A DNA stretch of 64,000 nt, taken from the NCBI RefSeq assembly GCF_000263195.1, contig NC_018748.1, forward strand, positions 2,170,001 to 2,234,000. The letters are read 5' to 3'. Numbering within the stretch: position 1 is the stretch's first letter; the number at the start of each line of letters is the position of its first letter. The notes below the pieces were generated by a model, which saw nothing but the letters and a program-made list of their open reading frames with translations, was not told where the DNA came from and did not search any database. Shown piece by piece: positions 1-64,000 of this stretch. This stretch comes from Emticicia oligotrophica DSM 17448 (GTDB lineage Bacteria; Bacteroidota; Bacteroidia; Cytophagales; Spirosomataceae). The position numbers and the translations under genes are program-made.

Positions 1-239
1 TGATGCAACATTCGGCTATTTCGATGGTGGCCGTAATTGGCGTACCAAGCGACGAATATGGTGAAGAAATAAAGGCTTGCGTGGTGCTAAAACCCGATGA
101 TCAAATAACGGAACAAGAATTAATTGTTTGGACAAAAGAACGCATTGCATCCTATAAATATCCTCGTGTAGTAGAATTTATGAGTAGCTTACCAATGGGG
201 GCTTCTGGGAAGATTTTGAAGAGGGAATTGAGGAAGTAA
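1..239 (+). CDS. acyl-CoA synthetase / AMP-binding ligase, C-terminal part (5' end outside window)
   Basis: Only the C-terminal lid domain of an AMP-forming acyl-CoA synthetase is present. The visible residues follow the family pattern for this domain: a VIGVPSDEYGEE stretch, a middle with KERIASYKYPR, and the terminal SLPMGASGKILKREL. The lysine in GKILKREL corresponds to the catalytic Lys used in the adenylation half-reaction. The reading frame is open to the left edge, so the ATG at position 3 is internal and not the true start. The substrate (fatty, aromatic or other acid) cannot be judged from this fragment. A strong hairpin follows the stop codon. Confidence 0.9.
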   Translation, partial: MQHSAISMVAVIGVPSDEYGEEIKACVVLKPDDQITEQELIVWTKERIASYKYPRVVEFMSSLPMGASGKILKRELRK

Positions 240-244
240 AATTG

Positions 245-291
245 AAGGAAGTCTTCGCTTTGAGGGGAACGCCCAGTTCGAAGACTTCCTT
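245..291. terminator. convergent hairpin between the synthetase and the Gfo/Idh gene
   Basis: A perfect 13-base inverted repeat (AAGGAAGTCTTCG at 245-257 and its complement at 279-291) with a 21-base loop lies between two convergent genes. It probably terminates both transcripts. It is also the kind of palindrome that recurs between genes throughout this window. Confidence 0.65.
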
Positions 292-299
292 ATTTATTC

Positions 300-1670
300 T
301 TAATACTTAAACGGTTTTCCGCCAGCCAATACTTCTTGTGTTTTTGTATCAAACGTTACTTTCAAGCCAGTGCGGTAAGCTGCATTCGACATGATTGTAG
401 CGATTGAGTGCGAATATCCCGCTTCGATTGGAGCGTGCGGAGTTTTGCGGCTACGTACACATTCCATCCAGTTTTTGATGTGATTGAATGTCAGTGGGTC
501 GCCACCAGTATTTGCACCTGACTCAACTTTTTGTCCTTCAAGTTTAATTTTTGGCAACAAGTTAGCCTTCAAGCCCATTGCTGATGCTTCACGCTCACGT
601 AAGCCACCAGTATCCGAAATCTCGTTGGTGTCGAGGTTAATCATACCACCATTTGAGTAGTATAATTCTTTGGTATCTCCCGCAGCGTTTGAGAAACGAC
701 TTGTGAATTGTACTTGGAAGCCCGTTGATGGGTCGTTTAATGGGCCGTAATCGAATACTACTGTAAGTGTATCGGCGTTTGTACGGCCATCTTTCCATTG
801 GTAAATTCCACCGTTGGCTACTACGCTACGTGGGTGTGGCAAGCCCGAGAACCAGTGAACAGTATCAATTTGGTGGCTCATCCATTGACCAGGAATACCC
901 GAAGAATAAGGCCAGAATAAACGATATTCTAAGTATTTACGTGGGTCGAATGGAACCATCGGACGATTCATTAAATAGCGTTTCCAATCAACATCCGATT
1001 CTTTCAAATCTTTTACTAATTCTGGTCTTCTCCAACGGCCTGGTTGGTTTACGTTCCACATTAGCTCAACCATCACGATTGGGCCAAATTTACCAGATTT
1101 AATGAAATCTTCCGCCGCAAAGTAGTTTTCTCCACTACGGCGTTGTGAACCAATCTGCACGATTTTACCCGATTCTTTTACTGCCTTCAATACTGCACGG
1201 TTATCTTCCATTGTTTCGGCCAATGGTTTTTCGGTGTAAGTATCGCAACCCGCTTTTACCGCCTCGATTGTGTGCAAAGCGTGTTGAAAATCGGCAGTTG
1301 AGATAAATACGGCATCAACCATTTTAGAGTTGTAAAGTTCTTCGTTGTTACGGAAAACCTTCACATCACTACCTAATTGCTTATCAAGATAAGCTTTCCC
1401 TTCTTCACGACGGCGATTCCATAGGTCAGAAAGTGCTACCATTTCAAAGTTCATGCCTTTTGAAAGCTCTTTGAATGGCCCTACGTGTGAGGCACGGTGG
1501 CGGTCAGAGAAACCTACACAACCTACACGAACACGGTCATTGGCACCAATGATTTTGCCATAACTTTTGGCCGAAAAACTGCCTGTTGGTTTTGCAAAAG
1601 CTGAGCCGCCAACGGCTACCCCCGCACTTGCAATAACCGACTTGATAATAAAGTCTCTACGAGTTGTCAT
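300..1670 (-). CDS. exported Gfo/Idh/MocA-family NAD(P)-dependent oxidoreductase
   Basis: This 456-residue protein has an N-terminal twin-arginine-type export signal (TRRDFIIKS followed by a hydrophobic stretch ending at AFA, residues 4-26). After it comes a Rossmann nucleotide-binding segment near residues 47-65 (VRVGCVGFSDRH) and the family EKP signature at 147-149 (YTEKPLAE), whose Lys is a substrate/cofactor residue. The family oxidises or reduces sugar hydroxyls, often at C3 or C5. A Tat signal suits a protein exported folded with bound cofactor. It is the last gene of a minus-strand group with a GH3 and a DUF1080 protein, which suggests glycoside processing in the periplasm. The exact sugar cannot be told. 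Confidence 0.9.
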   Translation of the reverse strand: MTTRRDFIIKSVIASAGVAVGGSAFAKPTGSFSAKSYGKIIGANDRVRVGCVGFSDRHRASHVGPFKELSKGMNFEMVALSDLWNRRREEGKAYLDKQLGSDVKVFRNNEELYNSKMVDAVFISTADFQHALHTIEAVKAGCDTYTEKPLAETMEDNRAVLKAVKESGKIVQIGSQRRSGENYFAAEDFIKSGKFGPIVMVELMWNVNQPGRWRRPELVKDLKESDVDWKRYLMNRPMVPFDPRKYLEYRLFWPYSSGIPGQWMSHQIDTVHWFSGLPHPRSVVANGGIYQWKDGRTNADTLTVVFDYGPLNDPSTGFQVQFTSRFSNAAGDTKELYYSNGGMINLDTNEISDTGGLREREASAMGLKANLLPKIKLEGQKVESGANTGGDPLTFNHIKNWMECVRSRKTPHAPIEAGYSHSIATIMSNAAYRTGLKVTFDTKTQEVLAGGKPFKY

Positions 1671-1755
1671 AGTTTTATACTGATTGAATATTTGCTAATT
1701 GTATTATTGTAAATTTAATGATTTTTTCAATTTTTCAATGTTTTTTTCTACCAAA

Positions 1756-3786
1756 TCACTTATAACTTAGTCCAGCACCGAATTTGAATAGAGCATAATT
1801 TGGCTCCAGATAACCCGGTACATCAGATTTGTTTTCCTGTACGGCTTTTTCGGAAATTGGTATCGTAAAAGGCAACTTTCCTGTTGGGTTAAATGCTCCG
1901 CTTACAATATCCAAAAGTGCATCTTGGGTTGTTCCAAAAGTTGCTAAAATGGTTTTGGCTTTGCCTTTGTCAATTTCATCAATTACCCACGGATTTGTAA
2001 AGTTGATAGCCAAAATGGTTGGTTTTGCGTTCAAAATTTCATTCACATGAGCTACATCAATTTTGTTCTTTGAAAGACTCAATTCAATAGGTTGCCCACC
2101 CGAACTAAACAAGCCGCCACCGCTCGGAATCAACCAAAGCAATACAACATCGGCTTCTTCTTTGGTCGAAACAAATTCGATGTTTACGTTTTGAATAGTT
2201 GGCTTATTTACATTGATTGCCGATGTTTGAGCTTGTCCTCTACCGCCACTTTCTTTGTAAGTTTCAAAATACACCTTTGTTCGGCCACCATCTGCTTTCT
2301 TTGAAATCGGTAAAACATTTTCATCATTTCTGAGTAAAACAATTGATTTTCTGAGGGCTAAATCTGCTTTTTTCTGAAATTCAGCATTTCCAACCGTTTT
2401 TACCGCATTTTCTACATCCACATAAGGATTTTCAAATAACCCTAAATCAAACTTTTCTTTCAATAATTTAGCAATCGACTCATTGATTCTTTCTTCCGTA
2501 ACCATTCCTTTCTTTACCGTTTCGAGCAAAAGAGCAGGGTCTGCTCCGCCAGAAAAAATATCTACGCCAGCATCGAGTGCTTTCTTGTAGCGTTCGGTAA
2601 TTGTAAGGTTTTCAACTCCCCACGGCATCATGTCAATTGGGCCAGTGTCAGAATTAATAATACCTTTGAAACCGAGTTTTTTGCGTAACAAATCTTGAAT
2701 AATTGCTTTATTATATGAAAAACCTACTGCTTCCATGCTTTTATCTTTCGGAGCCGAATAATAAGGCATAATTGAAGAAGTGCCTGCATCAATGGCCGCC
2801 TTGAAAGGTTTTACATGATACTCAAACATTCCACCTGGGTAATGAGCGTATTTTCCCCAATCGAAATGCGAATCTTGTCCGCCTTCCTGTGGGCCACCAC
2901 CAGGGAAATGCTTGGTTGTCAATGCGATTGAGTTTTTATTCAACTTTATGCCTTGAAAACCGAGTACAATTTCTCTGGTCATGCTGGCGGCAAGGTCGGC
3001 ATCTTCGCCAAAAGTTCCTTCTACACGCTGCCAACGTGGCTCGGTTGCCAAATCAGCCATGTACATATAACCTTTGCGTAAGCCCACCGAAGCCCATTCT
3101 TTGGCGGCAATTTCGGCAAACTCACGAGTCAGTTTCAAATCTCGCATGGCTGCTAAACCTAATTCACCAGGCCATCTTGAGAAAACTGTTGTGCCAACAC
3201 TCAAACCAACTGAAGCATCAGTTGTAACGTGGTTTCGTGGATTCGAGGCAACAATGGCAGGAATCCCCAAACGTGAGTTTTCGCACAAAGCCTGTAAATT
3301 ATTCGACCACTCGGCCATTATTTTGGCACTCGTATTTGCTCTTAATATAAAGTGCCTTTGGTGAATCTGATTGACCGCTTTTGTCGTACCCGCCGCCGAC
3401 AATATAGGCACAGCCAATGGCTTACGAGTAAACATATTAGTAGGCTGCACTAAATCTTCTTCGTTAAAACCGCTCGAAATTTCTGTTTTTGGTGCATTTG
3501 CCTGAAAGACATTATCGCCAGCCATACGAGTGGTACTGATGAGCATGAAGCCGATTTTTTCCTCAAGCGTCATCTGCGAAATCAAATCTTTGATGCGAGC
3601 TTCTTGCGGTAAACGCCAATCTTCGTATTTATCAAGTTTATCGTTTTTATTGAGGTCTTTAAATTCTAAACCGTTGACTTTCAATGTCTTTACTGAGCGA
3701 TACCCCAATGTGGGTTGTACGGGTTTTTGGGCATAACCAACTGTTGTACAAAACAGAAAAACTCCAATAAAATGTATTTTTCTCAT
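1756..3786 (-). CDS. glycoside hydrolase family 3 protein (beta-glucosidase-like)
   Basis: A 676-residue secreted protein with a signal peptide (residues 1-19, cleavage after GYA). The GH3 N-terminal barrel is recognised by VEGTFGED (255-262), the KHF motif (292-294) and GFKGIINSD, whose Asp380 is the expected catalytic nucleophile. The usual Trp after that Asp is replaced by Thr (SDTGP). A C-terminal alpha/beta sandwich follows, starting around residue 470 at ALRKSIVLLRND. GH3 enzymes remove terminal beta-linked glucose, xylose or similar residues from oligosaccharides. The gene sits between the DUF1080 gene (32 bases away) and the Gfo/Idh gene, probably co-transcribed. Substrate not determinable. 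Confidence 0.92.
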   Translation of the reverse strand: MRKIHFIGVFLFCTTVGYAQKPVQPTLGYRSVKTLKVNGLEFKDLNKNDKLDKYEDWRLPQEARIKDLISQMTLEEKIGFMLISTTRMAGDNVFQANAPKTEISSGFNEEDLVQPTNMFTRKPLAVPILSAAGTTKAVNQIHQRHFILRANTSAKIMAEWSNNLQALCENSRLGIPAIVASNPRNHVTTDASVGLSVGTTVFSRWPGELGLAAMRDLKLTREFAEIAAKEWASVGLRKGYMYMADLATEPRWQRVEGTFGEDADLAASMTREIVLGFQGIKLNKNSIALTTKHFPGGGPQEGGQDSHFDWGKYAHYPGGMFEYHVKPFKAAIDAGTSSIMPYYSAPKDKSMEAVGFSYNKAIIQDLLRKKLGFKGIINSDTGPIDMMPWGVENLTITERYKKALDAGVDIFSGGADPALLLETVKKGMVTEERINESIAKLLKEKFDLGLFENPYVDVENAVKTVGNAEFQKKADLALRKSIVLLRNDENVLPISKKADGGRTKVYFETYKESGGRGQAQTSAINVNKPTIQNVNIEFVSTKEEADVVLLWLIPSGGGLFSSGGQPIELSLSKNKIDVAHVNEILNAKPTILAINFTNPWVIDEIDKGKAKTILATFGTTQDALLDIVSGAFNPTGKLPFTIPISEKAVQENKSDVPGYLEPNYALFKFGAGLSYK

Positions 3787-3817
3787 GATAGGTTAGATAG
3801 ATGGGTTGAAAACCTAT

Positions 3818-5191
3818 TTATTTCAATTCACGGATTTTGATATTTCTAAACGAAACATTATTGCCGTGGTCTTGAAGCAAAATATTTCCTTTATCCCCCG
3901 CTCCAAAACCATTATAATCCTTGTATTTGCTTCGAGCTACCAATGCATTGAAAACATTGCTCTTACGCTCATATTCAACTACTTTGAAGCCATTTAGCCA
4001 GTGCTGAACGATATTATTTGGAAAAACAATCACACGACCTTGATTCCAATCGCCAATTTTCTTGATGAAACGTCTGTCCATTTTCAAGTCTTTGTCGATT
4101 TTATATGAAGGAATCAAATCGTATAAACTCGCCAACGTACGATTTCCAACTGCACCCATTTTTGCATCGGGGTGTTTTTCGTCATCAAGTACTTGGAATT
4201 CAAGCCCTATACCCGATTTTCCGTTAGAATCAAAAGCTTCGTTTACGAAATATTTTACTCCAGAGTTTGCTCCTTCGGTGAGCTTAAATTCAAAAACTAA
4301 CTCAAATGCTCCAAATTGTTCGTTTGTTACGATATCGTTTCCAGTTTCAGAACCATCAGACGGACTAACATTGATTGTTCCGTCAACCACTGCCCAATGT
4401 TGTTTTGGCATTTCGGTTCCGTGAACGGCTCTCCAACCCGTGAAATCTTTACCATTGAAAAGCATTTTGAAACCTTGTGCTTTTTCTTGTTCCGAAAGAT
4501 TATTCAAAAGTAAATTTACAACTGGACAATTATCCAACGGACTTGGCTTGAGATTTTCGGTTTGAATTCTGATGTTTTTCCAACGAATTTTCATTCCTTC
4601 TTTCATTGGGCCATAGATTGAATGAACCTGTAAGGCGATAAAACCTTTATCTGTCATGTCATCAATTAAATGAGCTGTTGGCACTCCGTTGATAAAAGTA
4701 CGAATAGTGCTACCAATTGCTTCAATGCGATATTTATTCCATTGCCCGATTGGTTTGAAGGCTTTTTTACCCTCAGGGTTAATGTTTGGAATATATAACC
4801 AGTCACGACGTCCTTCATCATAAATAGCTCCTGACCAAGCTCTAGGAGAAGGGTCAACTTCCATCTGATAGCCATGAACTCTACCATTCTGATAATCAGG
4901 CTTTGAAAGGCTACGGAACTGTACACCACCGTTCATTTCATCATCTAATTTCAGGTCTAATTCAAGAATAAAGTCGCCGTAATCTTTTTCGGTGCAGAGA
5001 AATGAGTTTGGAGTGTCTTTTACGGTTGTACCCACGATTTCACCATTTTCTACAACATAGGTCGCTTTGCCTCCACGCTGAACCCATCCTTTTAAATCTT
5101 TACCATTGAATAAGCTTTTCCATTGCTCTTTTTGGGCTTGCGTATATGAAAATACCCCTACTGTGAGCATAACTACAAGAATTTTTTTCAT
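3818..5191 (-). CDS. secreted protein with two DUF1080 (3-keto-glycoside hydrolase-like) domains
   Basis: I chose the ATG at 5191 because it gives a clean signal peptide (MKKILVVMLTVGVFSYTQAQ); an in-frame ATG lies 36 bases upstream. The 457-residue product has two copies of the concanavalin-like DUF1080 fold, each opening with the same signature: SLFNGKDLKGW near residue 28 and MLFNGKDFTGW near residue 245. Both carry lectin-like strands such as FILELDLKLDDEMNGGVQFRS and FELVFEFKLTEGANSGVKYF. Members of DUF1080 have been shown to act on 3-keto-disaccharides. Adjacent exported oxidoreductase and GH3 genes fit that role, but activity here is inferred from family and context. Confidence 0.88.
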   Translation of the reverse strand: MKKILVVMLTVGVFSYTQAQKEQWKSLFNGKDLKGWVQRGGKATYVVENGEIVGTTVKDTPNSFLCTEKDYGDFILELDLKLDDEMNGGVQFRSLSKPDYQNGRVHGYQMEVDPSPRAWSGAIYDEGRRDWLYIPNINPEGKKAFKPIGQWNKYRIEAIGSTIRTFINGVPTAHLIDDMTDKGFIALQVHSIYGPMKEGMKIRWKNIRIQTENLKPSPLDNCPVVNLLLNNLSEQEKAQGFKMLFNGKDFTGWRAVHGTEMPKQHWAVVDGTINVSPSDGSETGNDIVTNEQFGAFELVFEFKLTEGANSGVKYFVNEAFDSNGKSGIGLEFQVLDDEKHPDAKMGAVGNRTLASLYDLIPSYKIDKDLKMDRRFIKKIGDWNQGRVIVFPNNIVQHWLNGFKVVEYERKSNVFNALVARSKYKDYNGFGAGDKGNILLQDHGNNVSFRNIKIRELK

Positions 5192-5394
5192 TTTTGATAT
5201 TGCTACTTGAGTTGAATAATAAATCAAAATTAGGAATTAAAACCATACTAATCTAATACCTATTTAACCAAAAATATTAAGATTTTGATATTTAATTGAC
5301 CTAATTTTACTCTGTATGGTCAAGAATTATGGAATTTGAGAAAATGAAACTAATTACCAAGAAAATGGTTATTGTAGATATTTATGAACAGAAC

Positions 5395-6468
5395 ATGATA
5401 GAGCCGATAAACCTTTTTTCTCCCTTGGTAATAAAAGGGATTTCTCTAAAAAACCGAATAGTTATGTCGCCCATGTGCCAGTATAGTGCTACTGATGGTT
5501 TTGCGAATGACTGGCATTTTGCACATTTAAGTAGTAGAGCCGTTGGTGGAGCAGGGTTAATCTTTTCAGAAGCCATGGCAGTTTCGCCCGAAGGACGAAT
5601 TTCGGCTGGTGATTTAGGTATTTGGTCTGATGAACACATTGCACCGCTTCGCCGAATAACCAACTTTATTCATCAGCAAGGTGCAATAGCGGGTGTACAA
5701 TTAGCACACGCTGGCTATAAGGCCAGTTCGGCAGTGCCGTGGGAAGGGGGAAAATATATTTCAGAAATGCAAGGTGGTTGGTTGCCAGTTTCACCAAGTA
5801 CAACATTGCTGACGGATAGGAAGAGTTTTTCGAAGGAATTAACCAAAACTGAAATTGAACAAATTGTAATTAATTTTAAAAATGCTGCTCAACGAGCCCT
5901 CGAGGCAGGATTTAAAATAATAGAGGTACATGCCGCTCATGGCTATTTATTGAATGAGTTTCTTTCACCTTTAAGTAATAAAAGAGTAGATGAATTTGGT
6001 GGTAGTTTTGAAAACCGAATTCGAGTTTTATTGATGGTGCTCGAAAGTGTGAAAGAAGTTTTACCTGAAGAAACACCTTTATTTGTTAGAATTTCGGCGA
6101 CTGATTGGCAGCAGAATGGTTGGACTATTCAAGATTCGATAAAATTGGCAAAAATTTTAGCTAAGGTAGGAGTTGATTTGGTCGATTGTTCTTCGGGTGG
6201 TTTTGTTGCTCCGAGTGAAATACCGATTGCTCCCAATTATCAATTACCATTTGCCGAAAGAATAAAAACCGAAGTAGATATAAAAACAGGGGCAGTTGGT
6301 TTGATAACATCAGCCATTCAAGCCAATGAAATTATTAGTTCTGGAAAAGCAGATTTGGTGTTTTTAGGCAGAGAATTACTGCGAAATCCTTACTTTCCGC
6401 AGCAAGCAGCTTCGGAATTGGGTTTTGAAATGGAATTACCCAATCAGTATTTGAGAGGTAAAAAATAA
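5395..6468 (+). CDS. old yellow enzyme family NADH:flavin oxidoreductase (YqjM-like)
   Basis: The 357-residue product matches the YqjM class of FMN-dependent ene-reductases: LKNRIVMSPMCQYSA near the N-terminus, QLAHAGYKA with the substrate-binding His, AAHGYLLNEFLSPLSNKRVDEFGG, and an FMN phosphate-binding end (GKADLVFLGRELLRNPYF). These enzymes reduce activated C=C bonds, or act on nitro and quinone compounds, with NAD(P)H. In-frame ATGs at 5329 and 5344 would add up to 22 residues without family resemblance, so the start at 5395 is preferred but not certain. The gene is alone on the plus strand inside the sugar locus, and no link to sugar metabolism is evident. Confidence 0.88.
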   Translation: MIEPINLFSPLVIKGISLKNRIVMSPMCQYSATDGFANDWHFAHLSSRAVGGAGLIFSEAMAVSPEGRISAGDLGIWSDEHIAPLRRITNFIHQQGAIAGVQLAHAGYKASSAVPWEGGKYISEMQGGWLPVSPSTTLLTDRKSFSKELTKTEIEQIVINFKNAAQRALEAGFKIIEVHAAHGYLLNEFLSPLSNKRVDEFGGSFENRIRVLLMVLESVKEVLPEETPLFVRISATDWQQNGWTIQDSIKLAKILAKVGVDLVDCSSGGFVAPSEIPIAPNYQLPFAERIKTEVDIKTGAVGLITSAIQANEIISSGKADLVFLGRELLRNPYFPQQAASELGFEMELPNQYLRGKK

Positions 6469-6489
6469 GGCGAACAACAGGTTCGCCTT
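6467..6489. terminator. bidirectional hairpin terminator
   Basis: AAGGCGAAC, a five-base loop, then the perfect complement, followed on the plus strand by a T-rich run. It overlaps the stop codon of the flavin oxidoreductase gene and lies just before the end of the convergent isomerase-like gene. Confidence 0.75.
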
Positions 6490-6498
6490 GAATTTTTC

Positions 6499-7383
6499 TT
6501 AGAAGCTAACTTTGATAGATTCTAAATATTTTTTGCTGGTTTGTCCACATTCGAGAGCCGTGCGTCCTTTCACTGGTACAGAATCGAGTTCGATGATATT
6601 CCAGCCCTTAAATTTGATTTTATCTAAGTTGGCAAAAATCGAAGGAAAGTCAACACGTCCTTGACCTAACTCTACAAACTGATAACCCGATTTACTTTCT
6701 ACTGGTTTGGTATCTTTTATGTGAGTAGCATAGATGATATCTTTATATTTCAATACTGCTTCGGCAGCATTACCACCCCCTTGTGTGTAGTGAGCTACAT
6801 CTAATAAAGCCAAAATATAATCGTGGTTCATTTCATTGAAGATAATATCTACTTCTTCTGGTGTTTCGCCAAGTTGGTGCATATGATTATGGTAAGCAGG
6901 TTGAATACCCGTTTCGCCTTTCACAACTTTTGCCACTTCACTCATGTTTTTAGCATATTTCTTCAACTCATCTGTTGTTGGGAGTCTATCTTTTGGACGA
7001 GAAGTATTGGTTATTTGTAAAGATTTACCTCCAAGTGCTTTTATAAATTTAGCATGATTGAGGTGTGTTTCAATATCTTTCGAAATATCATCTTGAATTC
7101 CCACATTTCCACTTGAAAACATGGCTAAAGCCAATTTATTTTTATCAAGGGTATCCTTTAATTCTTGTGGTTTATCTTTGAAAGGGGCATAAGTATTGGC
7201 TCTTAGCTGAATACCTTTGAAACCTAAAGCGGCAATATCGCCAATGGCTACTAAATCATTTCCATTCCAAGTAATGGCCGAATACGCAATTTTGTGTTTG
7301 GCTTTTGCTGCTAAAGCTTCGAGTGAAAACATTGACGAGGCCGCCAATAGAGAGGCTTGGGTGATAAAATCTCTTCTGTTCAT
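6499..7383 (-). CDS. exported sugar phosphate isomerase/epimerase-like TIM-barrel protein
   Basis: A 294-residue protein of the xylose-isomerase-like TIM-barrel family. It has an N-terminal twin-arginine-like signal (NRRDFITQASLL, ending at EALAA, residue 26). Barrel strands with likely metal ligands are visible: AYHNHMHQLGET, ILALLDVAHYTQGG, and ATHIKDTKP. The family isomerises or epimerises sugars and inositols, and some members handle keto-sugars. It lies 154 bases downstream of susD on the same strand, but a terminator-like hairpin lies between them, so it may have its own transcript. Together with the exported Gfo/Idh and DUF1080 proteins it suggests oxidative sugar processing in the periplasm. 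Confidence 0.87.
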   Translation of the reverse strand: MNRRDFITQASLLAASSMFSLEALAAKAKHKIAYSAITWNGNDLVAIGDIAALGFKGIQLRANTYAPFKDKPQELKDTLDKNKLALAMFSSGNVGIQDDISKDIETHLNHAKFIKALGGKSLQITNTSRPKDRLPTTDELKKYAKNMSEVAKVVKGETGIQPAYHNHMHQLGETPEEVDIIFNEMNHDYILALLDVAHYTQGGGNAAEAVLKYKDIIYATHIKDTKPVESKSGYQFVELGQGRVDFPSIFANLDKIKFKGWNIIELDSVPVKGRTALECGQTSKKYLESIKVSF

Positions 7384-7472
7384 AGTTTTAAAATAGATAA
7401 AGGCCGAATAATTTTTAAAGTGTGAATTTATAAAAATAAGTTTATTAGATTAATCAAAGATAGGATGTCTCA

Positions 7473-7506
7473 TAAAAAAGAGGACTCCTCGAAGTGGAGG
7501 AGTCTC
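7473..7506 (-). terminator. rho-independent terminator after susD
   Basis: An 8-base inverted repeat (GACTCCTC at 7483-7490 with complement at 7497-7504) followed on the minus strand by a run of T. It is placed to end the susC-susD transcript. Confidence 0.75.
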
Positions 7507-7536
7507 TCTGTTCACTATGATGAAACAAATCTACTA

Positions 7537-9219
7537 TTAGTATCCTGGGTTTTGAGGGAATACCCCTGCATTCGAACGGTCGATTTGCGTTTGAGGAATC
7601 GGACGAACATAATGTTTGTCAGCTACGTTTCCTGCGGCTTGTGGGTTGTATTTTTTAACACGTTCAACCAACAATCCCCAACGTTTTAAGTCTAACCAAC
7701 GAGTTTGTTCTCCAGCCAATTCTCTCGCTCTTTCTTCAACGATAAGTTCGAAATTCATATCTGCGTCAGTAATCAACATGGCGTCTTTTTTACCAGGCCA
7801 TCCAGCTCTATAACGAACTGCGTTGATTGCTTTTGTTGCTTCCGAAACGTTTCCTGCTTTTAATTGTGCTTCTGCTAACATTAAGTAAACATCAGCCAAA
7901 CGGAATACGAAATAGTCACGGCTACCAGCTTCATAAGTTAAGTCTGGGCGTTTTGTATCAAAGAATTTCATCAATGTTGGGAATAATGCCTCGTTGTAAG
8001 CACTTGGTACTAACACTTGGTATTTTCTTTTTGCACGCTCTTCTTTCGGCATTTCGTATCCTGGAATGAAGATAGCAGTATCACCCGCTGCAAATGAAAT
8101 CTTTGATTTAGAGTTATCAAACGAAGCGTTTAAGTTAGTACCTGGGTTATTACTCAACCAAGTATCACGGAAAGTTTTCTTATAACGTGAGTCGTTTGTA
8201 CGGTCTTTGAAACAAGTTTCTAACAAATATGCTGTTGGACGTAAACGCTTGAATGGACGACCATAGAATACATCACGCTTCATACCTGGTTGTACGTCAT
8301 ATTGCATACCGAAGAAAAGGTGTAGGTTATTTCCACCGTTTACAGCACCTGTATTGTTAGTAAGGTTAGTAAGTGGGTCAGTTGTATATTGAACTGCAAA
8401 TACTACCTCGCTATTAATTTGGTTATTTTCATCGAAAACACTTGCAAAATCATCTAATAATTTAAAACCATAAGCTGTTGTAACAGTCTTACAAAGTTCG
8501 GCTGCTTTTGCAAAATCATCCGCTGCTTTAACAGATGAATAAGCTTTTGCTAGGTAAACCTTTGCTAAAAGTGTTTCAGCAGCTGGTTTTGTAGCACGGC
8601 CATAATCAGTAGCTTGTGCTTTTGCCTCTAATGCAGGAATTGCATCATTTAAGTCTTTGATAATCGCAGCATACATTTCTGCATCAGTTGCTCTCTTTGT
8701 TTCTTTGGTTGGAGCAAGTGTTTCGCTCAATCTCAAATCAACACCACCAAATTGTTGGTGTAAGATATAATAATAATGAGCTCTCAAAAACTTAGCTTCG
8801 GCTACACGTCGAGCTTTAATGGCATCTGCCACAGTAGCTTTTGGAGCTCTATCAATAATTGCATTACAAGTATTGATACCACGATAAAGCTCATCCCAAG
8901 TATTGATTAAGTAATCAACAGTTGGTTGTAATTGCGTATCATAGAAATGGAAACCTTTATATGATCCATCAGCACCAGTAGCATAAATATCGGTACCATA
9001 CTCAGTTAAAGTTAAACCTTGTTGAGTGGCATAATAATATCTAAGAGAAGAATAAGCTGATTTTACTGCATCTTCGAAGCCTTTTGGCGTATTCATGTAA
9101 TCGTTGCCAATACCTGAAACTACAGTTTCATCCAAAAGATCTTTACATGATTGTGTCGTGCATAACAACGCCGCAATACCAAAGATTTTGATTGGTTTTA
9201 ATATGTTTTTTAATTTCAT
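7537..9219 (-). CDS. SusD/RagB family outer-membrane nutrient-binding lipoprotein
   Basis: This 560-residue protein has a lipoprotein signal with the lipobox Cys at residue 25 (TTQSCKDLL). SusD hallmarks follow: the N-terminal helical repeat region (AYSSLRYYYATQQGL, ARRVAEAKFLRAHYYYILHQQFGGVDL) and the C-terminal block RLADVYLMLAEAQLKAGN with NAVRYRAG and EERARELAGEQTRWLDLKRWG. SusD proteins cap the SusC channel at the cell surface and bind the ligand. The gene is 36 bases downstream of susC on the same strand, the classic paired arrangement. The ligand is unknown, but nearby genes point to a glycoside. Confidence 0.96.
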   Translation of the reverse strand: MKLKNILKPIKIFGIAALLCTTQSCKDLLDETVVSGIGNDYMNTPKGFEDAVKSAYSSLRYYYATQQGLTLTEYGTDIYATGADGSYKGFHFYDTQLQPTVDYLINTWDELYRGINTCNAIIDRAPKATVADAIKARRVAEAKFLRAHYYYILHQQFGGVDLRLSETLAPTKETKRATDAEMYAAIIKDLNDAIPALEAKAQATDYGRATKPAAETLLAKVYLAKAYSSVKAADDFAKAAELCKTVTTAYGFKLLDDFASVFDENNQINSEVVFAVQYTTDPLTNLTNNTGAVNGGNNLHLFFGMQYDVQPGMKRDVFYGRPFKRLRPTAYLLETCFKDRTNDSRYKKTFRDTWLSNNPGTNLNASFDNSKSKISFAAGDTAIFIPGYEMPKEERAKRKYQVLVPSAYNEALFPTLMKFFDTKRPDLTYEAGSRDYFVFRLADVYLMLAEAQLKAGNVSEATKAINAVRYRAGWPGKKDAMLITDADMNFELIVEERARELAGEQTRWLDLKRWGLLVERVKKYNPQAAGNVADKHYVRPIPQTQIDRSNAGVFPQNPGY

Positions 9220-9255
9220 TTTATTAATAGTTTAATAAATCCTTGATGTTTTTAC

Positions 9256-12200
9256 TTAGAATCTGATGTTCAAACCAAATGTTGTAACCGATGTTGCTGG
9301 TGTAACACCTGAACCTACGTTTGTGGTACCAGTACCAGAAGAAGTGATTGTTGCTTCTGGGTCGATTCCATTGTATTTACTGCGGTATTGAGACCAAATT
9401 TTTGGTTGTTGAATACTTGTGTAAAGACGTAGAGATTCCATACCAAGTTTCTTTGAAATGCTTTGTGGGAAAGTATAACCGAAGTTAATATTTCTGATTT
9501 TCACGAAAGTACCATCAAAATAAATCAAGGTTGTATTGTATTGAGGGAATTCCTGAGTACTGAATGGGCGAGGGAATTCGTTTGTTGGGTTGTTTGGCGT
9601 CCAGTAGTCAACTTTGATCTGTTGGTAACGACCAGCCAAAGCGTTGTTGTTTTGGTGGAAACCACTCACAATCATATTTCCGAAACGTCCAAATAAGAAT
9701 GCAGATAAGTCGAATCCTTTGTAGCTAAATCTTGTAGTGAAACCAGCACTGAATTTTGGAATATCAGAGCCAAGAATAACTCTATCAGCAGCTGTAATTA
9801 CGCCATCACCGTTTGTATCCTGAACTTTCACTTGTCCTACACCAGCACCAAGAGGATTGGCTTTATCACCAGGGTAGAATTTAGCCGCTTCTTCTTTTTC
9901 GTTCAATTGCCAAATACCAATCTTCTTATAGTCATAATATGAGTTAAGCGGGTAGCCAATGAACCAACGGTTTCCTAAGTCATCAACTTTTCCATTGTAA
10001 AGAGAAACGATTTCTTCTTTATTTTTAGTGAAAGTGAAGTCAGTAGTCCATTTAAAGCCACTTGCTGTATTTACGTTTACAGTAGTAAAGCCTAGTTCAA
10101 TACCTTTATTACGTGTTTGTCCAACGTTACGAGTTACTGCACTGAAACCAATCGAACCAGGTAATTGGTCAGATAATAATAAGTCTGTAGTATTTGTTTC
10201 GTATAATTCTAATGAACCCTGGATACGGCCTCTCAAGAAACTGAAATCTAAACCGATGTTAGCTGTAGCAGAAGATTCCCATTTCAAATCAGGGTTACCA
10301 ATTGTATTTGGTCTATAACCAAAAGCTGCAGTAGTTCCCCAAGCATAAGCAGTTCTGCTCAATAAACCTTGTGTTTGATATGGAGCAACCCCTTGGTTAC
10401 CTACTCTACCCCAACCTGCTCTTAATTTCAACAAGTCTATCCATGAAATTTGCTTCATGAATGCTTCGTTGCTTAAGTTCCAACCAACAGCAATACCAGG
10501 GAAGTTACCATATTTAGTATTCTCACCGAAACGGCTTGAACCATCACGACGCATAGTAGCTGTGATTAAATATTTATCATTAAAATCATAATTTACACGT
10601 GCCATGTAAGAGTTGATAGTCCATTGTGTTAAGTTACTACCAACACCTAATACTGAAGCCGCATTTCCTAAATTATAGAATTGTTGAGTTTCAGCAGGAA
10701 CACCTTGTACGTCAGAAGTGAATCTTTCGAAATTATCTCTTTGAATAGATTGTACCAAGGTTGCAGCAAAATTGTGTTTTTGAGCAAATGTTTTGTTATA
10801 TGATACGATATTTTCAAGCGTCCAGTTAAAGCCGAAGTCATTACGTGATGATGCCTGAGGGTCACCAAATTTACGAGCATTCGTAGCTGCACCAATGAAA
10901 CGTCCCCAACGAGAAATTGTAAAGTCAGGACCAAAGTTTACACGATATTTCAAACCTTCTAAAATCTTCACTTCAGCATAAAGACTGTTGAAAATTCTAT
11001 ACTTTTTAGTATTATCAACTTGTGCACCTGGAACAATCTCAGCCAATGGGTTAGTCAATAAGGCATCATTAGTAGGCGAGAAAATCATGTTTCCATTATC
11101 ATCATATGGACGACCCAACGGATTTTGTTGAATTGTAAAGCCATAAGGGTTTAAGTTTTCACCATTTCTGATGCTATACATAGTATAAGAAGAAAGACCA
11201 ACTTTAATACGGCTGTTGATATTATGGTCGATATTTGCTCTCAACGACATACGTGTATAGTCTAAGCCATCAGAGATACCTTTATCTTGGAAGAAACCTC
11301 CAGAAATATAAAACTGAGTTTTATCATTACCACCTTGAACACCCAATGAATGGTTTTGCATTGTACCATTATGTAGAATCAAATCTTGGTAGTTTGAGTT
11401 TCTACCAGCTGCAATACCAGCTGCTACTGCAGGGTCACCACCTAATACCGCTACTTTTGCATCAGCTGCTGCATCTGCAACACCTGTTGGAACTGGGTTT
11501 CCATTAGCATCTTTGTAGTTGTTAGTTGCACGATAAGCCTCACGAACGAATTCAGCGAATTCAGCACCGCTAAACAATTGAATTTTATCAAGAGGTTTAG
11601 AAACACCACCGTAAGTATCAAATGTTACTACTGTTTTTCCTTTTACTGCACCTCTTTTTGTAGTTACAAGAACAACACCATTGGCACCTCTAGCACCGTA
11701 GATAGCTGTTGCAGTTGCATCTTTCAAAACCTCAATTGATTGAATATCATTTGGGTTCATGTCTTCGTAGCCCGCAGAAAGTGGAATACCATCTACTACG
11801 TAAAGTGGGTCATTACCTGCGTTGAATGAACGACGACCACGAATCAAGATTTTAGGAGTTGAACCTGGTTTCGAACCTGATTGTGAAACGTCAACCCCGG
11901 CAGTTCTACCTTGAAGAGCTTGTCCAAGGCTGGTAATAGGCATTTCTGTGATTTGCTTGGCAGAAACCTGAGAAATGGCACCAGTTGTTTGGCTTTTCTT
12001 TTGTGAACCATAACCTACAACGATAACCTCGTTTAATGCTGCTGCATCTTCTTCCAATGCTACATTTATAGTGTTTTGGCTACCAACTTTTACTTCTTGT
12101 GCTTTGTAACCAATGTAACTAAATACCAAAGTAGCACCATTGGCTGCTTGTACCGAATACTTACCAGCAGCATCAGAAATGGCTCCTTGTGCTGTACCTT

Positions 12201-12345
12201 TTACTGTTACACTTACTCCAGGTAGCGGATTGCCACCAGCATCTGAAACCTTGCCCGATACTGCTTTGCCTTGTGCTGCTGCAAATTGTATGCTACACAC
12301 AACAGCTAAGCTAAGCATCATCATCTTAAGTAGTAATTGTTTCAT
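9256..12345 (-). CDS. SusC/RagA family TonB-linked outer-membrane transporter
   Basis: A 1029-residue TonB-dependent transporter. The ATG at 12345 gives the signal peptide (MKQLLLKMMMLSLAVVCSIQ to AAA). Next comes a carboxypeptidase-regulatory-like domain (about residues 30-110, GKVSDAGGNPLPGVSVTVKG), then the SusC linker LNEVIVVGYGSQKK, the plug domain (IRGRRSFNAGNDPLYVVDGIPL, then IEVLKDATATAIYGARGANGVVLVTTKRG) and the long barrel ending in the aromatic GLNIRF. It imports oligosaccharides using TonB energy together with the SusD lipoprotein downstream. No FecR/sigma signalling domain is seen at the N-terminus, so control probably comes from the divergent AraC gene. Confidence 0.96.
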   Translation of the reverse strand: MKQLLLKMMMLSLAVVCSIQFAAAQGKAVSGKVSDAGGNPLPGVSVTVKGTAQGAISDAAGKYSVQAANGATLVFSYIGYKAQEVKVGSQNTINVALEEDAAALNEVIVVGYGSQKKSQTTGAISQVSAKQITEMPITSLGQALQGRTAGVDVSQSGSKPGSTPKILIRGRRSFNAGNDPLYVVDGIPLSAGYEDMNPNDIQSIEVLKDATATAIYGARGANGVVLVTTKRGAVKGKTVVTFDTYGGVSKPLDKIQLFSGAEFAEFVREAYRATNNYKDANGNPVPTGVADAAADAKVAVLGGDPAVAAGIAAGRNSNYQDLILHNGTMQNHSLGVQGGNDKTQFYISGGFFQDKGISDGLDYTRMSLRANIDHNINSRIKVGLSSYTMYSIRNGENLNPYGFTIQQNPLGRPYDDNGNMIFSPTNDALLTNPLAEIVPGAQVDNTKKYRIFNSLYAEVKILEGLKYRVNFGPDFTISRWGRFIGAATNARKFGDPQASSRNDFGFNWTLENIVSYNKTFAQKHNFAATLVQSIQRDNFERFTSDVQGVPAETQQFYNLGNAASVLGVGSNLTQWTINSYMARVNYDFNDKYLITATMRRDGSSRFGENTKYGNFPGIAVGWNLSNEAFMKQISWIDLLKLRAGWGRVGNQGVAPYQTQGLLSRTAYAWGTTAAFGYRPNTIGNPDLKWESSATANIGLDFSFLRGRIQGSLELYETNTTDLLLSDQLPGSIGFSAVTRNVGQTRNKGIELGFTTVNVNTASGFKWTTDFTFTKNKEEIVSLYNGKVDDLGNRWFIGYPLNSYYDYKKIGIWQLNEKEEAAKFYPGDKANPLGAGVGQVKVQDTNGDGVITAADRVILGSDIPKFSAGFTTRFSYKGFDLSAFLFGRFGNMIVSGFHQNNNALAGRYQQIKVDYWTPNNPTNEFPRPFSTQEFPQYNTTLIYFDGTFVKIRNINFGYTFPQSISKKLGMESLRLYTSIQQPKIWSQYRSKYNGIDPEATITSSGTGTTNVGSGVTPATSVTTFGLNIRF

Positions 12346-12657
12346 ACTCAATTTAATAAAGGATTAGTTAATAATTAAAGGAAAAATAGACGAACTAAAA
12401 ATAGTTAAATTTTTAATTAGAATATTAACAAAATTACTTCTTGTGCCATCCGTTTACCACTAAAATTCAAGCCATTTCTAATATTTTTTTGACAAATAAT
12501 CAGTCAAATAGTACTTTCTGTACCTTATTTATTGTAAATTAGCTGTCATAAAGAAACTTTTAGCCCCTAAAATATAAGATTTCAAATGTTTTTTAGGAAG
12601 GAAAAAAGTTATGGAGCCTAATACCTAATTAATGAGTCTAAAACGTTATTTTAGAAA
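12346..12657. promoter_or_regulatory. divergent control region between susC and the AraC gene
   Basis: This 312-base AT-rich gap holds no gene. On the minus strand 12429-12436 reads TAATTTTG, matching the Bacteroidota -7 element TAnnTTTG and placed to start a susC transcript with a leader of roughly 75 bases. I saw no good -33 partner at the usual distance, which would fit an activator-dependent promoter. The stretch 12488-12520 contains two copies of a GACAAAT/GTCAAAT-like word and could hold the AraC site. Inference only. Confidence 0.35.
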
Positions 12658-13521
12658 ATGAAACCACAGTTACTGAAAATCGCTACTCCTGCTGATTCTT
12701 CATTCAACTTATTTGTGCAAGAGACTCCGTATTTTTCCACTCCGTGGCATTATCATCCCGAATACGAGATTGTATTAGTCTTGGAAAGTACAGGTAAACG
12801 TTTCGTAGGAAGCAGTATCACCGATTTCAAACCAGGGGATTTGTGTATGATTGGTTCGTATTTGCCACATTATTACCGTAATGATGAAGACTTCTATCTG
12901 AAAGAATCAAAGCTAAAAGCAAGGTCGTTGGTGATTCACTTTTTGGAAGATTTCATGGGAGATAAGTTTTTGGAATTGCCTGAAAGTCAACAAATTAAAG
13001 CCTTGTTTGAACGTTCGAAGAGAGGGTTGAGTTTTGGCGAAAAAACAGTAGCTAAAGTAACACCTAAATTCAAGAACTTGCCTAACCTAACGGGTATGGA
13101 AAGGTTATTGGAAATGATTTCGATTTTGCTTATCCTCTGTGAGAGTGATGATAAACAAGACCTAACAACCAACCCAATTTCGCTCAGAAATGAGGTTGAT
13201 TCAGCTCGTATGAATAAGGTTTTTGAATATGTAATGCTTAAATATCAAGAAGAAATTCAATTAAAAGACGTAGCCGATTTAGCCAATATGAGTGAGTCGG
13301 CGTTTAGTAGATATTTCAAGAAACGTACGCGTAGAACTTTTACCCAATTTTTGGCCGAAATTCGTATCGAACACGCTTGTAAACTATTAATGGTTGATAA
13401 AATGAGCGTAGCTGAAATTTCGTTTGAAAGTGGATTCAATAACCTTTCGAATTTCAACCGCCAATTTAAGGCAATCAAAAAAATTACGCCATTGGCGTAT
13501 AGAACTAAGTTTTTGGAGTAG
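12658..13521 (+). CDS. AraC-family transcriptional regulator with cupin sensor
   Basis: A 287-residue regulator. The N-terminal half is a cupin-like ligand-binding domain (WHYHPEYEIVLVLES, then DLCMIGSYLPHYYRN). The C-terminal half is the AraC double helix-turn-helix: IQLKDVADLANMSESAFSRYFKKRT and VAEISFESGFNNLSNFNRQFK, ending with the family motif ITPLAYR. It is divergent from susC and is therefore the likely activator of the susCD genes in response to a sugar. Unlike most Bacteroides SusCD loci, which use hybrid two-component or ECF/anti-sigma systems, this one has a simple cytoplasmic sensor. Confidence 0.93.
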   Translation: MKPQLLKIATPADSSFNLFVQETPYFSTPWHYHPEYEIVLVLESTGKRFVGSSITDFKPGDLCMIGSYLPHYYRNDEDFYLKESKLKARSLVIHFLEDFMGDKFLELPESQQIKALFERSKRGLSFGEKTVAKVTPKFKNLPNLTGMERLLEMISILLILCESDDKQDLTTNPISLRNEVDSARMNKVFEYVMLKYQEEIQLKDVADLANMSESAFSRYFKKRTRRTFTQFLAEIRIEHACKLLMVDKMSVAEISFESGFNNLSNFNRQFKAIKKITPLAYRTKFLE

Positions 13522-13531
13522 TTTTTAAAGG

Positions 13532-13571
13532 GCAGTTTTCAGTCATTTATGCGTTGCTTACTGAAAACTGC
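13532..13571. terminator. convergent hairpin after the AraC gene
   Basis: A perfect 12-base inverted repeat (GCAGTTTTCAGT at 13532-13543 and complement at 13560-13571) between convergent genes. Likely a bidirectional terminator. Confidence 0.6.
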
Positions 13572-13582
13572 TCACTATTATT

Positions 13583-13795
13583 TTAATGCTTCGGGCAGTC
13601 ACATTGATTTTTACCTTTAAATAAACCCCACATAAAGCCTTTTTTCTTGCGGTAAGAACCATTCTTTTTTCTTCTTCCTCCACCGTTTACCTCCTTTGAT
13701 TCTTTTATGCTATTTGTCTTATAATCAGAAGCTTGTGAAAATTCTGGCATTAAAGCTAGTATTCCGATGAGGGATAATATTGTTATTTTTTTCAT
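13583..13795 (-). CDS. small secreted basic peptide, function unknown
   Basis: A 70-residue product with a signal peptide (MKKITILSLIGILALMPEFS, cleavage near QAS). The mature part is short, strongly basic and glycine-rich (NGGGRRKKNGSYRKKKG) and ends in a Cys-containing tail, GKNQCDCPKH. The CxC arrangement at the end could bind a metal or form a disulfide, but I do not recognise a family. It stands alone between convergent and same-strand neighbours. The clean signal peptide and a terminator beyond its stop make it a likely real gene. Confidence 0.6.
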   Translation of the reverse strand: MKKITILSLIGILALMPEFSQASDYKTNSIKESKEVNGGGRRKKNGSYRKKKGFMWGLFKGKNQCDCPKH

Positions 13796-13859
13796 ATTTC
13801 TTGAAATAGATTAGTAGAGTCAGAAAACTATTATTTTAACGAATTTTTCGCCTTAAAAA

Positions 13860-14153
13860 TTACGCAACCGTGATACTTTCAACTGAAAATGCCAGCGGTT
13901 TATCAGCAAAAAGTATTTTAGTTTTAGCCCAAGTGCTGCGAAAAAGCTCAGAATCTCTATAATTATTCAGGGCTTTTTCCGACTCCCAATGGCTATGAGT
14001 CATGAAAATATTAGGTTGATTAATATCTCGAAGCAACTCAAGGTGGCTACAGCCAGCCATAGCTCTGATTTTATCTTTCGAACTATTGAATATTTCTTGA
14101 AACTCCTCAGTTTTATCTTCCTGAAAAGTCATTCTTACATAGCGTATAAGCAT
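13860..14153 (-). CDS. putative antibiotic biosynthesis monooxygenase (ABM) domain protein
   Basis: The ATG at 14153 gives a 97-residue protein starting MLIRYVRMTFQEDK. A longer frame begins upstream but adds nothing family-like. The ferredoxin-like ABM fold is recognised from the start strand, the middle MAGCSHLELLRDINQPNIFMTHSHWESEKALNNYRDSELFR and the final strand with FADKPLAFSVE. Such proteins are small dimeric cofactor-less monooxygenases or simply ligand-binding proteins; YgiN is a quinol monooxygenase of this fold. There is no operon partner, so the substrate is unknown. Confidence 0.82.
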   Translation of the reverse strand: MLIRYVRMTFQEDKTEEFQEIFNSSKDKIRAMAGCSHLELLRDINQPNIFMTHSHWESEKALNNYRDSELFRSTWAKTKILFADKPLAFSVESITVA

Positions 14154-14323
14154 ATTATCTAATAATTTTTCAACAAAAATACATAAAAAACTTACCCGTA
14201 CTTTTTTAAACAATTAAATAATCGTGCATAGATACTCCATAATCAGAAATGCTTTTTTGTGTTGTTCATTACTTTGATGATAGTATTACAAAAAGTTATA
14301 ATAAATTTGTGTAAAACATTTTC

Positions 14324-15223
14324 ATGATGGATGATTTTAGACTAAAAGTTTTTTATTCAGTAGGTAAAAATCAGAGTTTTACGAAGGCTGCATCAGAGCT
14401 GTATATTACTCAACCTGCCGTAACAAAACACATAAAGTTACTTGAAGAATCGCTTGGGGTGCGGCTATTTGATCGTAAGGGAAATTTCATTACACTCACT
14501 GCTGCTGGGGAAGTTTTATATAAGTATGCGACTGAGATTTTCAGGCTTTATCAAGAAGCTATTTTTGAAATAGGAACTATGAAAAATCAATTTGAGGGAA
14601 GCCTGCGTTTGGGAGCAAGTACGACTATCGGACAGTATTTAATTTCGCCAATTTTAGCTTCATTTCATGGGAAATTTCCGCAAATTGAACTCACATTACT
14701 CAATGGAAACTCTGAGTTTATAGAAAAAGCCGTATTAGAAAAAAGTATAGATTTAGGCATTGTTGAAGGTCAAAAACACCATTCAAGCTTAAAATATACC
14801 GATTTTATGGAAGATGAATTAGTGGCAGTGGTACATTCAAAAAGTAAATATGCGAAGTTTTCGAGCATTAGCTTAGAAATGTTGCTTGAAATTCCACTTG
14901 TCTTGCGAGAAAGAGGCTCAGGAACACTCGAAGTGATAGAATTGGCCCTTAAAGAAAAAGGCATTAAATTAACTAATTTGACTATTGTAATGCACCTAGG
15001 AAGTACTGAAAGTATCAAGTCGTTTTTAGAGCATTCACAAGCTATGTCATTTGTTTCGATAAGGGCTATACAGAAGGAATTATTACACCAAGAACTAAAA
15101 ATTATTCCTATCGAAAACCTACAAATGTTGCGTAGATTTTCGTTTGTGAACCTACATGGGCAACAAGATAAATTAGCTACTTCATTTATCAATTTTGCAC
15201 ATCGACATTATAACCAAAAGTAA
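14324..15223 (+). CDS. LysR-family transcriptional regulator
   Basis: A 299-residue regulator with an N-terminal winged helix (SFTKAASELYITQPAVTKHIKLLEESLGVRLFDRKG, residues 19-53) and a periplasmic-binding-like effector domain (SLRLGASTTIGQYLISPIL onwards). It lies directly upstream of the YeiH-type exporter and before the sulfite dehydrogenase gene. In enterobacteria the LysR protein YeiE sits beside yeiH and is linked to sulfite response, so a sulfite or sulfur-compound sensor is a reasonable inference. Two ATGs stand back to back at 14324 and 14327, and either could be used. Confidence 0.93.
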   Translation: MMDDFRLKVFYSVGKNQSFTKAASELYITQPAVTKHIKLLEESLGVRLFDRKGNFITLTAAGEVLYKYATEIFRLYQEAIFEIGTMKNQFEGSLRLGASTTIGQYLISPILASFHGKFPQIELTLLNGNSEFIEKAVLEKSIDLGIVEGQKHHSSLKYTDFMEDELVAVVHSKSKYAKFSSISLEMLLEIPLVLRERGSGTLEVIELALKEKGIKLTNLTIVMHLGSTESIKSFLEHSQAMSFVSIRAIQKELLHQELKIIPIENLQMLRRFSFVNLHGQQDKLATSFINFAHRHYNQK

Positions 15224-15280
15224 TTGATTATAATAAAATGCCATTGGTTTAGGGTTTCTTTATGTCCTACTTTTGTTGGT

Positions 15281-16207
15281 ATGAAAGCAAAGGGAAAAAT
15301 AATATTTTGGATAGGTTTGTTGGCCTGTTGTCTACCATTAGTTAATGCTAGTTCGGCTTTAGTTTTGGGAGTTTTGGTAGCCAGTGTGCTTAAAAATACG
15401 ACTTATTCCGGCCAGAGCAGTACTTGGGGTGGCTATTTATTGAAATTGGCAGTAATTGGTTTGGGCTTTGGAATTAATATCAGGATTTTGCTCGAAGATA
15501 GCCAAAGCAATATCGGAATCACAGCTCTTTTTGTACTCGGTATTCTTGGTATTGGTTTTCTATTGGGTCGATTTTTGAAATTAGATAAAATTGTAGTGTT
15601 GTTAATTTCAGCGGGAACGGCCATTTGTGGTGGAAGTGCCATTGCCGCAGTTGGTTCGGTAGTCAAAGCTAATACTGAACAAATGTCGGTTTCAACAGGA
15701 GTAGTTTTTTTACTCAATGCCGTAGCTTTGTTTGTATTTCCTGTTTTAGGACATTGGTTGGGTTTATCACAAGAACAGTTTGGTACTTGGGCAGCCATTG
15801 CTATTCACGATACAAGTTCGGTGATTGGAGCAGCTGCTAAATATGGCGATGTGGCTCTAAGAGTAGCTTCAATTACCAAAATGCTTCGTATTTTTTGGAT
15901 TATCCCAGTTTCATTGATTTTGGTTGTTGGCGTTAGTAGAAGTTTTGAAAATTTCAAAATACCTATTTTTATTTTAGGTTTTGTGTTGGCTTCAATTTTA
16001 TACAGCTTTTTGCCATCGTTTAAACCATTTTTTGCTTTAATTTATACCTGTTCAAAACAATTATTGGTGCTGAGCTTATACTTAATTGGAGCCAGTATTT
16101 CGTTTGAAAGGTTACGAAAAATAGGACCGAGTACTTTCGGACAAGCTACAATTCTTTGGCTGATTTCATGTGTATTATCTTTATTGTTTGTGATTTATTA
16201 TTATTGA
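15281..16207 (+). CDS. YeiH/UPF0324 family putative sulfur-anion exporter
   Basis: The ATG at 15281 gives a 308-residue integral membrane protein starting MKAKGKIIFWIGLLACC; the frame extends upstream to the LysR stop without family resemblance. About ten hydrophobic segments are visible. Family signatures present include LKLAVIGLGFGINI, the re-entrant AGTAICGGSAIAAVGSVVKA and IAIHDTSSVIGAAAKYG. UPF0324 proteins are annotated as putative sulfate exporters, and in several bacteria they stand with sulfite or taurine/sulfonate catabolism genes. Here the partners are a LysR gene 57 bases upstream and a sulfite dehydrogenase pair about 460 bases downstream. Export of sulfate made from sulfite is a good fit but is inferred. 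Confidence 0.9.
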   Translation: MKAKGKIIFWIGLLACCLPLVNASSALVLGVLVASVLKNTTYSGQSSTWGGYLLKLAVIGLGFGINIRILLEDSQSNIGITALFVLGILGIGFLLGRFLKLDKIVVLLISAGTAICGGSAIAAVGSVVKANTEQMSVSTGVVFLLNAVALFVFPVLGHWLGLSQEQFGTWAAIAIHDTSSVIGAAAKYGDVALRVASITKMLRIFWIIPVSLILVVGVSRSFENFKIPIFILGFVLASILYSFLPSFKPFFALIYTCSKQLLVLSLYLIGASISFERLRKIGPSTFGQATILWLISCVLSLLFVIYYY

Positions 16208-16668
16208 TAAGAGTAGATAATAAGTAATAATATTAGCTAAAGAGTTATAGTTTTTTTTCACCAAAACTGGAAACTGTTCAAACAGAACCAAATATTGGTA
16301 GAAATTTATAATTATGGAAGTAGTGTAATTAAAAAGAGCTATTTAATTGATAATATTAACAGGCTCTTCTACCAAAACTGGAAACTGTTCCAGCGGAACT
16401 AAATATTGGTAGAAATTTATAATTATGAAAAAAGTAGTGCTCCGTCGGAGCTTTACTTTTAAAGGCAATTCTTTTGAAAGTAGGCGAATATCAAACTGTA
16501 TCTGAATCTAATGGTGCAAAATAGTGTCAATTATTATATAATTTGTCGCTTACATCGCCAAAAAAAGCATATTTATCTTTAATACTCAACCAAATTGTAG
16601 AGTTGAAAACTTTTCTATTGTATTTTTACTCTTCAATCCTAAAATACCATTTGTATTACAACAATTCT
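16208..16668. repeat. intergenic region with a duplicated 57-base palindromic unit
   Basis: No gene is seen here. Two copies of a 57-base unit stand at 16260-16316 and 16371-16427, in direct orientation 111 bases apart, differing at four positions. Each contains nested inverted repeats: ACCAA/TTGGT outside and GTTC(C)/(G)GAAC inside. In copy 2 CTGGAA/TTCCAG also pairs perfectly. Just after copy 2, 16439-16451 is a perfect palindrome GCTCCG-t-CGGAGC. This looks like a REP/BIME-type interspersed element rather than an operator. Confidence 0.75.
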
Positions 16669-17895
16669 ATGGAAAAATCTCAAAATCGTCGGTCATTTAT
16701 TCAGAAAAGCATTTTAGGGCTTACTACCGTATTGGGTAGTGAAGTGGTTTTTGCTAAAAACTTACCTAAAAAAATTGAGCTCTTAGGCGAAAAAGCATTT
16801 ATTGACCTTCCCGAGGGAAAAAATAAAGAGTTAATGCTACTCAATGACCGTCCTTGGAATGTTGAAACCCCCGCCCATTTATTAGACGATGAAGTAACGC
16901 CCGCAGATAAAATGTTTATTCGCAATAATGGAAATTTGCCCGAAAACATAGATATCTCGAAATGGGAATTAGTCATTGAAGGAGAATCAGCGAAAACACG
17001 TAAAGTTTTCACTCTAAGCGAACTTAAAACAAAATTCAAAACTTATACTTATCAACTTACACTCGAATGTGCGGGTAATGGTCGCTATGGCTTTAGCCCA
17101 CAAACATCGGGAAATCAGTGGCAAGAGGGTGCGGTAAGCTGTGCTGAATGGACGGGTGTACGCTTGCGTGATGTGCTGGAAAGTGTTGGAATTAAAGATG
17201 ATGCAGTTTATATCGGTTATTACGGAAAAGACATTCATTTGAGCGGCGATGTGACAAAACCGCCAATATCAAGAGGAGTACCAATGAAAAAAGCCCTCGA
17301 AGATGAAACGCTTTTGGCTTGGGCGATGAATGGGAAAGATATTCCATTGATGCACGGTTTTCCGTTGAGATTGGTTGTTGGTGGTTGGCCGGCATCAGTT
17401 TCTGGAAAATGGTTGAATAAAATTTCTATTAGAAATAAAGTACACGATGGCGAAAAAATGAGCGGCCATAGCTACCGAATGCCAGCATATCCGATTGAGG
17501 CAGGTGGAAAAATTGCTGATGCAGATTTGAAAATAATTGAATCAATGCCCGTAAAATCGGTTATTACTTACCCAAAATCAGGTGCAATGCTTGAGGCCGG
17601 TCGTACGCTTGATTTGCGTGGACATGCTTGGGCGGGAGATTTGGAGGTAAAAGAAATGCATATTTCGATTGATTTTGGAGCAACTTGGCAAAAGTGCGAT
17701 TTGCGAAAACCAAAAAATCGTTTGGCGTGGCAGCATTGGTCAGCCAAGGTGAGTTTTCCAACAAAAGGATATTATGAAATATGGGCAAAAGCCACCGATA
17801 GTAGTGGTGTTTCACAGCCGATGATTATTCCTGCTTGGAACCCTGGTGGATATTTGAATAATTCTTGCCACCGAATTGCCGTGAAAATTGGATAA
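16669..17895 (+). CDS. SorA-type sulfite dehydrogenase, molybdopterin catalytic subunit
   Basis: The ATG at 16669 gives 408 residues with a twin-arginine signal (NRRSFIQKSILGLTT, cleavage near VFA). The molybdopterin domain includes TLECAGNGRYGF, whose Cys134 should be the Mo ligand, and CAEWTGVRLRDVL and HGFPLRLVVGGWPASVSGKWL. A C-terminal immunoglobulin-like Mo-co dimerisation domain follows (KSVITYPKSGAMLEAGR to WNPGGYLNNSCHRIAV). No haem or b5 domain is fused, so electrons must leave through a separate partner. The c-type cytochrome gene begins 15 bases downstream, as in SorAB. Predicted reaction: periplasmic oxidation of sulfite to sulfate. Confidence 0.93.
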   Translation: MEKSQNRRSFIQKSILGLTTVLGSEVVFAKNLPKKIELLGEKAFIDLPEGKNKELMLLNDRPWNVETPAHLLDDEVTPADKMFIRNNGNLPENIDISKWELVIEGESAKTRKVFTLSELKTKFKTYTYQLTLECAGNGRYGFSPQTSGNQWQEGAVSCAEWTGVRLRDVLESVGIKDDAVYIGYYGKDIHLSGDVTKPPISRGVPMKKALEDETLLAWAMNGKDIPLMHGFPLRLVVGGWPASVSGKWLNKISIRNKVHDGEKMSGHSYRMPAYPIEAGGKIADADLKIIESMPVKSVITYPKSGAMLEAGRTLDLRGHAWAGDLEVKEMHISIDFGATWQKCDLRKPKNRLAWQHWSAKVSFPTKGYYEIWAKATDSSGVSQPMIIPAWNPGGYLNNSCHRIAVKIG

Positions 17896-17910
17896 TTAAA
17901 GCTAAGATTG

Positions 17911-18315
17911 ATGAAAAACTTACCAAAAATATTATTGCTCGGCATAAGTGCTGCTCTAATGATTAGTGCAGGCTTGAAACCACAGCACATGCTTATTAAA
18001 AAATCACCTGAAGTATCTGTGGCAGATTCAATTAAAAAGATAGATAAAGCTACTGGGCTAATTGTAGATAAAGGACTTGACATCGTAACGGCACATTGCA
18101 CTGGTTGCCATTCGAGTAAGTTAATCACACAGTTTCATACCGACCGTGCTGGCTGGCTCGAAAAGATTAGATGGATGCAGCAAAAACAAAAACTTTGGGA
18201 TTTAGGTGAGTCTGAACCAATTATTCTTGATTATTTGGCCAAAAACTACCCAGCTACGGAAGTTGTCAATCGCCGAGCTTCGCTCAAAAATATAGAATGG
18301 TATAAGCTGAAATAA
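17911..18315 (+). CDS. small exported c-type cytochrome, probable electron acceptor of the sulfite dehydrogenase
   Basis: A 134-residue protein with a signal/anchor segment (residues 1-21) and one haem-binding motif CTGCH at 63-67 (AHCTGCHSSKLI). A candidate axial Met lies in IRWMQQKQKLW. The C-terminus, PIILDYLAKNYPA, resembles SorB/SoxD-type small cytochromes. The start is the ATG at 17911, 15 bases after the sorA stop, so the two genes form one transcript ending at a hairpin near 18322-18359. It should accept electrons from sulfite oxidation and pass them to the respiratory chain. Confidence 0.9.
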   Translation: MKNLPKILLLGISAALMISAGLKPQHMLIKKSPEVSVADSIKKIDKATGLIVDKGLDIVTAHCTGCHSSKLITQFHTDRAGWLEKIRWMQQKQKLWDLGESEPIILDYLAKNYPATEVVNRRASLKNIEWYKLK

Positions 18316-18321
18316 TATTTA

Positions 18322-18359
18322 AAGTAGTGGTTTTTGTTAATAAAACAGGGCCACTACTT
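18322..18359. terminator. bidirectional terminator between the cytochrome and the ABC ATPase gene
   Basis: AAGTAGTGG at 18322-18330 and its complement at 18351-18359, with a loop containing T and A runs, sit between convergent genes. Confidence 0.65.
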
Positions 18360-18371
18360 CTTTCGTATTTA

Positions 18372-19844
18372 TTAGTTAATTACTTTCCCTTTATTAATAC
18401 TCAGGCGTTTATCGACACACGCTGGAATTTCTTCCTCGTAGTGAGTTACGTAAATAAGTGTTTTGTCGAGTTCAAGTACTAATTTATTGACTAAATCTCT
18501 AAAATATACAATATGTTCATAGTCTAACCCTTGGCAAGGTTCGTCTAATAAAAGTAGGGGTGGATTTTTCACCAAAGCCCTTGCCAAAAACACTTGCCGC
18601 TGCTCACCAGTAGAAAGTTGATAGATTTTCCTGTCTGTTAAATGTTTGATATTCAATAGACTAAGATAGTTATCCGTAGTATTTCTCTCTTCATCGCTTA
18701 ATTTTTTGAATAAACCTGCTGAATCGAATAAACCAGAAGCTACGGCTTTCCATACTTCAGTATTGCGAGTAAAATATAGATGAAGTTCGGGCGAGACATA
18801 ACCAATCCGATGCTTTATATCCCAAATACTCTCACCACTCCCACGCTTGCGGTCAAATAAATCGTAGTCATTCTGATAGCCCTGTGGGTTGTCGGCTGTA
18901 ATCAAACTCAAAATTGTACTTTTCCCTGAGCCGTTTGGCCCCATTAAAGCCCATTTTTCACCACGTTTTACTGCCCAACTTACGCCATCAACGACATTTA
19001 CACCTTTGTATGTGACGGTTACATTTCTCAAATTGAGAGCATAGTCAAAATCATTGCGAGTTGGATTTTGCTTGATAAGCGATAAAATATCTGTATTAAT
19101 TTGGATTGTGGAATTGTGGATAACTTGTTGATAATCGGCAGGCTGTGTGGATGTACGCTTTATTTTCCCCTCTTGGAGCTGAAGAATATTGGTAATACAA
19201 GAAGGTATTTCTTTTGGAGTAGTTACCATTAAAATCATGATTCCTGCAGCCGCAACCTGATTAAGTACTTGGTGTAAAATACCCCTACTTTCAATATCTA
19301 AACCTACAAAAGGGTTATCGAGAATAAGAACTTTAGGTCTACGTAAAAGTGAGAGTGTAATGAGCGTCCGGCGGGTCTCTCCATTGGAAAGTGTTACTAT
19401 TTTTCTTTCAAGCAAATGGTTTATTTTCAGTAGGTTAGCGGTTTTTATTAGCTCTTCTTCGGTATAAGGCAGAGGTGGTAAATCAACTGATTTTTCATCA
19501 ACCGTTCCGATGGGTTTAACCTGATTTTGTAAGATTTCTCGTACCGTTGGAGCTATTTCAGCATCCATTGAATTGAAGCGTTGTTGGTAATATTGGGTAG
19601 CCGACTCAACAATTCGGTTGAAACTATAATCTCTCGCCACAAACGCAATTTCATCATAATTTGGCTTTGAAATTCTTCCTTTAGTAGGAAAAATCTTACC
19701 CGCAACGGCCTCCAATAAAGTACTTTTTCCGGAGCCATTACCGCCCACAATCGCCCAGTTTTCGTTGGCGTTTACTTGCCAATTGATATTTTCTAAAACC
19801 GTGCGGTCGCCTTTCTGAATGCTTACTTCTTCAAATGTTATCAT
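18372..19844 (-). CDS. modF: double ABC ATPase, ModF-like
   Basis: 490 residues with two complete ABC nucleotide-binding domains. Domain 1 has Walker A GGNGSGKSTLL and signature LSNGETRRTLI with Walker B VLILDNPF. Domain 2 has Walker A GPNGSGKSTIL, signature LSTGEQRQVFLARAL and Walker B LLLLDEPCQGLD. There are no membrane segments. E. coli ModF, a duplicated ATPase linked to molybdate genes, has the same layout and the same length. The nearby Mo-enzyme (sorA) and moaD genes support the assignment, but a general soluble ABC-F-like role cannot be excluded. The ATG at 19844 is taken as start. Confidence 0.75.
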   Translation of the reverse strand: MITFEEVSIQKGDRTVLENINWQVNANENWAIVGGNGSGKSTLLEAVAGKIFPTKGRISKPNYDEIAFVARDYSFNRIVESATQYYQQRFNSMDAEIAPTVREILQNQVKPIGTVDEKSVDLPPLPYTEEELIKTANLLKINHLLERKIVTLSNGETRRTLITLSLLRRPKVLILDNPFVGLDIESRGILHQVLNQVAAAGIMILMVTTPKEIPSCITNILQLQEGKIKRTSTQPADYQQVIHNSTIQINTDILSLIKQNPTRNDFDYALNLRNVTVTYKGVNVVDGVSWAVKRGEKWALMGPNGSGKSTILSLITADNPQGYQNDYDLFDRKRGSGESIWDIKHRIGYVSPELHLYFTRNTEVWKAVASGLFDSAGLFKKLSDEERNTTDNYLSLLNIKHLTDRKIYQLSTGEQRQVFLARALVKNPPLLLLDEPCQGLDYEHIVYFRDLVNKLVLELDKTLIYVTHYEEEIPACVDKRLSINKGKVIN

Positions 19845-20012
19845 CAAATCAAATGCGTAGTTTTATCGCTGTTTATTTTTTGAATGCAAGTTATATTATT
19901 TTTATATTTAGTCGAAAAAAGCATTAGAGTTTGTATAAAAATCTCACTATTAAGATTTACATAAACCTATTTTTAAAAATAGTGGTTATAAGTTTACCTG
20001 ATAGACAAAAAT

Positions 20013-20255
20013 ATGAACATTAAAATATTGTGCTTCGGCATAACCCGCGATATTATTGGGCAATTCGAATATGCTACTTCGCTGGGTGAATCTGCAACAG
20101 TGGCCGACTTAAAACAGCATCTTTCAACAAATTTTCCTACTTTTGCGACCTTAAAGTCGTTGAGAGTAGCTATTAATTCGGAATATGCCGAAGATTCGGC
20201 AATGTTAAAAGAAAACGATGAAATCGTTTTGATTCCACCTGTTAGTGGAGGTTGA
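20013..20255 (+). CDS. moaD: MoaD/ThiS-family sulfur carrier (molybdopterin synthase small subunit)
   Basis: An 80-residue ubiquitin-like protein ending in the diagnostic double glycine (IPPVSGG), which is adenylated and thiocarboxylated before donating sulfur to the molybdopterin precursor. The N-terminal strand MNIKILCFGITRDIIG and the loop ATVADLKQHLSTNFPTFATL fit MoaD better than ThiS. No moaE or other cofactor genes are adjacent. It lies divergently from the ModF-like gene and near the sulfite dehydrogenase that would need the cofactor. Confidence 0.88.
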   Translation: MNIKILCFGITRDIIGQFEYATSLGESATVADLKQHLSTNFPTFATLKSLRVAINSEYAEDSAMLKENDEIVLIPPVSGG

Positions 20256-20307
20256 TGATTGCGAAGAAAGAAATATTCGCTTAAAATTTTAAAAGAAACT
20301 TTATACA

Positions 20308-20940
20308 ATGGAAAATCCAGTTTTGATTTTTGGAGCCGGGAATCTCGGAAAAATAGCCTTAGATATCTTTAACCGTAATAATATTGTGGTATATGGTTTT
20401 TTAGATGATAATAAAGAACTACATAATACCGAAATCGGAGATGTAATGGTTTTGGGCGAAACCGATGATGATGGTTTTTTAAAGCTAATCGGACAAAAAA
20501 CTGAGGCATTTGTGGCCCTTGAAAATACAAAAGAGCGTAAAAAACTCGTAGAAATGCTCAATAATCGCCGAAAAACAATGCCTGTCAATGCGGTGCACAA
20601 CACTGCGGTAGTTTCGGCCGATGCCTTTATTGGGCATGGAAATTTAGTGGCAGCACGTGCTATCGTAAATCCTTATGCAATTGTAGGTAATCATTGCATC
20701 ATTCAAGCGTCAGCGGTGGTTGATATCAATGCAAGTGTAGGAGATTATGTACAAATTGGTGCTGGGGCAATTATTAATAGTGAAGCCGTAGTAGAAGAAG
20801 GTGCATTTATTGGTTCGGGGGCGGTCATTATTTCTGGTGTGACGGTTGGTAAAAATGCTCGTGTAGGTGCAGGTTCAGTAGTTATTGAAAATGTAGCTGA
20901 AGGAACCACTGTCTTCGGAAATCCTGCGAAAAAGATATAA
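20308..20940 (+). CDS. NeuD/PglD-like sugar O- or N-acyltransferase (hexapeptide repeat)
   Basis: A 210-residue protein with an N-terminal Rossmann-like domain (LIFGAGNLGKIALDIF, residues 5-20) that binds a nucleotide sugar in this family. It is followed by a left-handed beta-helix of hexapeptide repeats (VVSADAFIGHGNLVAARAIV through AFIGSGAVIISGVTVGKNARVGAGSVV) and the typical end VFGNPAKKI. Such enzymes acetylate sialic acids or UDP-amino sugars. No glycan biosynthesis genes are nearby, so the substrate is open. It starts 52 bases after moaD and may share its transcript. A complex palindromic repeat follows. Confidence 0.88.
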   Translation: MENPVLIFGAGNLGKIALDIFNRNNIVVYGFLDDNKELHNTEIGDVMVLGETDDDGFLKLIGQKTEAFVALENTKERKKLVEMLNNRRKTMPVNAVHNTAVVSADAFIGHGNLVAARAIVNPYAIVGNHCIIQASAVVDINASVGDYVQIGAGAIINSEAVVEEGAFIGSGAVIISGVTVGKNARVGAGSVVIENVAEGTTVFGNPAKKI

Positions 20941-21050
20941 ACTTGTTGCCTTCGACTCCGCTCAGGCAACGGTATAATTCGGCGGTTGCTCGTTCAAGCA
21001 ACGGTAAAACACGGTGGTTGAGCGGAGTCGAAACCGCCGTGTTTTACCGC
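20941..21050. repeat. complex intergenic palindromic element (REP-like)
   Basis: Several nested inverted repeats: TTCGACTCCGCTCA (20951-20964) pairs perfectly with 21019-21032; an 18-base arm at 21002-21019 pairs with 21032-21049 with a single G-T wobble; and GTTGCT/AGCAAC forms a small hairpin between. The arms overlap, so alternative folds compete. The base composition is much richer in G and C than the surroundings. It sits between convergent genes and probably also terminates transcription. Confidence 0.8.
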
Positions 21051-21051
21051 T

Positions 21052-21657
21052 TCAATGTTCTTTCGCAAAATTCTTTTCACCTGCTTCAATGGCTACTTTT
21101 AAGTGATTTTCCTTTGGCGGAATCGGGCAACTATAGCCAGCACTAAAAGCACAATAAGGGTTATAAGCTTTATTGAAATCTAAGTAAATTTTATCTCCTT
21201 CCAATTGGCTCATTCGTAAATCCAAATAACGCCCTCCACCATAGCTTTCTTTCCCATTGGTCAGGTCTTTAAATGGAATAAACAAATAATCTCGGTATTG
21301 TGGCAAATTTCGAAGTCTAAGCGATTGATATACTGCTACTTTATAGGGTTTTCCATCTATTTCAAATTTTAATTCCCCGAACTTCGTATAAGTTGCCGTT
21401 TGCCCCGACGAAGTAGGAATATCAAAAGGTTTTTCTTTTTTCTTAGTCAATACAAATTCGCACAAAACCTTGTATTTTTCGTTTGGCTCAAAAAATCGCA
21501 AATATTCAAGGTCTTCTTTTTTTAGAGGCGAATTTGAATCTTTTAGAAATTCTGTTTTGTATTCTTCTCGATGTTTTTCGATTTCTGCTTTAAAATCTTG
21601 AGCAAAAAGTGTGGAACAAAATAAGCCACAGCAAGCAACTAAAAAAAATGCTTTCAT
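21052..21657 (-). CDS. DUF1684 family secreted protein
   Basis: 201 residues with a signal peptide (MKAFFLVACCGLFCSTLFAQ). The DUF1684 pattern is clear: an N-terminal helix KAEIEKHREEYKTEFLKDSNSPLKKEDLEYLRFF, the middle GKESYGGGRYLDLR, and the conserved C-terminal DFNKAYNPYCAFSAGYSCPIPPKENHLKVAIEAGEK. The function of the family is not established. The start codon overlaps the stop of the upstream MFS gene by four bases, so the two are translationally coupled. Confidence 0.88.
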   Translation of the reverse strand: MKAFFLVACCGLFCSTLFAQDFKAEIEKHREEYKTEFLKDSNSPLKKEDLEYLRFFEPNEKYKVLCEFVLTKKKEKPFDIPTSSGQTATYTKFGELKFEIDGKPYKVAVYQSLRLRNLPQYRDYLFIPFKDLTNGKESYGGGRYLDLRMSQLEGDKIYLDFNKAYNPYCAFSAGYSCPIPPKENHLKVAIEAGEKNFAKEH

Positions 21658-22847
21658 TGCGTGATTGATTTAACTGTTTTGGCGATAAAAATACTGAAAA
21701 ATATCATTAACATAGAAAAATATCCTACATAAGGGTAATTTTCGATAAAACCAGAAGGTGTTTTGTGAATAATAAAACCACCTATATTCGTTGCAATGGC
21801 TTGAGCTAAAAGCTGTACAGAAGAGTTAATGGCCATAAAACTGCCTCTTTGCTGAGGCGTAACCACGTTTGAGATAATCGCTTGGGTTGGAATCAGACGG
21901 CCATTTGAAAACACGAAGAAAATTCCAGCAATAATCAATACAATCCAAAGTTCGCCCGAAAACATATTAGTAATCAAGAAAATTGGTAGCATTGAAAGTA
22001 TGGCAAAAGTTACAAAAACTGGATATTTTCCTTTTCTATCAGCCAATTTGCCAACCATTGGGGCTGAGAAAATAGTCAATAAACCACCTACAAAATAAAT
22101 CAAAAAGATATTATCCTGACTATATCCAACATTCGAAACTAAAGTTGGAGAAATATATGGAATGATACTAAAATGCCCCAACATAATGATGGTAGATAAG
22201 CTCAACGCACGCAACTGATTAGGGTTTTTCGCAATATTTGTAATGGCCTCGAACGGATTTTGTTTGTGTTGTTTATTGCGTAAATGTTTATCTAAGACAG
22301 GAACAAATCTACTGATTAAGAAAATAACCACAATACCTAGTACCCCTAATACTAAAAAAGGAGAATGCCAACCAAAATGACTGGCTAAATATAAACCTGA
22401 TGGAATACCAACAACCGATGCTAAAGAAAAGGCCGTTGTAATAAAGCCCATGGCAGTAGCACGACGTTCGTACTCGAAAGTATCGGCTACGATTGACAAA
22501 ACTTGTGAGCCAATTAAACCCCCAAAAGTTCCTGCAATGGTTCGGGTGAGTATTAGAATCTCGAAGGTAGGAGCAAAGGCACATGCAACAGTGCCCGCTA
22601 CAAAACCCGTATAGGCAAATAATACTACTTTTTTACGGTCGTAATTATCTACGAAAAAGGCTGAAAGAAACCCAGAAATACCCGCACTAAGACCATAAGC
22701 CGAGACTATAAAGCCAAATTGACGTGGTGAAATATCAAAAATCTTGATTAATTGTGGCCCTAAAGGCATCATAATCATAAAATCTATGATATGTGTAAAA
22801 TTAATACAAGCTAATATGAAGAGTAATAGTTTTTCCTTTTGAGTCAT
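21654..22847 (-). CDS. major facilitator superfamily transporter
   Basis: A 397-residue transporter with about twelve hydrophobic helices. The MFS loop 2-3 motif is present in the form FVDNYDRKKVVLFAYTG, and helix 5 carries GFITTAFSLASVVGIPSGLYLASHFGWHSPF, typical of proton-driven drug or sugar efflux proteins. A cytoplasmic loop with RNKQHKQNP separates the halves. It overlaps the downstream DUF1684 gene. Efflux is likely; the substrate is unknown. Confidence 0.9.
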   Translation of the reverse strand: MTQKEKLLLFILACINFTHIIDFMIMMPLGPQLIKIFDISPRQFGFIVSAYGLSAGISGFLSAFFVDNYDRKKVVLFAYTGFVAGTVACAFAPTFEILILTRTIAGTFGGLIGSQVLSIVADTFEYERRATAMGFITTAFSLASVVGIPSGLYLASHFGWHSPFLVLGVLGIVVIFLISRFVPVLDKHLRNKQHKQNPFEAITNIAKNPNQLRALSLSTIIMLGHFSIIPYISPTLVSNVGYSQDNIFLIYFVGGLLTIFSAPMVGKLADRKGKYPVFVTFAILSMLPIFLITNMFSGELWIVLIIAGIFFVFSNGRLIPTQAIISNVVTPQQRGSFMAINSSVQLLAQAIATNIGGFIIHKTPSGFIENYPYVGYFSMLMIFFSIFIAKTVKSITQ

Positions 22848-22996
22848 TTAAGAAGTGCTTTTGTAATTTATCCTTAATTTTTCAACGAACTTCTTGAAAA
22901 AATAATTCCGATGCTAAATGAAGTGACTATCTTTGAAGATGATACTTTCATCAATTAATAATCATTAAGTAGTTAAGAATAAATTAATATATCTAA

Positions 22997-24079
22997 ATGC
23001 CAAACGAATTTATAATCAATCAATTACCTTCTAATAAAATACTCATTGAAGAGAAAGAATATCATTTTTATAGCGGTACTTCCTATTTAGGTTTAAATCA
23101 AGATGCTGATTTCAAGCATTTGCTTATTGAAGGTATTAATCGCTATGGAATGTCGTTTGGAAGTTCACGGAATGGAAATTTACAACTAGATATTTATGCG
23201 GCTGCCGAAGAAAAGATGGCTCGTTGGGTTGGAGCCGAAAAAGCTCTGACGGTATCTTCTGGAATGTTGGCTGGACAAGTGGTTGCACAATTTCTAAAAA
23301 CTCAAGATTCCACATTTTTTTATGCTCCAAGTAGTCATGCAGCCAATTTTCATGAGCCTAATGTGGTTTTACCTAATATAAGTTTTGAAAATTGGGCAGA
23401 AAATATCGCTCAAGAAATTTCTGAAAATGGGGCTACACATTCGGTTATTGTTTGTAATTCATGCGATGCTCTTAAGCTCACGCCTTATCATTTCGATTGG
23501 ACTGTACAATTACCGCAAAATCAAAAAACTACGCTTATTATTGACGATTCACATGGATTAGGTATTACAGGCGATAATGGGGCAGGTGTTTTCCAGAATA
23601 TTTTTGTCAATGCCAATGTTCGTTTAGTGGTGGTAAGTTCGCTGCACAAGGCAATGGGGATTGCTGGTGGCGTAATTTTTAGTGATTCTGATTTTATCGA
23701 ACAGCTTCGCCATACTGCATTTTTTTCTTCTTGTTCGCCCATTACGCCAGCATATCTTTACGCCTATATGCATGCCGATGATGCATACTCCAAAAACCAA
23801 CAAAAACTCAAAGAAAATATCGCAAGGTTTACACACAAACTTATAGAGAATCAAGGTATCAAAATATTTAATTACTTAGAGGGTTATCCAGTATTTTATT
23901 CATTGCGAGATGAACTGTATGATTTCTTATTTCAACACCAAATATTAATTTACAGTTTTGCCTATCCAATCAAAACAGGAAAACCAAATACAAGAATTGT
24001 CATTAGTGCTTGGCATGAAGCTGAGCAACTAGATTTTTTAGCAGAAAAAATCGGAGAATTTACCAAGGTTAATTCCTGA
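22997..24079 (+). CDS. PLP-dependent alpha-oxoamine synthase family protein (KBL/BioF-like)
   Basis: 360 residues of fold-type I aminotransferase. Family marks: SGTSYLGLNQD near the start, YGMSFGSSRNGNLQLDIYAAAEEKMARWVGAEKALTVSSGM, the cofactor Asp in IIDDSHGLGITGDNGAG, and the Schiff-base lysine in VVSSLHKAMGIAGG. Close relatives make 8-amino-7-oxononanoate (BioF) or 2-amino-3-ketobutyrate. The sequence is shorter and more divergent than typical BioF and no biotin genes are adjacent, so the acyl substrate is not assigned. Confidence 0.85.
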   Translation: MPNEFIINQLPSNKILIEEKEYHFYSGTSYLGLNQDADFKHLLIEGINRYGMSFGSSRNGNLQLDIYAAAEEKMARWVGAEKALTVSSGMLAGQVVAQFLKTQDSTFFYAPSSHAANFHEPNVVLPNISFENWAENIAQEISENGATHSVIVCNSCDALKLTPYHFDWTVQLPQNQKTTLIIDDSHGLGITGDNGAGVFQNIFVNANVRLVVVSSLHKAMGIAGGVIFSDSDFIEQLRHTAFFSSCSPITPAYLYAYMHADDAYSKNQQKLKENIARFTHKLIENQGIKIFNYLEGYPVFYSLRDELYDFLFQHQILIYSFAYPIKTGKPNTRIVISAWHEAEQLDFLAEKIGEFTKVNS

Positions 24080-24510
24080 ATAGCGTTTTTATCGAAATGG
24101 GGTTTCAAGACGTTTTATTTTAGACGAAAGAAGTAAGTTTTTTAGAGAAACCAGTAAGGTACAATACCATGTCATGTTTTCCTAATTATATAATATAAAT
24201 CCAAAAGACAGCTCGCTGCGTATATAAAAGTAATCAATCAAACTATACATATTTGATTAAATTTTTAGAATTGAATGTCATCAATGCAATAGTTTATACG
24301 TGAAAGAGTGATGAAAAATTGGAGTTTTTCCTTAGAAAGATATTCTACTGCCTAATGTGAGTAGTAGGGTTTAACGGTTGAAAACAGAAAGAGTACCACC
24401 TTTGGTGGCACTCTTTTTTATTGATGCAAAGTGAAGGTCTTGAAATTTTTGATACTTATTCCACTTAATTCTAAAATGTAAAACTACATTTACTTAATGG
24501 GTAAGATATA
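24080..24510. other. gene-free region with an orphan plus-strand terminator
   Basis: No coding sequence is convincing here. A strong hairpin (AAAGAGTACCACC, loop TTT, near-perfect complement) followed by a T-run lies at 24388-24419, more than 300 bases beyond the nearest upstream stop. A 7-base palindromic pair AATCAAA/TTTGATT is near 24236-24258. A long 3' untranslated region or a small RNA ending at 24419 are both possible. Confidence 0.4.
24388..24419 (+). terminator. rho-independent terminator, possibly of a small RNA
   Basis: A 13-base stem with one mismatch, a 3-base loop and a following T-run on the plus strand. It is distant from any upstream plus-strand gene. Confidence 0.7.
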
Positions 24511-25044
24511 TCAACCAATTAGCCAAATTTGGTCTTCTTCATGGCCTTGTTCGGTCCATTCTACTAAAACCCTCTGAGTATCAAGCGTATTTACACGCAT
24601 ACCAGTATAGTCGGGTTGAATCGGTAAATCTCTTTCGTAGCGGCGGTTAATTAAACAAAGGAGTTCGACTTTCTCTGGGCGACCAAATGCTTGCATGGCA
24701 TCAATAGCAGCACGAACCATGCGTCCAGTGGCCAATACATCATCAATTAATATAACTTTCTTTCCTTCAATGACAAAAGGTACTTTCGTAGCGTTTGGTT
24801 TAAGAGGTGAGTCTCTCCTTCTGAAATCATCACGAAAGAAAGTAGCATCAAGATATCCTAATTTAATAGCAATGCCTGTCTCTTCGCTTAACTTCTTAGT
24901 AATGCGTTCGGCCAAATGAATTCCTCTTGGTTGTAAGCCCAAAATCACTGAATTCGAAAAATCAGCATGGTTCTCAATCAATTGCTGACATAATCGATTG
25001 ATTGTAATATCAAGTAAAGGATTACTAAGAATGAGTCGTTTCAT
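24511..25044 (-). CDS. pyrR: PyrR-type bifunctional pyrimidine regulator / uracil phosphoribosyltransferase
   Basis: A 177-residue type I phosphoribosyltransferase. The PRPP loop is KVILIDDVLATGRMVRAAIDAM, and the PyrR-specific segment GLQPRGIHLAERI precedes it. The C-terminal WTEQGHEEDQIWLI also fits PyrR. In Firmicutes PyrR binds pyr mRNA leaders; in Bacteroidota it is usually listed as the phosphoribosyltransferase. No pyrimidine biosynthesis gene is adjacent. It is divergent from the peptidyl-tRNA hydrolase gene with a 125-base gap. Confidence 0.92.
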   Translation of the reverse strand: MKRLILSNPLLDITINRLCQQLIENHADFSNSVILGLQPRGIHLAERITKKLSEETGIAIKLGYLDATFFRDDFRRRDSPLKPNATKVPFVIEGKKVILIDDVLATGRMVRAAIDAMQAFGRPEKVELLCLINRRYERDLPIQPDYTGMRVNTLDTQRVLVEWTEQGHEEDQIWLIG

Positions 25045-25169
25045 ACTCCTGCCACAAATCTGGAAATGGTTTTGTTAAAAATAATCAAGTTGTAAATCTA
25101 ATAAATAGATGGACTAATTCTGCTAAAATTTCAGAACTTTGCACAAAATTTATTTATAAATTAAGGAAT

Positions 25170-25730
25170 ATGAAATATTTGATAGCTGGGCTTGGCAATA
25201 TTGGCCCCGAGTATGCATTTACCAGACATAACGTTGGCTTTATGGCACTTGATAGATTGGCGGCACAACAAGGCTTTTCATTTAAAATGGAAAGACTGGC
25301 TTATACTGCCGAATTCAAATACAAAGGGAAACAAATCTATTGTATTAAACCAACTACCTACATGAATTTAAGCGGAAATGCTATCAACTATTGGTTGCAG
25401 GCATTAAAAATTCCGGTAGAAAATCTTTTAGTGATATGTGATGACCTCGCTTTACCTTTTGGTAAGCTTCGATTAAAGACTAAAGGCTCGCACGGTGGAC
25501 AGAATGGTTTACGAAATATTGAAGAGAAATTAGGTACGAATGCCTATAACCGATTGCGGTTCGGAATCGGCAATAATTTCCCTGCTGGCAGACAGGTAGA
25601 TTATGTCTTAAAAGCTTTTAATGACGATGAAATGGCTCAACTTGTCGATAGATTAGACCGTGTTGGCGAAATAATTTTGAATTTTTGCACAATTGGAGTA
25701 GAGAGAACAATGAATTTTTACAACGAATGA
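25170..25730 (+). CDS. pth: peptidyl-tRNA hydrolase
   Basis: 186 residues matching bacterial Pth throughout: AGLGNIGPEYAFTRHNVGFMALD with Asn10 and catalytic His20, KPTTYMNLSGNAI, and DDLALPFGKLRLKTKGSHGGQNGLRNI with the conserved Asp. It hydrolyses peptidyl-tRNA released from stalled ribosomes. Length is normal for the family. It stands as a single-gene unit. Confidence 0.97.
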   Translation: MKYLIAGLGNIGPEYAFTRHNVGFMALDRLAAQQGFSFKMERLAYTAEFKYKGKQIYCIKPTTYMNLSGNAINYWLQALKIPVENLLVICDDLALPFGKLRLKTKGSHGGQNGLRNIEEKLGTNAYNRLRFGIGNNFPAGRQVDYVLKAFNDDEMAQLVDRLDRVGEIILNFCTIGVERTMNFYNE

Positions 25731-25904
25731 TTGTACTTTTTAAAGAATTTTTACTTTTAGTGAAATTGAAATATTATATAAGTTGTATTTTTTTTATGCA
25801 AATAAAATTTTGTTTTTGCACTTAAAATTTACTTTTAATTTCTGTAATATTGGAAAAATCCAAATATTTTTAGAACAATATTCGGTTGTGTAGTCTAGTG
25901 TATA

Positions 25905-25936
25905 TTTGGATTATAATAATTTTCCTTATACCTTTG
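25905..25936 (+). promoter_or_regulatory. Bacteroidota-type promoter of the small secreted protein gene
   Basis: TTTG at 25905-25908, a 20-base spacer, and TACCTTTG at 25929-25936 match the -33 TTTG and -7 TAnnTTTG consensus. Transcription should start near 25943, giving a leader of about 28 bases before the ATG at 25971. Confidence 0.75.
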
Positions 25937-25970
25937 CATCGTTATCCACAGAAAGTAATAGAACAAAACA

Positions 25971-26432
25971 ATGAAAAATTCATTTAAATCTGTTATATTT
26001 GCATTGGTATTCGGGTCATTCATGACTACTGCAAATATTGTAAAAGCAAATGACCGCGATTCAGCCAACAAAGAGGTAATCTTAGTTAGAGGTGCTGAAA
26101 AGAGTTTCGCAGATTTTATGTCAAAAAATGCGAAAAAGTTAGTAAAAACAAACGATTGGAATATTTTCACAGAAGTAGTGACTTTATATAATGCCTCTCC
26201 GTCTAAGTTCATGACAGTGAGTGCGGACAAAAAAGAAGCATTTGTTAAAGCAGTTGAAAATATCGAAGTAAAACTTGATAAAGTACGTGGCGAAGAAGCG
26301 AAGATTTGGAAGAAAAAGGTAACAACAACAGCCGCTGTAGTTAAAGTTTTATGGAATTACCAATCAAACGTTGAGTCAACAGACACAGAACAGACAGTTG
26401 CTCCAGCAGCAATTGAAATGTTAGGTCGTTAA
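25971..26432 (+). CDS. small exported protein of unknown function
   Basis: A 153-residue product with a signal peptide (MKNSFKSVIFALVFGSFM, cleavage near VKA). The mature part is charged and lysine-rich with predicted helices (KEVILVRGAEKSFADFMSKNA; VKAVENIEVKLDKVRGEEAKIWKKKV) and a flexible Thr/Ala-rich tail. No family is recognised. A good promoter upstream and a rho-independent terminator downstream frame it as a single-gene transcript, so expression is likely. Confidence 0.75.
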   Translation: MKNSFKSVIFALVFGSFMTTANIVKANDRDSANKEVILVRGAEKSFADFMSKNAKKLVKTNDWNIFTEVVTLYNASPSKFMTVSADKKEAFVKAVENIEVKLDKVRGEEAKIWKKKVTTTAAVVKVLWNYQSNVESTDTEQTVAPAAIEMLGR

Positions 26433-26501
26433 GACTCAACTTTCAAGAAGAATATTAAGTTTTCATAGTTTAATAGGTTAGGGTTGAATAGATGGACGCT
26501 T

Positions 26502-26537
26502 ACCCCACTGCTTCTGGCGGTGGGGTCAAGTTTTTTT
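26502..26537 (+). terminator. rho-independent terminator
   Basis: ACCCCAC at 26502-26508 pairs with GTGGGGT at 26520-26526, followed by seven T residues at 26531-26537. Confidence 0.8.
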
Positions 26538-26632
26538 AGGGGGTACCTATTCTCCAATGGAACATCTAAGCCTCTAAATGGTGTTATCTAAATGCTTTGG
26601 TAGAGAATACCTAAATCAAAACCTAAAACATA

Positions 26633-27172
26633 ATGCGTAAACTTTTATTTATCAGCCTCTTATTGGCAGGATGTACTAATTCAGAAACCACACAATCTTC
26701 CAAAATATACTTCGATTTAGCTGGTTTAGTTAATCAGCAAATTGCTTCATTAACACAAAAACAACCACTTGCTCATAAAAGTCTTTTATTAGAAGAAAAA
26801 ACGGAGGCAATTAATACCACAAAGATCGATTGGAAAAAAGAGTTTGAACTTTTCTTACAAGCCGATTTAAACAAGCAATCGTATCAATTAAGCTATGATG
26901 TGGCTGAAGGCCCGCAGAAGCTGAGCTACACGCTTAAAAAAGGGGAGAGCCTGCCCGTCAAGTTGCTCGTAATTGTTTTTGATGAAAAAGAGAGACCCAT
27001 ACATATAGAAGCTTTACTTCAAACTAAAAACTATTTATATGAGTCGGAGAAACATCTTCAAATGAACCTTGAAAATAATCAAGTAATTAATTATCAGATT
27101 ATTGGTTGGCAGGAATTATTTGTTGGGAAAAGAAAGAATTTTAAAGTGAATGGTATATTGGTGAACAAATAA
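26633..27172 (+). CDS. hypothetical lipoprotein
   Basis: A 179-residue protein with a lipoprotein signal (MRKLLFISLLLAGCTNS, lipobox Cys14). The mature part is a soluble domain rich in alternating strands (SYQLSYDVAEGPQKLSYTLKKGESLPVKLLVIVFDEKERPIHIEALLQ), which reads like a small beta-rich fold. No known family is recognised. The neighbouring genes are convergent (TPM protein) and a separate secreted protein, so context gives no function. Confidence 0.75.
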   Translation: MRKLLFISLLLAGCTNSETTQSSKIYFDLAGLVNQQIASLTQKQPLAHKSLLLEEKTEAINTTKIDWKKEFELFLQADLNKQSYQLSYDVAEGPQKLSYTLKKGESLPVKLLVIVFDEKERPIHIEALLQTKNYLYESEKHLQMNLENNQVINYQIIGWQELFVGKRKNFKVNGILVNK

Positions 27173-27213
27173 TTGAAAGCTAAAAAATACCAAAATTTTG
27201 TTATTTAAACAGT

Positions 27214-27330
27214 CTGAATTTATTCAGTCTGCATCAATCAAAAATTAACCATTGTTCCTTCATTCATTGAATTTATTCAATGATAGGCGAATACCAAATG
27301 AAAAAGCCTTCTATAGAAGGCTTTTTCATT
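27214..27330. repeat. cluster of three hairpins between convergent genes, the last a bidirectional terminator
   Basis: Two palindromes share the core TGAATTTATTCA: CTGAATTTATTCAG at 27214-27227 and an 18-base palindrome at 27265-27282. They are followed by a 15-base-stem hairpin with loop TATA at 27297-27330 that has T-runs in both directions. The third should end both flanking transcripts; the first two have no obvious role. Confidence 0.7.
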
Positions 27331-27344
27331 TATTAATAATATGT

Positions 27345-28091
27345 TTAGTAATCTCCACCAGCACCGCCGCCGCCAAAACTTCCACCACCAAAATCAAAAC
27401 CGCCGCCGCTGCTATCACTACTACTTGACCATCCACCAGAAGAGCTTCCCCAGCCAGTGTAAGTAGTATAAGGAACAAATCCACCACCACGGTTACCACC
27501 ACCGCCACCTTTTTTAATCATAAAAGTGATGATGATAATAACAATTAAGAAAAAGACAATAGCAAAGACTACATCACCTGCATCACCTTCCTCTGATGTT
27601 TCAGCTTGAAATTCTCCTGAAAGATATTGAATGATTCTATCTGTAGCTTCATTAAGCCCTTGGAAATACCTCATTTCCTTGAAATTAGGCTTTATAATCT
27701 GTTCAATGATTCGTTTACTACGAGCGTCGGTTAAAGCACCTTCCGTGCCGTATCCAGTAGCTATAAAGATTTTTCTATCGCCCGGAGCCCAAAGTAAGAT
27801 GACACCATTGTTTTTATCTTTTTGTCCAATTCCCCATTCACGACCGAGTTTTACGGCATACTCGCTAATATCATAAGGTTGAACACTTTTGACGATTACA
27901 ATAACTACTTGTGTAGAAGTAGTATCGTTATAGTTTTTTAGTTTTTGTTCTAATTGGTCGATTTCTCCTTGACTTAAAAGTCCGCCCACCAAATCGTTTA
28001 CTAATCTTGGTGGATTAGGCTTTTGTGGAATATCTTGTGCAAAGGCAAAGCTTTGAATCAGAAGAAGAAATATGAAAAATCTGTTGAGCAT
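27345..28091 (-). CDS. TPM-domain (YgcG-like) membrane protein
   Basis: 248 residues: signal peptide (MLNRFFIFLLLIQSFAFAQ), a TPM domain (about residues 28-160; LVNDLVGGLLSQGEIDQLEQKL, STQVVIVIVKSVQPYDISEYAVKLGREWGIGQKDKNNGVILL), one transmembrane helix near 172-194 and a glycine/serine-rich tail ending GGSFGGGGAGGDY. The TPM domain was named for plant and bacterial repair or membrane proteins, and its biochemical role is unclear. It is the third gene of a LemA-TPM-TPM operon, an arrangement common across bacteria. Confidence 0.92.
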   Translation of the reverse strand: MLNRFFIFLLLIQSFAFAQDIPQKPNPPRLVNDLVGGLLSQGEIDQLEQKLKNYNDTTSTQVVIVIVKSVQPYDISEYAVKLGREWGIGQKDKNNGVILLWAPGDRKIFIATGYGTEGALTDARSKRIIEQIIKPNFKEMRYFQGLNEATDRIIQYLSGEFQAETSEEGDAGDVVFAIVFFLIVIIIITFMIKKGGGGGNRGGGFVPYTTYTGWGSSSGGWSSSSDSSGGGFDFGGGSFGGGGAGGDY

Positions 28092-28169
28092 TGAAAATGA
28101 ATTTACGATTTACATTAGCATTATATCGCAAAAGTTTGGGTAAATGGTATCTGAGGTGGATTAAGAAAA

Positions 28170-28604
28170 TTAAGGTATTTGGTCAGTTGAAATATCATCT
28201 GAGATTTCATTGACATCGTTTTTCTGATATGGGAAGTACTTTTTTAACTGAAAGCCCGCTTCTTTAATTCCCATTTGCAGGCCTCCGCTGTAATCGCCTT
28301 GAGCAAAATAAAGACGTAGTGTATCGCGTGTACTTTCCCAGAAATTGGGAGGCACGACGCGGTCAATACCAATATCGCCCAACACGGCAAACTTACGGTC
28401 GCCGTGGGCTAAATAAAACAAAACCGCATTTCGTTGGGCAGTCGAATCGAGGTGCAAATATTGAAATACTTGTTTGGCACGCTCAAGTGGGTCTTCTGCT
28501 GGACAACGCTCTTCAATGTGCACTTTTACTTCACCTGAAGTATTTAATTCGGCCTGCTTAATAGCGGCAATTATTTTTTCTTTTTCAACTTCTGAAAAAA
28601 GCAT
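28170..28604 (-). CDS. second TPM-domain protein, soluble
   Basis: The ATG at 28604 gives 144 residues starting MLFSEVEKEKIIAAIKQAELNTSGEVKVHIEE. The TPM pattern continues with RNAVLFYLAHGDRKFAVLGDIGIDRVVPPNFWE and GLQMGIKEAGFQLKKYFP. No signal peptide or membrane helix is seen, unlike its paralogue downstream. It lies between lemA and the membrane TPM gene and is probably co-expressed with them, forming a partly cytoplasmic, partly membrane-bound set. Confidence 0.9.
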   Translation of the reverse strand: MLFSEVEKEKIIAAIKQAELNTSGEVKVHIEERCPAEDPLERAKQVFQYLHLDSTAQRNAVLFYLAHGDRKFAVLGDIGIDRVVPPNFWESTRDTLRLYFAQGDYSGGLQMGIKEAGFQLKKYFPYQKNDVNEISDDISTDQIP

Positions 28605-28626
28605 CTTTATACTTTTATGGAATGAA

Positions 28627-28655
28627 GCAAAGACGTTGCAGAGCAACGTCTTTGC
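28627..28655. repeat. perfect 13-base hairpin between lemA and the soluble TPM gene
   Basis: GCAAAGACGTTGC at 28627-28639 and its exact complement at 28643-28655, with a three-base loop. There is no T-run on the minus strand, so it is more likely an mRNA-processing or partial-attenuation hairpin than a terminator. It could also be a short interspersed palindrome. Confidence 0.7.
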
Positions 28656-28676
28656 TAAATATCAATCATAAATAAA

Positions 28677-29258
28677 TTAGAATTTCACTGAAGGGGCAGC
28701 TTGGGCTGCATCAGAAGCTTGGAAGAATCCTTTCTCTGAGAAACCAAACATTTTAGCGAAAATAACAGTCGGGAATGATAATGCCGATGAGTTATAAACC
28801 TGTACAGCTCCGTTAAAGTCGTTGCGAGCTACCCCAATACGGTTTTCAGTACCTTCCAACTGTGATTGAAGCTCCAAAAAGTTTTGGTTTGCTTTTAAAT
28901 CAGGGTATTTCTCAACCGAAACCAAAAGGCGGCTTAATGCTCCGCTAAGTTGGTCTTGAGCTGCTTGGAATTTTTGGATATTTTCTGGAGTCAAATCATC
29001 AGCTTTGAGGTTTACCGCAGTTGCACTAGCACGTGCTTGAATAACAGCGGTAAGCGTACTTTTTTCGAAATCAGCGGCACCTTTTACGGTATTCACTAAG
29101 TTTGGAATCAAGTCTGAGCGGCGTTGATATTGTGTTTGCACGTTTGCCCATTTGCCTTTCACTTCTTGGTCTTTCCCAACCAAGCCGTTGTATGAGCTGC
29201 ATCCGTACATACCAAAGATTAGTAAAATACCAACGATGATGAGAGTGCTTTTGTTCAT
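28677..29258 (-). CDS. lemA: LemA family lipoprotein
   Basis: The ATG at 29258 gives 193 residues with a lipobox-like end to the first hydrophobic segment (LLIFGMYGC, Cys20). LemA signatures follow: KWANVQTQYQRRSDLIPNLVNTVKGAADFEKSTLTAV, KFQAAQDQLSGALSRLLVSVEKYPDLKANQNFLELQSQLEGTENRI, and NDFNGAVQVYN. LemA proteins are helical membrane-anchored proteins of unsettled function. First gene of the LemA-TPM-TPM operon. Confidence 0.93.
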   Translation of the reverse strand: MNKSTLIIVGILLIFGMYGCSSYNGLVGKDQEVKGKWANVQTQYQRRSDLIPNLVNTVKGAADFEKSTLTAVIQARASATAVNLKADDLTPENIQKFQAAQDQLSGALSRLLVSVEKYPDLKANQNFLELQSQLEGTENRIGVARNDFNGAVQVYNSSALSFPTVIFAKMFGFSEKGFFQASDAAQAAPSVKF

Positions 29259-29396
29259 TTTATTTTGTTCGTTTTGAAATTGGTTAAAATTTAGCTCAAA
29301 TGTAATGATTTGCAAATGATATGCAAGTACCTAATTATTATAAATGGACAAAAATATCAGCGAACGGATATTTTTGATGTTGATATTAATGATTTC

Positions 29397-30824
29397 TTAA
29401 GATTTTAGCCATTTTTTTACATCAATAATTGGATTAGGGTAATCTACACCTAAGTTTACATCAAAAGTTTTTTGTTCAGTTTTTGAGAGTAAACCCGCAA
29501 AATGTACTTTTTCGGCTGGTACTTTGCACAGTTCGGGTAGCCAAAGTTTTACATATTCGCCATCTTTATCATACATATCAGCTTGGCGACCAATATTAAA
29601 ATAGCGGTCTTCGCGTGGGTCATTGCCTACGCCCGCTACGTAATTCCAGTTACCCCAATTACTACAAACGTCATAGTCTATAAGTTGGCTTTCGAAATAA
29701 GCAGCTCCCCAAGTCCAGTCGATTCCTAAATCTTTGCTTAAAAAACATGCAACATTTTGACGGCCACGGTTCGACATAAAACCTGTAAGTTTTAATTCTT
29801 TCATGTTGGCATCAATGAATGGCACACCTGTTTCACCATTCTTCCATTTTTCGAAAACCTCCTGATTGCGTTTCCACTGCTTCATGAGGTCATTTTTTAC
29901 ACCACTTTGTTTGAAGATACGTGTCCCGAATTTCAAGGCAATAAAATGGAAGTAGTCACGCCAGATTAGTTCAAAAATAATCCAATAAGTAGATTCATTG
30001 GCTTCTACTTCTTTTTCATATTTCTTTACTTCCTCATAAATCGTACGCGGAGAAATGCAGCCTAAACTTAACCAAGCCGAAAATTTCGTTGAATAATCAC
30101 CACCAACAAGGCCATTTCGGGTTTCTTTATAGGTTTTCGGCAAATCTTTATCCCAGATGTATTCATCAAGTCTATAAAGGGCTGAGGTTTCGCCACCTCT
30201 AAAGGCAAGTACTGAGCGTTTATCAAATTTGGGTTTTTCGTAGCCAAGGCTTTCTAAAGTTGGCATTTCGCCTAAATCGACTGATTTATCAACTTTTGGA
30301 AGTGTTTTAGGGGCATCGAAAGTTCGACGAATCTTAGCCGAACGTTCAACTTTTTTCCTAAACTCTGTAAAAACATCGGGTAAGAAATTTATTTGAAATG
30401 GCAGGTCACGTGCATGATAAAGCGTTGCAATCCACACTAATTCGATTTCAATATTGAGTGGTTTGAGTTTTTTTGAAAGATTGGCTTCAATGATTGTTTC
30501 TTCTTGAGTAACTTCCTTGCTTGCGTAAACCGCTACGGCTTCATACTTTTCAGCTAACTGAGCTAAGATTTCTTCGGGCTTGCCTACTTTTACGATTAAA
30601 TTTGAGCCTATTTTTTGGAGATTATCGCGAAGGTTTTCAACCGCTTCAATCAAAAATTTCGCTCTGAATGTGCCTGTACGTTTAAAACCTAATGGAGTAT
30701 TAATAAATTGACGTTCGTCGAAAATATAAACAGGAATCACATTGCCGGCTTTGGTTGCTTGAATGAGAGCCTCATTATCGTGAAGTCTTAAATCGTTTCT
30801 GAACCAGAAAAGAATATTTTGCAT
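29397..30824 (-). CDS. DASH-type cryptochrome / deoxyribodipyrimidine photolyase
   Basis: 475 residues. The N-terminal photolyase alpha/beta domain begins ILFWFRNDLRLHDNEAL. The FAD-binding helical domain includes GDYSTKFSAWLSLGCISPRTIYEEV, WIIFELIWRDYFHFIALKFG, and NRGRQNVACFLSKDLGIDWTWGAAYFESQLIDYDVCSNWGNWNYVAGVGNDPRE, which is the Cry-DASH signature. It repairs UV-made cyclobutane pyrimidine dimers using blue light; Cry-DASH proteins prefer single-stranded DNA. No carotenoid or other photoprotection gene is adjacent. Confidence 0.94.
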   Translation of the reverse strand: MQNILFWFRNDLRLHDNEALIQATKAGNVIPVYIFDERQFINTPLGFKRTGTFRAKFLIEAVENLRDNLQKIGSNLIVKVGKPEEILAQLAEKYEAVAVYASKEVTQEETIIEANLSKKLKPLNIEIELVWIATLYHARDLPFQINFLPDVFTEFRKKVERSAKIRRTFDAPKTLPKVDKSVDLGEMPTLESLGYEKPKFDKRSVLAFRGGETSALYRLDEYIWDKDLPKTYKETRNGLVGGDYSTKFSAWLSLGCISPRTIYEEVKKYEKEVEANESTYWIIFELIWRDYFHFIALKFGTRIFKQSGVKNDLMKQWKRNQEVFEKWKNGETGVPFIDANMKELKLTGFMSNRGRQNVACFLSKDLGIDWTWGAAYFESQLIDYDVCSNWGNWNYVAGVGNDPREDRYFNIGRQADMYDKDGEYVKLWLPELCKVPAEKVHFAGLLSKTEQKTFDVNLGVDYPNPIIDVKKWLKS

Positions 30825-30918
30825 AAGAAAGATGTAGTCTGAATACTAAAAGTTTACTGATGCAAAAGTAACAGTTTTTCTTACGACTTTGTTTATATTC
30901 TATCAATTACAGATGTAA

Positions 30919-30948
30919 ATGAGGGTTTTACTACAATAAAACCCTCAT
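30919..30948. terminator. hairpin terminator after the uridine kinase gene
   Basis: A perfect 12-base stem (ATGAGGGTTTTA and complement) with a six-base loop, 20 bases beyond the uridine kinase stop on the minus strand. Confidence 0.65.
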
Positions 30949-30968
30949 TCAAAATATGTCCTAGTAGA

Positions 30969-31589
30969 TTAATTATTGAGTTTTCCTTTCAAAAACGATG
31001 TTAGAATGGCTAATCCTTTTTCGAAATGAGAATTGTTATTAATGATGATATCGGCATCGTATTTAGTTGGTTGGATGTATTTTTCGTAGGTTGGGGCTAC
31101 GTGGTTTTCCCAACGATAGAGAACATCGGCTAAATCATAGCCACGTTCATTGTTATCTCTGATAATACGACGTTTAATTTTGATGTGTTCGCGGGCATCA
31201 ATAAATACTTTCAAATCAAGCAGGTTTGATACTTCTTGTGAATGAAAAACGAAAATTCCCTCAACCACAATAATAGGAGCAGGCTTGAAGGTGAGGGTTC
31301 TTGGCACTACATTGGGATTATTGAAAACATATTCTTTGTGGTGTACGATTTCGCCATTTTTTAGATTGTTGATATGTTTCGCATAAAGCTCAAAATCAAT
31401 AGCTTCTGGAAGGTCGTAGTTTTCAATATTATTGTGGTCTTTTGGTACAAATTCTTTTGTACGATAATAATTATCTTGCGAAATCAGACAAACTTCATCT
31501 TCTGAGAATGCACCTAATAATTGATGTAAAAAATATGTTTTCCCCGACGCACTTCCGCCCGTAATTCCGACAATATATGGTTTTGTCAT
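30969..31589 (-). CDS. udk: uridine kinase
   Basis: The ATG at 31589 gives 206 residues with the P-loop GGSASGKTYFL near the N-terminus, LISQDNYYR, the substrate segment NYDLPEAIDFELYAKHINNL and VVEGIFVFHS. These match uridine/cytidine kinases, which phosphorylate uridine to UMP in pyrimidine salvage. A longer in-frame extension upstream starts from TTG and lacks family similarity. Standalone gene with its own terminator. Confidence 0.93.
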   Translation of the reverse strand: MTKPYIVGITGGSASGKTYFLHQLLGAFSEDEVCLISQDNYYRTKEFVPKDHNNIENYDLPEAIDFELYAKHINNLKNGEIVHHKEYVFNNPNVVPRTLTFKPAPIIVVEGIFVFHSQEVSNLLDLKVFIDAREHIKIKRRIIRDNNERGYDLADVLYRWENHVAPTYEKYIQPTKYDADIIINNNSHFEKGLAILTSFLKGKLNN

Positions 31590-31735
31590 TTTCTTATGCC
31601 TTGCTGCTGTAAAAATAATTTGATTGTTGATGTTGCCCAATGATACTACTTTGTGCAATTTTAGAACAAAATTAAGAAAAGCCTCACGAATGTTGGTAAA
31701 TTATTTTGAGAATTGCCCAAGAAATACGGTCCGTT

Positions 31736-32872
31736 ATGAAAAAAACATTTAGAAATTTAGTATTTGTATTCATTTGTATGATTGGTTTATATTTGATTTG
31801 GTCGAGTGTAGGTAAGGAAACACCGCTCAACTCAACGTATCAATTAGATGCCATCGAAAGCTTTGGAGATTCTACTAATCAAAAAAATGTTTTAGGCGTT
31901 CAAGCATTTATGACTCCAACAGACTATGCTTCGGAAGAAAATTTTAAAAATAAACTGTCATTCTATTTATCAGAAGCTCAGAAAAAGGGGTATCTGATTC
32001 CCCAAAAAACCATTGTGGTGTTTCCAGAGTATATCGGCACTTTTTTAGTGGTAGCCCACGAAAAAACAAGTCTTTATGAAGCTAAAAACTTGGAAGAAGG
32101 CTTACAAACAATGGTTTTGAGTAATGTTGGGCAATTCACAAAAACTATTTTGGATGCTCCAAAAGAAGTAAAAGATAAAGTAAAATATGCAGTTTTTGCC
32201 ATGAAAGCTCAAGAAATGGCAAAAATCTACCAAAAAACGTTTGCAGAGCTCGCACAAAAGTTTCAAACAACAATCGTTGCGGGTTCTATTCTTTTGCCAA
32301 ATCCAGTGGTTGAAAATGGTATCTTAAAAACAGGAAAAGGTTTACTTTATAACACATCAGTTGTGTTTGAAGCCAATGGAAAATTAAATAAAAATCTAAT
32401 AAAAAAAGCATTTCCAACGGCCGATGAATTATCGTTTGTCTGCCCAGCGAAACCAGAAGCAATTCCTGTATTTGAAACTTCTGTTGGCAAAATGGGTGTG
32501 TTGGTCTGTGCTGATGCGTGGTTTGCAGAATCGTATAAAGTTTTGAAGCAAAAAGGGATAGATTTTATTATTACGCCATCTTATTCGAATGGTTTTGGTA
32601 ATTGGAATAAGAAATGGACTGGTTATTCGGGAGCAGAAACACCCGCTGATGCCATTGAAAGTATAGGAAAGATAACGTTAGGCGAAGCATGGGTAAAACA
32701 TGCAATGGCTGAAAGAGCAAGGAAAGAAGCAGGAGTAAAAAGAGGAATGAATGTATTTCTGCAAGGAAATTTGTGGGATTTGGGGGCAGATGGCTCAACG
32801 ATTGTATTAGATGATTCGGCAAAAACTACCCCATATATCAGTAAAGCAGCTTTGATTAACCTTTGGCTTTGA
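31736..32872 (+). CDS. membrane-anchored carbon-nitrogen hydrolase (nitrilase superfamily)
   Basis: The ATG at 31736 gives 378 residues with an N-terminal membrane segment (RNLVFVFICMIGLYLIW). The catalytic triad of the nitrilase fold can be traced: Glu in VFPEYIGTF, Lys in NLIKKAFPT and Cys in MGVLVCADAWF, followed by GIDFIITPSYSNG. The family cleaves amides or nitriles or transfers acyl groups. The anchor places the domain outside the cytoplasmic membrane. It is not long enough, and has too few helices, to be apolipoprotein N-acyltransferase. Substrate unknown. Confidence 0.85.
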   Translation: MKKTFRNLVFVFICMIGLYLIWSSVGKETPLNSTYQLDAIESFGDSTNQKNVLGVQAFMTPTDYASEENFKNKLSFYLSEAQKKGYLIPQKTIVVFPEYIGTFLVVAHEKTSLYEAKNLEEGLQTMVLSNVGQFTKTILDAPKEVKDKVKYAVFAMKAQEMAKIYQKTFAELAQKFQTTIVAGSILLPNPVVENGILKTGKGLLYNTSVVFEANGKLNKNLIKKAFPTADELSFVCPAKPEAIPVFETSVGKMGVLVCADAWFAESYKVLKQKGIDFIITPSYSNGFGNWNKKWTGYSGAETPADAIESIGKITLGEAWVKHAMAERARKEAGVKRGMNVFLQGNLWDLGADGSTIVLDDSAKTTPYISKAALINLWL

Positions 32873-32876
32873 TTTT

Positions 32877-32907
32877 TATAGCCTGATAGACACGCTATCA
32901 GGCTATA
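32877..32907. terminator. bidirectional terminator
   Basis: A perfect 13-base stem (TATAGCCTGATAG and complement) with a five-base loop between the convergent nitrilase-like and GH20 genes. Confidence 0.8.
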
Positions 32908-32915
32908 AATTTAAA

Positions 32916-34811
32916 TTATTTATCAGGCATTCGGTAAGTTTTCACAAACTCTTTGCCTACTTGCTGTCCATTTCTGAAAACTGCTGCTCTTACAGTAGTT
33001 AGTTTATTAAAGGTTTGCGGAAGAAAAACTGGCGAATTAGCCGTTGGTTTTGAAAAATCGAGTGAATAATGCACTTGAGCGTCATTGATATTCGCTTCAA
33101 GTTTTACCTCCACTGTTTTATTGGCTTTGTTTGGTGTAGAAGTTTCTTTCACATCAAATATACTCTTGGCATAATTGACATTCATTACTTCTAAACGTTT
33201 GAAGTGCTTCTCAACTCTACGACTGAAATCAGCGAAATTTTTGTTGATAGAAGGTGTCCAAGCTACTTCTGCCAATGCCGATGCACGTGGGAAAGTCATA
33301 TATTCAGCTTGTTCTGGAGTAGCTACATATTCTGTCCAAAGGTTTACTTGTGCACCTAAAATATGCTTTGCTTCTTCAGGGGTTAGTTCAGTTGGAACTG
33401 GCTCATAGGAATATACCTTTTCTAATGGCAAGAAACCACCAATTGCTAAAGGCTCAGTGATGGGGTGCGATTGATAATAGTCGATATAAACGTATGAGTT
33501 TGGAGTCATCACTACATCATGCTTTTGCTTAGCTGCTTCAATACCTCCCTGAACTCCTCTCCACGACATTACCGTAGCATTTGGCGAAAGCCCTCCTTCT
33601 AAAATTTCATCCCAGCCCATTAGTTTACGTCCTTTCGATGTTAAGAATTTATCAATTCTTTTGATGAAAAAGCTTTGGAGTTCGTGTTCGTCTTTCAAAC
33701 CTTGTGCTTTCATTAAATCTTGACAGAATGCACTTCTTTGCCAAGTAATTTTAGGGCATTCATCGCCGCCAATATGAATATATTTGCTCGGGAAAATATC
33801 CATTACCTCCGTCAAAACATCTTCAAGGAAAGTGAATGTTTTTTCGGTTGGACAATAAACGTCTTCAATGACTCCCCAAATCTTAGCTACACCGTAAGGG
33901 CCTCCCGAACAACCTAATTCTGGATAAGCCGCCAAAGCTGCTAAAGCATGCCCAGGCATTTCGATTTCTGGAACAACCGTGATAAATCTATCTTGGGCGT
34001 ATTTTACTAAATCTCTCAGCTCATTTTGTGTATAAAAGCCGCTATGTTCTTTTCCATCAAATTTTAAAGGCTGATTATAAGACATTTTCCCTTCAACAGT
34101 TTCGCTGCGAGTAGAACCAATTTGGGTCAGACGTGGGTACTTCATAATTTCAATTCTCCAACCTTGGTCCTCGGTTAAATGTAGGTGTAAGACATTCATC
34201 TTATGCATGGCCAATAGGTCAATGGTTTTCTTTATAAAAGAAATAGGCATAAAATGGCGGCCGACATCTAGCATAAAGCCACGATGCTGAAAACGTGGCT
34301 TGTCAACAACGCTCACACATGGAATGGTTAGTTGTAAACCAGCGATTTTAGAGGTGCTATAAATTTCGGCAGGAAGTAGTTGAAATAGCGTTTGTAAGGC
34401 ATAAAAATAGCCTTGGGCTGCACTCGCTGTAATCTTTACAAAATTAGGCTCAACCAAAAGCTCATAAGCATCCTCAGGCATTGCACGGGTTGATTTTACA
34501 AACACAATGGCATTTGTAAATGCTGTTGTTTGAATTTGCTTTTTGGTTTTTGGGGCCACTTTGGTGGCTTTGGGCAACGATACTTCCGTAGAGAGCTCAA
34601 GGCCAGTAGTAGTGGCTATTTGGCTCGAAAGAAGTTTAGCAACAGCGGCAGTAGGAGCATCGTTGGTTTGTAAGATGATACGAGTTTCACTACTGATTGC
34701 GAATGTTCCGCTTCGAGCAATAAGTGTATCAGGCTGAGGGATAATACTATAGGTATTTTGTCCCCAAGCTGTCGATGCCAAACACAAGAATACAAAAAGT
34801 ATTTGTTTCAT
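32916..34811 (-). CDS. glycoside hydrolase family 20 beta-N-acetylhexosaminidase
   Basis: 631 residues with a signal peptide (MKQILFVFLCLASTAWGQ). A GH20 non-catalytic domain precedes the barrel, which starts at RFQHRGFMLDVGRHFMP and includes MNVLHLHLTEDQGWRIEI and the catalytic pair in HIGGDECPK (adjacent Asp-Glu). The C-terminus carries a chitobiase-like domain (EANINDAQVHYSLDFSKPTANSPVF). The enzyme removes terminal GlcNAc or GalNAc, for example from chitin oligomers. No other chitin genes are nearby. Confidence 0.95.
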   Translation of the reverse strand: MKQILFVFLCLASTAWGQNTYSIIPQPDTLIARSGTFAISSETRIILQTNDAPTAAVAKLLSSQIATTTGLELSTEVSLPKATKVAPKTKKQIQTTAFTNAIVFVKSTRAMPEDAYELLVEPNFVKITASAAQGYFYALQTLFQLLPAEIYSTSKIAGLQLTIPCVSVVDKPRFQHRGFMLDVGRHFMPISFIKKTIDLLAMHKMNVLHLHLTEDQGWRIEIMKYPRLTQIGSTRSETVEGKMSYNQPLKFDGKEHSGFYTQNELRDLVKYAQDRFITVVPEIEMPGHALAALAAYPELGCSGGPYGVAKIWGVIEDVYCPTEKTFTFLEDVLTEVMDIFPSKYIHIGGDECPKITWQRSAFCQDLMKAQGLKDEHELQSFFIKRIDKFLTSKGRKLMGWDEILEGGLSPNATVMSWRGVQGGIEAAKQKHDVVMTPNSYVYIDYYQSHPITEPLAIGGFLPLEKVYSYEPVPTELTPEEAKHILGAQVNLWTEYVATPEQAEYMTFPRASALAEVAWTPSINKNFADFSRRVEKHFKRLEVMNVNYAKSIFDVKETSTPNKANKTVEVKLEANINDAQVHYSLDFSKPTANSPVFLPQTFNKLTTVRAAVFRNGQQVGKEFVKTYRMPDK

Positions 34812-34857
34812 GTTTGATGAAATTTAGAAGGAAAAATAAATGAAAATAAGGGAATGA

Positions 34858-35571
34858 TTAAAAACCATATAAAGATAAGAATAAGGCTGCTAAAGCCCCA
34901 CCTACAATTGGGCCAACTACCGGAACCCAAGCATATCCCCAGTCGCTTGTACCTTTACCCGAAATTGGTAAAACAGCATGGGCTATTCGAGGGCCTAAAT
35001 CACGAGCTGGGTTGATAGCATAACCAGTCGGGCCGCCAAGTGATAAGCCAATTGCCCAAACCAACATTCCAACTAAATAAGGACCAAAACCATTAGGTAA
35101 ATTAGCAGTAAATGAACCAGATACAACAATTAAAATGATGGTTCCGACAATTTCTGAGATTAAATTTCCTGTGGTGTTTCTGATGGCAGGAGCTGTGGCA
35201 AAAACGCCAAGCTTAAGCCCTTTGTCTTCGGTTACCGCCCAATGAGGTAAATATACTAACCAAACGAGCGTTGCTCCTAAAAAGGCACCAATGAGTTGGG
35301 CTGTAATAAATGGAGCAACATTAGACCAGTCGCCCGATTTTACGGCCATGGCTACCGTAACAGCAGGATTGAGATGGGCATCGGCACTGCCGAATTTTTG
35401 GGCTACAAAAATGCCACACATAACGGCAAAAGCCCAAGCCGCTGTAATTACTATCCAGCCACCGTTTTCGCCTTTTGAGCCTTTTAATAGAACATTGGCT
35501 ACTACGCCATCACCGAGTAAGATAAGTACGAGTGTTCCCAGAAGTTCACCAAGAAATTGAGAAGTTTGCAT
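34858..35571 (-). CDS. aquaporin / glycerol facilitator (MIP family)
   Basis: 237 residues, six predicted membrane helices and both NPA half-helices: DAHLNPAVTVAMA and GYAINPARDLGPRI. The Asp right after the second NPAR is the mark of glycerol facilitators (GlpF type) rather than pure water channels. Passive uptake of glycerol or small polyols is likely. No glycerol kinase or dehydrogenase gene is adjacent. It ends 46 bases from the start of the GH20 gene on the same strand. Confidence 0.93.
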   Translation of the reverse strand: MQTSQFLGELLGTLVLILLGDGVVANVLLKGSKGENGGWIVITAAWAFAVMCGIFVAQKFGSADAHLNPAVTVAMAVKSGDWSNVAPFITAQLIGAFLGATLVWLVYLPHWAVTEDKGLKLGVFATAPAIRNTTGNLISEIVGTIILIVVSGSFTANLPNGFGPYLVGMLVWAIGLSLGGPTGYAINPARDLGPRIAHAVLPISGKGTSDWGYAWVPVVGPIVGGALAALFLSLYGF

Positions 35572-35620
35572 TTAGGTTTTGATTATTTTAGGGTTGAAAA
35601 TGTTTGGCAAGTTAATTTAT

Positions 35621-35651
35621 TTTGACAGAACACACAATAGGTTTAACTTTG
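35621..35651 (+). promoter_or_regulatory. Bacteroidota-type promoter of purB
   Basis: TTTG at 35621-35624, a 19-base spacer and TAACTTTG at 35644-35651 match the -33/-7 consensus exactly. The expected start near 35658 leaves a leader of only about ten bases before the ATG at 35669. Confidence 0.85.
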
Positions 35652-35668
35652 TGCTTTAATAAACACTT

Positions 35669-37012
35669 ATGATATTGAATTCCCTTTCTGCTATTTCACC
35701 CGTTGATGGTCGTTATCGTCGACAAATCGAGAATCTTGCAAAATATTTTTCGGAGTTTGGCCTCATTCATTACCGTGTGAGAGTTGAAATTGAATATTTT
35801 ATTGCCCTTTGCGAATTGCCTATTCCTCAACTCGAAGGTTTTGATAAAGCCCTTTACAATAATTTGAGAGCAATCTACCAGAATTTTTCAGAAGAAGATG
35901 CACTTAAAATCAAAGAAATCGAAAAAACAACCAATCATGATGTAAAAGCGGTTGAATATTTTATTAAAGAAGCTTTCGAAAAATTAGGAATTGCACAACA
36001 TTCAGAGTTTATCCATTTTGGTCTTACTTCACAAGATGTTAATAATACTTCTATTCCATTATCTTTGAAAGAAGCAATGCAAGCAGAAGTTTTACCAACA
36101 TTCCAACAAGTGTTGGGCAAACTACACGAATTAGCTGAGCAATGGAAAGATATCGCTCTTTTGGCACACACGCACGGACAACCGGCTTCACCTACTCGTC
36201 TAGGAAAAGAAATTTTGGTGTTCTGTGAGCGAATCGAGAAGCAAATAGCTTTACTTGATGCCATTCCGTATGCTGCTAAATTTGGCGGTGCAACGGGAAA
36301 TTTCAATGCTCACCATGTGGCTTATCCACAAACTGACTGGGTTTCTTTCGGGAATAATTTCGTCAACGAATGGCTTGGACTTTCTCGTAGCCAAAATACT
36401 ACTCAAATTGAGCATTACGATATGTTGGCTGCTATGTTTGATGCTCTCAAAAGATTAAATACAATTTTGATTGATTTCTCGCGTGATGTTTGGTCGTATG
36501 TATCGATGGGCTATTTTAAGCAGAAGATAAAAGCAGGCGAAATTGGTTCTTCGGCAATGCCTCATAAAGTTAATCCAATTGATTTTGAGAATGCCGAAGG
36601 AAATTTAGGCGTAGCTAATGCTCTTTTCGAGCATTTTTCAGCAAAATTGCCTATTTCTCGGTTACAAAGAGACCTAACCGATTCAACGGTTCTAAGAAAT
36701 TTAGGTGTTCCTATTGGGCATACAATGATTGCTCTGAAATCATTGTTGAAAGGTATGGATAAACTTGAGCTAAACCAAGAAGCTATCGACCATCATTTAG
36801 AAGAAAACTGGGCGGTGGTTGCCGAAGGTATTCAAACAGTTCTTCGCCGAGAAGGTTTCCCGAAACCTTATGAGGCCTTGAAAGAATTGACGCGTAAAAA
36901 TGAGAAAATCACCGAAAAACGCATCAAAGACTTTATTGATACTTTAGATGTGAGCGAAAAAGTTAAATACGAACTTCGACGCATTACCCCTTTTAATTAT
37001 ACAGGAATTTAA
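35669..37012 (+). CDS. purB: adenylosuccinate lyase
   Basis: 447 residues of the fumarase/aspartase superfamily. The signature loop GSSAMPHKVNPIDFENAEGN carries the catalytic Ser; earlier motifs include TSQDVNNTS and HTHGQPASPTRLGKE with the catalytic His. It catalyses two steps of purine synthesis, the cleavage of SAICAR and of adenylosuccinate with release of fumarate. Starts like the long PurB type (LNSLSAISPVDGRYRRQIENLAKYFSEFGL). Single-gene unit with its own promoter and terminator. Confidence 0.97.
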   Translation: MILNSLSAISPVDGRYRRQIENLAKYFSEFGLIHYRVRVEIEYFIALCELPIPQLEGFDKALYNNLRAIYQNFSEEDALKIKEIEKTTNHDVKAVEYFIKEAFEKLGIAQHSEFIHFGLTSQDVNNTSIPLSLKEAMQAEVLPTFQQVLGKLHELAEQWKDIALLAHTHGQPASPTRLGKEILVFCERIEKQIALLDAIPYAAKFGGATGNFNAHHVAYPQTDWVSFGNNFVNEWLGLSRSQNTTQIEHYDMLAAMFDALKRLNTILIDFSRDVWSYVSMGYFKQKIKAGEIGSSAMPHKVNPIDFENAEGNLGVANALFEHFSAKLPISRLQRDLTDSTVLRNLGVPIGHTMIALKSLLKGMDKLELNQEAIDHHLEENWAVVAEGIQTVLRREGFPKPYEALKELTRKNEKITEKRIKDFIDTLDVSEKVKYELRRITPFNYTGI

Positions 37013-37015
37013 AAT

Positions 37016-37051
37016 AAAACGGCTCTTAGATAAATTTCTAAGAGCCGTTTT
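37016..37051. terminator. strong bidirectional terminator after purB
   Basis: A perfect 15-base stem (AAAACGGCTCTTAGA and complement) with A and T runs at both ends, between convergent genes. Confidence 0.88.
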
Positions 37052-37052
37052 A

Positions 37053-37580
37053 TTAATATTCTACAATTTGCCTACTCATTGGCGGAATGTTTGAGAAAGG
37101 TCTAAGTGAGCGATATTGGTCACTTCTTGCTGTAATTTGTATTTCCTTCAAAAACTGATAATCTTTTTTGGTGTATTCTTCCGAAATTCGGTTGGTTGGT
37201 ACATTTACTTCTCCGTAGTAGATATTTTTATAAATGAAGGCAATGGGCAAAATATACTTCCCTGCACTTGTATTATCCAAACGAGGGGTTTTAGATAAAC
37301 CTCCAATAATCTCTGCTTCAAAACCTAATAAATTAGCAATCTTTTTACCTACCAAAGGATAAATTAGTGATACATCTTTCACTTTTCCTTTTTCATCTAC
37401 TTCAAATGAGGCATAAATACGCCCATAGACACTCCCTCTAATGGCTCCAATTGGATAACTAATATTTTTTAAAGCAGCCAAATAAAATAATGGGTCGATG
37501 GTTTCTTTAATTGTTTGTCCATAGGATGTGCCGCCAAACAAACCACTGAACAATAGAAACATAGTTACTATTTTTCTCAT
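37053..37580 (-). CDS. secreted protein with TonB C-terminal-like fold
   Basis: 175 residues with a signal peptide (MRKIVTMFLLFSGLFGGTSYGQ). The stretch ISYPIGAIRGSVYGRIYASFEVDEKGKVKDVSLIYPLVG has the typical TonB/TonB-like C-terminal pattern (YP..A...G.V.V.F.VD..GKV.DV.V). There is no transmembrane anchor or proline-rich linker, so it is not a complete energy transducer. Free-standing secreted copies of this domain are common in Bacteroidota; their role is unknown. Confidence 0.78.
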   Translation of the reverse strand: MRKIVTMFLLFSGLFGGTSYGQTIKETIDPLFYLAALKNISYPIGAIRGSVYGRIYASFEVDEKGKVKDVSLIYPLVGKKIANLLGFEAEIIGGLSKTPRLDNTSAGKYILPIAFIYKNIYYGEVNVPTNRISEEYTKKDYQFLKEIQITARSDQYRSLRPFSNIPPMSRQIVEY

Positions 37581-37691
37581 AAAAATTAAGTTTTGTAGGA
37601 TTCAAAAGAATGCATGAATTTATGTATTTAAGCAATAGAACCCTAATAAAAATTTTAGAAACTTAACAACTAATAGACAATATTTGTTAAT

Positions 37692-38614
37692 GAACTTGTT
37701 TAGGATTAACTTTTATATTTAATTTTTCGTAAAAAACGAACTGAGAATGCCAATAAATTTAAAGCCACCCAGTTAATTGCTTTCGTTTCAAACCTGACAA
37801 GTAATGCTTTGAAACTATCCATCCAAGCATTAGCGTGCTCAATGAGTACTCGTCGTTTGTATAACTCTTCATCAAAATGCTGATATTCAGTAGATTGATT
37901 TTCTATTTTGTTATTTCGAGAATTAACATCAATATTGGCTTCAATTTCTTTATTTTTACAAATTTGACGAAATTCTTTGCTATCGAATCCAGCATCAGCA
38001 TTTAGAAAAAGGCCTCTGAGATTAATTCCTGCTTTTATGAGCATTTGACACAGTTCTTCAAAGAGTTCCTGAATATTATAAAGGTCGTTGTGTTTTCCTT
38101 CTTGTGGGCTGGCACATGCCAACATTTGTCCCTGATTATCAGCTAAAAAGAGCAAATTAGTTGTTTTTGATGCTTTTCGACCTTGATACCCAACAGCTTC
38201 ACCTCCACGTTTGGCAAGTGTATGACTACCATCAAGTTGGATACAAGATAAGTCTAAATATGAATAGTTTGATGCTAAAATATTTATCCAAACTTTTGTC
38301 CAAGAGCCGTCCTTGACCCATTCATTAAAGTGATAATAGACTCCTTGCCATGTTAAAACCTTATTATTAAAAAATTGCTTTACTGGCAGTTGACGCCATT
38401 GACAACCTGTTTTCAAACGATATAAAATTGCTGAAACAATAGCTGTCAACTGTTCTATTTCACACTCTTTTCCACGTAAACCAATACTTAAATTTGGTAA
38501 TATATATTGTTCAATCGTATTTTTACTCAAGATTTCCACTGTAGGTCTTTTTGATGATTCGCACCACAAAATTCAACCTATTTTGGGAATCTTTTTATAA
38601 TACTAAACAACCTC
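37692..38614 (-). mobile_element. complete IS5-family insertion sequence (923 bp)
   Basis: The element encodes one transposase and is bounded by 17-base imperfect terminal inverted repeats (37692-37708 and 38598-38614, three mismatches, shared core TTGTTTAG). Three-base AAT copies flank it at 37689-37691 and 38615-38617, which looks like a target duplication. The size and single frame agree with the IS1031-like group of IS5. The transposase stop codon lies inside the left repeat. It sits between the TonB-like gene and the flavin monooxygenase gene, just upstream of the latter. Confidence 0.85.
37706..38569 (-). CDS. IS5-family transposase
   Basis: A 287-residue DDE transposase. An N-terminal helix-turn-helix/DUF4096-like part (LTAIVSAILYRLKTGCQWRQLP) precedes the RNase H-like core with Asp113 (QLDGSHTLAKRGGEAVGYQGRK), Asp192 (LNADAGFD) and Glu244 (RVLIEHANAWMDSF). 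All three catalytic residues are present and the frame is intact. No ATG lies near the start; TTG at 38569 or ATT just before it must serve, and an in-frame stop lies two codons upstream. Probably functional. Confidence 0.9.
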   Translation of the reverse strand: MWCESSKRPTVEILSKNTIEQYILPNLSIGLRGKECEIEQLTAIVSAILYRLKTGCQWRQLPVKQFFNNKVLTWQGVYYHFNEWVKDGSWTKVWINILASNYSYLDLSCIQLDGSHTLAKRGGEAVGYQGRKASKTTNLLFLADNQGQMLACASPQEGKHNDLYNIQELFEELCQMLIKAGINLRGLFLNADAGFDSKEFRQICKNKEIEANIDVNSRNNKIENQSTEYQHFDEELYKRRVLIEHANAWMDSFKALLVRFETKAINWVALNLLAFSVRFLRKIKYKS

Positions 38615-38648
38615 AATTTTAAAACCAAACCCCCTATAATAAAACTCT

Positions 38649-39938
38649 ATGAAACAAGTGTGTATCATTGGTGCTGGCTCTTCTGGTATTACTGCTGCTA
38701 AGGCACTCAAAGAAAAAGGAATTACGTTTGATTGTTTTGAAAAAGGCTCAGATATTGGCGGCGTATGGCGATATAATAATGATAATGGCGTATCATCGGC
38801 TTATAAAAGTTTACACATAAATACCAATCGAAATGTGATGGCTTATTCGGATTTTCCGATGCCCGACGATTATCCAATGTTTCCGCATCACTCACATATT
38901 ATTAAATATTTCGAGGCTTATGTAGAACATTTTAAATTACGTGAGCATATTACTTTCAATACAGCAGTAGTTGATGTTTTACGAAATAATGATGGAACTT
39001 ATAATGTAACACTTGATAATAGGCAATCGTATGATTATCAGTATGTTATCGTTGCTAACGGGCATCATTGGAATCCTCGTTTCCCAACCCCAGCTTTCCA
39101 AGGAACTTTTACTGGAGAAATCCTACATTCGCATTATTATCGAGAACCAGAGCAAATCAAAGATAAAGATGTTTTAGTGGTAGGAATTGGCAATTCGGCC
39201 GTTGATATCGCTTGTGAAGCTGCCCGAACACATTCAGGGAAAGTAGTAATTTCGACTCGTAGTGGAGCGTACATTACTCCCAATTGGATTTGGAGTATGC
39301 CATTCGATAATTTGGCTAATCCGCTGACAGCTAAATTGCCGCTTTGGCTACAACGTATGCTACTCAATGCTACCTTATGGTTGGCTCGTGGTAGGCAGGA
39401 AGATTATGGGGTGCCGAAACCTAATCGCCCAGTTTTAAGCGAACACCCGACACTCTCGCAAGATTTACTGAATCTTTCGGGGCGAGGACTTATAAAATTT
39501 AAGCCTAATATTAAAGAATTTAGGGGAAAAACAGTGGTTTTTGAAGATGGCTCTGAGCAAGATTTTGATGTAATTATTTATGCCACAGGTTATAAAGTTA
39601 CGTTTCCATTTTTAAAGCATTATGCGGAATTTGATGTAGAGCAGACGAATGATATTCGCCTATTTAAAAAAGTTATTCATCCTGAATATAAAAACTTATT
39701 CTTTTTAGCCTTACTTCAACCTTTGGGAGCAATTATGCCTTTGGCTGAAATACAGGCTAAGTGGATAGCAAAAATTATTAAAGGTGAAAGCAAATTACCA
39801 TCGAAGGAAGCGATGCTACAATCAATCGAAGACGACCACCAGAAACTTGTAAAAAGATATAAACAAACCCCTCGGCATACTTTGCAGGTAGATTTCTTTA
39901 CCTACAAAGCAAGCATAGAGAAGGAAATGAAGCGATAA
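38649..39938 (+). CDS. flavin-containing monooxygenase
   Basis: 429 residues with the FAD dinucleotide site at the N-terminus (IIGAGSSGITAAKALKE), the FMO fingerprint near residue 155 (FQGTFTGEILHSHYYR, i.e. FxGxxxHxxxY), the NADPH site (VVGIGNSAVDIACEAA) and the C-terminal ATGYK. Such enzymes oxygenate soft nucleophiles (N or S) or carry out Baeyer-Villiger reactions. The gene starts only 34 bases after the end of the IS5 element, so its native promoter may be displaced or replaced by the IS. It is convergent with an SDR gene. Confidence 0.93.
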   Translation: MKQVCIIGAGSSGITAAKALKEKGITFDCFEKGSDIGGVWRYNNDNGVSSAYKSLHINTNRNVMAYSDFPMPDDYPMFPHHSHIIKYFEAYVEHFKLREHITFNTAVVDVLRNNDGTYNVTLDNRQSYDYQYVIVANGHHWNPRFPTPAFQGTFTGEILHSHYYREPEQIKDKDVLVVGIGNSAVDIACEAARTHSGKVVISTRSGAYITPNWIWSMPFDNLANPLTAKLPLWLQRMLLNATLWLARGRQEDYGVPKPNRPVLSEHPTLSQDLLNLSGRGLIKFKPNIKEFRGKTVVFEDGSEQDFDVIIYATGYKVTFPFLKHYAEFDVEQTNDIRLFKKVIHPEYKNLFFLALLQPLGAIMPLAEIQAKWIAKIIKGESKLPSKEAMLQSIEDDHQKLVKRYKQTPRHTLQVDFFTYKASIEKEMKR

Positions 39939-39945
39939 GGCTTAC

Positions 39946-40743
39946 TTATTTATTGCTATTGGCCAATTGGCTATCCATGCTATTGGTAGGGATTTTACCT
40001 TGTACGCTCCATGCTCCGTCAACGAAGAATAGTTGTCCAGAAACATAGCTCGAATCATCGGAAGCTAAGAAAACCGCTGGACCAATCATTTCTTCGGGTT
40101 CGCCTGTGCGACCGAGTGGAACAACTCCGCCCCAATTGGTACGATAATTTGGGTCTTCTCTTAGGTTTCGTTCTACATTGATTGGCCCTGGCCCAAAAGT
40201 ATTAACTCTAATATTGTAAGGAGCCAATTCTACGGCCATTTGTTCGGCCATCGCATGAATTCCACCTTTACTTGTTGAATAAACGATAAGGTTTTTTACG
40301 CTCAATGCGGCACAAATGGTAGAAACGTTGATGATGCTTCCACCACCATTTTCACGCATAATTTTGGCCGCTTCAATTGAGCAAAAGAGTGTACCTTTTA
40401 GGTTTACACCCATTACTTTATCAAAAATTGCTTCATCGGTTTCGAAAAAATCGCTCCAACCCGTAATTCCAGCATTATTGACCAAAATATTAAGTTTGCC
40501 AAATTTTTCTCGGATTTGGGCAAACATGCTTCTAATTTCATTGACTTTAGAAATATCGGCATAGATTACTTCGGCATTTCGGCCAATCGCTCGAATTTTT
40601 TCTGCTACCCCTTCGGCATAAGTAGCCCCCTCAACTTCATTGATAATGATATCAGCACCTTCACGAGCAAAACCAAGGGCAATTGCCTCGCCAATACCAC
40701 GCCCAGCCCCCGTAATTAGGGCAATTTTATTTAAAAGTCTCAT
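39946..40743 (-). CDS. short-chain dehydrogenase/reductase (classical SDR)
   Basis: 265 residues with the cofactor motif ALITGAGRGIGEAIALGFAREGAD, NNAG (ILVNNAGITG), the active-site Ser and YxxxK (YSTSKGGIHAMAEQ) and the C-terminal SSYVSGQLFFVDGAW. It resembles glucose or 3-oxoacyl reductases of the SDR family, but the substrate cannot be told. It lies seven bases from the end of the convergent monooxygenase gene and about 170 bases downstream of the ThuA gene, with a terminator between. Confidence 0.92.
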   Translation of the reverse strand: MRLLNKIALITGAGRGIGEAIALGFAREGADIIINEVEGATYAEGVAEKIRAIGRNAEVIYADISKVNEIRSMFAQIREKFGKLNILVNNAGITGWSDFFETDEAIFDKVMGVNLKGTLFCSIEAAKIMRENGGGSIINVSTICAALSVKNLIVYSTSKGGIHAMAEQMAVELAPYNIRVNTFGPGPINVERNLREDPNYRTNWGGVVPLGRTGEPEEMIGPAVFLASDDSSYVSGQLFFVDGAWSVQGKIPTNSMDSQLANSNK

Positions 40744-40833
40744 TCGTAATTAAGATTGAATAATGGTATGCTAAAAGAGACTTGAAGATAATTAAAAATG
40801 AAATACTATTATATTTTGTGCAATAGTTAAATA

Positions 40834-40866
40834 TAAAAAATGCTCTGTTTCCTTTGAAACAGAGCA
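40834..40866 (-). terminator. rho-independent terminator after the ThuA gene
   Basis: A perfect 11-base stem (TGCTCTGTTTC and complement at 40841-40866) followed on the minus strand by a T-run. Confidence 0.82.
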
Positions 40867-40912
40867 AGCGAGTGTATGTTAAATTAAAACCAGAGTTTAC
40901 TATGATACTCAA

Positions 40913-41683
40913 TTATAAGCCTTTGCCAGTAGCAGCCCAATAAATACCACCATAAAGATGGTCAAGGAAAGTTTGGTCGCTGAAAACCAACGGAATGTGG
41001 CCAAGAGCAGTATAAAAGGCACGACCACCATCATAATTATGGTACCACGAAATCGGGTGGAAACCCATGCCTTTTCCTTCGTTATCGCCCCATTTTGTGT
41101 TCGGATTGTATGATTTTTCATCAATAGATATCAAAACTTTCAAATCGTTGGCTGGAGAGGGGGTCTTGAACTCATACCATTCATCTGTCCAAAGTAATTT
41201 TTTAGGAAAACGCTCCATTCCCGGAAAATTACTATCTTCCACTTTCAAATAAGCCGTTTGTTGTGCAGGGTGAATCTTGAAATAATTGCCTACCAATTTA
41301 CCGTACCAAGGCCAATCATATTCGGTATCAGTTGCACTATGAACACCTACAAAACCTTTTCCTGCTTTGATAAATTTCTCGAATGCCGCTTGTTGTTCAT
41401 CGTTCAAGATATTTCCAGTAGTATTCAAGAAAATAACCGCTTGGTATCTTTCTAAAGCTTTATCATTAAAGACAGAAGCATTTTCTTGCCATTCAACGCT
41501 AAAGCTATGGCGTTCGGCTAATTTTTTCACTGCCGTTACACCTTCATTAATTGATTCATGATGAAACCCGTCAGTTTTGGTAAAAAGTAATACTCGAAAT
41601 TGTCCTCCCTGTGCAAAAGATGAAATAGAGAAAACAAATGCCATCAACAATGGCATCATGTTTCGTTCGAAAATTTGTTTCAT
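40913..41683 (-). CDS. ThuA-domain secreted protein
   Basis: 256 residues with a signal sequence ending near SSFAQ (residue 25). The ThuA glutamine-amidotransferase-like fold is clear: FRVLLFTKTDGFHHESINEGVTAVKKLAER, YQAVIFLNTTGNILNDEQQAAFEKFIKAGKGFVGVHSATDTEYDWPWYGKLVG and a C-terminal MGFHPISWYHNYDGGRAFYTALGH. ThuA was found in trehalose utilisation in rhizobia, and the Bacteroidota copies are usually tied to glycoside or ether-sugar loci. No sugar gene is adjacent here. A clean promoter lies upstream. Confidence 0.92.
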   Translation of the reverse strand: MKQIFERNMMPLLMAFVFSISSFAQGGQFRVLLFTKTDGFHHESINEGVTAVKKLAERHSFSVEWQENASVFNDKALERYQAVIFLNTTGNILNDEQQAAFEKFIKAGKGFVGVHSATDTEYDWPWYGKLVGNYFKIHPAQQTAYLKVEDSNFPGMERFPKKLLWTDEWYEFKTPSPANDLKVLISIDEKSYNPNTKWGDNEGKGMGFHPISWYHNYDGGRAFYTALGHIPLVFSDQTFLDHLYGGIYWAATGKGL

Positions 41684-41750
41684 AGTTCTGATTATAAAAG
41701 ATTGAATAAAGAAGAAGTTTTTTAGGTGTCAAAAAAACACTTATTGAAAG

Positions 41751-41780
41751 CAAATGTAGGTTTTTGAAATCAAAAAACAA
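41751..41780 (-). promoter_or_regulatory. Bacteroidota-type promoter of the ThuA gene
   Basis: On the minus strand TTG (41778-41780), a 19-base spacer and TACATTTG (41751-41758) fit the consensus. The -33 end touches the terminator of the thiolase gene. Confidence 0.75.
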
Positions 41781-41825
41781 AAAAGGGAGATTTAAACTAC
41801 CGAAGTAGCTTTAATCTCCCTTTTT
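41780..41825 (-). terminator. terminator of the fatty-acid oxidation operon
   Basis: AAAAAGGGAGATT at 41780-41792 pairs with its complement at 41813-41825, with a small inner CTAC/GTAG hairpin. It gives a T-run on the minus strand, 29 bases beyond the thiolase stop. Confidence 0.85.
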
Positions 41826-41853
41826 CTATCGACTTTTTCTGTAACTGGAAATT

Positions 41854-43032
41854 TTAGCTCAATAACTCATAAATCCCCGCTACACCTTGGCCACCGCCAA
41901 CACAGGCTGTAACCATACCATATTTTTTGTTTTGACGACGAAGTTCATTCAAAACTTGAACAGTCAAACGACCACCAGTTGAACCAAGAGCATGACCGAG
42001 AGCAATTGCACCACCATTTGGATTGATTTTGCTCATATCTAAGCCCAATTCTTTGATAACCGCCAAAGATTGAGCAGCAAATGCTTCGTTCAACTCAATA
42101 ATATCAATATCATCTTGTTTCAAACCTGCTTGTTTCAAAGCAATCGGAATAGCGGCAACTGGGCCAATACCCATGATGCGTGGCTCTACACCTGCCGAAG
42201 CATAAGCCATCATACGTGCGATTGGTTTTAAACCCAATTCGTTCACCATTCTTTCTGACATCACAATTACGAAAGCTGCACCATCAGAAGTTTGCGATGA
42301 GTTACCAGCCGTTACACTTCCACCCATCGAGAAAACAGGACGAAGTTTTGCTAAAGCCTCAACACTCGTATCGGCACGTGGGCCTTCGTCTTTGGTTACT
42401 GTATATTCTTTGTTTTTCTTCTTGCCAGTGGCTTCGTCGAAATACGTTTCTTTTACGGTAATCGGTACAATTTCATCATCGAATTTGCCAGCGGCTTGTG
42501 CAGCCAATGCTTTTTGGTGAGAATTGTAAGAAAAAATATCTTGTTCTTCACGACCGATGTTAAATTGTTGAGCCACTTGTTCGGCCGTAAGTCCCATTCC
42601 GATGTAATAATCGGGGTGATGAGAGGCTAATCCATAATTCAATGCCATTTTCCAACCAGTTGTTGGTACCATCGACATTGACTCTGTTCCACCCGCTACG
42701 ATACAATCGGCCATTCCTGCACTAATTTTGGCAGCCGCCATTGCGATTGTCTCAACGCCCGAACCGCAGTAACGGTTTACAGTTACGCCCGCTACGCTCT
42801 TGCCCAACGACAAAAGCGAAATATAACGAGCCATTTGCATACCTTGCTCAGCTTCGGGAACGGCATTTCCTACGATGAGGTCATCAACACGAGCAGGGTC
42901 GAGGTTTGGCACTTGTGCCATGAGGTGCTTGATTACGTCAGCCGCCAAATCGTCGGGGCGAGTAAAGCGAAAAACTCCTTTGGGTGCTTTGCCGACTGCA
43001 CTTCGGTAGCCAGCTACTATATATGCGTTCAT
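41854..43032 (-). CDS. fadA: acetyl-CoA C-acyltransferase (3-ketoacyl-CoA thiolase)
   Basis: The ATG at 43032 gives 392 residues. Thiolase landmarks: the nucleophilic Cys in NRYCGSGVETIAMAA, NEAFAAQSLAV, the His in GGAIALGHALGSTGGR and the second Cys in TACVGGGQG. It carries out the last step of beta-oxidation, cleaving 3-ketoacyl-CoA to acetyl-CoA and a shortened acyl-CoA. It is the final gene of the minus-strand fad operon, normally next to the fadB-type gene; here a four-helix-bundle gene has come between them. Confidence 0.96.
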   Translation of the reverse strand: MNAYIVAGYRSAVGKAPKGVFRFTRPDDLAADVIKHLMAQVPNLDPARVDDLIVGNAVPEAEQGMQMARYISLLSLGKSVAGVTVNRYCGSGVETIAMAAAKISAGMADCIVAGGTESMSMVPTTGWKMALNYGLASHHPDYYIGMGLTAEQVAQQFNIGREEQDIFSYNSHQKALAAQAAGKFDDEIVPITVKETYFDEATGKKKNKEYTVTKDEGPRADTSVEALAKLRPVFSMGGSVTAGNSSQTSDGAAFVIVMSERMVNELGLKPIARMMAYASAGVEPRIMGIGPVAAIPIALKQAGLKQDDIDIIELNEAFAAQSLAVIKELGLDMSKINPNGGAIALGHALGSTGGRLTVQVLNELRRQNKKYGMVTACVGGGQGVAGIYELLS

Positions 43033-43048
43033 GTTTTCTTTTATTTTT

Positions 43049-43078
43049 AGACAAGAGATTTTAGACAAAAGACAAGAG
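43049..43078. repeat. left arm of the 30-base inverted repeat flanking the four-helix-bundle gene
   Basis: The 30 bases at 43049-43078 are the inverse complement of 43550-43579 except for two positions. They are built from AGACAA-type words. See the finding for the whole unit. Confidence 0.85.
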
Positions 43079-43096
43079 AGTCAAACAAAGAAAAAA

Positions 43097-43459
43097 TCAT
43101 TCTTGGCTGAATTTTCTTTGAAGTGAAAATATAATCTTTTGTATTTCCTGTAATTTTTCACTTAAAAAATTTAATGAATCTATTGATATAATATCTAATT
43201 TATTCGATATGATAAGTTGCGTTTCAAGTTCATAGGATGAAGCAAGTGCAATTCCCAGAAATCGTGCAAAATCCTTATTACTTCCACGTCCAGAACCTTC
43301 GGCAATATTTGAAGGGATAGAAACTGCACAACGTCTAATTTGACTTATCAATCCAAATTTTTCGTCACTTGGAAACGCTGAGGTGATTTTGTAAATATCA
43401 ACAACAGCATCAATTGACAATTGCCAAGCTTTCAAATCACGGAAATTATGAACTTGCAT
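43097..43459 (-). CDS. four-helix-bundle protein (23S rRNA intervening-sequence/S23 type)
   Basis: A 120-residue protein with the family signature at the N-terminus (VHNFRDLKAWQLSIDAVVDIYKIT) and the middle FPSDEKFGLISQIRRCAVSIPSNIAEGSGRGSNKDFARFLGIALASSYELETQL. These proteins were first seen encoded in intervening sequences of 23S rRNA and form pentameric helical bundles; a related fold is the Avd accessory protein of diversity-generating retroelements. Here it stands alone, without reverse transcriptase, inserted between fadB and fadA and bracketed by 30-base inverted repeats. Confidence 0.92.
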   Translation of the reverse strand: MQVHNFRDLKAWQLSIDAVVDIYKITSAFPSDEKFGLISQIRRCAVSIPSNIAEGSGRGSNKDFARFLGIALASSYELETQLIISNKLDIISIDSLNFLSEKLQEIQKIIFSLQRKFSQE

Positions 43460-43549
43460 TCGATTACTTAGATTTTATCCAAATGATGTGAGACAAAAGA
43501 CATTAGACAAAAGATTTTTGTAAAACTTAAAGTTTGAGTGCCAAACTTT

Positions 43550-43579
43550 CTCTTGTCTCTTGTCTAAAATCCCTTGTCT
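43550..43579. repeat. right arm of the 30-base inverted repeat flanking the four-helix-bundle gene
   Basis: Pairs with 43049-43078 (two mismatches in 30). Additional loose AGACAAAAGA copies occur nearby at 43491-43514, giving a low-complexity patch. Confidence 0.85.
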
Positions 43580-43587
43580 TATACAAA

Positions 43588-45996
43588 TTAATTACGTGGC
43601 GGTTTTCCTCCACTAAGTAATCCTTGCATACGCTCCATAGTTTTCTTTTCTCCACAAAGTGATAAGAATGCCTCTCTTTCCAAATCCAATAAATATTGCT
43701 CAGTAACCATTTGTGGATAACTCAAATCTCCACCCGAAATTACGTAGGCCAGTTTATCGGCAATTTTCGCATCGTGTTCGGTGATGTATTTACCCATCAA
43801 CATACCCATGATACCCGCCTTGAAAAGAGCAATTCCTGCTTTTCCTTGTACCTTAATATCAGTGCGTTGTTTTGGTTGCGTATAACCATCTTCTGCCAAT
43901 TTGATGGCTTCTTCTTTTGCTTCAGCAATCAAACGACTACGATTCAATACAATTTTATCTCTGTCGTTTTTCAAATAACCCATATCAAAAGCCTCTTGTG
44001 CCGAAGTCGAAACTTTAGCTTGGGCGATATTCATAAAGGCATTTTGAAGAATATTTAATTCTGGGTCACCAGTTTTGTAGGCATCTGAGCAACGAAGTGC
44101 CATTTCTTTGGTTCCGCCACCTGCTGGAATCAAACCAACTCCTAATTCAACTAAGCCCATGTAGGTTTCGGCATGAGCCACAACCTTATCGGCATGAAGA
44201 TTTAGTTCGCAACCACCACCCAAAGCCAAGCTATGAGCCGCCGTTACGACAGGAATTGACGAATATCTTGCACGCATCATTGTTTGTTGGAATTGTGCAA
44301 TCATCATATTGATTTCGTCGTACTCTTGCTCGATGGCAAACATAAACAACATTGCCAAGTTCGCACCTGCTGAAAATGCTTCGTTAGAATCATTTCCAAC
44401 AACCAAACCTCTAAAATCTTTCTCGGCAATAGCATACGCTTTATTCAAGCCTTCTACTACTTCTGCTCCGAAAGTATTCATTTTTGAGTGGAATTCTACG
44501 CCCGCAATGCCATCGCCCAAATCGAAAATTGTAGAACCTGCGTTTTTCCAAATGACGTTGGTTTGGCGAAGATTATCCAAAATAATGAATGATTCTGTTC
44601 CTGGAATTACTTTGTATGATTTACTCGGAATATCGTAATATTTACGTTTTCCTGCCTCAACTTTATAGAAAGTCTCATTGCCAGCTTCAAGCATTTCATA
44701 CACCCAAGCCGCTGGTTTGAGGTTGAGGTCTTCCATGATTTTTATCATCGGACGAACCCCAATGGCATCCCAAGTTTCAAACATACCCATTTGCCAGCCA
44801 AAACCTGAGCAAATAGCGGCATCAATTCTATATAATTCGTCTGAAATTTCTGGAATACGATTCGTTGCATAACGGAAACCATCGGCAAAAGTTTTGCGGT
44901 AAAACTCACCTGCTTTGTCTTTACCAGCCAAAAGAACCGAGAAGCGTTTTTTCAAATCGTCGATACTTTTGGTGCTTTCAAGGGTAGCAAATTTTACTTT
45001 TTCTGAAGGTTTATATTCAAAAGATTTAAGGTCTAAAGCCAAAATAAGCGTTTTGCCTTTTTCATCCTTCGTCTTTTTGTAGAAACCTTGACCTGTTTTA
45101 TCTCCGAGCCATTTGTTTTCCATTAATTTGGCCATTGTTGGCGGCAAAATAAAGGCATCTTTCGACTCGTCGGTTTCTAAAACATTGATTAGGTTATTAC
45201 AAACATTAACTGTTGTATCTAAACCAACCACATCTGACAAGCGAAAAGTACCTGATTTCGGGCGACCAACCACTGTACTGGTGAGTTTGTCAACTTCTTC
45301 AACGGTCAAGCCCATTTCTTCGGCCACTCTGATGGTTTGAACCATCGCATAAATTCCTAAACGATTGGCGATAAATGCTGGCGTATCTTTACACAAAACG
45401 GTTGTTTTTCCCAAAAATAAATCGCCGTAGTGCATCAAGAAATCAACCACCGATTTGTCAGTTTTGTCAGTTGGGATGATTTCCAACAAACGTAAATAGC
45501 GTGGTGGATTGAAGAAGTGAGTACCGCAGAAATGTTTCTGGAAATCTTCTGAGCGGCCTTCTGCCATCAAATGAATCGGAATACCCGAAGTATTTGAGGT
45601 GATAAGTGTACCTGGCTTACGGAACTTCTCAACTTTGTCGTAGATAATTTTCTTGATGTCGAGACGCTCAACAACTACCTCGATAATCCAATCGTAGGCA
45701 GCGATTTTTGGCATATCGTCATCAAAATTGCCCAGTTTTACTCGGCTCAGTGATTTCTGACTAAAAATTGGCGAAGGACTTGCCTTTACTGCAGCTTGGA
45801 AAAGTTCACCCACGATTCTGTTGCGAACAGCAGGGTGCGAAGTGTCGAGTCCTTTGGCTTTTTCGGCGTCGTTTGGTTCTTTCGGAACCATGTCGAGGAG
45901 TAGCACCTCCACTCCGATATTAGCAAAGTGCAACGCAATACGGCTTCCCATAATGCCCGCACCCAAAACAACTACTTTTTTGATACTACGATTCAT
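43588..45996 (-). CDS. fadN: 3-hydroxyacyl-CoA dehydrogenase / enoyl-CoA hydratase fusion (FadN-like order)
   Basis: 802 residues. The dehydrogenase half comes first (VVLGAGIMGSRIALHFANIGVEVLLLD; HFCGTHFFNPPRYLRLLEIIP; DTPAFIANRLGIYAMV). The crotonase half follows from about residue 500 (FRGLVVGNDSNEAFSAGANLAMLF; AAHSLALGGGCELNLHADKVVAHAETYMGLVELGVGLIPAGGGT). This order is the reverse of E. coli FadB and matches Bacillus FadN. It hydrates enoyl-CoA and oxidises the 3-hydroxyacyl-CoA with NAD in beta-oxidation. It is in one operon with the thiolase downstream and the thioesterase-like genes upstream. Confidence 0.95.
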   Translation of the reverse strand: MNRSIKKVVVLGAGIMGSRIALHFANIGVEVLLLDMVPKEPNDAEKAKGLDTSHPAVRNRIVGELFQAAVKASPSPIFSQKSLSRVKLGNFDDDMPKIAAYDWIIEVVVERLDIKKIIYDKVEKFRKPGTLITSNTSGIPIHLMAEGRSEDFQKHFCGTHFFNPPRYLRLLEIIPTDKTDKSVVDFLMHYGDLFLGKTTVLCKDTPAFIANRLGIYAMVQTIRVAEEMGLTVEEVDKLTSTVVGRPKSGTFRLSDVVGLDTTVNVCNNLINVLETDESKDAFILPPTMAKLMENKWLGDKTGQGFYKKTKDEKGKTLILALDLKSFEYKPSEKVKFATLESTKSIDDLKKRFSVLLAGKDKAGEFYRKTFADGFRYATNRIPEISDELYRIDAAICSGFGWQMGMFETWDAIGVRPMIKIMEDLNLKPAAWVYEMLEAGNETFYKVEAGKRKYYDIPSKSYKVIPGTESFIILDNLRQTNVIWKNAGSTIFDLGDGIAGVEFHSKMNTFGAEVVEGLNKAYAIAEKDFRGLVVGNDSNEAFSAGANLAMLFMFAIEQEYDEINMMIAQFQQTMMRARYSSIPVVTAAHSLALGGGCELNLHADKVVAHAETYMGLVELGVGLIPAGGGTKEMALRCSDAYKTGDPELNILQNAFMNIAQAKVSTSAQEAFDMGYLKNDRDKIVLNRSRLIAEAKEEAIKLAEDGYTQPKQRTDIKVQGKAGIALFKAGIMGMLMGKYITEHDAKIADKLAYVISGGDLSYPQMVTEQYLLDLEREAFLSLCGEKKTMERMQGLLSGGKPPRN

Positions 45997-46040
45997 GGTT
46001 TTGTGTTTGATTTTTTTATTTCTTGATTTTCTTTGTGTCT

Positions 46041-46087
46041 CTTAGTTCCTTAGTGGTTAGAAAAATAATTACCACTAAGGAACTAAG
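46041..46087. repeat. perfect 17-base hairpin beside the GxxExxY gene
   Basis: CTTAGTTCCTTAGTGGT at 46041-46057 pairs exactly with 46071-46087 around a 13-base loop. It lies between the GxxExxY stop and the fadN start and overlaps the inner flanking repeat of that gene. Confidence 0.85.
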
Positions 46088-46097
46088 ATTCACTAAG
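46077..46097. repeat. left arm of the inverted repeat flanking the GxxExxY gene
   Basis: Twenty-one bases at 46077-46097 match the inverse complement of 46507-46527 with three mismatches; both are made of ACTAAG-type words. Together they bracket the GxxExxY coding region closely. Confidence 0.75.
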
Positions 46098-46098
46098 G

Positions 46099-46503
46099 TT
46101 AATCAGGTAATGCTGAAAAATATTCATTTACGAAGGGTTTTATGCTTCTTGTAATATTATCTGTATGGAAATTTATTAGTAAACCTTTAGGCTTTTTGAG
46201 TAGTTTCATATAAGTAAGAAGTTGTGCCTCGTGAATTGGATGTATTTGCTCAACAGCTTTTAGTTCGACAATTACGGAGTCATTTACCATAACATCAAGT
46301 TTTAGTTCAGCTTGTACTTGAATGTTTTTATAAATTACAGGCACAGTCATTTGCCGAACAATACTAAAGCCCTTACTTTGTAATTCATGACAAAAACAAG
46401 ATTCGTAAACACCTTCCAACAAACCAGCCCCTAATTGTTTATGCACTTCAATAGCACAGCCAACAACTTCATAAGCTAATTGATTTATGCTCTTTTTTGT
46501 CAT
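46099..46503 (-). CDS. GxxExxY family protein
   Basis: 134 residues containing the naming motif in GAGLLEGVYESCFCHEL (G-x-x-E-x-x-Y). Nuclease-fold-like strands follow: VQAELKLDVMVNDSVIVELKAVEQIHPIHEAQLLTYMKLLKKPKGLLINF. The E-L-K-A pattern after a hydrophobic strand is reminiscent of PD-(D/E)XK nucleases (D...ExK). The family is found as scattered single genes in Bacteroidota and other genomes and, like the four-helix-bundle proteins, in rRNA intervening sequences. Function unproven. It interrupts the fad operon here. Confidence 0.92.
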   Translation of the reverse strand: MTKKSINQLAYEVVGCAIEVHKQLGAGLLEGVYESCFCHELQSKGFSIVRQMTVPVIYKNIQVQAELKLDVMVNDSVIVELKAVEQIHPIHEAQLLTYMKLLKKPKGLLINFHTDNITRSIKPFVNEYFSALPD

Positions 46504-46506
46504 TTT

Positions 46507-46527
46507 CTTAGTGTACCTTAGTCCCTT
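46507..46527. repeat. right arm of the inverted repeat flanking the GxxExxY gene
   Basis: Partner of 46077-46097. Immediately beyond it 46533-46546 forms a small ACCGC-CGAA-GCGGT hairpin. Confidence 0.75.
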
Positions 46528-46555
46528 ATCGGACCGCCGAAGCGGTGGTTAAAAT

Positions 46556-46870
46556 CTATAATTGACTTTGTAATCTTTTCACAAGCATCGTTATTATTCG
46601 ACGATTTAGCTCAGTTTCCATCGAAATGTAATCTTTATATTGCTCAACGGAAAGTTTCCCGATTATCATTCCAACAAAATAATTGCGTAATTGTGCGTCT
46701 TTTTTGATGGTATTTTCGATGTAATTAGCTTGGTCTTCGGGCGAATACTTTTCAAATACAACTTTATGTTTGACCAAATATTGCTTAAAAACAGCAATCA
46801 ATAACTCATTTTGTTCTTTCAAAATCGGTCTTAAAAACTCATTCTGAAAATTTTCTTCTGCTGAAATCAT
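46556..46870 (-). CDS. conserved small protein of the fad operon, unknown
   Basis: The ATG at 46870 overlaps the stop of the hotdog gene (ATGA), a strong sign of coupled translation; the 104-residue product starts MISAEENFQNEFLRP. It is predominantly helical (LKEQNELLIAVFKQYLVKHKVVFEKYSPEDQANYIENTIKKDAQLRNYFVGMIIGKLS) with no signal or membrane segment. I do not recognise a named family. Its place in the operon suggests a role alongside the thioesterase-like protein or the beta-oxidation enzymes. Confidence 0.8.
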   Translation of the reverse strand: MISAEENFQNEFLRPILKEQNELLIAVFKQYLVKHKVVFEKYSPEDQANYIENTIKKDAQLRNYFVGMIIGKLSVEQYKDYISMETELNRRIITMLVKRLQSQL

Positions 46871-47364
46871 GTATGTTTTTTCTTCAAAATCCAAGCCCAA
46901 ATCATCTCCGTTACAACTACTTCTTCTTCCGTTTCATCTGTCACTTTTACCGTAACATTCACTTCGCCTTTGTCTGTTTCTCTGATTTGCTTTATTTGCT
47001 CTTCGGTTAGTGTAGCTACGGCTCTTTGCCTTCCCTGACTTCGCTTGATAAACTTCACTGAAAGGTGTTTCATGAGTGGAAGTTTATCATCGGGAATATT
47101 CATGCCAACCACCATGCCCGAAGCCGTTTCGGCTAAAAGTGTTGTTGCGGCGGCATGAATTTGCCCAATGTGATTTTGTACTTTGTTTTTATTTGGAAGT
47201 GTTATTGCGACCTCTTGACAAGTCATTTTCTCGAAATGTATGCCTGCTGTACCAACAAACTTAACGAATCGACCGATGGCGAAGTCACGCATGAAACTAC
47301 GCATAAATGAAGGTAGTCTTTGTAGTCTGGCTAAGGTACGATTGAGATTGTTGTTGTACTCCAT
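46867..47364 (-). CDS. DUF4442 / PaaI-like hotdog-fold protein, putative acyl-CoA thioesterase
   Basis: 165 residues with the DUF4442 hotdog pattern: GIHFEKMTCQEVAITLPNKNKVQNHIGQIHAAATTLLAETASG, then MKHLSVKFIKRSQGRQRAVATL. Hotdog proteins of this kind hydrolyse or bind acyl-CoA thioesters. It is the first gene of the fad operon and lies directly behind the promoter with two palindromic operators, so it would be the most strongly expressed of the set. Confidence 0.87.
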   Translation of the reverse strand: MEYNNNLNRTLARLQRLPSFMRSFMRDFAIGRFVKFVGTAGIHFEKMTCQEVAITLPNKNKVQNHIGQIHAAATTLLAETASGMVVGMNIPDDKLPLMKHLSVKFIKRSQGRQRAVATLTEEQIKQIRETDKGEVNVTVKVTDETEEEVVVTEMIWAWILKKKHT

Positions 47365-47387
47365 AAATTTTGGAATAATGGTACTTT

Positions 47388-47402
47388 AGTATGCTTGCAT
47401 AA
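47388..47402. promoter_or_regulatory. operator A of the fad operon (TATGC-nn-GCATA palindrome)
   Basis: AGTATGCTTGCATAA contains the palindrome TATGC-TT-GCATA. It lies just downstream of the -7 element and covers the expected start site of the minus-strand promoter, a repressor position. Confidence 0.75.
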
Positions 47403-47410
47403 TTTCGGAA

Positions 47411-47440
47411 CAAATATACGTGAAAGATATTAGTATGCAA
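47411..47440 (-). promoter_or_regulatory. Bacteroidota-type promoter of the fad operon
   Basis: On the minus strand TTG (47438-47440), a 19-base spacer and TATATTTG (47411-47418) match the consensus. The -33 end lies within operator B and the start region lies at operator A, so the promoter is enclosed by both sites. Confidence 0.8.
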
Positions 47441-47446
47441 GCATAC
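47432..47446. promoter_or_regulatory. operator B of the fad operon (TATGC-nn-GCATA palindrome)
   Basis: AGTATGCAAGCATAC repeats operator A except at the two central bases and overlaps the -33 element. The centre-to-centre distance between A and B is 44 bases, about four helical turns. Confidence 0.75.
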
Positions 47447-47614
47447 CAATATAAAATTTGTTTTTACAAGATTTATTATGAAAAAAAAAATAAATAGAGG
47501 GTAGGGCGTTTTCTATTGAAACCAAACTTTATGAGGTATCGTTTTAGGGGAAAGTACTACTTATTTTGTCTTAATAGTCGAAATAATTCATCACAAAATC
47601 TACCAATTTACATT

Positions 47615-48460
47615 ATGAAACTATTACCAATTGAACGCCGCAGCAATTTAAGTCGAGAAGAATTTATTGAGAGTTATTTGAAGCCTAAGAAACCAGTTAT
47701 TTTTACTGATTTGGTGAAAGATTGGCCCGCTTTAGAAAAATGGACTTTCGATTGGCTACGAACCAATTATGGGCATATACAGGTGCCACTGTTCGATAAC
47801 CACATTCACGACACAAAAAATTATTTCCAAGCCGCCAAAACAATGCCTTTTGGTGACTATCTATCCTTGATTGAGCAAGGTCCTACTGATTTACGTATAT
47901 TTTTATTTGATATTTTCAAGATTGTGCCCGAATTAGCCAATGATATTCGTTTCCCTACAATTATGGATGGATTCTTGAAAAATTATAAATTTATGTTTTT
48001 TGGTGGGCAAAATTCAGTTGTGAATTTACACTATGACATGGACTGCTCAAATGTATTTTTAACTCAGTTTCAGACACGCAAGCAGGCAATTCTTTTCGCA
48101 CCCGATAAAAGTGCTAATCTTTATCAACATCCATTTACGGTGCAGAGTCACGTAAACCCGCTTAATCCTGATTATGAGCGTTATCCTGCTATGAAAAATT
48201 TGGAAGGATATGAAGCCACTTTTGGTCATGGCGAAACACTCTTCATTCCATCTTTATGGTGGCATTATATAAAGTATGTTGATGGTGGATTTAGTTTGGC
48301 ACTTCGAGCAAATGATTCTATCTTTACAACTGCTCGTGGTGGTTGGAATGTGGTAAGACATACGTTTATTGATAAAGGTATGACCAAGCTTATCGGCGAG
48401 CCTTGGAAACAGTGGAAAGAACAAAAAGCTGTAGAAAATGCCAATGCAGTATTAGCATAA
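47615..48460 (+). CDS. cupin-like / JmjC-type 2-oxoglutarate-dependent oxygenase
   Basis: The ATG at 47615 gives 281 residues; the frame stays open upstream from a TTG without similarity. Cupin_8 features: KPVIFTDLVKDWPALEKWTFDWLRTNYG, the iron-binding HxD in NLHYDMDCSNVFLTQF, and the distal His in FIPSLWWHYIKY. These are the ligands of Fe(II) in JmjC-like hydroxylases (relatives of FIH and tRNA hydroxylases). Target residue or molecule unknown. The formyl-THF cyclo-ligase gene follows after 21 bases. Confidence 0.88.
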   Translation: MKLLPIERRSNLSREEFIESYLKPKKPVIFTDLVKDWPALEKWTFDWLRTNYGHIQVPLFDNHIHDTKNYFQAAKTMPFGDYLSLIEQGPTDLRIFLFDIFKIVPELANDIRFPTIMDGFLKNYKFMFFGGQNSVVNLHYDMDCSNVFLTQFQTRKQAILFAPDKSANLYQHPFTVQSHVNPLNPDYERYPAMKNLEGYEATFGHGETLFIPSLWWHYIKYVDGGFSLALRANDSIFTTARGGWNVVRHTFIDKGMTKLIGEPWKQWKEQKAVENANAVLA

Positions 48461-48481
48461 CTTTCGAAGGCAACGAATAAT

Positions 48482-49060
48482 ATGCAAAAACAAGATTTAA
48501 GAAAAGAATATCTTCGGCAACGAAAAGCCCTCAGCGAACAAGTCGTGGAGGGCTTTTCTCGAAAAATACATGATTGGTTTTTTAGGAGTTTTGCTGTTCA
48601 CTCATTTGCCACAATTCATACTTTTTTGCCAATAAAACACAATAATGAGGTAGATACTTGGCTCATTATCAAAACTCTACAAAAAGATTTTGCTGCTGAT
48701 ATCGTCATTCCGAAAAGCCACCCAAATGGTACAATGACTAATTATTTATTGACCGAAAAAACGGTTTTGGAAGAAAGTAACTTAAAAATTATTGAGCCAA
48801 ACGAAACTCAGAACTCAGAACTCAGAACTCAGAACTCGAAAATAGATTTAGTACTTATTCCATTGCTTTGCTTTGATAAAAAAGGTTATCGAGTAGGTTA
48901 CGGTAAGGGTTATTATGACCGATTTTTAGCAGAATGTCGCCCCGATGTAATGAAAATTGGTCTTTCGTTGTTTGAACCAGTTGAAGAAATAGCAATTGAT
49001 GAATTTGATGTAAAGATGGATTACTGCATAACACCAAATAAAATTTGGAGTTTTTTGTAA
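48482..49060 (+). CDS. 5-formyltetrahydrofolate cyclo-ligase
   Basis: 192 residues. The N-terminal MQKQDLRKEYLRQRKALSEQ and the C-terminal signature DLVLIPLLCFDKKGYRVGYGKGYYDRFLAE are those of the enzyme that converts 5-formyl-THF to 5,10-methenyl-THF using ATP. Residues around 108-119 (ETQNSELRTQNS) are encoded by a heptanucleotide tandem repeat and fall in a variable loop before the conserved IDLVLIP. The frame is intact. Confidence 0.94.
   Translation: MQKQDLRKEYLRQRKALSEQVVEGFSRKIHDWFFRSFAVHSFATIHTFLPIKHNNEVDTWLIIKTLQKDFAADIVIPKSHPNGTMTNYLLTEKTVLEESNLKIIEPNETQNSELRTQNSKIDLVLIPLLCFDKKGYRVGYGKGYYDRFLAECRPDVMKIGLSLFEPVEEIAIDEFDVKMDYCITPNKIWSFL
48805..48837 (+). repeat. heptanucleotide tandem repeat inside the cyclo-ligase gene
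   Basis: Four exact AACTCAG units plus a partial fifth. The unit length is not a multiple of three, so gain or loss of one unit would shift the reading frame, while a three-unit change would keep it. Confidence 0.95.
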
Positions 49061-49099
49061 TTTTTGTACTATTCCAAGAAATCAAACCGAATTTTACAT

Positions 49100-49194
49100 T
49101 ATCTTTGCACATTAAGATTTGTTGCCCCAAAAATCTTGATTGTTTTTTATAAACTTAAAAATACCCCCCATTTAGGGGCTGGGGGTTTACTAAA
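49100..49194 (+). promoter_or_regulatory. leader of asd with a -7 element and two hairpins
   Basis: TATCTTTG at 49100-49107 fits the -7 consensus, though a -33 partner is not at the normal distance. The leader then holds AAGATTT/AAATCTT (49114-49137) followed by a T-run near 49143-49148, and a C-run/G-run stem near 49153-49184. The first hairpin plus T-run could act as an attenuator. Inference. Confidence 0.35.
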
Positions 49195-50187
49195 ATGAAA
49201 ATTGCAGTAGTTGGTGCAACTGGCTTAGTTGGCACTGAAATCTTGAAAGTATTGGCGGAAAGAAACTTTCCTGTTACCGAAATCATTCCCGTTGCATCCG
49301 AAAAATCAATTGGTAAACAGGTTGAATTTAAGGGTAAACAGTTTACGGTGGTAGGCTACGAAGATGCTATTAAGATGAAACCTGCGGTTGCGATTTTCTC
49401 AGCAGGAGGAAGTACTTCATTGGCAGTTGCACCATTGTTTGCTGAGGCAGGTATTCCTGTAATTGACAACTCTTCGGCGTGGAGAATGGACCCAACTAAA
49501 AAATTGGTTGTTCCAGAAGTAAACGCAAACGTGATTACGGCAGAAGATAAAATCATTGCCAATCCAAATTGTTCGACAATCCAGATGGTAGTGGTAATGA
49601 AGCCATTACACGATAAATATAAAATCAAACGTGTAGTTGTTTCTACGTACCAATCAGTAACAGGTACTGGGAAAGCAGCCGTTGACCAGTTATTTGCAGA
49701 ACGCGTAGGTGATGACAGCGTGAAGAAAGTATATCCGCACAAAATCGATCTTAACGTTTTGCCTCATATTGATGTGTTCTTAGATAATGGTTATACCAAA
49801 GAAGAAATGAAAATGGTAAACGAAACTAAGAAAATCATGGGTGATGATAATATTGCTGTTACGGCAACAACAGTTCGTATCCCAACGGTTGGTGGTCACT
49901 CAGAAGCAGTAAACATTGAGTTTGAAAATGATTTCGATTTAGAGGAAGTTCGTAAGATTTTGAGCGAAACCGAAGGCGTTATCGTACAAGACGACGTGAA
50001 GAATTTCGTTTATCCAATGCCAATCAATTCGCATGGAAAAGATGAAGTTTTTGTTGGACGTATCCGTCGTGACGAATCTCAAGCTAATACATTAAATCTT
50101 TGGGTGGTTGCCGATAACCTCCGTAAAGGTGCTGCTACTAACGCTGTTCAGATTGCTGAATATATGTTGAAAGCAAATTTATTGTAA
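49195..50187 (+). CDS. asd: aspartate-semialdehyde dehydrogenase
   Basis: 330 residues with the NADP site VVGATGLVGTEILKVLAER at the N-terminus, the catalytic Cys in IANPNCSTIQM, and the substrate-binding segments STYQSVTGTGKAAVDQLF and RIPTVGGHSEAVNIEFE. It reduces aspartyl phosphate to the semialdehyde, the branch point to lysine/diaminopimelate, threonine and methionine. Monocistronic with its own terminator at about 50214-50236. Confidence 0.97.
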   Translation: MKIAVVGATGLVGTEILKVLAERNFPVTEIIPVASEKSIGKQVEFKGKQFTVVGYEDAIKMKPAVAIFSAGGSTSLAVAPLFAEAGIPVIDNSSAWRMDPTKKLVVPEVNANVITAEDKIIANPNCSTIQMVVVMKPLHDKYKIKRVVVSTYQSVTGTGKAAVDQLFAERVGDDSVKKVYPHKIDLNVLPHIDVFLDNGYTKEEMKMVNETKKIMGDDNIAVTATTVRIPTVGGHSEAVNIEFENDFDLEEVRKILSETEGVIVQDDVKNFVYPMPINSHGKDEVFVGRIRRDESQANTLNLWVVADNLRKGAATNAVQIAEYMLKANLL

Positions 50188-50213
50188 CACAATTTTCTAA
50201 ATTGTAGTTTTAT

Positions 50214-50236
50214 AAGGGAAGGCATTTTTAATGTCT
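50214..50236 (+). terminator. rho-independent terminator after asd
   Basis: AAGGGAAG pairs with CTTCCCTT around a T-rich loop, followed by further T residues. Confidence 0.75.
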
Positions 50237-50242
50237 TCCCTT

Positions 50243-50275
50243 TTTGTTTTAAATCTTATCAAAAGATTACATTTG
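50243..50275 (+). promoter_or_regulatory. Bacteroidota-type promoter of the penicillin-acylase-like gene
   Basis: TTTG at 50243-50246, a 21-base spacer, and TACATTTG at 50268-50275. The predicted start leaves a leader of about 25 bases to the ATG at 50308, supporting that start over an upstream in-frame GTG, which falls inside the -7 box. Confidence 0.7.
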
Positions 50276-50307
50276 TGCTAATCAAGCAATTACAATTCAA
50301 CCTTATA

Positions 50308-52362
50308 ATGAAAAAACTCATAATTCTTCTTTTATGCTCTTTAGGAGCTTTCGCCCAAATAAATCCCGAAAATATTAAAATCATACGTGATAAATGGGGT
50401 GTTCCGCACATTTTCGCTAAAACAGACCCCGAAGTATCTTATGGATTAGCTTGGGCAAATGCCGAAGATGATTTTAAAACTATGCAGATCACACTTTTGG
50501 CGGGCAAAGGTATGGTTGGCCGCCATAAAGGTAAAGATGGAGCAACCATTGATTATGTAGTTGCACTGTTACGTTGTAGAGAAGTGGTTGAAGAGCAATA
50601 TGATAAAGTGTTTTCGCCCGAATACAAAGCACTCATTGAAGGCTATGTGGCTGGTATCAATGCTTATGCTGCCAAACATCCTGAGGAAGTTTTAGTAAAA
50701 GGGTCTTTTCCAACAACGCCTAAAGAATATACTGCCAGTACAGTTCTTTCGTTGTCGATGATTTCGGGCGTTGATGCAGTTTTGCAGAAAATCTTTAAAG
50801 AGAAAGTAAAAACACTCGATGATTTTAAGGCAGCGGGCTCAAATGCTATGGCTATACACAGCTCTAAAACAACTGATGGAAGTGCCTATTTAGCAATCAA
50901 TCCACATCAGCCGCTTGAAGGTCCTGTGGCTTGGTATGAAGCTCATTTATGCAGCGAAGAAGGTCTTAACGTTTTGGGTGCTTTGTTTCCAGGTGGACCT
51001 GTAATTTTTGTAGGTGCAAACGAAAACTTAGGTTGGACGCACACGGTGAATTATCAAGATAAAGTAGATGTTTTTCAACTCGAAATGAATCCTTCCAACA
51101 AAATGCAGTATAAGTTTGATGGAAAATGGGAAACTTTAGAGCAGAAAGCAGTGAAATTGAAAGTAAAAATGGGAGCTTTTACGATTCCTGTTAAAAAAGT
51201 GGCTTTGTGGAGTAAATACGGAGCAACGGTTCAAACCAAGCAAGGTACTTTTTCGGTTAGATTTAGTGCTAATCAAGATATCAGAGGAATCGAACAGTGG
51301 TATAAAATGGATAAAGCTCGTAATTTCTCAGAATTCTATAAAGCCATGCAAATGACGGCTATACCAGGGTTTAATACCATTTATGCCGATAAACGAGATA
51401 CCATTTTTTATGTAAGCAATGGGAAAATTCCATTCCGTGCCGAAGGTTATGATTGGAAAAATACAATTCCGGGTAATACTTCAAAAACGCTTACTACTTC
51501 CTTTCATCCGCTGAAAGATTTGCCACAATACATCAATCCTGTAAGTGGCTATTTATTCAATGCCAATCATACGCCATTTAATGCCACAGGCCAGAAGGAT
51601 AACCTAAAAGCCCAAGATTTCGACCAAACAATGGGCTATGAAGTAAAAGATAATAACCGAAGTATTCGCTTTCAAGAAATGTTTTCGCAGTATGATAAAA
51701 TCTCGTTTGAAGATTTTAAACGTATCAAATATGATGGTCAATTACCACAAGGGAAACTTTATTTTCCATCCAACACCGATGCTTTATTTCAGTTAAACCC
51801 GCAGGAATATGCTGATTTAAAGCCACTTATCGAAAACCTAAACTCTTGGGATAGAAAAACTAATGTTGAAAGTAAAGGAGCGGCTATCTTCTTAATTATG
51901 CTCAATTATTTCACCACAGACTTCCCAAAGAGAGAAACCTTAACCGATTATGTAATTACCAAAGAAGATGCGATTGGGGCTTTCCAATATGTAAATACAT
52001 ATATGAAACGGCATTTTGGAAGAACAGATATTGCTCTCGGTGATTTACAAAAATTAGTAAGAGGAAATATTGAAAAGCCAGTGTGGGGTTTGCCTGATGT
52101 GATTACAGCCATGCACACTCGCCCTTATAAAGATGGTAAATTGAAAGTTGTGCAAGGTGAATCTTACATTGGATTAATCAAATTTCCGAAAAATGGTTTA
52201 CCAGAAATCGAAACAGTACTCAATTTTGGCCAATCAACCCATGCAGATAGTGCACATTTTGCCGACCAAATGGATTTGTATTTAAACCAGAAAACCAAGA
52301 AAATGACACTCGATAAGGCAGAAGTAATGAAAGCTGCAGTAAAGACGTATTCGCCAAAATAG
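50308..52362 (+). CDS. penicillin acylase family Ntn-hydrolase
   Basis: The ATG at 50308 gives 684 residues with a signal peptide (MKKLIILLLCSLGAFAQ). The A-subunit part (IIRDKWGVPHIFAKTDPEVSYGLAWANAEDDF) is followed by the autocleavage region AAGSNAMAIHSSKTTDG, where the Ser (about residue 178) becomes the N-terminal nucleophile. After it come AINPHQPLEGPVAWYEAHL and FVGANENLGWTHTVNYQDKVD. Relatives deacylate beta-lactams, N-acyl-homoserine lactones or other amides in the periplasm. Quorum-quenching activity is possible but unproven. Confidence 0.92.
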   Translation: MKKLIILLLCSLGAFAQINPENIKIIRDKWGVPHIFAKTDPEVSYGLAWANAEDDFKTMQITLLAGKGMVGRHKGKDGATIDYVVALLRCREVVEEQYDKVFSPEYKALIEGYVAGINAYAAKHPEEVLVKGSFPTTPKEYTASTVLSLSMISGVDAVLQKIFKEKVKTLDDFKAAGSNAMAIHSSKTTDGSAYLAINPHQPLEGPVAWYEAHLCSEEGLNVLGALFPGGPVIFVGANENLGWTHTVNYQDKVDVFQLEMNPSNKMQYKFDGKWETLEQKAVKLKVKMGAFTIPVKKVALWSKYGATVQTKQGTFSVRFSANQDIRGIEQWYKMDKARNFSEFYKAMQMTAIPGFNTIYADKRDTIFYVSNGKIPFRAEGYDWKNTIPGNTSKTLTTSFHPLKDLPQYINPVSGYLFNANHTPFNATGQKDNLKAQDFDQTMGYEVKDNNRSIRFQEMFSQYDKISFEDFKRIKYDGQLPQGKLYFPSNTDALFQLNPQEYADLKPLIENLNSWDRKTNVESKGAAIFLIMLNYFTTDFPKRETLTDYVITKEDAIGAFQYVNTYMKRHFGRTDIALGDLQKLVRGNIEKPVWGLPDVITAMHTRPYKDGKLKVVQGESYIGLIKFPKNGLPEIETVLNFGQSTHADSAHFADQMDLYLNQKTKKMTLDKAEVMKAAVKTYSPK

Positions 52363-52501
52363 GTTTTATATCACAATTATTAGCCTTTCATACTCATTTA
52401 TTGGCGGTTCAGAGAATCGTCAGATGAAGTTTGAAACCTTATTTATGACAAAACCGTTTTGTTTTCATTCAGTTTTCTCTAAACAAACAAGTAAAATTTC
52501 T

Positions 52502-53779
52502 ATGAATCGAATGTTCGGATTTGCCCTGATGGCGGTCTTTTTTTTCTTGATTGATTTGTATGTATGGCAAGCAATAAAAATTGTGATGCGTTCGGCCACA
52601 CTTTCTACTCAACGAATCATCGGTTTTGGCTTTTGGGGACTTACCGTTTTTTCAATACTTTCAATCATTGCTATTTTTACTTATATGCCTATGTCGGCTC
52701 CCGTAAAGGCGAGTTTCCGTACATTTCTAATGGCTGGTATTTTTATCATTTATATATCCAAAGTATTCTCGGTTTTAGTTTTAATCATTGATGATTTAAT
52801 TCGTTTAGGGAAATGGCTGATTAGCTTCTTTCAAGGCGATTCTGCTCCTGCACAAGTAGCCACTGAGGTAATTCAGCCCGCTGCCGAAAAAATTAGCCGT
52901 TCGGAGTTTTTAGCTAAATCAGCCTTAGCCGTTGGGGGGCTTCATGCAGGCGGTATGGCTTGGGGAATTCTTTCGGGTGCCCACGATTATCGCGTGCGTA
53001 ATGTTACGCTTCGCATTAAAAACCTTCCACGCCAATTTGATGGAATGAAAATCGCTCAATTATCAGATATTCACTCAGGAAGTTTCTTTAATAAAACAGC
53101 AGTAAAAGGCGGTATTGAAATGTTGATGAAAGAAAAGCCTGATATGTTTTTCTTTACGGGAGATTTAGTAAACAATATTGCTCCTGAAGTAAAAGATTAC
53201 ATTGATATATTCTCAAAAATTAAAGCTCCACTGGGAACATTTTCAACCTTAGGAAATCACGATTACGGTGATTATACGCAGTGGGTTTCGCCAGAAAAGA
53301 AACGCCAAAATCTACAAGATTTGATGAATGCTCACAAAACAATGGGTTGGGATTTACTAATGGATGAGCATCGTGCAGTAAAAGTAGATGGAGAAAGTAT
53401 CGGAATTTTGGGTATCCAAAACTGGGGAGCAGGAAATTTTGCCAAATATGGTAGCATTGAGAAAGCTCAACAAAATGCCCATGATTTACCAGTAAAACTT
53501 TTATTATCGCACGACCCAAGCCATTGGAGAGCACAAGTTTTGGGTAAGCAAACTGATATTGATGTGGCTTTTGCTGGTCATACACATGGAATGCAGTATG
53601 GGGTAGAAATTGCGGGCATTAAGTGGTCTCCTGTACAATTCCGTTATAAAGAATGGGCCGGTTTGTACGAAGAAAATGACCAAAAACTTTACGTAAACCG
53701 TGGTTTTGGCTATATCGGTTACCCGGGTCGTTTAGGTATTTTGCCAGAAATAGCTATTTTCGAATTAAAGGTTGGCTAA
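52502..53779 (+). CDS. membrane-bound calcineurin-like metallophosphoesterase (YaeI-type)
   Basis: I favour the ATG at 52502 (MNRMFGFALMAVFFF), which begins directly with the first membrane helix; in-frame ATGs at 52424 and 52445 are possible. The 425-residue protein has about three to four N-terminal helices, a linker, and a phosphoesterase domain with all metal-binding motifs: LSDIHSGS (DxH), FFTGDLVN (GD), LGNHDYG (GNHD), LLSHDPSHW, and AGHTHGMQYG. Relatives cleave UDP-diacylglucosamine-like or other phosphodiesters. It overlaps the next gene by a few bases. Confidence 0.9.
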   Translation: MNRMFGFALMAVFFFLIDLYVWQAIKIVMRSATLSTQRIIGFGFWGLTVFSILSIIAIFTYMPMSAPVKASFRTFLMAGIFIIYISKVFSVLVLIIDDLIRLGKWLISFFQGDSAPAQVATEVIQPAAEKISRSEFLAKSALAVGGLHAGGMAWGILSGAHDYRVRNVTLRIKNLPRQFDGMKIAQLSDIHSGSFFNKTAVKGGIEMLMKEKPDMFFFTGDLVNNIAPEVKDYIDIFSKIKAPLGTFSTLGNHDYGDYTQWVSPEKKRQNLQDLMNAHKTMGWDLLMDEHRAVKVDGESIGILGIQNWGAGNFAKYGSIEKAQQNAHDLPVKLLLSHDPSHWRAQVLGKQTDIDVAFAGHTHGMQYGVEIAGIKWSPVQFRYKEWAGLYEENDQKLYVNRGFGYIGYPGRLGILPEIAIFELKVG

Positions 53780-54356
53780 TTTGAAAGAATTAGAAAAATA
53801 TTTTAATCAACTGTCCCCGCTCAAGGCTGAAACTTGGGCGAATTTAAAACCGCTTTTTTCAAAGAAAAAACTACTGAAAGGTGAATATTTCATTGAGCAG
53901 GGACAGTTGGCTACTAAAATTGGTTTTCTTGAATCGGGAGTTATCAGAGCTTTTTATCGAAACGATGAAGGCGTTGAGTATAACAAGCATTTTTTTATTC
54001 CAAACGCTTTAGTTGGGGGATATGCTTCGATGATTACAGGAAGACCAAATGTGATTATCCAGCAAGCACTAATAGACTGTGATTTATTAGTGGCAGACTT
54101 CTCTCAACTGTCAGCCTTATACAATTCCCACCCTGATTTAGAGCGAGTCGCTCGTCGGCTTGCCGAGTTTTTCTTTGTAGATAAAGAAAACCGTGAAATC
54201 GAAATTATTTTATTAGAGGCAGATAAACGTTATGAACTTTTCCAAAAGCGTTATCCTTCGCTTGAACAACTCATTCCTCAATATCATATCGCTTCCTACT
54301 TGGGCATTACGCCTACACAATTAAGCCGTATTCGGAAGAAGTTATCACAACGCTAA
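53772..54356 (+). CDS. Crp/Fnr-family transcriptional regulator
   Basis: 194 residues: an N-terminal cyclic-nucleotide-like beta-roll (LLKGEYFIEQGQLATKIGFLESGVIRAFYRNDEGVEY, SMITGRPNVIIQQALIDCDLLV) and a C-terminal helix-turn-helix (HIASYLGITPTQLSRIRKKL). No ATG is available before residue 80, so translation must begin at TTG 53772, overlapping the upstream stop, or at TTG 53781, two bases after it. This is consistent with coupling to the phosphoesterase gene. No Cys cluster for an iron-sulfur centre is seen. Target genes unknown; the darcynin-like and SDR genes downstream are candidates. Confidence 0.88.
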   Translation: MANLKELEKYFNQLSPLKAETWANLKPLFSKKKLLKGEYFIEQGQLATKIGFLESGVIRAFYRNDEGVEYNKHFFIPNALVGGYASMITGRPNVIIQQALIDCDLLVADFSQLSALYNSHPDLERVARRLAEFFFVDKENREIEIILLEADKRYELFQKRYPSLEQLIPQYHIASYLGITPTQLSRIRKKLSQR

Positions 54357-54418
54357 TTTCTTTACCTATGTAAATGTTTTTGATTTTCGGGCCATCTAAT
54401 TTTGGTCAAAAATAAGGA

Positions 54419-54844
54419 ATGAAACATTTACAAATGCTATTGATACTTTGGCTATTTACGGCGAAGGTAGATGCACAAACTACACCAAACAATATGGTAT
54501 CACAAAAAAACTACACTATTTTAGTGTTGATGAATGCCACGCCCCAGTGGCTTTCGCATACACGTAGCGAACGGGCCGATTTTTTTGAAAAAAGAATCAT
54601 GCCCATTTTTCAGAAAGTAAGTAAAACTGTAAAAGTTCAACTTTTTGATAGCGAATACTTTCATGCCCAAGTATCAGATTTTATTATAATAACTACCTCA
54701 GATTTAGAGCAATACAAGCTCATGATTGAATTATTGAGAGATTCTAAAATCTATGGTGAACCCTATTTTCAAATCAAAGATATTATCGTAGGGCAAGAAA
54801 ATGCTTTTGAAGATTTTAATATTTTACTAAAAAATGAACACTAA
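54419..54844 (+). CDS. darcynin-like small exported protein
   Basis: 141 residues with a signal peptide (MKHLQMLLILWLFTAKVDAQ). The mature part follows the darcynin pattern: YTILVLMNATPQWLSHTRSERADFFEKRIMPIF, VQLFDSEYFHAQVSDFIIITTSDLEQYKLMIELLRDSKIYGEPYFQIKDIIVGQENAFEDF. The family has a dimeric alpha/beta-barrel-like pattern and no established function. Most darcynins lack a signal peptide, so an exported copy is unusual. The stop overlaps the start of the SDR gene by 11 bases. Confidence 0.78.
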   Translation: MKHLQMLLILWLFTAKVDAQTTPNNMVSQKNYTILVLMNATPQWLSHTRSERADFFEKRIMPIFQKVSKTVKVQLFDSEYFHAQVSDFIIITTSDLEQYKLMIELLRDSKIYGEPYFQIKDIIVGQENAFEDFNILLKNEH

Positions 54845-55571
54845 GGGAAACACAATGCTCATAACTGGTGGAACTGCTGGAATTGGGCGAGCTTTGCTTC
54901 ATAGATTTTACAGTTTAGGGAATCAGCTAATTGTTAGTTCAAGTAATGCCGAAAATCTTGAAAACCTTAAGCTTGAATTTCCTAACATAGAAACGGTTGT
55001 GTGTGATTTGGCTCAAGAAAAAGAAGTTTACAAACTAATAGAAATTTGTCAGCAGCGTTTTTCGACTATTAACGTATTGATAAATAATGCAGGCATCCAG
55101 TTTAATTATGATTGGAAAATAGAGCAGGAAGGATTGAAAAAAATCAAAGATGAGATTAGTGTCAATTTTACGAGCCCAATGCAATTAATTTATGGGTTAT
55201 TGCCCTTGCTTTTGCAGAAACCCGATGCCGCAATTATCAATGTTTCGTCGGGCCTTGCTTTCGCACCTAAAAAATCAGCACCCGTCTATTGTGCAAGTAA
55301 AGCAGCTATTCATAGTGTGAGTAAAAGTTTGCGATATCAGCTTGAAAATACTTCTATAAAAGTATTCGAAATTATTCCTCCTTTGGTTGATACAGCCATG
55401 ACTGCGGGTAGGGGAACAGGAAAAATTACAGCCGAGCAATTAGTCGATGAATTCATGAATAATTTTAAAAATAATAAGTTTGAAAGTAACATAGGCAAGA
55501 CAAAGCTTCTTAGATTTATACAAAGACTTTCTCCTAAAATTGCTGACAAAATCATGAAAGGTGGTTTGTGA
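54834..55571 (+). CDS. DltE-like short-chain dehydrogenase
   Basis: 245 residues with MLITGGTAGIGRALLHRFYSLGNQLIVSSSN at the N-terminus, NNAG (VLINNAGIQFNYDW), and the catalytic SSGLAF and YCASKAAIHSVSKSLRYQLE. The arrangement matches the DltE/YvaG-like SDR group. Substrate unknown. Transcribed with the darcynin-like gene, whose end it overlaps, and closed by a strong terminator. Confidence 0.9.
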   Translation: MNTKGNTMLITGGTAGIGRALLHRFYSLGNQLIVSSSNAENLENLKLEFPNIETVVCDLAQEKEVYKLIEICQQRFSTINVLINNAGIQFNYDWKIEQEGLKKIKDEISVNFTSPMQLIYGLLPLLLQKPDAAIINVSSGLAFAPKKSAPVYCASKAAIHSVSKSLRYQLENTSIKVFEIIPPLVDTAMTAGRGTGKITAEQLVDEFMNNFKNNKFESNIGKTKLLRFIQRLSPKIADKIMKGGL

Positions 55572-55583
55572 GTAAAATGATAC

Positions 55584-55622
55584 AAAAAAATGCTTATTCT
55601 AATACTAGAATAAGCATTTTTT
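55584..55622. terminator. strong terminator after the SDR gene
   Basis: TGCTTATTCTA pairs with TAGAATAAGCA, flanked by A and T runs. Confidence 0.88.
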
Positions 55623-55851
55623 CATTTGAATTTAATACATTGGTTTAAGCTTGAAGATTTGACTTTTATGAATTGTAGTCTTGTTATTACTCTAAAAAAA
55701 AGCTTAAAATGACTTAAAAATTATTTTTTTATTTTCTTTAAAAATAAATAACTGATAATCAATACTTTATGTTGAAACCTAAATTATTTTTTTAATATTA
55801 TTTGGCAGTTAATAAAAAAATAATTTTCTTTATTTATTAGAAAATATTCAG

Positions 55852-55869
55852 TTGGCACGAAAAATGTGG
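55852..55869 (+). promoter_or_regulatory. sigma-54-like -24/-12 site upstream of rpoN
   Basis: TTGGCACGAAAAATGTGG has the -24 TGGCACG box, and a GT ten bases after the GG where GC is expected at -12. It lies 50 bases before the rpoN ATG in a region that also holds an AT-rich 270-base leader without genes. Confidence 0.45.
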
Positions 55870-55918
55870 AGGGGTCATTAAATGTCCCTAAAATGAATGA
55901 AAAAACTCTACTTACACG

Positions 55919-57403
55919 ATGCAAAAATTAAGTCTTAATCAATCCCTACAGCAGCGTCTGTCTCCTCAGCAGATACAGTTCATTAAACTGTTGCAGATTC
56001 CTTCTGCCGAGCTTGAGCAACGAATAGAAGAAGAGCTTGAGATAAATCCAGCTTTAGAGGAAGGCATGGACATGGATGAGCGTGTAAAAGATGAGTATGA
56101 AGATGATTATAATGTTGATGACCATGATGATTATAGTGAATATAGCGAGTATGATACTTATGAGGGGCTTGATGTAAAACAATATTTAGACCAAGATGAC
56201 TATGCCGGCTATAAAATGCAAGGTGATGGATGGGGCGATGATGACCGCGATGCGATGCCGGTAGTTGCTACCAGCACATTAGCAGAATCTTTGGTGCAAC
56301 AATTAGGTTTTTTACGTCTTGATTCTCGTCAAGAAGCTATTGGAATGCAGCTTATTGGTAGTATTGAGGAAGATGGTTATATTCGACGTGCTCTTCGTTC
56401 GATTTGTAATGATTTGGCCTTCACGCAAAATATTTATACGAGTGAAGAAGAAGTAGCAAACCTTCTCAAAAAAGTACAAACATTTGAGCCAGCAGGTATT
56501 GGTGCAAGAGATTTAAGAGAATGTCTTTTACTACAACTCGACCGCAAAAACCACGATGATATTGCGGTAGAAACTGCTATTAGAATCATAGATGCTCACT
56601 TTGACGAGTTTACAAAAAAACATTACGAAAAAATCCAACGCCGCCTCGATATTGACGATGAAACGTTGAAGCAAGCTATTAAAGTTATCACTCGTCTGAA
56701 TCCTAAACCGGGTAGTATTGGAAGTGGCGATAGTGCAGCAGCCTACTTAATGGCCGATTTTATCGTAACAAATAATAATGGCAAACTTGATGTTATTTTA
56801 AACTCAAAAAATGCCCCAGAATTACGTGTGAGTCGTTCATTTGCTGAAATGCTTGATGCGTATGACAAAACAGATAAAAATGGTTCTGCTCAACACAAAA
56901 GCATTAAAGAGACGGTTACTTTCGTAAAGCAAAAACTCGATGCCGCTAAATGGTTTATTGATGCTATTAAACAGCGTCAGCAGACTTTATTGAAAACCAT
57001 GAAAGCAATTGTTGAGTTTCAACGTGAGTTTTTCTTAGAAGGCGATGAGACAAAGCTCAAACCAATGATTCTGAAAGATATTGCTAACCGCATTGATATG
57101 GATATTTCTACGGTTTCGCGGGTAGCTAATAGTAAATCTGTTCAAGCAGACTTTGGTATTTATCCACTTAAATATTTCTTCTCAGAAGGTATCGCAACCG
57201 ATTCGGGCGAAGATGCTTCAAGCCGTGAAGTGAAAAACATTTTGAAAGAATTGATAGAAAATGAGCCTAAGAACTCACCACTTTCAGATGATAAACTTGA
57301 AAAACTATTGAATAAGCGTGGTTATAATATCGCTCGTCGTACAGTGGCAAAATACCGTGAGCAATTGAATATTCCAGTAGCACGTTTACGTAAGCAGTTA
57401 TAG
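55919..57403 (+). CDS. rpoN: RNA polymerase sigma-54 factor
   Basis: 494 residues. Region I is glutamine/leucine-rich (MQKLSLNQSLQQRLSPQQIQF), region II is highly acidic (YEDDYNVDDHDDYSEYSEYD), and region III holds the core-binding part and the C-terminal helix-turn-helix (DIANRIDMDISTVSRVANSKSVQ) and RpoN box (ARRTVAKYREQL). It directs transcription from -24/-12 promoters with enhancer-binding ATPases. The acidic tyrosine/aspartate patch in region II is long. No enhancer-binding protein is nearby. Confidence 0.97.
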   Translation: MQKLSLNQSLQQRLSPQQIQFIKLLQIPSAELEQRIEEELEINPALEEGMDMDERVKDEYEDDYNVDDHDDYSEYSEYDTYEGLDVKQYLDQDDYAGYKMQGDGWGDDDRDAMPVVATSTLAESLVQQLGFLRLDSRQEAIGMQLIGSIEEDGYIRRALRSICNDLAFTQNIYTSEEEVANLLKKVQTFEPAGIGARDLRECLLLQLDRKNHDDIAVETAIRIIDAHFDEFTKKHYEKIQRRLDIDDETLKQAIKVITRLNPKPGSIGSGDSAAAYLMADFIVTNNNGKLDVILNSKNAPELRVSRSFAEMLDAYDKTDKNGSAQHKSIKETVTFVKQKLDAAKWFIDAIKQRQQTLLKTMKAIVEFQREFFLEGDETKLKPMILKDIANRIDMDISTVSRVANSKSVQADFGIYPLKYFFSEGIATDSGEDASSREVKNILKELIENEPKNSPLSDDKLEKLLNKRGYNIARRTVAKYREQLNIPVARLRKQL

Positions 57404-57429
57404 ATTAAAAATATCATATATATATATGA

Positions 57430-57467
57430 AGGTCGGCATGATTCAAAATCGTGCCGACCTTTTTTTG
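57430..57467 (+). terminator. rho-independent terminator of rpoN
   Basis: AGGTCGGCA (57430-57438) pairs with TGCCGACCT (57452-57460), with seven T residues following. Confidence 0.88.
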
Positions 57468-57484
57468 CAGCAAAATCCAAAACA

Positions 57485-57516
57485 AAAAACCTTCTTGATT
57501 GCTCAAGAAGGTTTTT
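57485..57516. terminator. terminator of the L33/DUF4295 transcript
   Basis: AACCTTCTTGA and its complement around a four-base loop, flanked by A and T runs. It is placed beyond the DUF4295 stop on the minus strand. Confidence 0.8.
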
Positions 57517-57538
57517 CAATTTCTTTATGCCTGTGAAA

Positions 57539-57694
57539 TTATGCTTTCAATGCATTTTGTAACTCTTCCATAGGAACCATTTCTTCCTTGAAAGTGTAAG
57601 CACCAGTTTTTGGTGATTTCACAGCTTTGATAACTTTCGCAAAGTTTTTACCTGCGGTTTTATCACGGAGCGTTGCAACTACTTTCTTTGCCAT
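57539..57694 (-). CDS. DUF4295 small basic protein
   Basis: A 51-residue gene beginning MAKKVVATLRDKTAGKNF and ending MEELQNALKA. It is small, lysine-rich and lies 50 bases downstream of the L33 gene on the same strand. DUF4295 proteins are found almost only in Bacteroidota, beside ribosomal proteins L33 and L28, and are suspected to be ribosome-associated. The stop at 57539 is followed by a terminator, so this is the last gene of the unit. Confidence 0.9.
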   Translation of the reverse strand: MAKKVVATLRDKTAGKNFAKVIKAVKSPKTGAYTFKEEMVPMEELQNALKA

Positions 57695-57744
57695 TTCTAA
57701 TTTGATTTTAGATGCGAGAAAAACTCACATTCATTTCTTTAATA

Positions 57745-57927
57745 TTATTTAATTTCTTTGTGGAGCGTGTGAGCTTTCAAAAATGGATTATATTTTTTTA
57801 ACTCTAAACGACCTGTAGTGTTTTTACGGTTTTTTGTCGTTACGTAACGAGACATACCTGCTACACCGCTTGTTTTTTGTACAGTACATTCTAAAATTAC
57901 TTGTACACGATTGCCTTTCTTAGCCAT
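57745..57927 (-). CDS. rpmG: 50S ribosomal protein L33
   Basis: The ATG at 57927 gives the 60-residue protein [18 protein letters not shown] to LHKEIK; an upstream in-frame start would add 14 unrelated residues. The central [28 protein letters not shown] is typical L33. Only one Cys is present, so this is the zinc-free form. The usual upstream partner rpmB (L28) is not here; the region before the gene is a leader with a clear promoter. Confidence 0.95.
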
Positions 57928-58066
57928 TGTTTTATCTATTTGAATGTATTGACTTTTATTGATAAGCAATCAAATCAAGCCAAAATTGATATTTTAAAGA
58001 ATAAATTTCATTTCAAAATGCTTAGACTCTTTAGCTAAACGCCTGTGTGTCTTGCATTTGGGGTTG

Positions 58067-58098
58067 CAAAGTTACAAAATTGTGATTGTTTTTTCAAA
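58067..58098 (-). promoter_or_regulatory. Bacteroidota-type promoter of rpmG
   Basis: Exact -33 TTTG and -7 TAACTTTG with a 20-base spacer on the minus strand. Confidence 0.85.
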
Positions 58099-58397
58099 AA
58101 TCTTTCAAAAGTTTTTTGATTAATTGTTTGATTTCTCTTCTCGAAGTATCAAACAAGTGCTTTCAAAGGTTTTCGGACTCAACTTTACACTTAATTTCTT
58201 GATTCTTTCTTGCATTTTGGCCACTCTCTTCAGAAGAGCTGTCAACCAAATAACGTTTTTATTGCACTTTTACTTCCATGGTTTAGGTATATCAGCCACT
58301 TTAATCTGCTGAAAGAATCTTTTAATAAGCTACTGTTGTCGTTTACAGCTTCATAAAATATGTTGTTTGCCTTGGGCTTGATATAGAACGATATTTT

Positions 58398-58409
58398 TAT
58401 GCATGCATA
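58398..58409. promoter_or_regulatory. TATGCnnGCATA palindrome upstream of the oxidoreductase gene
   Basis: TATGC-AT-GCATA is the same palindrome as the two operators of the fad operon at 47388-47446, differing only in the centre. It lies 74 bases before the ATG at 58483. Confidence 0.7.
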
Positions 58410-58482
58410 CTATTTTCAGAAATTTGATTTAACTTCGCCAACATTTCAAATTAAATCGACTATTTAAACTAATAACCTAGTA

Positions 58483-59484
58483 ATGAAAAATACCCAAGTA
58501 AACTTGATTGCACGCCCAATAGGCGAACCAACGGCCGCTTGTTGGGAAATTATAGAAAATGAAACCCCAGAATTGGCCGAAAACCAACTTTTGGTTCAAA
58601 CGCAATATTTATCAATTGACCCAGCGATGCGTGGATGGATGAATGAAGGGAAATCGTATATTCGCCCAGTAAGAATTGGCGAAGTAATGAGAGCCTTAGG
58701 TGCAGGAGTTGTGATAGAATCGAAACACCCAGATTTCAAAGCAGGTGATTTTGTAACTGCTGGAATGGGTGTACAAGAATATGCCGTGATTGAAGGAAAA
58801 GATGCCGTAAAAGTTGACCCTAATTTTATTCCACTACCTGCTTATTTAGGCACTTTAGGAATGTCAGGTCTAACGGCTTACTTTGGTTTATTGGATACTG
58901 GACAACCAAAAGAAGGAGAGACTGTGGTTGTTTCGGGAGCTGCGGGTGCGGTTGGTAGTGTGGTTGGGCAAATTGCAAAAATTAAAGGCTGTAGAGTAGT
59001 TGGCATTGCAGGCGGAGCAGATAAATGTAAATATGTTGTAGAAGAATTGGGCTTTGATGCTTGTGTTGATTATAAGGCAGGAGATTTAAGAAATCAACTA
59101 AAAAACGCATGTCCATCGGGCGTTGATGTGTATTTTGATAACGTAGGCGGCGAAATTTTAGATACAGTATTGACACTCATCAACCTTCGTGCAAGAATTG
59201 TTATTTGTGGAGCTATTTCACAATACAATGCTACTCAAAAGCCAGTTGGCCCAAGCAATTACCTCTCACTTTTGGTGAATCGTGCGAGAATGGAAGGAAT
59301 TGTAGTGTTTGATAATGCTGCTAATTATGGAAAAGCAGTCAAAGAAATGGCTGGTTGGATTGCTCAAGGCAAACTTAATTCGAATGTGTATGTAGCCGAA
59401 GGTGGAGTAAGAGCATTTCCTGAAACTTTAATGAAGTTGTTTAAAGGTGAAAATACAGGTAAATTGGTGTTGAAAGTTTCTTAG
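58483..59484 (+). CDS. zinc-free NADP-dependent MDR oxidoreductase (curcumin reductase / PTGR-like)
   Basis: 333 residues of the medium-chain reductase superfamily without zinc ligands. Marks: LSIDPAMRGWMNEGKSYIRPVRIGEVMRALGAG near the N-terminus, the cofactor loop TVVVSGAAGAVGSVVGQIAKIKGCRVVGIAGG (residues 145-177), GVDVYFDNVGGEILD and ICGAISQYN. Such enzymes reduce the C=C bond of enones and enals, including oxidised lipid products. The palindrome shared with the fad operon suggests common control and a lipid-linked role. Confidence 0.93.
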   Translation: MKNTQVNLIARPIGEPTAACWEIIENETPELAENQLLVQTQYLSIDPAMRGWMNEGKSYIRPVRIGEVMRALGAGVVIESKHPDFKAGDFVTAGMGVQEYAVIEGKDAVKVDPNFIPLPAYLGTLGMSGLTAYFGLLDTGQPKEGETVVVSGAAGAVGSVVGQIAKIKGCRVVGIAGGADKCKYVVEELGFDACVDYKAGDLRNQLKNACPSGVDVYFDNVGGEILDTVLTLINLRARIVICGAISQYNATQKPVGPSNYLSLLVNRARMEGIVVFDNAANYGKAVKEMAGWIAQGKLNSNVYVAEGGVRAFPETLMKLFKGENTGKLVLKVS

Positions 59485-59538
59485 TCGGTTTATAGTCAAA
59501 AGGCAACTGTCAAGAGATTGAGTAAGTGACAAGTTTTT

Positions 59539-60630
59539 ATGACAGACGAGCGAAATTTACATATTGATTCTTTGATAGAACGCATTGCTTCGTGCCAGTC
59601 GCGAGGCGATGCGTTTTTTCCTGAAGGCATTTTTCCTTCTTATCGACATAATAAATATCTTTTTTATCGCAGACCTGATACAAATATTTTCTATACTTCT
59701 ACGATTGTTTTTGTTTTGAATCAGATAAAAGCAAAGGTTTCGGTAAAATCTCAAAAGATTATTGAAGAAATTACAGCAAAGGCCGTAAAAAACTACTCAG
59801 ATTTTCAGAATAAAGATGGTTTAAAAACCTATAACTTCTGGAAAACAAAACCTTCGAAGCATTTTCCGAATGGACATATTTTTTATCGTTATGACCATTT
59901 TAGAATTCCTGATGATATTGATGATACTTCATTGATTTACCTAACTTTACCGCATTCAAAAGAAGATGTATTGTGGTTGAAGGAAAAAGTGAAACTACAT
60001 ACAAACTCTCCAGCATCTAATGGAGGAGTTTATTCAACTTGGTTTGGGAAAAATATGCCGATTGAGCATGATGTGTGTGCTTTGTGTAATTTGATGTATT
60101 TGTTTGAAAAACATGAATTACCACACAACGAATATGATGAAGCTGTTTATGGATTTCTGAAAAAGGTGATTTTAGAAGAAAAGTTTATAAATGATGCTTT
60201 TGAAATAGCTCATAATTATGCTACTACACCGCTTATAATTTATCACTATGCTCGCCTTTTGGGAGATTTTGAGATACCCCAACTCGAAGTTTGTCGAGAG
60301 AAGCTAATAGATGCTACTAAGCAATTACTTTTAAACCAAAAATTAGATAAAATGAATAGATTGGTTTTGGAAACGTCTTGGTTGAAGTTGGATAAAAATG
60401 AAAAATTCACTGGGAAGCAATTGCCAATTGCCAATAATCAATCATCGTTTACTTATTTTATTGCAGGACTTTTGAGTTCTTACAGAAACCCAATTTTATA
60501 TTTTTTCGCCCCATTTAAAATCACGCAAATGGAATGGCAATGTGAAGCACATGAATTGGCACTCCTTGTGGAGCGAACCTCCGAGTTCGCAGATATAGTC
60601 AAAGCGAACTCGGAAGTTCGCTCCACATAA
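59539..60630 (+). CDS. uncharacterised protein with DxDD-type motif (terpene-cyclase-like barrel?)
   Basis: 363 residues, no signal peptide, mainly helical. The segment FRIPDDIDDTSLIYL (residues 121-135) contains D126-I-D-D-T, the class II terpene-cyclase DxDD(T/S) pattern. Short helical repeats with conserved Gly-Gly and Trp (NGGVYSTWF) fit an alpha/alpha barrel. At 363 residues it would be a single domain, smaller than known squalene-hopene or diterpene cyclases. I do not recognise the family with certainty. The last 18 residues (RTSEFADIVKANSEVRST) are encoded by a long palindrome and are probably a recent addition. Confidence 0.6.
   Translation: MTDERNLHIDSLIERIASCQSRGDAFFPEGIFPSYRHNKYLFYRRPDTNIFYTSTIVFVLNQIKAKVSVKSQKIIEEITAKAVKNYSDFQNKDGLKTYNFWKTKPSKHFPNGHIFYRYDHFRIPDDIDDTSLIYLTLPHSKEDVLWLKEKVKLHTNSPASNGGVYSTWFGKNMPIEHDVCALCNLMYLFEKHELPHNEYDEAVYGFLKKVILEEKFINDAFEIAHNYATTPLIIYHYARLLGDFEIPQLEVCREKLIDATKQLLLNQKLDKMNRLVLETSWLKLDKNEKFTGKQLPIANNQSSFTYFIAGLLSSYRNPILYFFAPFKITQMEWQCEAHELALLVERTSEFADIVKANSEVRST
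60567..60627. repeat. 24-base palindrome forming the 3' end of the DxDD gene
   Basis: Arms at 60567-60590 and 60604-60627 pair with one mismatch around a 13-base loop; the right arm ends directly before the stop codon. It probably terminates this gene and the abutting convergent hisF, and it looks like an inserted REP-type element. Confidence 0.9.
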
Positions 60631-61398
60631 CTAAATTCTCATCGGAATACCTTTTTCTTTTAGGTAATTTTTTAATTCTGGAATACCTATTTCTTTAAAG
60701 TGAAAAATACTTGCGGCCAAACCCGCATCGGCTTTTCCTTCGGTGAAAACATCATAAAAATGTTCCATCGAACCAGCACCACCTGAAGCAATAATTGGAA
60801 TATTTGAATTTTCGGAGATTTCGGCAGTTAATTCTAAGGCAAAACCTGCTTTTGTGCCATCAGTATCCATCGAAGTCAATAGAATTTCTCCTGCTCCTCG
60901 GTCTTCTACTTCTTTTGCCCAAGCGATTGTTCTTAGTTCGGTTGGCTTTCTACCGCCGTGTGTGTGAACGATATGTTCGTAGCCGTTGGCTTGCTCAATA
61001 TATCGAGTATCAATAGCCACAACAATACATTGTGAGCCAAACTCAAGAGCTAATTCATTGATTAATTGAGGATTACGCACTGCCGAAGAATTAATGGAAA
61101 CTTTATCCGCTCCAGCATTTAAGAGTTTAGAAACATCAGCAACTGAACCTATTCCACCACCAACGCAAAATGGAATATTGATGGTGTGGGCAACTCTACG
61201 TACTAAATCGAGCAAGGTTTTGCGTTCTTCAACGGTGGCAGTAATGTCGAGGAATACTAATTCGTCTGCTCCTTGGCGGGCATATTCCGCACCGAGTTCT
61301 ACGGGGTCGCCCGCATCTCGAAGGTTCACGAAGTTAGTACCTTTAACAGTACGACCATCTTTTATATCTAAACAAGGTATGATTCTTTTTGTAAGCAT
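60631..61398 (-). CDS. hisF: imidazole glycerol phosphate synthase, cyclase subunit
   Basis: 255 residues, TIM barrel. The catalytic Asp pair is in [13 protein letters not shown] (residue 11) and [14 protein letters not shown]; phosphate-binding loops [11 protein letters not shown] and [13 protein letters not shown] are present. With HisH it makes IGP and AICAR from PRFAR in histidine synthesis. It is the last gene of the minus-strand his group and ends immediately at the stop of the convergent gene. Confidence 0.97.
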
Positions 61399-61425
61399 AG
61401 TTTCAAAGGTTCGGAAACCGTATGA

Positions 61426-61881
61426 TTATTTTTCATTATAAATATTGGGTCGGGCAATCTGCATCATTATATCGGGGTTATCCAGTGGAGTAAAACCGAA
61501 TTGTGCATAAAGTCCGTGGGCATCACGAGTGGCGAGCATCCAACGGCGAAGCCCTTGTAAATCAGGTTGTTGTGTGATACATTCCATCAACCACTTTGAA
61601 ATACCTTTGCCTCTTTCGCTCTCTAAAACAAAAACATCGGCCAAGTAAGCAAAAGTTGCGTAGTCAGAAATGATTCGGGCATAGCCCACTTGCTTTCCTG
61701 CTTTAAAAATACCAAAAGTCGTGGAATGTTCGGCAGCACGCTTCACAATTTCCATCGGAATATTGGGCGACCAATAGCTCGTTGATAAAAAGCCATGAAT
61801 TACATCGAATTGTAATTTGGTCTTATCGGTGCTGATGGTGTATTCGTCTTTTTGGTATTCGTAAATCATGTTTACTGACAT
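61426..61881 (-). CDS. GNAT-family N-acetyltransferase
   Basis: 151 residues with the GNAT acetyl-CoA site in VFVLESERGKGISKWLMECI (the R-x-x-G-K-G/I pattern) and a final GLYAQFGFTPLDNPDIMMQIARP. It acetylates an unidentified amine. It sits between hisA and hisF in the same direction with short gaps (48 and 27 bases), so it is part of the his transcript without being a histidine enzyme. An alternative start exists at 61869. Confidence 0.92.
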   Translation of the reverse strand: MSVNMIYEYQKDEYTISTDKTKLQFDVIHGFLSTSYWSPNIPMEIVKRAAEHSTTFGIFKAGKQVGYARIISDYATFAYLADVFVLESERGKGISKWLMECITQQPDLQGLRRWMLATRDAHGLYAQFGFTPLDNPDIMMQIARPNIYNEK

Positions 61882-61910
61882 ATTTCACCTTTTGTTATTT
61901 CTACGCTATC

Positions 61911-61929
61911 GACAGGTTAAAAACCTGTC
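61911..61929. repeat. palindrome between hisA and the GNAT gene
   Basis: GACAGGTT, loop AAA, perfect complement, one base beyond the hisA stop on the minus strand. No T-run; either an mRNA-stability hairpin within the operon or a short interspersed palindrome. Confidence 0.6.
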
Positions 61930-62652
61930 CTACAAGAATCTCTTTTCTATCTCTTTCAAAGTAACACGTCCTTCATAAATCGCTTTACCGACGATTACGC
62001 CAAAGATATTGAGTTCAGCTAAATCTTCTAAATCCTGCATTGAACTTACGCCACCGCTTGCAATTACCTGTAAATCAGGGAATTGTGCTTGCATCTTCTT
62101 GTATAAATCAACCGAAGGGCCTTGAAGAAGTCCATCTTTGGCTACATCGGTGCTGATGGTATATTTTACGCCTTTGGCAATCCATTCTCCGATAAAATCA
62201 TACACCCAAACGCCCGAATCTTCTTCCCAACCACTTACTGCAATTTTTTCGTTGCGTGCATCAGCACCCAAAATAATTGACTCTCCACCAAATCTTTTGA
62301 GCCAATCTTCGAATAATGCTGGATTTTTAATGGCAATACTTCCGCCAGTTACTTGCTTGGCTCCGCAATCGAAAGCCAATCGGATATCTTCATCAGATTG
62401 TACTCCACCGCCAAAATCAATGTGTAAATTGGTTTTACTGGCAATGGTTTCGAGTACTTTAGCGTTGGTGATTTTTTTATTTTTAGCCCCATCTAAATCA
62501 ACCAAGTGAAGGCGTTTGATACCTGCATCTTCAAACATCTTGGCTACTTCGAGTGGGTTTTCGTTGTATGTTTTTTTCTGTGAATAATCACCTTGTGTAA
62601 GTCTTACACACTTACCTTCGATGAGGTCAATGGCTGGAATGATTTGAAACAT
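61930..62652 (-). CDS. hisA: ProFAR isomerase
   Basis: 240 residues. The half-barrel signature PAIDLIEGKCVRLTQGDY carries the first catalytic Asp and STDVAKDGLLQGPSVDLYKKM the second; FGGGVQSDEDI and VIASGGVSSMQDL bind phosphate. It isomerises ProFAR to PRFAR, the step before HisFH. It begins 98 bases after the hisH stop. Confidence 0.97.
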   Translation of the reverse strand: MFQIIPAIDLIEGKCVRLTQGDYSQKKTYNENPLEVAKMFEDAGIKRLHLVDLDGAKNKKITNAKVLETIASKTNLHIDFGGGVQSDEDIRLAFDCGAKQVTGGSIAIKNPALFEDWLKRFGGESIILGADARNEKIAVSGWEEDSGVWVYDFIGEWIAKGVKYTISTDVAKDGLLQGPSVDLYKKMQAQFPDLQVIASGGVSSMQDLEDLAELNIFGVIVGKAIYEGRVTLKEIEKRFL

Positions 62653-62750
62653 AGTTTCTAACCGAAGCGTCGGACCGTCCCTAAATTGGGAATTTATATA
62701 GTTTAGAAATATAATATTGAAACGGGTTGATTTGATAAATGATTACTCTA

Positions 62751-63341
62751 TCAAACCCCCAAAAAATTCTTGAAAATCTGTTCGCCTACATCACCACTGA
62801 TTTCTGAGTGAAACTGTGCCGCAAAGAAATTATCTCGCTGCAACATGGCCGAATATTCAAGAATATAATTGGTTTTAGCTACTGTGTAATCACAAAGTGG
62901 AGCGTAATATCCGTGGTTATAATAGACGTATTCGCTTTCACGCAAACCTTTCAAAAGTGGATTTGGCTGCTCGGCCAAGATATTATTCCAGCCAGTTTGT
63001 GGAACTTTGAAGCCTTTTACTCTCGGAAACTTCAAGATTGGAATATCGAAAACTCCCAAACATTCGGTATTATTTTCTTCGGATGATTGGCAGAGAAGCT
63101 GCATTCCTACGCAAGTTCCCAAGAAAGGTTGTTTAAGTGTAGGAATTACTTTGTCGAGTCCGTTTTCTCGTAAACTTTTCATGGCAGTTGAAGCTTCTCC
63201 CACGCCTGGGAAAATTATTCTTTCGGCAGAGCGAATTACTTCGGCATCATCAGAGAGTTCGTAGCTTGCTCCGATTCTTTCAAGTGCGTACATAACCGAC
63301 TGCACATTGCCCGCATTGTATTTGATAATGACTACTTTCAA
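62751..63341 (-). CDS. hisH: imidazole glycerol phosphate synthase, glutamine amidotransferase subunit
   Basis: 196 residues with IIKYNAGNVQSVMYALERIG at the start, the nucleophilic Cys in FLGTCVGMQLLCQ and the catalytic His-Glu in AAQFHSEISGDVGEQIF. It supplies ammonia from glutamine to HisF. First gene of the his group in the window. The upstream gap (63342-63583) holds a TAGATTTG -7-like element (63419-63426) and, at 63389-63412, an 8-base hairpin that would be at the 5' end of the mRNA. Confidence 0.97.
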   Translation of the reverse strand: MKVVIIKYNAGNVQSVMYALERIGASYELSDDAEVIRSAERIIFPGVGEASTAMKSLRENGLDKVIPTLKQPFLGTCVGMQLLCQSSEENNTECLGVFDIPILKFPRVKGFKVPQTGWNNILAEQPNPLLKGLRESEYVYYNHGYYAPLCDYTVAKTNYILEYSAMLQRDNFFAAQFHSEISGDVGEQIFKNFLGV

Positions 63342-63388
63342 TTTTCAATGATTAAATGAGTACCACAATGTAATTGAACGATTTGTTT

Positions 63389-63412
63389 GTTGAGAAAAAG
63401 CTCCTTCTCAAC
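63389..63412. promoter_or_regulatory. hairpin and -7-like element upstream of hisH
   Basis: GTTGAGAA, an eight-base loop and the exact complement. On the minus strand the -7-like TAGATTTG at 63419-63426 would place the start close to this hairpin. A -33 box at a normal distance is not seen, so the promoter call is weak. Confidence 0.35.
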
Positions 63413-63583
63413 ATATTACAAATCTAAACTTATAGCTAGACAAAACATTATTTTTTATAAAAAAGTACTATTTAATCTTGAATAAGTTTTATAAATATTG
63501 ATTTAAACAAAAATATTCATTCAATCACCCATTCAATCATTTAGGCATTGGTTATCTTGCGGCGAAATTTTACGACCCCAAAA

Positions 63584-64000
63584 ATGAATTGGCAAACGCT
63601 TTTCTCTAATAAACGACTTGGTGCCGAACACCGCAACGCTCAAGAACATTTCCGTACTGATTATATGCGAGACTATGACCGATTGATTTTTTCGTCACAG
63701 TTTCGCCGATTACAAAATAAGACTCAAGTTTTTCCATTGCCGGGAGCAGTTTTCGTACATAATCGCCTAACTCATAGCTTAGAAGTGGCCTCGGTAGGCC
63801 GTTCGCTGGGGAAGGCAATTGGTGAGAAAATTGTTGAAAAATACCAAGATTCGCTTAATCAAGAAGCCATAGAGTTTTATAAATTTGAGCTTTCGGCGGT
63901 AGTCATGACAGCCTGTATTGCTCACGATATTGGTAACCCACCATTCGGGCATTCGGGTGAAGAAGCCATTCGTACATATTTTAGAGAATTGGAGGGCGAA
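63584..64000 (+). CDS. dgt: dGTPase / HD-domain deoxynucleotide triphosphohydrolase (3' end outside window)
   Basis: The frame opens with ATG at 63584 and runs unbroken off the right edge (139 residues seen). It starts MNWQTLFSNKRLGAEHRN and contains the HD-domain ligands: His in RLTHSLEVASVGRSLG and the His-Asp pair in ACIAHDIGNPPFGHSGEEAI, along with the family segment FRRLQNKTQVFPL. The family splits dGTP to deoxyguanosine and triphosphate and helps control dNTP pools. It is divergent from hisH. Confidence 0.93.
   Translation, partial: MNWQTLFSNKRLGAEHRNAQEHFRTDYMRDYDRLIFSSQFRRLQNKTQVFPLPGAVFVHNRLTHSLEVASVGRSLGKAIGEKIVEKYQDSLNQEAIEFYKFELSAVVMTACIAHDIGNPPFGHSGEEAIRTYFRELEGE

Follow-up and report, generated by a model that had tools for sequence, protein, structure and literature searches.

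The closest described relatives of the units treated here are the intervening sequences of 23S rRNA genes, for which passages of PMC4990558 describe a 428-nt example with an S23p ORF and 28-bp terminal inverted repeats, as well as an S23 protein that forms a homopentameric toroid. In the window, i.e., the whole stretch of 64,000 nucleotides analysed, one S23-family gene likewise lies in the loop of a terminal-inverted-repeat stem in a transcribed region, and the sizes agree as far as those passages describe them (about 0.4-0.55 kb, with a stem of 28 bp there and 31 nt here). The location differs, however, for the window S23 gene occupies the fadN-fadA gap, among the protein genes of an operon, and not a 23S rRNA gene. 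Sections of PMC4679880 report direct repeats of the heptamer TAACTGA in Beggiatoaceae, Cyanobacteria and some Bacteroidetes, and its author holds that the mobile element could be a repeat-binding protein; unlike the arms described below, those are direct arrays of one fixed heptamer, and the words 23S, four helix, intervening and GxxExxY are absent from the main text of that paper.

Single genes flanked by palindromic repeats are also familiar from REP/RAYT systems, where the gene encodes a catalytic Y1 transposase in place of the S23 and GxxExxY genes found here; to our knowledge, S23 has no known catalytic site. REPs have one sequence per family, whereas S23 copies each have their own unit, and transposons with terminal inverted repeats and MITEs differ in that the copies here have no end sequence in common. 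A REP-associated Y1 transposase (RAYT)-like gene was seen at positions 2050-2721 of locus L102 (Y1_Tnp, E=2e-06).

At the level of fold, Avd of the diversity-generating retroelements (4dwl, chains of 8ub7 and others) shows the S23-like four-helix fold (TM 0.75-0.81 by query), and the window S23 protein gives a weak Pfam bAvd match (E=2.4e-05) under the bAvd cut-off. The GxxExxY model gave no Foldseek match at E<=0.001 and a weak likeness to the Cas4/lambda-exonuclease PD-(D/E)XK nucleases (SSO0001, E=4e-3), with which it has conserved D, E and K residues in common; it differs from them in being a small protein of one domain, set in a hairpin unit. We know of no role for either S23/IVP or GxxExxY, frequent as both genes are, and the material below suggests that hairpin elements living in messenger RNA form a little-known family.

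Two units in the fad operon

The S23/23S-rRNA-IVP four-helix-bundle gene (43097..43459, minus strand, 120 aa) was assigned by family profiles (PF05635, E=8.8e-39; TIGR02436) and by a monomer structure model (pLDDT 95; best PDB match 2gsc, TM 0.92). Its same-strand neighbours are genes for a DUF4442 protein, a 114-aa product without family match, a fadN-like 3-hydroxyacyl-CoA dehydrogenase/crotonase (43588..45996, minus strand) and a fadA-like thiolase (41854..43032, minus strand), the last two being host operon genes typed by family profiles. Inverted-repeat search and predicted folding place the 3' arm (in the sense of transcription) at 43049..43079 and the 5' arm at 43549..43579, both on the minus strand; they are 31 nt each and 94% complementary, with an inverted-repeat score of 27, and the 30-nt arms with which the earlier note had bracketed the gene fall inside them. 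When the whole 555-nt fadN-fadA gap is folded in silico, the arms are predicted to pair with each other, a check that the earlier note had proposed. On the plus strand the 3' arm reads AGACAAG AGATTTT AGACAAA AGACAAG AGA, that is, five AG anchors at 7-nt spacing, while the 5' arm reads AGACAAG GGATTTT AGACAAG AGACAAG AGA on the sense strand, which amounts to five units once GG counts as the second anchor, the strict AG run being three. Between the 5' arm and the gene lie extra heptads with four AG anchors, AGACAAAAGACATTAGACAAAAGATTTT (43491..43518, plus strand, antisense to transcription), which could pair with that arm.

The second gene (46099..46503, minus strand, 134 aa) belongs to the GxxExxY group of PD-(D/E)XK nucleases according to family profiles (PF13366, E=2.6e-40; TIGR04256), alignment and a model (pLDDT 92.5), and its D70, E80 and K82 are invariant across 27 aligned sequences, as expected of D...ExK active-site residues. 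Its 5' arm, AAGGGACTAAGGTACACTAAG in sense (46507..46527, minus strand), matches the 3' arm (46077..46097, minus strand) over 21 nt with three mismatches. The 3' arm is also part of a hairpin that separates the gene from fadN (46031..46097, minus strand; inverted-repeat search and fold), whose 27-nt arms (46031-46057/46071-46097) agree at 89% and contain a perfect 17-nt core (46041-46057/46071-46087). Both family identities, the 21-nt repeats and the 17-nt hairpin had already been read in the earlier note and are borne out. Taken alone the GxxExxY arm pair is weak, because 86 of 8,986 background positions also attain its score of 16; the adjoining hairpin and the other GxxExxY copies lend it support. 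When the unit was sought elsewhere in the genome, two matches were returned, both in its own element, compared with three for the reversed control.

We are inclined, at a little better than an even chance, to regard both units as elements resembling the 23S rRNA intervening sequences but residing in mRNA. Each gene would be the cargo of an element of about 450-550 bp that sits between adjacent genes of an operon and is aligned with transcription, and the transcript would form a hairpin in which short units, arrayed in inverted orientation, make up the arms and the gene occupies the loop, as in the 23S rRNA intervening sequences that encode S23. Because each gene family has its own unit, we infer that the arms are recognised by the protein encoded between them: in the homopentameric S23 ring each subunit may read one 7-nt unit, about five in all, and the GxxExxY nuclease may act on arrays of CRCNRRK. 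An RNase III-like enzyme would then cut the stem out of the message and leave fadN and fadA as separate messages, and the element would be tolerated since both stay translatable. Spread would probably be rare and partly by horizontal transfer, and gene-less hairpins with matching units would be derivatives, or else sites where the gene settles.

Inverted repeats around other copies

Many other copies possess inverted repeats of their own, as the earlier note had anticipated. A score of at least 19 was found at 22 of 30 S23 loci, from among the genus matches listed, and at 14 of 24 GxxExxY loci, compared with 14 of 8,986 background positions when the test was slid over 464 kb (twenty 20-kb stretches of this genome plus the window, with the window elements unmasked) and with 2 of 59 control small genes of 90-190 aa. 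The S23 figure covers 30 of the 31 loci fetched from 41 matches listed (L049, with too little flank, left out); the GxxExxY figure covers 24 of 33, without L008 and L009 (one broken gene in two halves), the short-flanked L072 and L084 and L089-L093 (partial or weak). A further set of named S23 loci comprised the best 80 of 572 confirmed relatives, picked by likeness to the window protein; several of these records are metagenome-assembled genomes, whose names may mismatch the contig (e.g., L133). Here 43 of 78 loci (L156 and L192 out, short flanks) reached the score, against 63 of 1,914 mismatched arm pairs, and the GxxExxY set enlarged by 27 loci (L195-L221) gave 29 of 51 against 17 of 1,000.

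A clear inverted repeat was seen in only about half to three quarters of the copies, and the loci below the score (S23, 8/30 in the genus and 35/78 of the best 80 of 572; GxxExxY, 10/24 and 22/51) tell against a hairpin element in mRNA. Covariation, considered as proof of RNA structure, was partly positive only: the RNA duplex energy of a locus's own arms surpassed the best 5% of mismatched pairs at just 40 of 108 S23 and 21 of 51 GxxExxY loci. In the S23 set of the fad operon, the median own-arm score was 16.5, short of the 19 that marks the 95th percentile of mismatched pairs, and only in 17 of 32 cases did the own 3' arm rank among the top three partners, so compensatory change is unproven.

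Unit patterns of the arms

Sequence comparison shows that the arms vary from copy to copy, with a unit pattern that follows the enclosed gene family. S23 arms are mostly built of 7-nt units, and period 7 stands at 1.8-2.0 times background at lag 7 in both arms, with echoes at 14 and 21; GxxExxY arms reach only about 1.2 times background at that lag and abound in CRCNRRK units spaced about 8-11 nt from one another. The earlier note had treated the two as one kind of unit, and in this respect two kinds must be distinguished. Runs of five units are the commonest in S23 arms (32 and 39 of 109, the named loci being from the best 80 of 572 relatives), also after clustering at 65% identity (25 and 24 of 70), while none of 400 background windows exceeded four. 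Each of the PDB relatives 2gsc and 2rld comprises five chains. For periodicity, AG runs, unit runs, orientation and fad sites, 79 of the 80 named loci were counted (L156 out).

AG as a universal anchor was rejected, with AG runs of at least five rare in 30 genus loci (one 5' arm, four 3' arms); it is restricted to the window protein's own clade, the remaining S23 clades having different anchors or 8-nt units, and this weighs against the mRNA-element reading. A single end sequence for all copies was likewise rejected; the sharing of units is confined to related elements and gene-less arrays. For elements at different sites, the likeness of the arms grows with protein identity: the seven pairs above 75% identity average 32 versus about 12, a mean matched in 2 of 500 permutations.

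Arms that are degenerate tandem repeats might have grown by slippage, as low-complexity arrays in intergenic DNA where small orphan genes persist, with the inversion and the link to two families both accidental, and arrays are indeed found solitary and within coding sequence as well. We regard this as very improbable, given that unit length tracks the gene family with a mode at five, that a five-unit array occurs in just 1 of 181 intergenic gaps, the one belonging to the window S23 element, and that control small genes so seldom carry inverted repeats.

Genomic placement and occupancy

At 100 of 109 S23 loci (the named ones from the best 80 of 572 relatives) the gene is in sense with both neighbours co-directional, compared with 11 of 28 in the control; GxxExxY units are so placed in just 15 of 24, which counts against the preferred mRNA element. 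Three 23S motifs that were tested are absent from all loci of this count. In the same 109 loci, 22 S23 genes lie in fadN-fadA and 10 after fadA, a share that is not fairly sampled, the loci having been chosen largely for closeness to the window protein; S23 in the fad operon is accordingly no one-off. The tree calls for repeated gain or loss at this site. Of the ten genus genomes read, six have a fadN-fadA gap that is short and lacks S23, the empty sites that the earlier note had recommended looking for, while the window's genome holds S23 and another holds GxxExxY in it. Neither pattern named there as contrary, namely the same genes at the same place in all relatives without repeats, or other copies with flanks devoid of inverted repeats, appeared in the loci examined. 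The general idea of small elements settling in transcribed regions is partly supported, by the repeats elsewhere, the mostly sense placement in operons, the empty sites and the predicted pairing of the window S23 arms.

Other S23 sites were read as sdhA-sdhB, leuC-leuD, a methylmalonyl-CoA mutase pair, GATase-trpD, lipoyl E2-lpd and before carB (names by our own reading, except fadN/fadA by tblastn and those typed by Pfam). Such sites, separating subunit genes, raise the thought that these are host regulatory modules, i.e., intercistronic hairpins that adjust how stable the messages for the subunits are or in what ratio they stand, while S23 would regulate itself by binding the five-unit array of its own message, after the manner of TRAP and its NAG repeats. 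Repeated occupation of the fad gaps fits this, as do the gene-less leuC-leuD gaps of the genus, where a hairpin is predicted in all eight (z <= -2.3 in seven and -1.1 in the remaining one, G000). The proposal nevertheless strikes us as unlikely, for the occupancy is patchy, S23 matches range from 0 to 11 per genome within one genus (among the matches listed), and equivalent gaps hold the unrelated GxxExxY gene in other genomes.

Classical DNA transposons with terminal inverted repeats, their transposase lost or acting in trans, would make the arms protein-binding ends, with RNA uninvolved. This would account for inverted arms, gene-less relatives, inward-reading arrays at both ends and empty sites, but we think it improbable: arms of copies within one genome are unlike, therefore there is no common end sequence; the sense placement is unpredicted by DNA insertion alone; and no target-site duplication was recognised by eye on comparing G000/G009 with G010/G007, where the boundaries are not sharp. 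Recent hopping within one genome was also rejected, as the best pairs listed from 31 genus loci include no near-identical full-length S23 pair of one genome; copies here therefore look old or arrived separately, and this, like the failure to recognise a target-site duplication, goes against the element that we favour.

Gene-less hairpins and solo arrays

Not every such hairpin encloses a gene, in that gene-less ones with units like those of the elements' arms occur elsewhere in the genome. Should the arms be coded addresses that the protein reads, S23/IVP and GxxExxY would gain a target testable by a simple binding assay, for which the five-unit array against the five-subunit ring offers a sharp and cheap test. 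In that case, too, many low-complexity hairpins in Bacteroidota operons would gain an origin, and the intervening sequences of rRNA would be a single branch within a broader family of elements living between the genes of messages.

A bolder version, which we consider doubtful, makes the S23 pentamer the reader of a per-element address with one 7-nt unit per subunit and five per arm, each element carrying its own address in both arms, such that gene, arms and gene-less arrays form a private network. Arrays would spread as RNA and overwrite stretches of similar length, perhaps via a borrowed reverse transcriptase as Avd does, and GxxExxY would be a parallel system with another reader and unit. 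The stretch that suggests overwriting is a solo array of five AG anchors in AGTTCTG heptads (48807..48836, minus strand), in frame within a gene read as 5-formyl-THF cyclo-ligase (48482-49060). Plain insertion there is unsupported, relatives having a loop of nearly equal length at the same place, and this is a point against the mRNA element. Sixteen places matching AGTTCTG were inspected, the remaining two-mismatch ones being left out, and the unit of the cyclo-ligase array is also the arm unit of an S23 element in the same genome (L002).

Inverted repeats bracketing the S23 and GxxExxY genes

The minus strand of the window (G000:C5:2170001-2234000, in the genome of Emticicia oligotrophica) carries, in a row, a gene for a DUF4442 protein, a 114-aa gene, a GxxExxY gene (46099-46503), fadN, an S23 gene (43097-43459) and fadA. 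By reading the window sequence and by repeat search, we found the inverted repeats that an earlier note had placed around the S23 gene (43049-43078 / 43550-43579) and the GxxExxY gene (46077-46097 / 46507-46527). The stem-loop it expected is supported at the S23 gene: on folding the 555-nt fadN-fadA gap as RNA, the terminal stem forms part of the predicted structure.

The bracketing is a real and ordered pattern among the loci examined. Under one scoring scheme, S23 loci from the genus reached an inverted-repeat score of at least 19 in 22 of 30 cases and GxxExxY loci from the order in 14 of 24, against 14 of 8,986 sliding positions over 464 kb of background, these including the window element itself; control small genes reached it in 2/59 cases. 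Among the named S23 loci, drawn from the best 80 of 572 confirmed relatives, 43/78 scored at least 19 versus 63 of 1,914 mismatched arm pairs, and among 51 GxxExxY loci the figure was 29, versus 17/1,000. Since many loci score below 19, a sizeable minority of copies have no clear repeat by this test. Viral contigs yielded 11 S23 genes, and five of the eight inspected had inverted arms at this threshold.

The E. oligotrophica genome has five S23 matches, one of them (L004) interrupted by an internal stop, together with two intact GxxExxY genes and a broken one. The expectation that the other copies would have inverted repeats of their own held for L002, L003, L005 and L007 (25-35 nt) and failed for the broken L008, with none above chance; at L004 the repeat was clear only with gaps permitted (score 23). 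Arm sequence differs copy by copy, each having its own. The genome also has a third type of single gene flanked by repeats: a Y1_Tnp (RAYT-like) gene surrounded by palindromic repeats (L102, 2050-2721).

Occupied and empty sites

Empty sites in relatives, which the earlier note had proposed to look for, do exist: the fadN locus was read in ten genomes of the genus, and among these G000 alone has S23 between fadN and fadA. This gap measures 26 nt in G010 and 27 nt in G007 and is likewise short in G001, G002, G003 and G008. In G009 it is occupied by a GxxExxY unit that has arms of its own, and in G004 and G006 by other inserts (L011 and L015; 938 and 1,442 nt); the gap may be a hot spot at which small cargo settles. 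Before fadN, where 260 nt were read, the window GxxExxY gene occurs in G000, G009 and G010 and is absent from the remaining seven, with gene-less hairpins recognised by eye in G002, G004, G007 and G008. Ten of 11 genomes were read at leuC-leuD, and G009 and G010 have S23 there; the eight gene-less gaps (L223, L224, L226-L231) have predicted hairpins of mostly unrelated sequence, the fold z-score being -1.1 in G000 and between -2.3 and -4.8 in the other seven, and by eye four of the eight contain CACTAAG/CACGAAG-like units. An apparent leuC-leuD gap in G038, which belongs to a different genus of the family, is occupied by a GxxExxY gene (L069).

Across 109 S23 loci, comprising the genus loci and those named from the best 80 of 572 relatives, both neighbours run in the gene's own direction in 100; the corresponding counts are 15/24 for GxxExxY and 11/28 for control small genes. 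Twenty-two of the 109 lie between fadN and fadA and 10 after fadA, a fad-operon share inflated by that choice of named loci. Further sites, by our own reading with a Pfam check of nine flanking fragments, are sdhA-sdhB, leuC-leuD, leuA-leuB, GATase-trpD, lipoyl E2-lpd, the methylmalonyl-CoA mutase pair and the position before carB.

For S23 pairs at different sites, arm similarity grows with protein identity (correlation 0.12, matched by 2 of 500 permutations), and pairs above 75% identity have a mean best arm score of 32 against a baseline of about 12, their number, seven, being an upper bound because the L127 and L132 sites are truncated or neighbouring. On the S23 tree, built from a short alignment and having many unresolved forks, the fadN-fadA label requires 13 changes, at least four of these forced by well supported branches: by this tree, that gap was filled or emptied repeatedly. 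One supported clade unites sdh-gap and fad-gap elements with similar arms (L115, L126, L122).

The arm code

At a lag of 7, dinucleotide identity reaches 1.8-2.0 times background in both S23 arms, and the signal recurs at 14 and 21. In GxxExxY arms the value at lag 7 is about 1.2 times background and a broad increase spans lags 8-11; CACAGA, CACGGA, CGCAGA and similar words abound in their flanks. The longest single-dinucleotide run at 7-nt spacing in S23 arms is most commonly five units (5' arm 32/109, 3' arm 39/109), also after clustering at 65% identity (25/70 and 24/70), while none of 400 background windows exceeds four; one of 181 intergenic gaps has a five-unit run, and it is part of the window S23 element. 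The anchor is AG in the named loci (from the best 80 of 572), mostly of the window protein's clade: exactly five AG anchors occur in 21/79 5' arms and 25/79 3' arms, and at least four in both arms at 36/79. Other S23 clades use different anchors, some in 8-nt units. Within 164 kb of strand close to S23 genes there are 76 AG runs of at least five units; a further 630 kb of these loci has 26, of which several fall, as we read them, in the next operon gap. Over 928 kb of strand from G000 and the window, the only two are the window S23 arm and 48807-48836. Close to the S23 element of L194, at a contig end, 20 GGTAAAG-like heptads stand in a row (3671-3805).

Arrays without a gene

With two mismatches allowed, the L002 S23 unit, AGTTCTGAGTTCTGAG, has 46 matches in G000 versus 6 for the reversed pattern; the 16 places inspected besides L002 include several gap hairpins and four sites within predicted ORFs. 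One of these arrays (AGTTCTG, five anchors, minus strand, 48807-48836) lies in frame within 48482-49060, read as 5-formyl-THF cyclo-ligase, encoding TQNSELRTQNS where relatives carry a loop that is not conserved and differs little in length. Two more predicted ORFs contain such arrays (G000:C5:788837 and 1121426; L244 and L245, 516 and 861 aa). For the unit of the window S23 element, 15 matches were counted versus 6 for the control, three of the 15 lying within the element itself; outside it, gene-less hairpins were recognised by eye at four places.

Encoded proteins and possible function

The S23 model (pLDDT 95) matches 2gsc (TM 0.92), 2rld, Avd and chains of DGR ribonucleoproteins. Both 2gsc and 2rld contain five chains of one sequence, the Xanthomonas S23 protein is described in an excerpt of PMC4990558 as a homopentameric toroid, and the likeness of Avd to PF05635 is pointed out in a passage of PMC10053308. 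Because five units per arm stand beside five subunits, we infer that the S23 protein may recognise its own five-unit arms. The GxxExxY model (pLDDT 92.5) has Cas4-like (SSO0001) and lambda-exonuclease folds as its nearest, with weak E-values, and D70, E80 and K82 are invariant in the aligned sequences. More generally, the family-specific arm code suggests that arms might be recognised by the encoded protein.

Judging from sequence, the units are best read as IVS-like hairpin elements residing in operon gaps. In a search of a literature collection with few subscription journals we found no paper tying operon S23 or GxxExxY genes to inverted unit arrays, and the arrangement may tentatively be considered new. 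The closest literature, as far as excerpts go, is PMC4990558, PMC4679880 and PMC8934634; part of PMC11270868 describes IVP ORFs in CPR bacteria, located in 16S and 23S insertions, and a figure legend of PMC10910872 names the 23S rRNA IVP.

A TATGCTTGCATA-like palindrome occurs twice upstream of the window operon (47377-47401 / 47434-47458). AGTATGCTTGCATAA was found upstream of fadN in L022, L023, L027 and L032 too, and this palindrome is perhaps an operator of the beta-oxidation operon.
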